DNA of 32,697 nt from Gallionellaceae bacterium. Its GTDB lineage: Bacteria > Pseudomonadota > Gammaproteobacteria > Burkholderiales > Gallionellaceae. A program made the translations under genes and the position numbers. Position 1 is the stretch's first letter. Each line of letters begins with the position of its first letter. This document shows positions 1 to 32,697 of the stretch, piece after piece. The notes below the pieces were generated by a model. The model saw only the letters and a program-made list of their open reading frames with translations, did no database searches and had not been told where the DNA came from. Location of the stretch: NCBI GenBank assembly GCA_008080515.1, contig VIKH01000021.1, positions 1-32,697 of the forward strand. Reading direction: 5' to 3'.

Positions 1-59
1 CCCTTCGGTATGGAATGGGGCCATTATCGCAGGGGCTTGCCGAATTTGACACAGTAAGA
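1..59. repeat. Left terminal copy of a 59 bp inverted repeat shared by both window ends
   Basis: The first 59 bases are the exact reverse complement of the last 59 bases (32639-32697). Identity breaks at base 60. The repeat ends 4 bp past the prfA stop codon. Read outward from the window, both copies contain TGTGTCAAATTCGGC followed by the same GC-rich stretch. This is what is expected when an assembler stops inside two copies of a dispersed repeat such as an insertion-sequence end. No transposase lies inside the window, so the family cannot be named. Confidence 0.9.
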
Positions 60-63
60 CTAG

Positions 64-1125
64 CTACGTTTCTTCCGCCAGCGCCGCGAGCTGTTCCGCC
101 TGGTGCTCCGCCATCAGCGCGCCGGTGAGTTCGGCGATGTCGCCGTCCATGATGGCGTCCATTTTGTACAGGGTGAGGTTGATGCGGTGGTCGGTGACGC
201 GGCCCTGCGGAAAGTTGTAGGTGCGGATGCGCTCGGAGCGGTCGCCCGTGCCGACCAGCGATTTTCTTTCTGCCGCGATCTTGCCGTGGGCTTCGCGCTC
301 CTGCCGGTCCTTGATGCGCGCGGCCAGCACGCGCATCGCCTGCGCCTTGTTCTGGTGCTGCGAGCGCCCGTCCTGGCATTCCACCACGGTGCCGGAAGGC
401 AGGTGGGTGATGCGCACCGCCGAATCGGTCTTGTTGATGTGCTGGAAGGTGTCTATGCGCAGGTCGGCGGGGTTGAGCACCACGTCGCCGACTTCATCCG
501 CCTCCGGCAGCACCGCCACGGTGCAGGCCGAGGTATGGATGCGCCCCTGCGCTTCGGTGGCGGGCACGCGCTGCACGCGGTGCGCGCCGGACTCAAATTT
601 CAGCACCGAATAGGCGCCCTGCCCGACGATGCGCGCGATGATTTCCTTGAAGCCGCCTTTCTCTCCCGCGCTTTCCGAAACGACTTCCACCTGCCAGCGG
701 TTGCGCTCGGCGAAGCGCGCGTACATGCGGAACAGGTCGCCGGAAAACAGTGCGGCCTCGTCGCCGCCGGTGCCGGCGCGGATTTCCAGGAATACGTTGC
801 GCTCGTCGTTGGGATCTTTGGGCAGCAACTGTTTTTGCAAATCACACTCGAGCTGCTCCAAACGCGCGCGCCCTTCCTTCACTTCGGCGTCGGCAAACTC
901 GCGCATTTCGGGATCGCTCGCCATCTCCAGCGCGGTAGCGATGTCCGCGGCGCAGGACTGGTGTGCATGATAGAGAGTCACCACCGGATCCAGCTCTGCC
1001 CGCTCGCGATTGAGCTTGCGGAAGGCATCCATGTCGCGGGTGGCATCCTCGCTGCTCAACAGGCGACCGACTTCGTCCAGCCGCTCGCTGAGCTGGGCCA
1101 GTTTTGCTGCGATACTGGGTTTCAT
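64..1125 (-). CDS. prfA: Peptide chain release factor 1 (RF1), catalytic GGQ glycines deleted
   Basis: RF1 reads UAA and UAG in the ribosomal A site and triggers peptide release. The 353-residue product follows the family along its whole length: an N-terminal helical domain, the [10 protein letters not shown] segment, the PAT stop-codon recognition tripeptide in [17 protein letters not shown], and a C-terminus ending QLAALAEET. The catalytic loop is abnormal. The family has DTF-RSSGAGG-QHVNTTDSA, but here F227 is followed directly by Q228 in [12 protein letters not shown] (junction 444/445). Seven residues are gone, matching the length difference from E. coli RF1 (360 aa); Q228 corresponds to the PrmC-methylated Q235. 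The start ATG overlaps the hemA stop as ATGA, giving translational coupling. The gene itself ends in TAG. Identity is certain. Whether the 21 bp deletion is real or a sequence error is unresolved. Confidence 0.96.
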
Positions 1126-2375
1126 TCCGGGGTGTGCAGGTTGTAGATGCGGTGCACCATGTCGAGGAAATGCTCGCGCTCTTTGGCTTCAACGTGGTTC
1201 AGCGCGTGGGTGGGGGCGTGGAGGAATTTGTTGGTGAGACCGTTGCTCAACAACTCCAGCACTTTCTCCGCCGGTTCGCCCTTGGCCAGCAGGCGCAGGG
1301 CTTTTTCGATCTCGTGGCGGCGGTGGCGCTCGGCGTGGTTGCGCAGCGCCATGATGGTGGGCACCACTTCGCGCGACTCCATCCAGTGGATGAAGTCGGC
1401 CACGCCGGATTCGATGATAACTTCCGCTTCCTTCACCGCGCCCTGGCGCGCATCCAGGCCATCGCGCACCACCTCGGACAAGTCGTCCACAGTGTACAGG
1501 AACACGTCGTTCAGCTCGGCGACTTCTTCTTCCACGTCGCGCGGCACCGCCAGATCAACGATGAACAGCGGGCGGTGCTTGCGGATTTTCAGCGCCCGCT
1601 CGACCATGCCTTTGCCCAGTATCGGCAGCGGGCTGGCGGTGCAGGTCACGATGATGTCGTGCTGCGAAAGCTGTTCGGGCAGCTCGTTCAGCGTAATGGC
1701 GTGGCCGTTGATGCGCCGCGCCAGCGTCTGGGCGCGCTCCAGCGTGCGGTTGGCGACGGTGATGTGGCGGGGCGACCTGGCCGCAAAATGCACGGCGTTC
1801 AACTCGATCATTTCGCCCGCGCCGATAAACAGCACGCGCTGCTCGGCGATGCTGGGGAAGATGCGCTCGGCCAGCTTCACCGCAGCGGCCGCCATGGAAA
1901 TCAGGTTGGCGCCGATCTCGGTCTGGGTGCGCACATCCTTGGCCACCGAGAAGGTGCGCTGGAACAGCTTGTGCAGCAAAAAGCCCAGCGTGCCAGCCTC
2001 TTCCGCGTAGCGCACCGCCTGTTTCATCTGGCCGAGAATCTGCGGTTCGCCCAGCACCATCGAATCCAGCCCGCTGGCAACGCGGAAGGCGTGTTTGACC
2101 GCCTGCTCGCGCTGGAGCGTGTACAGGTAGGGCTCGATTTCGCGGGTTTCCATCTGGCGCGAACCGGCCAGCCAGTTGATGGCCTGCGCGGGCTCGATGG
2201 TGTTGCAATACACCTCGGTGCGGTTGCAGGTGGAGAGAATGGTCGCTTCCTTGGCCGCGCCGTGATCGATGAGGTTGCGCAGGGCCGGCTCCATCGCTTC
2301 CACCCCGAACGCAAAGCGTTCGCGCACCGTAAGCGGTGCGGTCTGATGATTGATGCCGAAAGCGAATAGCTGCAT
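1122..2375 (-). CDS. hemA: Glutamyl-tRNA reductase
   Basis: HemA reduces the glutamate of Glu-tRNA(Glu) with NADPH to glutamate-1-semialdehyde, the first committed step of C5 tetrapyrrole (heme) synthesis in the cytoplasm. The 417-residue protein is complete. It shows the N-terminal [18 protein letters not shown] segment, the catalytic cysteine in [10 protein letters not shown], the [18 protein letters not shown] signature, and the Rossmann segment [12 protein letters not shown] followed by TVANRT and [11 protein letters not shown]. The C-terminal dimerisation helices end in [17 protein letters not shown]. No gap is apparent relative to the family. The start ATG at 2375 gives the usual N-terminus, although no strong Shine-Dalgarno precedes it. 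It leads prfA with a 4 bp overlap, the usual hemA-prfA(-prmC) order. A consensus -10 lies about 42 bp upstream. Confidence 0.98.
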
Positions 2376-2416
2376 ATATTAAGGGCTGACCGCTACAGAA
2401 GGAAAAGGCGGTCGAA

Positions 2417-2445
2417 ATTATAGGGGCTTACCGCCGCGAAAGCCA
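2417..2445 (-). promoter_or_regulatory. Candidate sigma-70 promoter for hemA-prfA
   Basis: On the minus strand a perfect TATAAT (2422-2417) lies about 42 bp before the hemA ATG. Seventeen bases upstream is TGGCTT (2445-2440), a poor -35. The -10 is the only consensus hexamer noticed in this gap and is correctly placed. The -35 is weak, so the promoter may need an activator, or the -10 may be fortuitous. Confidence 0.45.
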
Positions 2446-2480
2446 GTCGGGTTAACGTGAAACTCGCGCAGAACCTCGCC

Positions 2481-2563
2481 CCCTCTCCCTTTGGGGGAGG
2501 GTAGGGTGGGGGAAACGGGCATGGCGAATTTCATAATCAGGGGTGGCGTTTGCCATGCCCGTT
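2481..2563. repeat. Palindromic repeat copy and 12 bp inverted repeat between tpsB and hemA
   Basis: The 215 bp gap 2376-2590 holds the hemA promoter and two structures. At 2481-2501 is an imperfect palindrome, CCCTCTCCCTTTGGGGGAGGG, followed by a TAGGGTGGGG tail. It belongs to the family of palindromes found around the DUF559 gene. At 2514-2525 and 2552-2563 are perfect 12 bp inverted arms (AACGGGCATGGC and its complement) separated by 26 bases. The second structure lies just past the tpsB stop and could form a transcript-end hairpin, but it has no T-run. Confidence 0.6.
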
Positions 2564-2590
2564 AGGAATACTGAACTTTGCTATAAGGTG

Positions 2591-4150
2591 TCAGAACTGC
2601 ACCTGCAACGCCGCGTGCGCGCGGTTGCGGCCCGCTTCGGTGGACGCCGTGCCATTGAGCACGTGGGCGGCATCCAGCGTAAAGGAAAGGCGGCGACCAT
2701 CGCCCCAGCGCAACCCAGCGCCGACGCTCGATGCATCCTGCCGCGCGATCTGCCCCGCCGCCGGGTTCTTGGCCCACACCTCGCCGTTGTCCGCGAACAG
2801 GACGGCGCGCGCGCCCTCCCACGGCAGCGGCGCGGAGGCTTCCAGGGAAAGCGAGTGGCCGTTTTCCCCGCTGGCCTCGCGCTCGTTCAGACCGCGCACG
2901 CTCTGCGCGCCGCCGATGCCGAACTGCTCGCCGGGGATGAGCGGCTCGTCCGCGTATTGTCCCTGCATCTGCGCGCCGAGCGTCCAGCGCCCGAGCGCCC
3001 AACCGCCTTCCAGCGAAAAGCGCCATGCGTCCCAATCGCGTTTTGCGCCGGCGCGGTTGCCGAGGTAGGCCGCATCGGTGTTGTCGCCGCCTCCGCCAAG
3101 GTTGCGCGCGTAGCCGAGCGATCCGCCGAGCGATCCGCCCGCCATGTCGTAACGGCCCTGGTAGCCGAGAGAAAGCGGCTGGCTGCGCACGTTCACCCCG
3201 ATCTGTGCTGCGCCGAACACCACGCTGTTGTCGAAAAACCGGTCTTCCGCGCCCGCTTCGAGCGAGTGCGAATACGCGCCAACCGGCACCAGATGCTGTT
3301 TCCAGCGCGCGCCGAAAAACTTGCCGCCGCCGCTCACCTGGAATGCGTCGGCAATCGTGCCGGAATTGACGTTCGAGTAAGAGGCGAATGCGGTGAGGCT
3401 GCCGCCCTGCGCATAGAACGGCACGGTGTAGAACATGCCGTACTGTCTTACATCGCCCCAGTGACCCGGCGACGAAGTATAGCTCGCCGAGAGCGCGTGG
3501 TCGCGGTCGAAGAGATTGCCGTGCCGCACGCCGACCGTGGCGCGCCAGTCGCCGGTGCGGTCCTCGCCGGTGTTTTGCAAGGACGCATAGACGCTCAGCG
3601 GCGGGCTATCCTGCACTTTGACATCCGCGTCCACCGCATCCGGCATCCGGCTCTGCTGGAAGGTTACTTCCACCCGCTTCGCGGGATGCTCGTTGACGTG
3701 CGCCCGGTTGCGCGCGACCCTGGCGACGTTGGGTGATTCGCCCTGCCTGAGCGCGGGAAGGCTCGCGAGCACGTTTTCGTTCGAGAAGTTATGGTTGCCG
3801 GAAACCGCGATGCCCGCGAGCTTGAACGGCAGCACGCGCAGCCTTACCACAGAGCCTTCAAGTGTCTGCGGCGGCAGCACGACGCGATAGAACGCATGGC
3901 CGCGCGCGGAGAGCTCGGCTTCCAGCGCCTTTGCGGCCCCCTGCAACTGCTCCAGGCCGACGGACTCTCCGACAAAAGGCGCGAGCACCACCTGCGCCTG
4001 CTCGCGCGGAATCGGCAGTTCGCCCTCGATCTCGAACCCGCGCGCCTGGAAGCGCGGCGGTTCTGGCTCGGACGCCGCAAATGCCGGAATGGCCGTCAGA
4101 GCAGTGACAATTACTACCAGCAATGCCCCCCGTTTATTCCTGTAGCTCAT
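2591..4150 (-). CDS. TpsB-type outer-membrane transporter (ShlB/FhaC/HecB family)
   Basis: TpsB proteins are Omp85-superfamily 16-strand barrels with two periplasmic POTRA domains that export a partner TpsA exoprotein. The 519-residue protein has a signal peptide (about residues 1-25, ending AIPAFA). POTRA-1 starts at FEIEGELPIP and POTRA-2 contains IAVSGNHNFSNENVLASLP. The barrel region carries the conserved VRG motif (about residues 418-420, in SVRGLNEREASGENGHSLSLE) and ends in phenylalanine, the BamA recognition signal. The start is ATG at 4150 because GAGGAGGAATTG directly precedes it; the upstream in-frame TTG at 4153 is less likely. The ATG overlaps the DUF559 stop (TGATG). Its likely substrate is the TpsA at 8610-14888, although the two genes are separated by three others, whereas partners are usually adjacent. 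The stop is TGA. Confidence 0.93.
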   Translation of the reverse strand: MSYRNKRGALLVVIVTALTAIPAFAASEPEPPRFQARGFEIEGELPIPREQAQVVLAPFVGESVGLEQLQGAAKALEAELSARGHAFYRVVLPPQTLEGSVVRLRVLPFKLAGIAVSGNHNFSNENVLASLPALRQGESPNVARVARNRAHVNEHPAKRVEVTFQQSRMPDAVDADVKVQDSPPLSVYASLQNTGEDRTGDWRATVGVRHGNLFDRDHALSASYTSSPGHWGDVRQYGMFYTVPFYAQGGSLTAFASYSNVNSGTIADAFQVSGGGKFFGARWKQHLVPVGAYSHSLEAGAEDRFFDNSVVFGAAQIGVNVRSQPLSLGYQGRYDMAGGSLGGSLGYARNLGGGGDNTDAAYLGNRAGAKRDWDAWRFSLEGGWALGRWTLGAQMQGQYADEPLIPGEQFGIGGAQSVRGLNEREASGENGHSLSLEASAPLPWEGARAVLFADNGEVWAKNPAAGQIARQDASSVGAGLRWGDGRRLSFTLDAAHVLNGTASTEAGRNRAHAALQVQF

Positions 4151-4659
4151 CAATTCCTCCTCGCAAGCACAGCCTCATGCGCTCCCTCTCCTTCAAGGAG
4201 AGGGCGGGGGTGAGGATGGGTTTTCATCAACCCCCCCACAAGCACAGCCTCATGCGCTCCCTCTCCTTCAAGGAGAGGGTTGGGGTGAGGATGGGTTTCA
4301 TCAATCTCCCGCAACACCATCCAGATCTTTTCTTTGACGGCCTCGAGATTTCCAAATACCTCGTTATTCCAAAAGCGCAATACACGGAATCCCGCCTTGG
4401 CTAATTTATCTGTCCGGGCCGCATCAGCTTCCATCTGTCCTCCGTGTTGCCCTCCATCCACCTCAACCACAAGTTTCATCCCCATACATACAAAATCCAG
4501 GATGAAATCGTCAAAGGGATGCTGGCGGCGAAACTTGTATCCAGCCATCTGTCTGCCACGTAATGCCTGCCAGAGCAGCCGTTCGGCATCCGTCATCGTC
4601 TTGCGGAGATTACGCTGGAGTGCGTTTTCAAGAATCGCTTTGTTTGTCTGCCCTCTCAT
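4150..4659 (-). CDS. DUF559 (Vsr/PD-(D/E)xK-like) endonuclease-domain protein
   Basis: The protein resembles the DUF559 family, small proteins with a very-short-patch-repair-like nuclease fold. The core runs from NAILENALQRNLRKTMTDAERLLW-type sequence through GYKFRRQHPFDDFILDFVC and VVEVDGGQH to GFRVLRFWNNEVFGN; the acidic and glutamate residues of VVEVDGGQH are the likely catalytic centre. ATG at 4659 (MRGQTNKA) is preferred, with AGAGG six bases upstream. The ORF stays open to 4740, but that stretch only translates a palindromic repeat. The C-terminal 45 or so residues (two HPHPNPLLEGEGAHEA-like units) are also translated repeat and not part of the family fold. Substrate and role are unknown. 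It separates the coiled-coil gene from tpsB and looks inserted. Confidence 0.8.
   Translation of the reverse strand: MRGQTNKAILENALQRNLRKTMTDAERLLWQALRGRQMAGYKFRRQHPFDDFILDFVCMGMKLVVEVDGGQHGGQMEADAARTDKLAKAGFRVLRFWNNEVFGNLEAVKEKIWMVLREIDETHPHPNPLLEGEGAHEAVLVGGLMKTHPHPRPLLEGEGAHEAVLARRN
4164..4304. repeat. Two direct copies of a 67 bp palindrome-bearing repeat
   Basis: The unit beginning CAAGCACAGCCTCATGCG occurs at 4164-4230 and 4239-4304 with only a few differences. Each copy contains a perfect 21-mer palindrome, CCCTCTCCTTCAAGGAGAGGG (4184-4204 and 4259-4279), then a GGGGTGAGGATGGG tail. Both lie inside the 3' end of the DUF559 ORF and are translated as repeated peptides. The left copy begins 3-4 bp from the tpsB Shine-Dalgarno. 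Confidence 0.92.
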
Positions 4660-4674
4660 AATGAGCCTCTTTAC

Positions 4675-4918
4675 CCCATCCCCACCCTGGCCCTCCCCTT
4701 GAAGGGGAGGGGAATGAAATATACCCCCTTGCACCCGCAAGGGGCAGGCCGTGGTTGTAGACCGCCGAAGGCGGCAATAACCACGCTCAAGGGGAAAGAA
4801 ATAAAATTCACCGCGATGAATTCCCTCACCGCATCCCAGCCCTGCTCCTCCTCTTGAAGGGGAGGGGGCTCCAATCCTTCTCCCCTTTCAAGGGGGAGAT
4901 AGAGAGGGGGATGGGGTT
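4675..4918. repeat. Three further palindrome copies in the gap upstream of the DUF559 gene
   Basis: The 292 bp gap 4660-4951 contains no supported gene. It holds a perfect 21-mer palindrome at 4691-4711 (arms CCCTCCCCTT), a related one at about 4846-4866, and another at about 4880-4898. The first two carry the CCCATCCC-type tail on their left, inverted relative to the copies at 4184 and 4259. The third is in the same orientation as those copies. The DUF559 gene is therefore bracketed by inverted copies of one palindrome family. Confidence 0.8.
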
Positions 4919-4951
4919 GGAACATGGGCATCCACTCAAAATGCAGCAGTT

Positions 4952-5440
4952 TCATCTGGCGGCACAACTGCCGGCCGCCGAACCATCGTTCATCACGAAC
5001 GGCGGCAGCACGAAACCTTTGCCAAGCTCGCCCGGCTGCGGCGTCTGGTCGAAGCGCAGGAAATTCGGCACATAGTCGAGCTGCGCCACCTGATCTTTCG
5101 TCACGACAACGGCATTGCCCGCGGCAACCTCTACCTGCTGGCCGCCCTGATTGAGCGTTATGACCCCGTCGCGAACCCAGACATAGAGACCGCGCATCCT
5201 GTCCGTACGGGGCGCTGCGTATGTCTCCGTGTATCCCTCTGGCGGCGCATCCCCGCCTCGTGTATTGCGCTCGTCATGATTCCTGGGCTCTTGCTTTGTT
5301 CCGTATGCGATTGTCTCTGTGTATCCATCTGGCGGCGATTGTCTCTGTGTATCCATCTGGCGGCGCATCGCTTGACCGGGAATTACTCTCGTCACGATTA
5401 TTCCTGTCGCCGTGTCCGTATCTATCAAATCTTTTCGCAA
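4952..5440 (-). pseudogene. Out-of-frame C-terminal FecR-like tail of the coiled-coil protein
   Basis: This reading frame carries GLYVWVRDGVITLNQGG, then QQVEVAAGNAVVVTKD, then VPNFLRFDQTP and a short tail ending SAAGSCAAR. That resembles the FecR-like beta-rich segment that ends many secreted FecR proteins. It has no credible start of its own: the ATG at 5440 lies inside the upstream gene in another frame. The upstream gene enters this frame exactly if one copy of the 28 bp duplication at 5309-5364 is removed, giving one 933-codon ORF from 7781 to 4952. The segment is therefore the displaced 3' end of the gene at 5274-7781, not a separate gene. The stop is TGA. Confidence 0.75.
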
Positions 5441-7781
5441 TTGTCTCGCTTACGGATCCACTTACGAACTCGCCTTCGGCAAACAAGCCAGGCGCAACCT
5501 TTACCAAGTCGGGGCGCGGGGCATTGATTATCGGGGTGCCGCTGCCGACACCGGAAACCAGTTGGCCGTCGAAGGCCACTCGCAGTGATTCGCCCTTGCG
5601 CACAATGCGACCGGCAACTTCCACGGAACCGTCCCAGACTTGGATCGTGGCCGCCTGTTGCGGCGGCGGGCTGTCGGTTGTTCTTCTGGGACTCTCACTC
5701 TCTGATTGCGAACCTTGTCCTGTCGTGCCCTCCCCGCGCGATTTGTCCGCGGCCCAATCTGTCGCCTTGTCGATAGCACCTCCGATTGTCTCGCCGATTG
5801 CACCGCCGATGCGCGCACCTTCTTCCTTTCCAGCTTGACCACCTCTCCTCTGCGCTTCTTCCTCGCCGGGAGAGTCCTCCCCGAATAAAACCGTGGCTAT
5901 ACCTGCGCCATCTCCCGCCCGGCGCTTTTCTTCCAGCAAAGCGACACGGGCTTTTTCGGCCCCAATCGTCTGGCCGATGAAATCGCCGGGGCCTCTACCC
6001 AATTCTGCTCCGATTTCTCGACCGATTCCCGCAGCTCCCTTCTGCTGCCCTGCTTCGCGTATTCGATCCAGGTCATTCCTGAAGTCCTTGGCATCCGTAC
6101 GATTATCTCGGGCGATCTCATCCGCTACATCGGCAACCTGTTTGCCTGCCGCTTTGGCGTCAGCGATGTACTTTTCCGCTTCTTCGCGTCGTTCCTGAGC
6201 ATACGCGGTCGCTGCCTCTTCAACGATGTTTGCGGCTTCCGCAGCTTTATCCGCCAGCGCCTGCCCTAATGTTGCTAAGAATTGCTGCGCTTCGCCCGCA
6301 CCGAGTTTCCCGTGTTCAACCATGGCAGCAACGATGCTGCGCATCGCCTCTGCTGCCTGGTCGGTGCTCTGCGTCGCCTGCGCAATGATAGAAGCAGGCA
6401 CGTCCTCGAAAACAGAGGTGTTCGTCATTGCCGTGTGAGCCACTGCCGTCAAAAGAACAAGAGGTATCACCACCGCCCCCGCAACGATGACAGTTGCCGC
6501 AATTGCGACGACAAGCGCCATGATCTTGAGCGAGGTGAGCGCAACCTGAGCGTTCGGGTTTTTCATCACCTCCGCCGTCAGCCTTGCCACCTCCTCCCCG
6601 ACGAGCCTGCTCCATTCGTCCAGCGCACCGAGTACGCGCTGCTTTTCCGCTTCGGACAGATTCGTCGCATTTTGCAAAGCGTTCCGCAGGTCGGAGACCT
6701 CGCGTGCAAATTCACGTTCCGCTGCCCGAATCTGATCAAGCGCCTGCAAGACCTTCGCGGCTTCCTTAGCTTTATCCGCTGCTTCCTTTGCCGCTTCCGC
6801 CGCAAGGCGCTCGGCTTCCTTAGCTTTATCCGCTGCTTCCTTTGCCGCCTGCGCCGCAAGGCGCTCGGCTTCACGCTTGGCCGCAAGGGCTTCTTCCTCC
6901 GCGCGCACTGCATCCTCCATCGCGCGCTGCTCGGCTTCCGCTGCCGCGCGTGCCGCGGCTTCCTCGGCCTGCCGCGCACGCAGTCGCAACTCCTCGGCCG
7001 CGGCTTCAGCCTTCGCGAAGAAATTCTGCGCGGCGGCGTTGCCTTGCGATGCGAGATAGCCCCCAACCTCCGTCTCGATTATGGTGTGCGCCCCGTACCG
7101 GCTGCTCTCCGATAATCGCACAAGGTCGCCGCGAGAGAGCCCCACGAGGGCAAGGCTTTCTGACTGGTAGGTGCTGGCTTTCGCGTCCGCCACCATCGCC
7201 TTTAAAGTGGCAAACGGCGTGAATCCTGCAACCTCGACCCCGTTGCCTCCAGATGCCGCTGCACCCACGGCGTATAGTTCAAAGTCGGCTGCCAAGGCCA
7301 GGCCCACCATGGACTTGAATGCGTCCGAATCCGCGAACGTACCCGCCGCTTTCCTCGCCCCATCCAGCGCGTTATGCAACTGGCCAGACACCTGCGTCAT
7401 TTTCGATGCCAAATCATTCCACCCGGCCTCCGTCGTCGGGGGGTTGTCGCGGAGGCCGGTCATCAGCGCCGACATCGTTTGCAGGATCGGGGCGGTTGCG
7501 ACGTTGAGGGCGTTGCGTGCCGCGTCTTCCGTGCTCGCCGACACCGAGACCGAGCTGCCACCGACGCTCGCGCTGCCCGACGCGCTCGCACCACCCGAAT
7601 TGGCATTCACCGAGGCCGACGCGCAGGCATTCGCGATGCAGCCGCTCACGCTGCCCCCCCATGCAAATGCATGAACGGGGGCAAGCAACAGAAACAGGAA
7701 AAAGAGAAATACGTAAGCCTCAAAAAACAACGAACGATGAGCAATATGAGCCGCCAGCTCAGAAACCCGCACTTTATTCAT
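5274..7781 (-). CDS. Large secreted alanine-rich coiled-coil protein, truncated by a 28 bp duplication
   Basis: I do not recognise a named family. The 835-residue product has a signal peptide (to about residue 40, APVHAFA), then a Gly/Ser/Ala-rich low-complexity stretch to about residue 85. A long charged Ala/Glu/Lys coiled coil (about residues 250-400) contains two tandem 18-residue units (EAERLAAEAAKEAADKAK type). A hydrophobic segment follows (about residues 415-447), then a second helical region and a glycine-zipper-like stretch (GARIGGAIGETIGGAID). Last is a FecR-like piece, IQVWDGSVEVAGRIVRKGE. ATG 7781 is preceded by GGGAGGTATCTC and overlaps the fecR stop by 8 bp, so the pair is translationally coupled. 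The ORF is open upstream to 8093, but that part is a shadow of fecR. The last 30 or so residues are frameshifted sequence. Position in the operon suggests a role in the cell envelope together with TpsA; this is inference. Confidence 0.8.
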   Translation of the reverse strand: MNKVRVSELAAHIAHRSLFFEAYVFLFFLFLLLAPVHAFAWGGSVSGCIANACASASVNANSGGASASGSASVGGSSVSVSASTEDAARNALNVATAPILQTMSALMTGLRDNPPTTEAGWNDLASKMTQVSGQLHNALDGARKAAGTFADSDAFKSMVGLALAADFELYAVGAAASGGNGVEVAGFTPFATLKAMVADAKASTYQSESLALVGLSRGDLVRLSESSRYGAHTIIETEVGGYLASQGNAAAQNFFAKAEAAAEELRLRARQAEEAAARAAAEAEQRAMEDAVRAEEEALAAKREAERLAAQAAKEAADKAKEAERLAAEAAKEAADKAKEAAKVLQALDQIRAAEREFAREVSDLRNALQNATNLSEAEKQRVLGALDEWSRLVGEEVARLTAEVMKNPNAQVALTSLKIMALVVAIAATVIVAGAVVIPLVLLTAVAHTAMTNTSVFEDVPASIIAQATQSTDQAAEAMRSIVAAMVEHGKLGAGEAQQFLATLGQALADKAAEAANIVEEAATAYAQERREEAEKYIADAKAAGKQVADVADEIARDNRTDAKDFRNDLDRIREAGQQKGAAGIGREIGAELGRGPGDFIGQTIGAEKARVALLEEKRRAGDGAGIATVLFGEDSPGEEEAQRRGGQAGKEEGARIGGAIGETIGGAIDKATDWAADKSRGEGTTGQGSQSESESPRRTTDSPPPQQAATIQVWDGSVEVAGRIVRKGESLRVAFDGQLVSGVGSGTPIINAPRPDLVKVAPGLFAEGEFVSGSVSETIAKRFDRYGHGDRNNRDESNSRSSDAPPDGYTETIAARWIHRDNRIRNKARAQES
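5307..5365. repeat. 28 bp tandem duplication causing a frameshift
   Basis: The unit GATTGTCTCTGTGTATCCATCTGGCGGC occupies 5309-5336 and again 5337-5364 without a mismatch; the match extends 2 bp left and 1 bp right. A third, diverged relative (encoding PPEGYTET) lies near 5222-5250. Because 28 is not a multiple of three, the extra copy shifts the reading frame of the coiled-coil protein gene. Confidence 0.97.
6759..6875. repeat. 54 bp tandem repeat inside the coiled-coil region
   Basis: Two near-identical 54 bp units start at 6759 and 6813 and encode 18-residue units differing at one residue (E or Q). The period is a multiple of three, so copy-number change would lengthen or shorten the coil without shifting the frame. 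Confidence 0.88.
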
Positions 7782-8619
7782 GAGATACCTCCCTGCGCTC
7801 TGGGCTGGGCGACCGGATGATGCCCATCGCGCTTTCGAATAGAAAGGCGTCTGTGCTGACTTCCGCAAGCCGACCGCTCCACACCTGCGCGTTACCTGCA
7901 AGGAGCGTGAGGTGTGCCTTGCCCTCGCGCGGTGAAATCTCCCGGTATTCATAACGGTTGACTGCCAGGCGGCTGCGTTCGGCGAGCGTGACGCGCGCGC
8001 CGTCGCTGAACAGCAGCACGGCGTAGCTGTTTGCTCCGGTGGCGATGCCTTCGCGCTCGTGGATCGCCGCGCCAGGAACGAGCAGCCTGGCATTGCCGCC
8101 GACGCTCGAAGCAGCGGCGTACCCCTTCATCTCGACCACGCGCGCCACCGGCTGGTCTAAACCACGCGGTGCCGGGCGCGAACGATCTTCCTGCGCGCAA
8201 TCCTCCTCGCACAGCCGCGCGTCGAATTCCGCCGCGCGAGCGGTGCCCGGATTGCTGGTAATGCGCGCGCCGCCCTTCACCAGCCCGCGCAGCAGTGACT
8301 CCGGCTTGCCGGGCGAGAGCGCATCCATGCGAAAGACGGTGTCCGGACGGAGCGTTGCCTGGGTGCGGTCGGCAAATTCGATAACGGCGTAACTTTTCGG
8401 CCCGACGCTGATCACATCCTGCTCGTCCAGGGTATCGGCGACTCCGAGTATGCGCGTTGCGGCACCCGCGCGCTGCAAGGTGGAAACCCCCTCAACCGAA
8501 AGCACTTTTGCCGCTTCGCGCGCGAACGATGGAGAGGGGCAGGCGAAAGCTGCGGCGATCAGGCAGGAGAGGAGGAAGAAAAGGCTCCGGTCGGTATTGC
8601 GACCCAAGGTTAGCGGCAT
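7774..8619 (-). CDS. Secreted FecR-domain protein
   Basis: The 281-residue protein has an N-terminal signal peptide (hydrophobic LFFLLSCLIAAAFA, probable cleavage after PSFA, about residue 33). Two FecR-type segments follow: one around GPKSYAVIEFADRTQATLRP and a second around GANSYAVLLFSDGARVTLAE. The FecR fold is best known from the periplasmic sensor that controls FecI. There is no sigma factor or TonB receptor here and no N-terminal cytoplasmic anti-sigma helix, so this belongs with the stand-alone secreted FecR proteins found beside large surface proteins. AAAGGAGAACTGGT precedes ATG 8619, which overlaps the TpsA stop by 10 bp. Its own stop (TAA) overlaps the next gene by 8 bp. This tight coupling supports one operon. 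Function is unknown; a periplasmic assembly role is inference. Confidence 0.85.
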   Translation of the reverse strand: MPLTLGRNTDRSLFFLLSCLIAAAFACPSPSFAREAAKVLSVEGVSTLQRAGAATRILGVADTLDEQDVISVGPKSYAVIEFADRTQATLRPDTVFRMDALSPGKPESLLRGLVKGGARITSNPGTARAAEFDARLCEEDCAQEDRSRPAPRGLDQPVARVVEMKGYAAASSVGGNARLLVPGAAIHEREGIATGANSYAVLLFSDGARVTLAERSRLAVNRYEYREISPREGKAHLTLLAGNAQVWSGRLAEVSTDAFLFESAMGIIRSPSPERREVSHE

Positions 8620-11600
8620 ACCAGTTCTCCTTTATCTTCCGTGCTACCCGGCTCGCCGCTGGAAGTTGGGGGTGGCGTGGCGGCGAGGAACATATCGTCG
8701 AGGATGCGCGTGTTGTTTGCCGAAACAGTAGAGAACGAATTCCGGTAGAGGCTGTTGTTGCCTTGCGCGGCCCCTGCAAGCGGATGCGGCACCTGTTCAT
8801 TGGATCGGAGATAGGGCGAGGATGCGCCGGGGTCTATACCCCAGGTGCCGACAAAGTCCAAGCCTGCGAAGCTGGCCTGCTGCGCCATCTGGCTGCTGTT
8901 CAGCCCGGTGCAGCCCGAAACCGCCGCGCCCGATGTGCAATTCAATTGGCCCGAGGCCAGGATGTCCCAGTAGGACCTGTTTATGGTGCCTGGAGCCATT
9001 CCGCCTATCAACCCACCGACTACACTGCTGCCCGTTACGCCGCCAACGCTGTATGAATCGTTGATTACGCCATAACTTTGATGGCCGACCAAGCCACCGA
9101 CCATGCTAACCCCGCGCACCCGACCGGTAGCATAGGTGTTTTCAATGACAACGCTGCCCCCGTCGTTGAAGCCAATCAACCCACCAACCTTGTTGATGCC
9201 GGTTGCGCTGCTGGTGCTATAGGAATTGCTGACTGTGAAATCGTTCTTACCTATCAACCCTCCGACGTTGTTTTCACCGCTTACGACAGATGAGCTCCAC
9301 GAGCTGCTGACATTACCTGCATTGGCGTTAACGCCCACCAGACCTCCTACAGAATCCCTGCCATGCACGTTGCCTGTGGCATAAGAATTGGCTACAGTGC
9401 TGCCGCTGTTAAGCCCCACAAGCCCACCGGCCCGATCAAAGGCAGCGTCCACCGTGCCCGTGGCATATGAATTAGTGATTGTGTTATTGTGGTTATCCCC
9501 GACCAGTCCCCCAACATTCCCGCCGCCGCTCACGCTGCCTGTCGCGTAGGAGCCGGTGATGGAACTTCCGGTGGTGTAGCCAACCAATCCGCCAATGTGG
9601 TTGTGGCCCGAACCATAACTCTCGAAGGTACGGCCAACCACATTGCCCGTGCTGTATGAGTTATCAATGCTGCCACCGAAGGCCGCGCCGACCAGCCCGC
9701 CAACATATTTGTGCCCGGTCACACTGCTTGAACTGCTGGAATTACTGATGCTTCCCAGGTTATTCCAGCCGACCAAGCCTCCAACGACGGCATTGTCAAA
9801 GCCCCCCCCGCCGGTCACGTTGCCGCTGCTGCTGGATTCGGCAATAGAACCGGTATTGATACCAACCAAGCCACCGATATCGTCACGCCACCCACTATTG
9901 CTCATGACATCGGCATTGCTATGGGAATTCGTAATGGCTCCGGCATTATTCCCGACAAGCCCGCCCACACCCCGCCGGCCCCTGATGCTGCCGTTTTCGA
10001 TAGCAACATTCCTGATAGCGGCGACCCCACTGGCATCGCCAAACACTCCAATATTATCGTGGGTGGGCCTATTAATCGTGACCTCTCTGATGACATGCCC
10101 AAGCCCATCAAAGATGCCGGTGAAGTTCGTGATGCTGTCACCAACCGGCGCAAAACCCGCGCCGCCGTTCCACGCGGAAGTCGCGGAAGCGTCTATATCC
10201 GACCCCAGGGCATAACGGGTTGACAGATTGCCGCTCATCCCCTGCAAATCGAGGCCGGTAGTGCTGCCCGCCGCGCCGAGGCCATTGATGACGGTGTAGG
10301 GTTGCCCGCCGATGGTGAGGATGCCGGGGCCGGACTGCCAGATATGGATTTTCGCGCCAGCGCCCAGGGTGTAGGTGTTGAGGCTCAAGTGCCCGTAGGA
10401 GGTGAGCGCCTCGCCGGCGCCCAGAGCGAGGCCGCCGCCGAAGCTGCCGCCGCCGTCCCAGAGCGTCAGCCTGGAGCCGCCGGAAAGCACCAGGCTGGCA
10501 TCGCATTGCAGCGAGTTGACCGAGTGCGCGCCGGAAGCGAGAGTCACCGTGCCGGCAGACGCGGCGATGACCACGTCATCGGTTGACACCGGCAGCGCGT
10601 CGGCGCTCCAGTTGGCCGGCGTCAGCCACAAGCCGTCGCTCCCGCCGCCATCCCAGAAAATTCCCAAGGCGGCGAATGCTGCGGTGACGTCGCCGGCGTT
10701 GTAGGCGAGGGTCGGATTGAGCGCCCCGGTCTGGCTGGCGAACGTGCCGCCGATGGATGATGCAGTCAGGAACGGAAAGCTGCCGCTGGTCGCCACACCG
10801 GTGAAATTCACTGTTCCGCCCAACGTCGCCGAGCCCGACACGGTCAGCACGTCATATTGCCCGGCGGCTGTGCCGTCAAGTTCAATGTTCAGCGTCCCGC
10901 CCGCGCCTTGCGTGTAGTTGCCGGAGATGGTCAGCGTGCTGGCCGAATTCCCCGGTGCGACGGAGCCGTTGTTGGTGACGTTGGCGGTGACCGCGCCGTT
11001 GCCGGTGAGTAGGCCGCTCGGCGTGACGGTGATCCCCGTTGCCGTGATGCTGCCCGCGCCTGCGCGTAGCGTTCCGGCCACGCTCATGGTCGAGGTCGAG
11101 CCGATCGAGCCGCCGCTTGCAATCAGCGTCGCGCCGGTGTTGATGGTCGAGGGGCCGGTCAGATTCAAGGAACCGGACCGCACGTCGAGGCTGCCGCCCG
11201 CAAGAGTAAGTCCGCCCAGGCCCAGCGCCGGGCCGTTTAGCACGCGCGCGCCAGCGCCGGTGACGTTGAACGCCGCGCCGCCCGCCATCGCGAGGCTGCC
11301 GGTGCCGCTGAACGAGCCGCCGAGCCAGTTGAAGGCGCCGCCGGTTTTGGTCAGCGAACTCCCCGCCGCGAGGTTGAGCGTGCCGGAAGTCATGTCGAGC
11401 GTGCTGCCGCCGACATCGCTGGCGCCGCCGCTCACGTTCAGCGTGCCCTGGTTGTCGAGGCTGCCGCTGATCGTGCTGCCGGAAAGAGCCAGTGTCCCGA
11501 GGTTATGCAGAACTCCGGCGCCGCCCAAGGTAACTCCGGCAAGCGGCACCGTTGTCCCGGCGGCGATGGTGGCGCCCGCGCCCGTGCCGTTGATGCCGAC

Positions 11601-14600
11601 ACCGGAACTGAGATTGAACGTGCCCGCGCCGCTCAATGTGGCGCCGTCGCCCAGATTCATCGGCCCGGCAAAGTTCAGGGTGGCTCCAGATGCCACGCTG
11701 AAGGTGCCCGTTTGCGTGCCCGCGACGCCGAAGTCCAGCGTTCCGGTCACGACATCCACGGTGCCGGAGTTGGTGAAGGCGATGGCGTTGTCGCCGATCT
11801 GCGTGGTGCCGGTGCCGCCGTTTTTGCGCAAGGTGCCGCTATTGTTGAAGCTCATGCCCGTCAAAGACCGGTTCATCACCGCATCGCTCTGCATTACCAG
11901 CACGCCCGCGTTGTTAAACGCGGCGGGGCCCGTCAGGGTGATGCTGCCCAAGCCTCCCCAGATGCCGGTGGGGCTGTTGCTGGTCAGGGTGCGGGTATCG
12001 AGCCACTTGTTGGCCGCGCCGGTAACGGTAAAGGTTGCGGTATTCGCGACTGTCGTTGAACCTGCTCCCGATTGGATGCCGCCCGACCAGATAAAGCTGT
12101 TGCTGACAGCCACGGCCCCGCTGCCCGCCAGGGTGCCGCCCTGCATGTCGAGCGAGGCGAGCGAGGTCGCGCCGCCGAAGGTGGCCGTGCCGCCGGAGAG
12201 TGTGAAGGTCGTCCCGGCGCCGAACGTCGTTGCGCCGGAGACGGAAATGCCGCCGCCCGCGCTGTTCAGGATGAGGTTTTCAAGGCTGGTGAGGCTACCC
12301 AGAGAGGTGGTCGCGGCATCGGTATAGTTGATGGAGATCGAGTCCGGCGCGTCAATGTACACGCTGTTTCCGGTTGTGGGAACGTGGAAGCCGAACCAGT
12401 TGGCTGGCGTGCTCCAGTCGCCGCTGGCGCGACCGGTCCAGCAGGCGCCGTAGGGGCAACTCGGCAATGCCCTGAGTGTCGGATAGGCACCGTCGCTCAT
12501 CAACCAGACTGCGGGATCCCAGGCCGCGCCGGTGAACGTGGCCGCCGTCTTCATCTGTGCGGTGGTGAGGCCCGTGCCGTAGGCGCTGGTCGCCTGCCCG
12601 CTGGTCTGCGTGTCCCAGAAGCTGTTGCTGATGACACTCAGGTAACCCGGTTGCTGACCGCCAACCAGGCCGCCGACGTTGCTTGATCCGGTCACCAGGC
12701 CGGTGGCGTAGGTGTTCCAGACCGAGGCCCACATGATGCTGCCCACCAACCCACCGACGTTGCTCGTGCCCGTGACGTTTCCGGTGGCATAGCCGTCGCC
12801 GATCCATATCCGGCCCGCGTAGCCTATCAGTCCGCCGCTCCTGTTGCCGCCAGTCACGTTGCCGCTGGCGTAGCTCCTGAGAATGGTTACGTCGGAGGCG
12901 CTTCCCGCAAGCCCGCCCGTGGAGTCGGGGCCGCTCACATTGCCGGTTGCATAGCTGTCGGTAATCAGGCCGGTCGCGGATCCCACAAGCCCGCCGTAAC
13001 CGTAATAATTGCCCGTCACGTTGCCCGTGGCGAAGCTCCTGCTGATGGTGCCGTTATGCTGGCCCACCAGGCCGCCGGCCACGATGCCGTTGCTCCACCA
13101 GTTCCACGGGATCGTCACGCTGCCGGTGTTAAACGTGTTGTAGATGGTGCTGTGCCAGCCGTGGCCCACCAGGCCGCCGACATAGCTATGGCCGATCACG
13201 CTGCCGCCCATCAGACCGACGTTGGCTATCGTTGCCGGACCGACGTAGTTACCGAATCCGTCTTGACTCCGAACATCGCCGAACATCCCCACATTGTCTT
13301 GGGCCGGGCGGTTGATGGTCAGGTTGCCGATGGTGTGGCCCAGTCCGTTGAACTGGCCGGTGAATGACCCGACCGGATTGAAGCCCGCTCCGGCATTCCA
13401 GCCACTGGTGGCGGTAGCGTCTATGTCGCTACCCAGCGCGTAGTTCCCGGCCAGCCCGCCGTTCATGCCCTGCAAATCCGTGGCTGTAGTGCTGCCCGCC
13501 GCACCCAGGCTGTTGATGACGGTAAAGCCGTTGCCGTTGATGGTGAGGAAGCCGGTGCCGGAGAGACCGGGAAAATCAATCCGGCCGAGGAAGCCGCTGC
13601 CGTTCATGCCGACCTTGACCGCACCGCCGGGGGTGTTCATCGCTAGCGCCGAGGTGCCGGAGGCGGTCATCACGGCGTTGATGTTGATGTCGCGCACGGC
13701 GGTGAGGGTGAGGGTATTGGCGCCCCAGGAGACGGCATCGTTCACATGGATGTCGCCGTTGCCGGTGGTGCCCGTTCCGCAGGTTGCGCCAGTGCAGGAG
13801 GCCGTGGTGGCGGTGGTCTGGATGGTCACACTATTGTCGACAAGCGCCGCTCCCAACGCCGCGCCAGTGATGTCGCCGCCGCTGGCGGCAATGGTGAAGT
13901 CGTTGGGGTCGAGCAGCCACTGGCCGCCGCCGGTATCCACGCGGATGCCGTTGACATCCAGCGTGTGCGCCGAGGTCTCGACGAAGCCGCCTTTGCCGTC
14001 GGCGCCCCTGGCACTGATCGTGCCGTGGGCGCGCGCCGTGTCGTCCGACCAGACGAGCACGCTGGCGCCTTCGCCGCTCGCCGCGACGTTCGAACCCGCC
14101 TCCAGCACCGCCTCGCCTGTCGCCGACAGCGTGACGCGATTGGCGTGTATCTCGCCAGAATGGCGCAGCGTGCCAGCGAACATGGCGGCGGCGTTCTTCG
14201 CCTCGATGGTACCGAGGTTGAGCGCGCTGTCGGCGGGCGCTTGCAGCGCGAACTGCACGCCCTGCGCGTCGGGGCCGGAAATGGTGACGGACTGGCCTGC
14301 CGCGAGCAGCACGCTGCCCGCGTCGCTGCGGATGAGTCCCGCATTTTCGATTTGCGGGCCGACGAGGAAAATGTCGCCGCTCGCACGGATCGCACCTTCG
14401 TTGCGCAACACACCCAGGCCGCCACCCTCGAAGCGCAGCCGCCCCTCAAGGAAATCGCGGTCGGAGATGTCGAGCGTGGAGGCGATGAAACCGGCGGTAT
14501 CTATCGTCGCTCCCTTGCCGAACACGATGCCGTGCGGGTTGACCAGGAACACGCGGCCATTGGATTGCAGCGAGCCGAGCAGGCTGGAAGGGTCTGCCCC

Positions 14601-14888
14601 GGTGACGCGGTTCAATACCGCGCTCGACGCGGATTGCTGGGCGAAGCGGGTGGCTTCGTTCGCACCTATCGAGAAGCTTTGCCAGTTGATGATCGCGCCG
14701 GGGCTGTTGGTGACGGTGAGGGTGTTGCCGGAAGCGGCGAAACCAGCCTGGCCGCTGGCGACGGATGCGCCTGCCGGGTTGGCTTGCGCGTGCTGCACGA
14801 TCGCGGGCTGGGCGGCAAAGGCCAGCAGCAGCGCGGCGCACAGGGGTTTGACGCGGTATTGCGGATGGCGGTTTGTTTTTCTGAGCAC
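8610..14888 (-). CDS. TpsA-family exoprotein with FHA N-terminal domain and GLUG repeats
   Basis: This very large (2092 aa) two-partner secretion substrate is presumably a surface or released adhesin-like beta-helix. The signal peptide ends about residue 36 (QPAIVQHAQA). The TPS domain follows, with NPHGI at about 117-121 (the family's NPNGI motif) and FGKGATIDTAGFIAST. Then comes a module with YALGSDIDATATSGWNAGAGF and GLGHTIGNLTINRP, and a block of GLUG repeats (GGLVG plus NSYATGNV-type). The middle is strand-rich (SGTLxxNxG-like). A second copy of the YALGSDIDA module and a longer GLUG block complete the protein. GTG 14888 is chosen because AGGGAGAAG stands eight bases upstream and a normal long TPS signal peptide follows. 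An alternative GTG at 14981 has no such site. It heads the operon with fecR and the coiled-coil gene. Its exporter is probably the TpsB at 2591-4150. Ligand unknown. Confidence 0.9.
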   Translation of the reverse strand: MLRKTNRHPQYRVKPLCAALLLAFAAQPAIVQHAQANPAGASVASGQAGFAASGNTLTVTNSPGAIINWQSFSIGANEATRFAQQSASSAVLNRVTGADPSSLLGSLQSNGRVFLVNPHGIVFGKGATIDTAGFIASTLDISDRDFLEGRLRFEGGGLGVLRNEGAIRASGDIFLVGPQIENAGLIRSDAGSVLLAAGQSVTISGPDAQGVQFALQAPADSALNLGTIEAKNAAAMFAGTLRHSGEIHANRVTLSATGEAVLEAGSNVAASGEGASVLVWSDDTARAHGTISARGADGKGGFVETSAHTLDVNGIRVDTGGGQWLLDPNDFTIAASGGDITGAALGAALVDNSVTIQTTATTASCTGATCGTGTTGNGDIHVNDAVSWGANTLTLTAVRDININAVMTASGTSALAMNTPGGAVKVGMNGSGFLGRIDFPGLSGTGFLTINGNGFTVINSLGAAGSTTATDLQGMNGGLAGNYALGSDIDATATSGWNAGAGFNPVGSFTGQFNGLGHTIGNLTINRPAQDNVGMFGDVRSQDGFGNYVGPATIANVGLMGGSVIGHSYVGGLVGHGWHSTIYNTFNTGSVTIPWNWWSNGIVAGGLVGQHNGTISRSFATGNVTGNYYGYGGLVGSATGLITDSYATGNVSGPDSTGGLAGSASDVTILRSYASGNVTGGNRSGGLIGYAGRIWIGDGYATGNVTGTSNVGGLVGSIMWASVWNTYATGLVTGSSNVGGLVGGQQPGYLSVISNSFWDTQTSGQATSAYGTGLTTAQMKTAATFTGAAWDPAVWLMSDGAYPTLRALPSCPYGACWTGRASGDWSTPANWFGFHVPTTGNSVYIDAPDSISINYTDAATTSLGSLTSLENLILNSAGGGISVSGATTFGAGTTFTLSGGTATFGGATSLASLDMQGGTLAGSGAVAVSNSFIWSGGIQSGAGSTTVANTATFTVTGAANKWLDTRTLTSNSPTGIWGGLGSITLTGPAAFNNAGVLVMQSDAVMNRSLTGMSFNNSGTLRKNGGTGTTQIGDNAIAFTNSGTVDVVTGTLDFGVAGTQTGTFSVASGATLNFAGPMNLGDGATLSGAGTFNLSSGVGINGTGAGATIAAGTTVPLAGVTLGGAGVLHNLGTLALSGSTISGSLDNQGTLNVSGGASDVGGSTLDMTSGTLNLAAGSSLTKTGGAFNWLGGSFSGTGSLAMAGGAAFNVTGAGARVLNGPALGLGGLTLAGGSLDVRSGSLNLTGPSTINTGATLIASGGSIGSTSTMSVAGTLRAGAGSITATGITVTPSGLLTGNGAVTANVTNNGSVAPGNSASTLTISGNYTQGAGGTLNIELDGTAAGQYDVLTVSGSATLGGTVNFTGVATSGSFPFLTASSIGGTFASQTGALNPTLAYNAGDVTAAFAALGIFWDGGGSDGLWLTPANWSADALPVSTDDVVIAASAGTVTLASGAHSVNSLQCDASLVLSGGSRLTLWDGGGSFGGGLALGAGEALTSYGHLSLNTYTLGAGAKIHIWQSGPGILTIGGQPYTVINGLGAAGSTTGLDLQGMSGNLSTRYALGSDIDASATSAWNGGAGFAPVGDSITNFTGIFDGLGHVIREVTINRPTHDNIGVFGDASGVAAIRNVAIENGSIRGRRGVGGLVGNNAGAITNSHSNADVMSNSGWRDDIGGLVGINTGSIAESSSSGNVTGGGGFDNAVVGGLVGWNNLGSISNSSSSSSVTGHKYVGGLVGAAFGGSIDNSYSTGNVVGRTFESYGSGHNHIGGLVGYTTGSSITGSYATGSVSGGGNVGGLVGDNHNNTITNSYATGTVDAAFDRAGGLVGLNSGSTVANSYATGNVHGRDSVGGLVGVNANAGNVSSSWSSSVVSGENNVGGLIGKNDFTVSNSYSTSSATGINKVGGLIGFNDGGSVVIENTYATGRVRGVSMVGGLVGHQSYGVINDSYSVGGVTGSSVVGGLIGGMAPGTINRSYWDILASGQLNCTSGAAVSGCTGLNSSQMAQQASFAGLDFVGTWGIDPGASSPYLRSNEQVPHPLAGAAQGNNSLYRNSFSTVSANNTRILDDMFLAATPPPTSSGEPGSTEDKGELVCR

Positions 14889-15013
14889 GGTTGACTTCTC
14901 CCTGTCGAACGGTGTCGGCCTTAACTTACTATCGTTGTTATTGTCAGAGTGCAGGAGCGAAAGGATTGTGCGCTCGCCCACAAGGAAAGTAAATTGTACT
15001 GAAGTACAGTATT

Positions 15014-15134
15014 GGGCACCTCTAAAAATTGCACTTCGACAAGCTCAGTGCGAACGGACTCTGTCGTAAATCAGCAAGTTACCCGTTCGTGCTGAGCCCG
15101 TCGAAGCATAAACGGGTAATTTTTAGAGGTGCCC
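15014..15134. mobile_element. 121 bp MITE-like element with 17 bp perfect terminal inverted repeats
   Basis: The ends GGGCACCTCTAAAAATT (15014-15030) and its exact complement (15118-15134) bound the element. TATT flanks both sides (15010-15013 and 15135-15138), consistent with a 4 bp target duplication. Inside is a second imperfect inverted pair of 23 bp: TTCGACAAGCTCAGTGCGAACGG (15035-15057) against 15083-15105. There is no coding capacity. It lies between TpsA and prk. The ends recall small DDE insertion-sequence termini; the family assignment is not certain. Confidence 0.88.
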
Positions 15135-15287
15135 TATTGGTCTCTTATGGGTCAACTCATTACTTATGCCGAGCACATTTCCGTAGCCCCGGAGGGGCGA
15201 AAGCACGGAGTGCGTTCCGCCCAACATTCTGGTTCCGGTTCGACCGGTTCAGGGTATCCCCTCCCTGCCAAGCTCCCGCAAATACCG
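15135..15287. other. Gap between MITE and prk stop: two short hairpins, no gene
   Basis: Together with 14889-15013 and the MITE this makes a 399 bp stretch without a gene. It contains GCCCC-GGA-GGGGC (15186-15198) and CCGGT-TCG-ACCGG (15235-15247). Neither has a T-run, so terminator function for prk is not supported. The part 14889-15013 is the TpsA leader: it holds GTACTGAAGTAC-like dyad sequence near the MITE but no convincing promoter. Confidence 0.4.
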
Positions 15288-16187
15288 TTACTTGCTTTTG
15301 TTCACGATCAATTCGTGGATCATCGGGGCGAGAATCACCTCCATCGCGAAGCTCATCTTGCCGCCCGGCACGACGAGGGTGTTGGCGCGCGACATGAAGG
15401 AATCGTGGATCATGGTCAACAGGTAAGGAAAATCTACGCCTCTCGGGCTACGGAAGCGGATCACCACGAAGCTCTCGTCCGCCGTGGGGATGTCGCGCGC
15501 GATAAACGGGTTGGAAGTGTCCACCGTGGCCACGCGCTGAAAGTTGATGTCGGTGCGCGAGAATTGCGGGGTGATGTGGTTGATGTAGTCCGGCATGCGG
15601 CGCAGGATGGTGTCTACCGTCGCCTCGGCGGAATAGCCGCGCTCCGCTTCGTCGCGGTGGATTTTCTGGATCCATTCGAGGTTGACGACCGGCACCACGC
15701 CGATGCTCAAATCCACATGTTTGGCCGCATCTATGGTGTCGGTCTTCACCATGCCGTGCAGGCCTTCGTAAAACAGCAGGTCGGAGCCGGGCTCGATGTC
15801 TTCCCACGGGGTGAACTGGCCGGGGCCCAGGCTGGTTCCCAGGCGGGCGTTCAGCTCCTTCGCCTCCGCCTCGCTGTGGATGTAGTAGCGCCGCCTGCAG
15901 GCACCGGTTTCGCCGTATTGCTTGAAGGTTTCCTCGATCTTGTCGAAATAGTTCGCCTCCGGGCCGAAATGGCTGAAGGAGTGGTTGCCCGCCTTGGCGG
16001 CTTCTGCCACGGCCGCGCGGAACTCCATGCGGTTCAGGCTGTGCAGGCTGTCCCCCTCGATCACGGCGACGCTCACCGGATTGCGGCGGAATTCGCGGCG
16101 GACAATATTTTCAAACGCGCGCTTGGCGGTCGTGGTGCCAGCTCCGGACGAGCCGGTTACAACGATTACCGGATGCTTTTTGGACAT
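15288..16187 (-). CDS. prk: Phosphoribulokinase (bacterial class I)
   Basis: Prk phosphorylates ribulose 5-phosphate with ATP to ribulose 1,5-bisphosphate, the RuBisCO substrate of the Calvin cycle. The 299-residue protein is complete. It has the P-loop GSSGAGTTTAKRAF near the N-terminus, EGDSLHSLNR, HFGPEANYFDKIEETF, LLFYEGLHGMV, VVPVVNLEWIQKIHRD, DYINHITPQFSRTDINFQR and VDTSNPFIARDIP, and ends with VVPGGKMSFAMEVILAPMI. It lacks the redox-regulatory cysteine loop of plant enzymes. The start ATG 16187 gives the usual MSKKHPVI N-terminus with GAGAGAG upstream; a TAGAAT at 16239-16234 could be a -10. It stands alone, without cbbL/cbbS or other cbb genes nearby. A prk like this points to autotrophy, but RuBisCO itself is not in the window. 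Confidence 0.96.
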   Translation of the reverse strand: MSKKHPVIVVTGSSGAGTTTAKRAFENIVRREFRRNPVSVAVIEGDSLHSLNRMEFRAAVAEAAKAGNHSFSHFGPEANYFDKIEETFKQYGETGACRRRYYIHSEAEAKELNARLGTSLGPGQFTPWEDIEPGSDLLFYEGLHGMVKTDTIDAAKHVDLSIGVVPVVNLEWIQKIHRDEAERGYSAEATVDTILRRMPDYINHITPQFSRTDINFQRVATVDTSNPFIARDIPTADESFVVIRFRSPRGVDFPYLLTMIHDSFMSRANTLVVPGGKMSFAMEVILAPMIHELIVNKSK

Positions 16188-16305
16188 GGCTATGCTCTCT
16201 CTGGGTTACTGAAAAACCGCTTCGTTGTGCGGCATTCTAGCAGAACCTGCGACTGCCGGGCTAACGGCCAACGCTAACGGGCACGGTGGCGTTACTGCCA
16301 CAGAA

Positions 16306-16410
16306 AACGAGCCGCTTACGGCGAGTTTCGAGGAACGGCCAAACGAGCCGCTTACGGCGAGTTTCGAGGAACGGCCAAACGAGCCGCTTATGGCGAGTTT
16401 CGAGGAACGG
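16306..16410. repeat. 36 bp tandem repeat, nearly three copies
   Basis: The unit GAGCCGCTTACGGCGAGTTT plus CGAGGAACGGCCAAAC starts at 16309, 16345 and 16381. The first two copies are identical; the third is slightly diverged and shortened. ORFs run through it on both strands but look like artefacts of the repeat. It lies in the 361 bp gap between the prk start and the RAYT stop. Confidence 0.95.
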
Positions 16411-16428
16411 AAAAAGCAAGGTGGCAAG

Positions 16429-16496
16429 GTAGGATGCGTTGAGGTACGAAGCGCATCAATCGCGAACGATGCGCTTCCTTCGTCAGCACATCCTAC
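16429..16496. repeat. REP-like imperfect hairpin next to the RAYT gene
   Basis: Two 29-base arms (GTAGGATGCGTTGAGG... and its counterpart ending CATCCTAC) match at 24 of 29 positions around a 10-base loop, AATCGCGAAC. The outer 8 and inner 10 base pairs are perfect. Hairpins of this kind beside a RAYT gene are typical of REP elements mobilised by the transposase. Confidence 0.8.
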
Positions 16497-16548
16497 GATC
16501 ATTGTGACTACTGCCGGAAAAAAGGTGGAAATGACCAAGCTCAAATTT

Positions 16549-17283
16549 CTACAACCCCAACGTTTCCTGCCCTGATCCGGCATCGGCATCTTCCCCTTCC
16601 AGGGTGCGCGGCCTCCCCCTCGGCCTGGCTTCGCGGCGCTGGCCGGTCAATTTCTCGATCCGCGCGTAAAAACGCTCGTTGCCCAAAGGCTGGTTCTGGT
16701 TGAGCGCCAGCCGGATGTCATCCACCGCCGCCTTGTCCAGTTGCGAGCGGAACAAGGCGCGATATGCGCCCTGGCGAGCCTTGTCGTCCTCTCCGAGCGC
16801 CAGGTACAGGGGGTGCGGCGTCAGAATCGCGCCGGGCTTCCCCAGCCCGTTGGCGCGATAGCTGGTCCAGCGGTAGTGCGCCGGATCATCCACCATCGCC
16901 GCGCGCACCGGGTTCAGCTCGATGTAGCGCTGGCAGGCGAGCAAATAGGTTTCGGCCTGAATCAGGGATGACTTGTAGCGGCTGTCCCACAGCGTCCCGG
17001 TGCGGCGATAGGTCTGGTTGATGTACTGCACGTAGCGCCGCCCCAGCGCGATGATGAGGCGGGGCACGTTCTCCGCCCGCCTGGGCGTGAGCAGCAGGTG
17101 GACGTGGTTGGTCATCAGCGCGTAAGCGTGCAGGGCGCAACGCTCTTTTTTCAGCGCCTCGCCGAGCCAGTGCAGGTAAGCGTGATAGTCTTCTTCCGCG
17201 AAGAAGCAGGGTTCGCGGTTATGGCCGCGCTGCACGATGTGCAGCGGGACGTCGTTCAGATGGATGCGGGGGCGGCGGGGCAT
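16549..17283 (-). CDS. REP-associated tyrosine transposase (RAYT, Y1/HUH family)
   Basis: RAYTs are single-copy relatives of IS200/IS605 TnpA that cleave and join single-stranded DNA at REP hairpins. The 244-residue protein starts MPRRPRIHLNDVPLHIVQRGHNREPCFF, the typical family N-terminus. The HUH metal motif is in MTNHVHLLLTP, followed by RRYVQYINQTYRRTGTLWDSRYKSS and YLLACQRYIELNPVRA, with the catalytic tyrosine expected in the last helix. A C-terminal extension is rich in Arg and Pro. ATG 17283 is preferred to a TTG at 17298. No clear Shine-Dalgarno is visible. The stop is TAG. The gene appears intact, with a REP-like hairpin 53 bp beyond its stop. Confidence 0.92.
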   Translation of the reverse strand: MPRRPRIHLNDVPLHIVQRGHNREPCFFAEEDYHAYLHWLGEALKKERCALHAYALMTNHVHLLLTPRRAENVPRLIIALGRRYVQYINQTYRRTGTLWDSRYKSSLIQAETYLLACQRYIELNPVRAAMVDDPAHYRWTSYRANGLGKPGAILTPHPLYLALGEDDKARQGAYRALFRSQLDKAAVDDIRLALNQNQPLGNERFYARIEKLTGQRREARPRGRPRTLEGEDADAGSGQETLGL

Positions 17284-17352
17284 GGCGCATTGTAGCAAAA
17301 TAAATCGAGCATGGCCCCTTTAGCCCTTCTTTAGCCTCTTTGAATTGCGCAA

Positions 17353-17396
17353 CACCCCCCGTTTAGGGGGGTGACAGAACACCTACCGTTCGGTAG
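17353..17396. promoter_or_regulatory. Two dyad elements upstream of the PEP-CTERM gene
   Basis: Perfect arms CACCCCCC and GGGGGGTG (17353-17360 and 17366-17373) surround GTTTA. Ten bases later is the perfect 14 bp palindrome CTACCGTTCGGTAG (17383-17396), whose form resembles TetR-family operators. Both lie 100-145 bp before the start codon, between divergent genes. No sigma-54 type TGGC-N-TTGC pair, which controls many PEP-CTERM genes, was found. Operator function is inference. Confidence 0.4.
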
Positions 17397-17495
17397 TATA
17401 GACGCATGTCAAAAGGCGGTTTTAGTGATGCCGATCCCCGGCGTCCGACAACCAAATATCGGTTGAGCATATTGTAAATGAGATGGAGCATCCCC

Positions 17496-18197
17496 ATGGT
17501 TAACGTATATAAAATTCTGCCCACCCTTTGCGCTATGTTTCTGTTTGCAAACGGGGCTCAAGCCAATTTGATCACCAATGGCAGTTTCGAAGGCGGCACA
17601 CACACTGGCGGCGTCTATTCGGGGGGCTACATCACCATGTACGCTCCAAGCACGGCAATCAGTGGCTGGACAGTCACGGCAGGAACTGCCGATTGGGTTA
17701 ATGTGGGGGTGTGGCAAGCCTCTGATGGCAACTACAGTCTGGACATGGGCGGGCTTTCCGCCGCCACTATCGAGTCCGACCCTTTTTCCACGGTTGTTGG
17801 TCAGTTGTACGAGCTGTCGTTCGACATGGCCGGAAACTTTGCCAATCAGGTGCTTCATAACTCTCACTCAAAGGGGATGGGGGTTTCTGCGGGTAGCTCA
17901 AGTCAGAATTTCAGTTTTTCAACGCCATACCCCGATTCGTATGTGAGCAACCCCGCTGCGCTGATGTATCCCAATATGCATTGGCTGACACAAACGATGC
18001 AGTTCACAGCAACGGGTATTTCTACCAAGCTTATATTCACCGGCTTCGAAAATAACGCGTACGGCGCGGCGCTTGATAATGTATCCGTCGTCGCCGTTCC
18101 TTCAGTGCCTACCCCCGCTGTGCCGGAGCCAAGTTCGTTGGTGCTGCTGCTGGCTGGTCTTGGCTTGCTGGGCGTTACGGCAAGGCGCAGGGAGTAA
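17496..18197 (+). CDS. PEP-CTERM sorted surface protein (DUF642/choice-of-anchor-like)
   Basis: The 233-residue protein has a signal peptide (about residues 1-24, CAMFLFANGAQA) followed by NLITNGSFEGG, the opening typical of DUF642 and choice-of-anchor C carbohydrate-binding-like domains. Beta-rich sequence follows (WTVTAGTADWVNVG, LDMGG, FTGFENNAYGAALDNVSV). It ends in a PEP-CTERM signal: VPEPSS, a hydrophobic helix LVLLLAGLGLLGV and a basic TARRRE tail. Such proteins are processed by exosortase EpsH and displayed with exopolysaccharide. No exosortase is in this window. ATG 17496 is chosen because GGAG stands seven bases upstream; ATG 17478 lacks a site. It is one of only two plus-strand genes. 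The stop is TAA. Confidence 0.9.
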   Translation: MVNVYKILPTLCAMFLFANGAQANLITNGSFEGGTHTGGVYSGGYITMYAPSTAISGWTVTAGTADWVNVGVWQASDGNYSLDMGGLSAATIESDPFSTVVGQLYELSFDMAGNFANQVLHNSHSKGMGVSAGSSSQNFSFSTPYPDSYVSNPAALMYPNMHWLTQTMQFTATGISTKLIFTGFENNAYGAALDNVSVVAVPSVPTPAVPEPSSLVLLLAGLGLLGVTARRRE

Positions 18198-18206
18198 AAG
18201 AGGGGC

Positions 18207-18233
18207 AAAAAGGGGCCAGGGTCGCATTGTTTT
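18207..18233 (+). repeat. Solo copy of the RAYT 5'-flank motif
   Basis: AAAAGGGGCCAGGGTCGCAT plus TGTTTTC, just after the PEP-CTERM stop, resembles the sequence upstream of the RAYT start read on its coding strand (17320-17296, AAGGGGCCATGCTCGATTTA...). They share the GGGGCCA core and a T-rich end. It may be a remnant of a second RAYT-type unit. The similarity is partial. Confidence 0.4.
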
Positions 18234-18277
18234 CCCATGCAAATCGCAACCTTTACTCCCACAGTGCAACCCGCGCG

Positions 18278-18598
18278 CTAATCCAGAATGCGCCACACTC
18301 CGCTGCGGCGGATTTCCTTGTACATCGCATCGGGAGCAAGGTCGGCCCCATTAGGCCATGCGACTGCTCCGCAATCGAGGTAGGCCGTCGCAAAGAAAGC
18401 CGGGTCGCGCAGTGCCTCGAAGACTCCCGCATCCGGCCCATTAACCAGAGCGGAAACATCAACGATGCCGCTTGATCCGTCATTGAACGTGACCGCCAAC
18501 CGCCATTCCGGGAGCACGCTGAGCACACGCAAGCGCCATGGTGCTGCGAAGACTACTCCAGCGGCTTGATGGGTTTCGGTAATTGTTTCGCTCGGCAT
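18278..18598 (-). CDS. DUF2442 protein
   Basis: This 106-residue protein contains the DUF2442 pattern: a short beta-rich fold with VLPEWRLAVTFNDGSSGIVDVSALV and, later, FATAYLDCGAVAWPNGADLAPDAMY. ATG 18598 (MPSETITE) is preferred, with GGAGG about ten bases upstream; a longer ORF to 18643 only overlaps the neighbour. It overlaps the 3' end of the DUF4160 gene by 46 bp in another frame, so the pair is co-translated. DUF4160/DUF2442 pairs recur in bacteria and are often suspected to be toxin-antitoxin-like modules, but no activity is established that I can cite. The stop is TAG. Confidence 0.85.
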   Translation of the reverse strand: MPSETITETHQAAGVVFAAPWRLRVLSVLPEWRLAVTFNDGSSGIVDVSALVNGPDAGVFEALRDPAFFATAYLDCGAVAWPNGADLAPDAMYKEIRRSGVWRILD

Positions 18599-18816
18599 AA
18601 GTTCCAGTCCTCCATTAGTTCGGCCCTGTGTTCGTTGGCCCATTCCAGCACCATGGACAGCGCCCGGCGTGGGAGTTTCCCTTCAATAACTTCCAGTGTC
18701 TGGATGTCTATTTGCGCCTCATACTCGGCATAGAGTGCGTGAAAGTGTGGCGGGTTGTGCTCGCCACGGATGTACATGTGTATGAGGATTCCGAAGAACT
18801 GGCTGATGGTGGGCAT
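18553..18816 (-). CDS. DUF4160 protein
   Basis: The 87-residue protein matches DUF4160 over its length: MPTISQFFGILIHMYI, then EHNPPHFHALYAEYEAQIDI, then EGKLPRRALSMVLEWANEH and a C-terminal Lys/Pro tail. The conserved NPPHFH motif may bind metal or nucleic acid; this is inference. It is the first gene of a two-gene unit with DUF2442, 32 bp downstream of the alaS stop on the same strand. No clear ribosome-binding site is visible. The stop is TAG. Confidence 0.86.
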   Translation of the reverse strand: MPTISQFFGILIHMYIRGEHNPPHFHALYAEYEAQIDIQTLEVIEGKLPRRALSMVLEWANEHRAELMEDWNLCRAKQLPKPIKPLE

Positions 18817-18848
18817 AATTCAAATCCGTAGAACTTAAGGTGCCGCTT

Positions 18849-21412
<2,564 letters not shown>

Positions 21413-21473
21413 TTCATCATCCCAAAAACAATGCACGTTGCGTCATGCACTAAAAATATTATGAAGGCAGTGA

Positions 21474-21604
21474 GCCACGGATAGACACGGATTAACACCG
21501 ACAAAACCAAATGGCTGTAAGTAACTTGCTCACAACCTCAAGTTAATTTGCCACTCTTGAAGCGATCCCCGGGTTATCCGTGAACATCCGTGTTAATCCG
21601 TGGC
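21474..21604. repeat. 131 bp intergenic inverted repeat (CACGGATTAACAC type)
   Basis: The left end GCCACGGATAGACACGGATT and the right end (complement GCCACGGATTAACACGGATG) form an imperfect inverted pair of about 25 bp. It lies in the 231 bp gap between the alaS start and the binding-protein stop. The CACGGAT/ACACGGA motif recurs within each arm. Similar sequences are common intergenic repeats in bacteria. No gene is seen inside. Confidence 0.75.
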
Positions 21605-21643
21605 TGGTATGCATTCTGTGGTAAATCATACCATTCCGACGCC

Positions 21644-23732
21644 TTACCGCGCTTCCTCCCTTTGCCGCAGCGCCCGCCACAGCCACCAGCCGAACACCGC
21701 CAGCGCCATACCGGACAGCCACAGCGGCAGCAGGACGGGCTGGTTCCATTCCCGGCGCAGTTCGTCGCGCTGCGCGGTTTCGATGCGCAGGTACTTGAGG
21801 TTGTTGTTCGCCATTTTGTTGGGCTTGCTGTTGTGCAGCCAGCCGTGGCGCAGCACGTAATCCTTGGGATGGTGGCCCCACAGCCAGGGCGAATCGCGGC
21901 GCAGGATTTCCAGCATCTGGTCTATGATTTTCTGCCGCGCCTCGCTATTCGGCATGTTCTTCATCTGCTCGAACAGGCGGTCATATTCCGGGTTGCTGTA
22001 ATTGGCCGCGTTCTCGCCACCCTTACCCACCTTGGCTTGCGGGCCGTGCAGCAGGAACAGGAAATTTTCCGGATCGGGGTAGTCGGCGTTCCAGCCGAAG
22101 TAGAACAACTGCGTATCGCCTCGGCGCACCTTGTCCTGGAAGCGGTTGTAGTCGGTGCTTCGCACCACCAGTTGCAGGTTGAGTTTGTCGAACTGCTTGC
22201 GCAGCCAATCCAGGCGCGACTTGTTGCCGACACCCGTGGCGGTGGTGTCGAGGTAGATCACCAGCGGCTGTTTGGTTTTTTCATCCAGCCCATCGGGGTA
22301 GCCCGCTTCGGCCAGCAGTTTTTTCGCTTCCTCAATCGGCTTGCGTTTGGGCATTCCGTTCGCCCAGTCATAGACGTAGCGATTGATGCCTGCCTCGCCT
22401 TCGCGGTAGCCGAAGATGCCGGGGGGAATCGGCGATTGCGCCGCAATGCCGCGCCCGTTGGCGAAGATGGAAATGAATTCCTCGAAATCTATCGCGATGG
22501 CAATGGCACGGCGCAGTTTGCTCGCACGCGCGCTGCTCCCGCCCACCACCGGATCCAGCCAATTAAAGCCCATGTACATGGTGGAAGTGGCGACTGAAGT
22601 GGAGAGCGTGATGCCCTGCTCCTTCATGTCGTCGGTGACATTGGTCTCTCCGGCGACGCTTACCTGCACCGCCTGATCGAAGCTGTCCGAGCTGATGCCT
22701 GAAGCATCGTAATAGCCTTGCAGGAACTTGTTCCAGTAGGGGATGGTTTCCTTCTCCAGGCTGAATACCACCTGGTCAATCAGCGGCAACGGCTTGCCCG
22801 CATCCGCCAGTATCCCGGCCTCCTGATCGCCCGGCTCGCCTTCGGCGGGGTAGCTCTCGCCGGAATAATTCGGGTTGCGGCTCAGCACCATGCGCTGGTT
22901 GGGGTTGTTCTCCGACAGGTAATACGGCCCGCTGCCCACCGGCCACCAGTCCAGCGTGATGTTGCGGCGCGAAGAACGGCATCGCCAGCCAGTAGGCAAA
23001 CTGCGGGTATTTGCCGTACACCTTGATGCGGTAGGTGTGCTCATCCACCGCCCGCGCGCCTTCCAGCGGATAATCGTTCAAATCGAGAAAGGCATCGGGT
23101 TGCGCCTTTTGCGCCTGCCCCAGGGTGCCCGCATAGTCCTTGAGTCCGACGACATATTCCGCCATCAGCCCGGCAATCGGCGAATGGATGGACGGGTGCG
23201 CCAGCCGCTTGATCTGGTACACATAGTCTGCCGCCCTGACTTCGCGCGTGCCTGTGTGCGGAAAGCCGCTCAACGCATGGATGTCGCGCAGATCGCCCGG
23301 CTTGAGCGCGAGGTATTCCGGCCGGCCCTGCGCGTCGCGCGCAAACGCCGGGTGCGGCTGGTAGCGCTGGCCTGGGCGCAACTTGATTTCATACTCGCTG
23401 AACGCGACCTTTTCTGCGGGCGCATCATCCGGCAGCGGGCGGTTGTCCTTGTCCAGATAGCGCACGGCTGGCAGCGTGGAGGCCGCCTGCGGCACCAGGC
23501 TGTAGGGGCGTTTCAGGTAATGGTATTGCAGCGGCGGCAGGTAGATTTGAGCGAGGAAAATGTACTCGTTTTCGCTGTAGGCTTGAGCCGGATCGAGGTG
23601 CTTGGGGCGCTCGGTGAACGCCGTGTAGAAAATGGGCTTGCCCTTGTCCGCCGCCGGGTAGGGGTTGTTCCACAGCCAGCCATCGCAGGCGGCGAGCAAT
23701 AACGGAATCAGCAGGCAGGGCAACCATCTCAT
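21644..23732 (-). pseudogene. Peptide-ABC-type solute-binding lipoprotein (SBP family 5), frameshifted
   Basis: The 5' frame begins MRWLPCLLIPLLLAACDGW, a lipoprotein signal with lipobox LAAC. It continues with FYTAFTERPKHLDPAQAYSENE and DYVYQIKRLAHPSIHSPI, typical of family 5 extracellular binding proteins. It runs well to YWLAMPFFAP near 22970. The 3' frame resumes at RNITLDWWPVGSGPYYLSEN and continues through NPNYSGE, FNWLDPVVGG, LRRAIAIAIDFEEFI, the FGWNADYPDPENF motif and a C-terminal membrane helix, LLPLWLSGMALAVFGWWLW. About 15-20 residues and the frame are lost between them. Homologues normally precede permease and ATPase genes; here the next gene downstream is alaS, so it is an orphan. 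The C-terminal helix with an N-terminal lipid anchor is unusual for a soluble binding protein. No strong ribosome-binding site. The stop is TAA. Confidence 0.85.
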
Positions 23733-23804
23733 AAGGCAAGAGTTTAGCCGAAACCACCTGTGTCGCGGTAAAATCAGCGGACGAGAAATAACCGGAATAA
23801 CCCC

Positions 23805-24833
23805 ATGAACCAGGCTTGGCAGGACTTTCTTTTGCAACAGCGCGCCACGATAGAAAACGGCGTAGCGCAACATTTTGGCGACCCCGCCGCAGAACTGAAT
23901 GCTGCGAGCGACGGCACGGTGCTGTGCGACCTCAGCCAGTTCGGCGTGCTCAAGGTCGCAGGCGAGGATGCGCAAAATTTCCTGCAGAACCTGTTGAGCA
24001 GCGACGTGCAGGCGGTCAGCGCGACGCAGGCGCAGCCGAGCAGCCTCAACACCCCCAAGGGGCGTATATTGGCGACCTTCCTGATCTGGCAAACGGGGAA
24101 CGATCGCTTCCTGCATCTGCCGCGCGTGCTCTGCCCGGCTATCCAGAAGAAGCTTTCCCTGTATGTGCTGCGCGCCAAGGTGAAAATTTCCGACGCCAGC
24201 GATGAAACGGTTTGCCTCGGCTTATCCGGGCCGGACGCTGCCATGCTGGTGCAGCAATGCTTCGGCTCGGCACCGCATGAAACATTGCAGGCCGAGCAGC
24301 ACGAAACCGCCGGTGTCATTTACTGCGGCGCGCAGCGTTTCCAGATCAACACCACCCCGCAACATGCGCCGGATCTGTGGACAAGCCTGAGCAAGACCGC
24401 GCGTCTAGCCGGGTCGGTTTGCTGGGACTGGCTCAACATCCGCGCCGGCATTCCGGTCATCCAGCCCGCCACGCAGGAACAGTTCGTGCCGCAGATGGCG
24501 AACCTCGAACTGATCGGCGGCGTCAGCTTCAAGAAAGGCTGCTACCCCGGCCAGGAAATCGTCGCGCGCATGCAATATCTCGGCAAGAACAAGCGCCGCA
24601 TGTATCTGGCGCATGTGGGCGGCGGCACCGCTCCGCAACCGGGGGACGAGCTATTCAGCGAGGACATGGAAGAGCAGGCGAGCGGCATGGTGGTCAACGC
24701 CACCCCGGCACCGTCAGGCGGCTACGATTTGCTGGCGGTGGTGCAGATCAGCAGCCGCGAAAGCCATGCGCTGCACTTGAAAGACCGGAGCAGCGCGGCA
24801 ATTCAATTCCTGCCGCTGCCTTACCCGGTATAG
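23805..24833 (+). CDS. ygfZ: YgfZ/GcvT-domain folate-binding protein
   Basis: YgfZ is a tetrahydrofolate-dependent factor that helps make or repair certain Fe-S proteins in the cytoplasm. The 342-residue product carries the hallmark KGCYPGQEIVAR loop with its essential cysteine (family KGCYTGQE). Upstream are the GcvT-like features SLNTPKGRILATFLIW and CWDWLNIRAGIPVIQPATQEQFVPQMANLELIGGVSF. The start ATG 23805 has GGAATAACCCC before it. It is divergent from the binding-protein gene (72 bp gap) and convergent with pssA. It looks complete. The stop is TAG, one of seven TAG stops in the window. Confidence 0.94.
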   Translation: MNQAWQDFLLQQRATIENGVAQHFGDPAAELNAASDGTVLCDLSQFGVLKVAGEDAQNFLQNLLSSDVQAVSATQAQPSSLNTPKGRILATFLIWQTGNDRFLHLPRVLCPAIQKKLSLYVLRAKVKISDASDETVCLGLSGPDAAMLVQQCFGSAPHETLQAEQHETAGVIYCGAQRFQINTTPQHAPDLWTSLSKTARLAGSVCWDWLNIRAGIPVIQPATQEQFVPQMANLELIGGVSFKKGCYPGQEIVARMQYLGKNKRRMYLAHVGGGTAPQPGDELFSEDMEEQASGMVVNATPAPSGGYDLLAVVQISSRESHALHLKDRSSAAIQFLPLPYPV

Positions 24834-24856
24834 CGCGAACCTGCCGCTATCGTCAT

Positions 24857-24879
24857 GCTTGGGTAATAAAAACCCAAGC
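24857..24879. terminator. Candidate hairpin between convergent ygfZ and pssA
   Basis: A perfect 8 bp stem GCTTGGGT/ACCCAAGC with an AATAAAA loop lies 24 bp past the ygfZ stop and 45 bp past the pssA stop. Its position between convergent genes suits a bidirectional terminator. There is no T-run after it, so strength is doubtful. Confidence 0.45.
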
Positions 24880-24924
24880 CTTGAAATACTTGAAGCCAGT
24901 TTGGGTTGCGAGCAACAGCAGAAA

Positions 24925-25680
24925 CTAGATGGGCGGGCTGCCCGATATTTTTTTGCTCAACCCCGGCAGGCACAAGATATAGCCGGACAGGCTGTACGCC
25001 AGGAACAGCACGAACAGGACGGCGGGCGGATCAACCGACACGAAGATGAAAAACAGCGCCAGCAGGAAAATCACGATGAAAGGCACGCTCTTGCGCATGT
25101 TGAGATCCTTGAAGCTGTAATACTTCAGGTTGCTCACCATGGTCACCCCGGCAAACACCGTCAGGGCGCATGCATACCAGCGGACTTCGTGCCCGGTGAA
25201 GCGGTTGTCCAGCATCACCCAGACAAAACTTGCCACCAGCGCGGCGGCGGCGGGGCTGGGCAGCCCCTGGAAATAGCGCTTGTCCACGACCTCGATGTTG
25301 GTGTTGAAGCGCGCCAGACGTAGCGCGGTGCCCGCGCAATAGATGAAGGCGGCAAACCACCCCCACTTGCCCAGCCCTTTCAGCGCCCATTCGTAAGTGA
25401 CCAGAGCGGGGGCCACGCCGAACGAAACCATGTCGGAAAGGCTGTCGTATTCTGCCCCGAACTCGCTTTGCGTGTGCGTCAGGCGGGCCACGCGACCGTC
25501 CAGCCCGTCAAACACCATGGCGATAAAAATTGCCACTGCGGCAAACTCGAACCGGTCGTTCATCGCCTGTACGATGGCGTAGAAACCAGCGAACAACGCC
25601 GCCGTGGTGAACAGGTTGGGCAGCAGATAAATGCCGCGCCTGCGCAGATCCAGTGGTTTACGGTCGTTCAGCTCAGGCAT
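24925..25680 (-). CDS. pssA: CDP-diacylglycerol-serine O-phosphatidyltransferase
   Basis: PssA makes phosphatidylserine from CDP-diacylglycerol and serine in the inner membrane. The 251-residue protein contains the CDP-alcohol phosphotransferase signature DGLDGRVARLTHTQSEFGAEYDSLSD near residues 58-83, with all aspartates in place. It has about eight hydrophobic helices (for example LPNLFTTAALFAGFYAIV and SVPFIVIFLLALFFIFVSV). This is the integral-membrane Bacillus-type class, not the E. coli PssA class. It follows psd by 62 bp on the same strand, so the two consecutive steps to phosphatidylethanolamine are linked. Start ATG 25680 (MPELNDRK). The stop is TAG. Confidence 0.95.
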   Translation of the reverse strand: MPELNDRKPLDLRRRGIYLLPNLFTTAALFAGFYAIVQAMNDRFEFAAVAIFIAMVFDGLDGRVARLTHTQSEFGAEYDSLSDMVSFGVAPALVTYEWALKGLGKWGWFAAFIYCAGTALRLARFNTNIEVVDKRYFQGLPSPAAAALVASFVWVMLDNRFTGHEVRWYACALTVFAGVTMVSNLKYYSFKDLNMRKSVPFIVIFLLALFFIFVSVDPPAVLFVLFLAYSLSGYILCLPGLSKKISGSPPI

Positions 25681-25742
25681 GTCGGATAATCAGCCCTCTG
25701 TAAAAAATTCGCTGCGAGCGCAGTAAGGCTTTTCGCGGACTT

Positions 25743-26390
25743 TTAGTTACTGTCCAGCAGCGCCAGAATCGTGCTGGTAGCGGATACTTTATCACCGATG
25801 CTCACTTTGACGGTAGCGGTGAGCGGCAGGTAGACATCCACGCGCGAGCCGAAGCGGATGAAACCGTAACGCTGGCCGCGCGCCAGGGTATCGCCCACTT
25901 TCACATAGCACAGGATGCGGCGCGCGATGAGACCGGCCACTTGCACGAAGGTTACGGTCTGCCCGTCACGGGTCTTCAGCACCACGGCGTTGCGCTCATT
26001 CTCGGTGGAAGCCTTATCCAGGTCGGCATTCACGAATTTGCCGGGGAAGTACTGGATCTTCTCGATTTTGCCATCTTGAGGGCTGCGGTTCGAATGGACG
26101 TTGAACACGTTCATGAACACGCTCACAAGAATCGCTTCACGCTCGCCGTAGGGGTCATCTGTGCGCTCGACCTTGATGACGCGGCCATCGCACGGCGACA
26201 GCACCGCGCCTTTGTCCTGCGGGATCTCGCGCGCCGGATCGCGGAAAAATTGCAGCACGAACAGGGCGATGATCCACAGCGGAATGGACCATGAGACGCA
26301 CCAGAACGAGACCGCCAGTGCCAGCGCCACGGCAATGGCCAGAAACGGCCAGCCTTCGCGGGCGATGATGGGATGGGGATACGAATTCAT
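25743..26390 (-). CDS. psd: Phosphatidylserine decarboxylase, short pyruvoyl type
   Basis: Psd decarboxylates phosphatidylserine to phosphatidylethanolamine and self-cleaves to create a pyruvoyl group. The 215-residue protein has an N-terminal membrane hairpin (about residues 15-50), then [23 protein letters not shown] and [37 protein letters not shown]. The [12 protein letters not shown] cleavage site follows, where G-S is cut and the serine becomes pyruvoyl. The short length and RFGS site mark the archaeal/short-type subfamily that works with PssA of the kind encoded next door. Start ATG 26390 gives the usual [16 protein letters not shown]; no Shine-Dalgarno is visible. The stop is TAA. Confidence 0.95.
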
Positions 26391-26410
26391 ATTCGGAAAG
26401 GGTGAAGAGA

Positions 26411-26469
26411 GAAGGGAGAAGGGGAAAAGCGGAGCTGTCCTGCCCTTCCCTCTTCCCCCTTCTCCCTTC
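26411..26469. repeat. Purine-rich inverted repeat between ilvC and psd
   Basis: Perfect 14 bp arms GAAGGGAGAAGGGG (26411-26424) and CCCCTTCTCCCTTC (26456-26469) enclose 31 bases, 7 bp past the ilvC stop. It may be a 3'-end structure between ilvC and psd. There is no T-run following it on the minus strand. Confidence 0.7.
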
Positions 26470-26475
26470 CCGCTA

Positions 26476-27587
<1,112 letters not shown>

Positions 27588-27594
27588 GTTTTTT

Positions 27595-28086
27595 TTACAG
27601 TTTCAAAATCCTGCCGCCACGCCCGATGCCGGACGCGCCGGTGCGCACGGTTTCCAAGATCAGGCTGCGATCTATGGCTTGCAGGAAGCTGTCCAGCCTG
27701 GCGCAGGTATCGCTCAACTCGAAGGTGCAGGTCGAATCGGATTTATCTATCACGCGCCCTCCGAAACCGTCCGCCACGCGCTTCACCTTTTCGCATGTTT
27801 CGCCCTCGGCGCGCACCTTGACCAGCATCAGTTCGCGCTCGAGATGCTCGCCCTCGCTCAAGTCTATCAGGGCCGCGACGTCCACCAGCTTGTTCAGCTG
27901 CTTGTTGATCTGCTCGATCACGGCATCCGAACCGCTGGTGACGATGGTCATGCGCGACAGCGTCGGGTCCTCGGTCGGCGCGACCGACAGCGACTCGATG
28001 TTGTAGCCGCGCGCCGAAAACAACCCCGCCACGCGCGACAGCGCGCCCGCCTCGTTTTCCATCAACAGGGAAATGATGTGCCGCAT
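27595..28086 (-). CDS. ilvH: Acetolactate synthase small (regulatory) subunit
   Basis: The regulatory subunit activates IlvB and gives valine feedback control. The 163-residue protein has an N-terminal ACT domain (MRHIISLLMENEAGALSRVAGLFSARGYNIESLSV) and LSRMTIVTSG. The C-terminal domain has ERELMLVKVRAEGE and ends AIDRSLILETVRTGASGIGRGGRILKL. ATG 28086 is chosen because it overlaps the ilvB stop as TGATG and has GGAGGAG five bases upstream inside ilvB; the GTG at 28089 is an alternative. No gap relative to the family. The stop is TAA. Confidence 0.96.
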   Translation of the reverse strand: MRHIISLLMENEAGALSRVAGLFSARGYNIESLSVAPTEDPTLSRMTIVTSGSDAVIEQINKQLNKLVDVAALIDLSEGEHLERELMLVKVRAEGETCEKVKRVADGFGGRVIDKSDSTCTFELSDTCARLDSFLQAIDRSLILETVRTGASGIGRGGRILKL

Positions 28087-29792
28087 CACAGCTCCTCCGC
28101 CAGGATGATTTCCGACAAACCCTTGCCGCCGGGAACCATGGGGTAGACGTTTTCCGCCGGATCGGTTCTGAAATCCAGGAATACCAGGTCACGCTTGCGC
28201 GCGAACGCCTCTTTCAGCGCCGGCTCGACATCCGACGGTTTCTCGATGCGCATTCCGACATGCCCGTAGGCCTCGGTCAGCTTGACGAAATCCGGCAAGG
28301 CGTCCATGTAAGTCTCGGAATAGCGGTTGCCGTGGAAAAACTCCTGCCACTGCCGAACCATGCCCAGATAGCCGTTGTTGAGCGCGATAATCTTGATGGG
28401 CAGACGAAATTGCTTGCAGGTGGACAACTCCTGAATGTTCATCTGGATGCTGCCCTCGCCGGTCACGCAGGCGACAGTTGCGCCAGGGTGCGCAAGCTGT
28501 ACGCCCATAGCGGCGGGCAGGCCGAAGCCCATGGTGCCCAGTCCGCCCGATGTGATCCAGCGGCGCGGATGATCGAACGGGTAATATTGCGCCGCCCACA
28601 TCTGGTGCTGCCCGACATCGGTGGTGATGAACGCGTCTCCACCGGTAATCTCATACAACTTCTCGATCACGAACTGCGGCTTGATGATTTCCGTGGAGTT
28701 TCTGTAGCGCATATCGCCGCCGCCGGTTTGCCACTCCTTCAACTGCTGCCACCACGCCGAGATGGCGGGCTGGTCGGGCACCCGGCTGCCGCGCAGCGCT
28801 TCCAGCAGATCGCTCAACACCAGTTTCACATCGCCGACTATCGGCAAATCCACCTTGACGCGCTTGGCGATCGAGGAGGGATCAATGTCAATGTGGATAA
28901 TCTTGCGCGGCACCTGCGCGAAATGTTCGACGTTGCCGATCACGCGGTCGTCGAAACGCGCGCCGACCGCCAGCAGCACGTCGCAATGCTGCATCGCCAT
29001 ATTCGCCACGTAGGTGCCGTGCATCCCCAGCATCCCGACAAAGTGGCGGTCGCTGGCCGACAAACCACCCAGGCCCATCAGCGTATTGGTGCATGGGAAA
29101 CCGAGCAGGCGCGTCAGTTCGGTGAGCTGGCCGGCGGCGTCGGACAGGATCACGCCGCCGCCGGAGTAGATCATCGGTCGCTTGGCTTCCAGCAACATTT
29201 GCGCGGCCCGCCCGATCTGCCCGCTATCGCCCTTGCCCGCAGGCTGATAGGAGCGTATCGCCACGCTGGCAGGGTAATCGAAAACGGCTTTCTGGTTGGA
29301 CACATCCTTGGGGATGTCCACCAGCACCGGGCCGGGGCGACCGCTCTTGGCGAGATAAAACGCTTTCTTGATGGTCTGGGCGATATTCTTCACGTCCTTG
29401 ACCAGAAAATTGTGCTTCACGCACGGGCGGGTGATGCCCACCGCATCCACTTCCTGAAAGGCATCTTCGCCGATCGCACCGGTCGGCACCTGGCCGCTGA
29501 TGATCACCAGCGGGGTGGAATCCATGTAAGCGGTGGCGATGCCGGTCACGGCGTTGGTCAGGCCCGGCCCGGATGTCACCAACGCGACGCCCACCCGGTC
29601 GGTGGAGCGCGCATAGCCGTCGGCGGCATGCACCGCAGCCTGCTCGTGGCGCACCAGAATGTGCTTGACCTGATCCTGGTTGAACAGCGCGTCGTAAATA
29701 AACAGGACAGCGCCACCGGGGTAGCCGAACACGTATTCGACCCCCTCCTCCTGCAAGCACTTGATGGCAATTTCCGCGCCGGTCAATTCCAT
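28086..29792 (-). CDS. ilvB: Acetolactate synthase large (catalytic) subunit
   Basis: This ThDP- and FAD-dependent enzyme condenses pyruvate with pyruvate or 2-oxobutyrate, the first common branched-chain step. The complete 568-residue protein shows MELTGAEIAIKCLQEEGVEYVFGYPGGAVLFIYDAL, the catalytic glutamate in RHEQAAVHAADGYAR, SGPGLTNAVTGIATAYMDS, GQDAFQE-like GEDAFQEVDAVG, and HFAQVPRKIIHIDIDPSSI. The ThDP/Mg motif is GEGSIQMNIQELST...LNNGYLGMVRQWQ; GEG replaces the classical GDG, a variant I recall from other betaproteobacteria. ATG 29792 is chosen over the ORF start at 29993, which overlaps queA. It is followed directly by ilvH (1 bp overlap). The stop is TGA. Confidence 0.96.
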   Translation of the reverse strand: MELTGAEIAIKCLQEEGVEYVFGYPGGAVLFIYDALFNQDQVKHILVRHEQAAVHAADGYARSTDRVGVALVTSGPGLTNAVTGIATAYMDSTPLVIISGQVPTGAIGEDAFQEVDAVGITRPCVKHNFLVKDVKNIAQTIKKAFYLAKSGRPGPVLVDIPKDVSNQKAVFDYPASVAIRSYQPAGKGDSGQIGRAAQMLLEAKRPMIYSGGGVILSDAAGQLTELTRLLGFPCTNTLMGLGGLSASDRHFVGMLGMHGTYVANMAMQHCDVLLAVGARFDDRVIGNVEHFAQVPRKIIHIDIDPSSIAKRVKVDLPIVGDVKLVLSDLLEALRGSRVPDQPAISAWWQQLKEWQTGGGDMRYRNSTEIIKPQFVIEKLYEITGGDAFITTDVGQHQMWAAQYYPFDHPRRWITSGGLGTMGFGLPAAMGVQLAHPGATVACVTGEGSIQMNIQELSTCKQFRLPIKIIALNNGYLGMVRQWQEFFHGNRYSETYMDALPDFVKLTEAYGHVGMRIEKPSDVEPALKEAFARKRDLVFLDFRTDPAENVYPMVPGGKGLSEIILAEEL

Positions 29793-29857
29793 GTTCAGAC
29801 TACCTTGTGCAAATATTGGTGAAGAGCCGGGCAAGATAAAGGTTTGGGGCATTTTGG

Positions 29858-30904
29858 TCAACCCCGGAACGCGCCCTTGTCCGCCGCAAGACGCTCGACC
29901 AGCATCGCGTCGCCGTAGCTGAAAAAGCGATACTCCCGCTCCACCGCATGGCGGTAAGCGGCAAGCGTCTGTTCCATTCCGCCGAACGCGCATACCAGCA
30001 TCAGCAATGTGGATTTTGGCAAATGGAAATTTGTCAGCAGCCTGTCCACCGCCTGAAATGTGTAACCCGGCGTGATAAAAATGCGCGTTTCGCCTTCCCC
30101 CGAGCGCAGTTCGCCATCACTGGCCGAGCTTTCCAGCGCCCGCAGACTGGTGGTGCCCACCGCGATGACGCGCCCGCCTTTTTCCCTTGCCTCGCGAATG
30201 ATGTCCACCGTAACTTGCGGGATGGTGTAGCGCTCGCTGTGCATGACGTGTTCGCGGATGTTCTCCGCACGCACCGGCTGAAACGTGCCCGCGCCGACAT
30301 GCAGCGTCACGTATGCCGCCCGCGCACCCCGTGCCTGCAAGGCGGCAACCATGGCCGCATCGAAATGCAGCCCCGCCGTGGGTGCGGCCACCGCGCCGGG
30401 CTGGCGCGCGAACACGGTCTGGTAGCGCTCGTCGTCCTCCACGCCGGGCGCATGGGTAATGTAGGGCGGCAGCGGCATCTGGCCGTACCGTTCCAGCAGC
30501 GCCGGAATATCCTCCCCGCTATCGAAGCGCAACCGGAAAAACCCCCCTTCCCGCCCCAGCACGGTGACCGGCAAGCAGCCCGCCAGCAACAACGAGCTGC
30601 CGGGCTTTGGCAGATGGCTGGCGCGCACTTGAGCCAGCGCGCAATGCTCGTCGAGCAGGCGCTCGATCAGCACCTCCACTTTGCCGCCGGTAGGTTTTGC
30701 CCCGAACAGCCGCGCTTTCAGCACCCGCGTGTCGTTGAATACCAGCACGTCGTGCTCGCGCACCAGAGAAGGCAGATCGCTGAATAAACGGTCGCCCAGT
30801 TCCGTTCCCAGCATAGTCAACAAGCGGCTGGCACCGCGCCGCTCGGGCGGATGCTGCGCGATCAGGCGCTCGGGCAGGGCAAAATCGAATTCGTCGGTAC
30901 GCAT
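29858..30904 (-). CDS. queA: S-adenosylmethionine:tRNA ribosyltransferase-isomerase
   Basis: QueA transfers the ribosyl part of SAM to preQ1 in tRNA to make epoxyqueuosine at the wobble position of GUN anticodons. The 348-residue protein is complete. It has [103 protein letters not shown] and [11 protein letters not shown]. It starts 2 bp after the stop of the upstream dehydrogenase gene, so the two are co-transcribed. A 65 bp gap separates it from ilvB. No tgt or queG is present in the window. The stop is TGA. Confidence 0.96.
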
Positions 30905-30906
30905 CG

Positions 30907-32523
30907 TTAGCGTGTCTGGCCTGTGCCACGCACCATGCTCAACGCCACGGCCTCGGCCACCTCGATGCCATCTACGGCGGCAGACAGTATGCCGCCCGCA
31001 TAGCCTGCGCCCTCCCCTGCCGGATACAGCCCCGCCGTATTCACGCTCTGGAAATCATCGCCGCGCTTGATGCGCACCGGCGACGAAGTGCGCGTCTCCA
31101 CGCCGGTGAGTACGGCATCCAGCATGGCAAAGCCCTTGAGTTGCTTCTCAAACGCGGGCAGCGCCTCGCGGATGGCCGTGATGGCATAGTCCGGCAACGC
31201 GGTGGAAAGATCGGTCAACTGGATGCCTGGCGTATAGGACGGCGCCACCGCACCAAGTTTTGTCGAAGACCGCCCGGCGAGAAAATCGCCGACCAATTGC
31301 GTCGGCGCGTTGTAGTTGCCACCGCCCAGCTCGAAGGCGCGCGCCTCCCATTGCCGCTGGAAGGCGATGCCCGCCAGCGCATCGCCGGGATAATCCTCGG
31401 GGGTAATGCCCACCACGATGCCGCTGTTGGCGTTGTGCTCGTTGCGCGAATACTGGCTCATGCCATTGGTGACCACGCGCCCCTGCTCCGAAGTGGCCGC
31501 CACCACCGTGCCGCCGGGGCACATGCAGAAACTGTACACCGAGCGGCCATTCGTGCAGTGATGCACCAGCTTGTAATCGGCGGCGCCCAGCAGCGGGTTG
31601 CCCGCATTGCGCCCCAGCCGCGCGCGATCAACCAGCGACTGCGGGTGCTCGATGCGCAAGCCGATGGAGAACGGCTTGGCCTCCAGATACACACCCCGCC
31701 GGTGCAGCATCTCGAAGGTGTCGCGCGCGCTGTGGCCGACAGCCAGCACCACATGGCGGCTGGCGATGCGCTCGCCGCTGGCAAGCACCACGCCCGCCAC
31801 CCTGCCGCTCTCGATCTCGATGTCCGCCACGCGGCTTTGGAAGCGGATCTCGCCGCCCAGCGCTTCGATGGTGTGGCGCATCTTCTCCACCATGCCCACC
31901 AGCCGGAAGGTGCCAATGTGCGGCTTGCTGACATAGAGGATTTCTTCCGGTGCGCCCGCCTTCACGAACTCGGCCAGCACCTTGCGTCCGTAAAATTTCG
32001 GATCCTTGATCTGGCTGTGCAGCTTGCCATCGGAAAACGTCCCTGCGCCGCCCTCGCCAAATTGCACGTTGGATTCCGGGTCGAGCTTGCCCTGTCGCCA
32101 CAAACCCCAGGTATCTTTGGTGCGCTCGCGCACGGCCTTGCCGCGCTCCAGAATGATGGGGCAAAAACCCATCTGCGCCAGAATCAAACCGGCAAAAATG
32201 CCGCACGGCCCGGTGCCGATGACGACCGGGCGATCCGCCAGGTTTTGCGGCGCTTGCGTAACGAAATGGTAACGGGTGTCCGGCGCCACACCGACATGCC
32301 GGTTGCCATGCAGCCGTTTAAGCACACCCGCCTCGTCTCTCACCTCGACATCCAGCGTGTAGATGAACAGAATCGCCGAAGGCTTGCGCGCGTCGAAGCC
32401 GCGCCGAAAGAGGGTGTAGCCGATCAGCTCATCCGCAGCAATGCCCAGCCGCTTGAGAATCGCGGCCTTGAGATCATCTTCGGAATGGTCGAGCGGTAGC
32501 CCGATTTCGGTGAGTCGCAGCAT
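30907..32523 (-). CDS. NAD(P)/FAD-dependent dehydrogenase of the COG2509 type
   Basis: The 538-residue protein starts with a small alpha/beta domain (residues 1-90, [28 protein letters not shown]) and then a Rossmann FAD-binding motif, [21 protein letters not shown], with ILERGKAV. It shows the family blocks [84 protein letters not shown] and [11 protein letters not shown], and the C-terminal [25 protein letters not shown]. These match the large uncharacterised family of predicted FAD-utilising dehydrogenases. The substrate is unknown. Two tightly spaced genes (TAACGATG) link it to queA. The stop is TAA. The 115 bp upstream (32524-32638) contains TAGAATAGCG close to the start but no convincing promoter. 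Confidence 0.88.
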
Positions 32524-32638
32524 GGGCGCTATTCTATCTTACGTCAGAGCCTATCATTTCGAGTCCCTCGACGTTGCCCGAGATCCGTCGAACCCTTCCA
32601 AACATTTCCATAGTGATCACTTTTTATCTCCTGCCTAA

Positions 32639-32697
32639 TCTTACTGTGTCAAATTCGGCAAGCCCCTGCGATAATGGCCCCATTCCATACCGAAGGG
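32639..32697. repeat. Right terminal copy of the 59 bp inverted repeat
   Basis: These last 59 bases are the exact reverse complement of positions 1-59. The gap 32524-32638 before it contains no gene. Confidence 0.9.

Follow-up and report, generated by a model that had tools for sequence, protein, structure and literature searches.

In bacterial release factor 1 (RF1, described by the profile TIGR00019), codon recognition involves PAT, a motif of the PxT type, and catalysis the GGQ motif. The rescue factors ArfB and PrfH have the RF-1 domain in common with RF1; they retain GGQ and are devoid of the N-terminal domains of RF1. A release factor homologue without GGQ has been described in plant plastids, i.e., PrfB3, which, according to the accessible part of PMC5897788, is related to RF2, occurs as an extra copy and no longer has the stop-codon motif either. 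No paper on a deletion of GGQ was found in our literature search.

The stretch of DNA analysed here, referred to as the window, is 32,697 nucleotides long and belongs to the draft genome of a Gallionellaceae bacterium (G000), which was compared with two congeners (G001 and G002) and with other genomes of the family. Near its start lies a prfA gene that resembles bacterial RF1 in its full-length match, its PCRF and RF-1 domains, its PAT motif and its hemA neighbour, but differs from it in being without seven residues, through the GG of GGQ, that are present in the relatives. It has the RF-1 domain in common with ArfB and PrfH, and is like PrfB3 in being a release factor homologue without GGQ. 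The features concerned are the following:

64 to 1125, minus strand: prfA (RF1), 353 aa, without the 7 residues that precede the Q of GGQ (TIGR00019)
445 to 446, minus strand: junction at which the relatives carry 21 bp more (congener alignment, family spans and letter-by-letter reading)
1122 to 2375, minus strand: hemA, intact neighbour of prfA (TIGR01035, 442.2 bits, cut-off 209.55)

The whole protein matches TIGR00019 with 481.2 bits, above the cut-off of 423.25, and both domains are present (PCRF, PF03462, 239.5 bits; RF-1, PF00472, 111 bits). The codon-recognition motif is kept, the translation reading VPATEAQG, and the catalytic motif is missing, the contig reading DTFQHIN. As the initial annotation had noticed, IDTF is joined directly to QHINKTDSA in the 353-aa frame, and the loss is exactly 21 bp and in frame, both congeners carrying 21 bp more at 446. 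Its description of the missing family segment was right in that seven residues ending in GAGG stand between the two, but the spelling RSSGAGG was not recovered, the relatives carrying RASGAGG. The gap at 446 is the only one in the part of prfA that could be aligned with either congener (starting at position 77 for G001 and 70 for G002), to which the gene is 94% and 91% identical, respectively. The ends of the gap, judged on the G001 sequence, have 2 bp in common, so that the position of its border is uncertain by 2 bp; with only 2 bp in common, slippage on a longer repeat offers no explanation for it. If true, the missing GGQ would overturn the view of this motif as indispensable in RF1.

A search of 41 genomes of the family returned an RF1 match in 39, including the window's own. 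In all 38 others the span of the match, computed from its coordinates, equals three times the aligned residues plus exactly 21 nt, and each of the 29 relatives read letter by letter carries GAGGQ. On these two counts, a loss of GGQ throughout the clade was rejected. The alignment of prfA from relatives, which had been proposed as a check, thereby indicates that the 21-bp gap is private to the G000 assembly. The dN/dS ratio of prfA is 0.080 and 0.111 against the two congeners, compared with 0.106 between both intact congeners; apart from the gap, the constraint on the gene, as estimated from these ratios, is normal and no relaxation is seen. The gene hemA adjoins prfA in G001 as well. The 3′ neighbour of prfA in G001, named prmC by eye, is found in G000 on a separate contig (C49, 67% identity), which says nothing either way, because prmC is needed by RF2 too.

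The RF-1-domain matches of G000 are three in number: the window prfA, an RF2-like gene on contig C180 (a 375-aa frame with 39% identity to the window RF1, its assignment to RF2 being putative and made outside the NCBIfam scan), and an arfB on contig C52, which was named by NCBIfam and carries GAGGQ. The suggestion that another RF1 exists was not borne out, and the recommended search for a second prfA or a prfH in the rest of the genome, which is estimated to be 90.49% complete, found neither among these matches. This outcome bears directly on the possibility, also raised in the initial annotation, that the protein is a decoy or moonlighting RF1 which binds stop codons without cleavage. The retention of PAT and of the remaining domains speaks in its favor, and the accessible part of PMC5897788 provides in PrfB3 a precedent for such a homologue. 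However, PrfB3 is an extra copy in which GGQ and the codon motif are both lost, whereas the window prfA is the sole RF1 found in G000 and keeps PAT; moreover, the gap is shared by none of the 38 relatives, being confined to one draft genome with similar gaps in core genes, and a scan of contigs (see below) contained no deletion among its 29 hits, within the limits of that scan. We therefore consider a decoy of the PrfB3 type extremely improbable.

Seven of the 22 gene-like frames chosen for listing in the window end in TAG, the same number that had been counted originally. For a comparison with G001, 141 gene pairs were drawn up, 39 of which were removed because their ends were unmatched; among the 102 kept, which may still include some antisense frames, TAG is the stop in 27 genes of G000 and 21 of G001, and in 12 it is the stop in both. 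A reassignment of the stop codon that would make RF1 dispensable was rejected, TAG still being an ordinary stop at 27 of 102. According to the available part of PMC5373646, E. coli K-12 can do without RF1 when it has the RF2-B variant; loss of RF1 is thus not invariably lethal, and lethality alone cannot decide the case. This precedent, together with the presence of an RF2-like gene and arfB in G000, would be compatible with a fixed and real loss of RF1 catalysis, in which RF2 and the rescue factor ArfB handle termination. Such a loss is nevertheless very unlikely: TAG stops are as common as in the congener, the constraint on prfA is not relaxed, binding of UAG with no release would presumably be worse than having no factor at all, and further essential genes of the same assembly are damaged. 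A protein of this kind would, by established knowledge, be inactive, as had been stated, but its reading as a real, inactive factor found no support, and it would be most surprising if a living bacterium possessed a sole RF1 that binds UAA and UAG without hydrolysis while RF2 and ArfB terminate, i.e., a natural decoy release factor.

The initial annotation saw no other defect, which is correct for prfA, with VPATEAQG kept and no second gap, but not for the contig, in which alaS and a second gene are broken:

18849 to 20006, minus strand: C-terminal part of alaS, its frame differing from that of the N-terminal one; a net 84 bp is missing at 19597
19943 to 21436, minus strand: N-terminal part of alaS; frame shifted by 52 bp missing at 20045
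21644 to 24116, minus strand: one gene lying in two frames, with about 50 bp missing at 22964; solute-binding-protein-like by eye

The best stretches of the two alaS frames cover positions 1–375 and 620–847 of the 847-position model. The C-terminal piece has a match in 18 of 21 genomes, its own included, and in 11 of the 17 others the match consists of two pieces around the gap, this comparison being based on matched pieces. The gene at 21644–24116 gave no NCBIfam match at 1e-20. A dispersed repeat at about 20173–20301 lies in frame inside the window alaS, adding 32 aa relative to G001, and another, at about 22525, is inside the gene of both relatives and missing from the window; both recur elsewhere in each of the three genomes of the genus, and the length differences preserve the frame. 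In another part of the window, the frames at 2591–4153 (520 aa) and 8610–14981 (2123 aa, with repeats) look by eye like a two-partner-secretion-like transporter and a large exoprotein.

Similar damage was found elsewhere in G000. In ribF 39 bp are absent: among the 19 other matching genomes of the family, 17 have a single full match whose span is longer by 39 nt, G007 (the 18th) shows the stretch within one of its two pieces, and the result for G012 (the 19th) is ambiguous. Further, 84 bp are absent from gspE and 78 bp from a CorC-like gene, which scores under the NCBIfam cut-offs. The sole match to tRNA-Gln(UUG) in G000 (L119:12918, contig C10) extends over 57 of the 108 query bases and is without the first 18 nt of the tRNA, the remainder being 100% identical to G001; ARAGORN found this tRNA in G001 (L159:10412–10487) and none in L119 of G000. 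Both alaS and the UUG-reading tRNA-Gln are indispensable, and the assembled sequences therefore cannot all match the DNA of the cells, unless the tenth of the genome that is missing from the assembly contains intact copies. Frame-split genes number 17 in G000 and 6 in G001, counts from which no rate can be taken because the lists include antisense frames. A 32-bp tandem duplication in contig C59 of G000 (L140:1300) breaks a frame found undivided in G001, the gene being putatively similar to a dissimilatory sulfite reductase subunit.

These additional lesions also weigh on the idea of a minority allele, in which the deletion would be real in some of the cells or DNA molecules and its path would have been picked by the assembler. 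Small deletions are ordinary mutations, and a draft genome of 183 contigs can blend variants; on the other hand, alaS, ribF and tRNA-Gln would each also need a minority variant that was picked over an intact majority, and we regard this explanation as improbable.

The frequency of such gaps was followed in 40 stretches of G000 plus the window, i.e., 594,439 of 2,914,701 bases, a sample that was partly selected in that it contained contigs named by earlier searches; two G001 contigs were included for matching the damaged genes of the window. A gap was counted as long and clean when it amounted to at least 20 bp net and left at most 5 bases in the shorter sequence. Over 131,858 aligned bases, 12 such gaps were absent from G000 versus 2 from G001 (one of these two “losses” being the 32-bp tandem duplication of G000), and over 52,093 aligned bases there were 6 absent from G000 versus 2 from G002. 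When the window, which had been selected for its gap, was left out, the numbers became 8 versus 2 and 3 versus 2, respectively. The control pair of G001 and G002 was balanced, with 3 and 4 absent over 81,229 aligned bases, and by eye these seven gaps sit in low-complexity, intergenic or repeat sequence. Gaps of 1–19 bp showed no excess (59 in G000, 72 in G001), and at the protein level there were 14 gaps of at least 5 aa in G000 versus 13 in G001; with the threshold raised to 12 aa, the numbers were 7 versus 2. Only long clean gaps are in excess in G000. Of the long gaps in G000, 16 are distinct, and at least 3 of these (L114:17827, L137:9359 and window 22526) coincide with hairpin or dispersed repeats of the relatives and probably reflect genuine divergence between the genomes; that at L135:15411 sits where G001 and G002 also differ. 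Because the short and protein-level gaps are balanced, repeats are involved and the sample is partial, the case rests on the position of the gaps in conserved segments of core genes more than on their rate.

The possibility of a sequence error, one of those listed in the initial annotation, is favored because the gap is absent from 38 relatives and similar clean gaps occur in other core genes of the same assembly, such as alaS, ribF and gspE. The real prfA very probably carries an ordinary GGQ, the 21-bp gap having been introduced by the draft assembly or its consensus. The gaps presumably originated in library making, sequencing or assembly, and not in living cells. Against an error stands the observation that the prfA gap is exactly in frame, which would be true of 1 in 3 random gaps. 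Judged from these comparisons, the gap is most likely biologically ordinary and does not reflect the organism itself. In draft genomes, essential genes can contain clean gaps that keep the frame and mimic startling biology, which calls for caution; such gaps can be exposed cheaply by comparing other core genes of the same assembly with those of close relatives.

The wider scan of contigs looked for RF-like sites in which the codon before Q does not start with G and the Q is followed by the context QH[VIM]N[KNT]T[DE]xA, which every one of the 29 family relatives read by letter has; the scan is blind to changes that leave a G-initial codon before Q, may omit the window's own genome and is no census. 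Its 29 hits comprised 23 with TGA, three single-codon variants and three chance matches (L015, L016 and L038), and within these limits none was a deletion of GGQ. In the 23 loci (L010, L011, L012, L014, L017–L022, L024–L035 and L037), of which 19 are labelled Gracilibacteria, 3 Patescibacteria and 1 “bacterium”, TGA is the codon of the second GGQ glycine, and in five of them (L014, L020, L025, L027 and L031) both glycines are TGA. Under genetic code 25, TGA is read as Gly, which gives an ordinary GGQ in all 23. The active site of the release factor itself, presumed to be RF1, would in these loci depend on reassigned UGA. A catalytic glycine of a release factor that is encoded by UGA is a more interesting observation than the prfA gap; the term “GGQ” occurs nowhere in the main text of PMC8629427, the part of that paper considered here. 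In the three single-codon variants, found in three draft genomes, the second GGQ glycine is replaced through a codon that is one base from a glycine codon:

L013: GSQ, in an RF2
L023: GCQ, in an RF2 cut by the contig end
L036: GRQ, in an RF1
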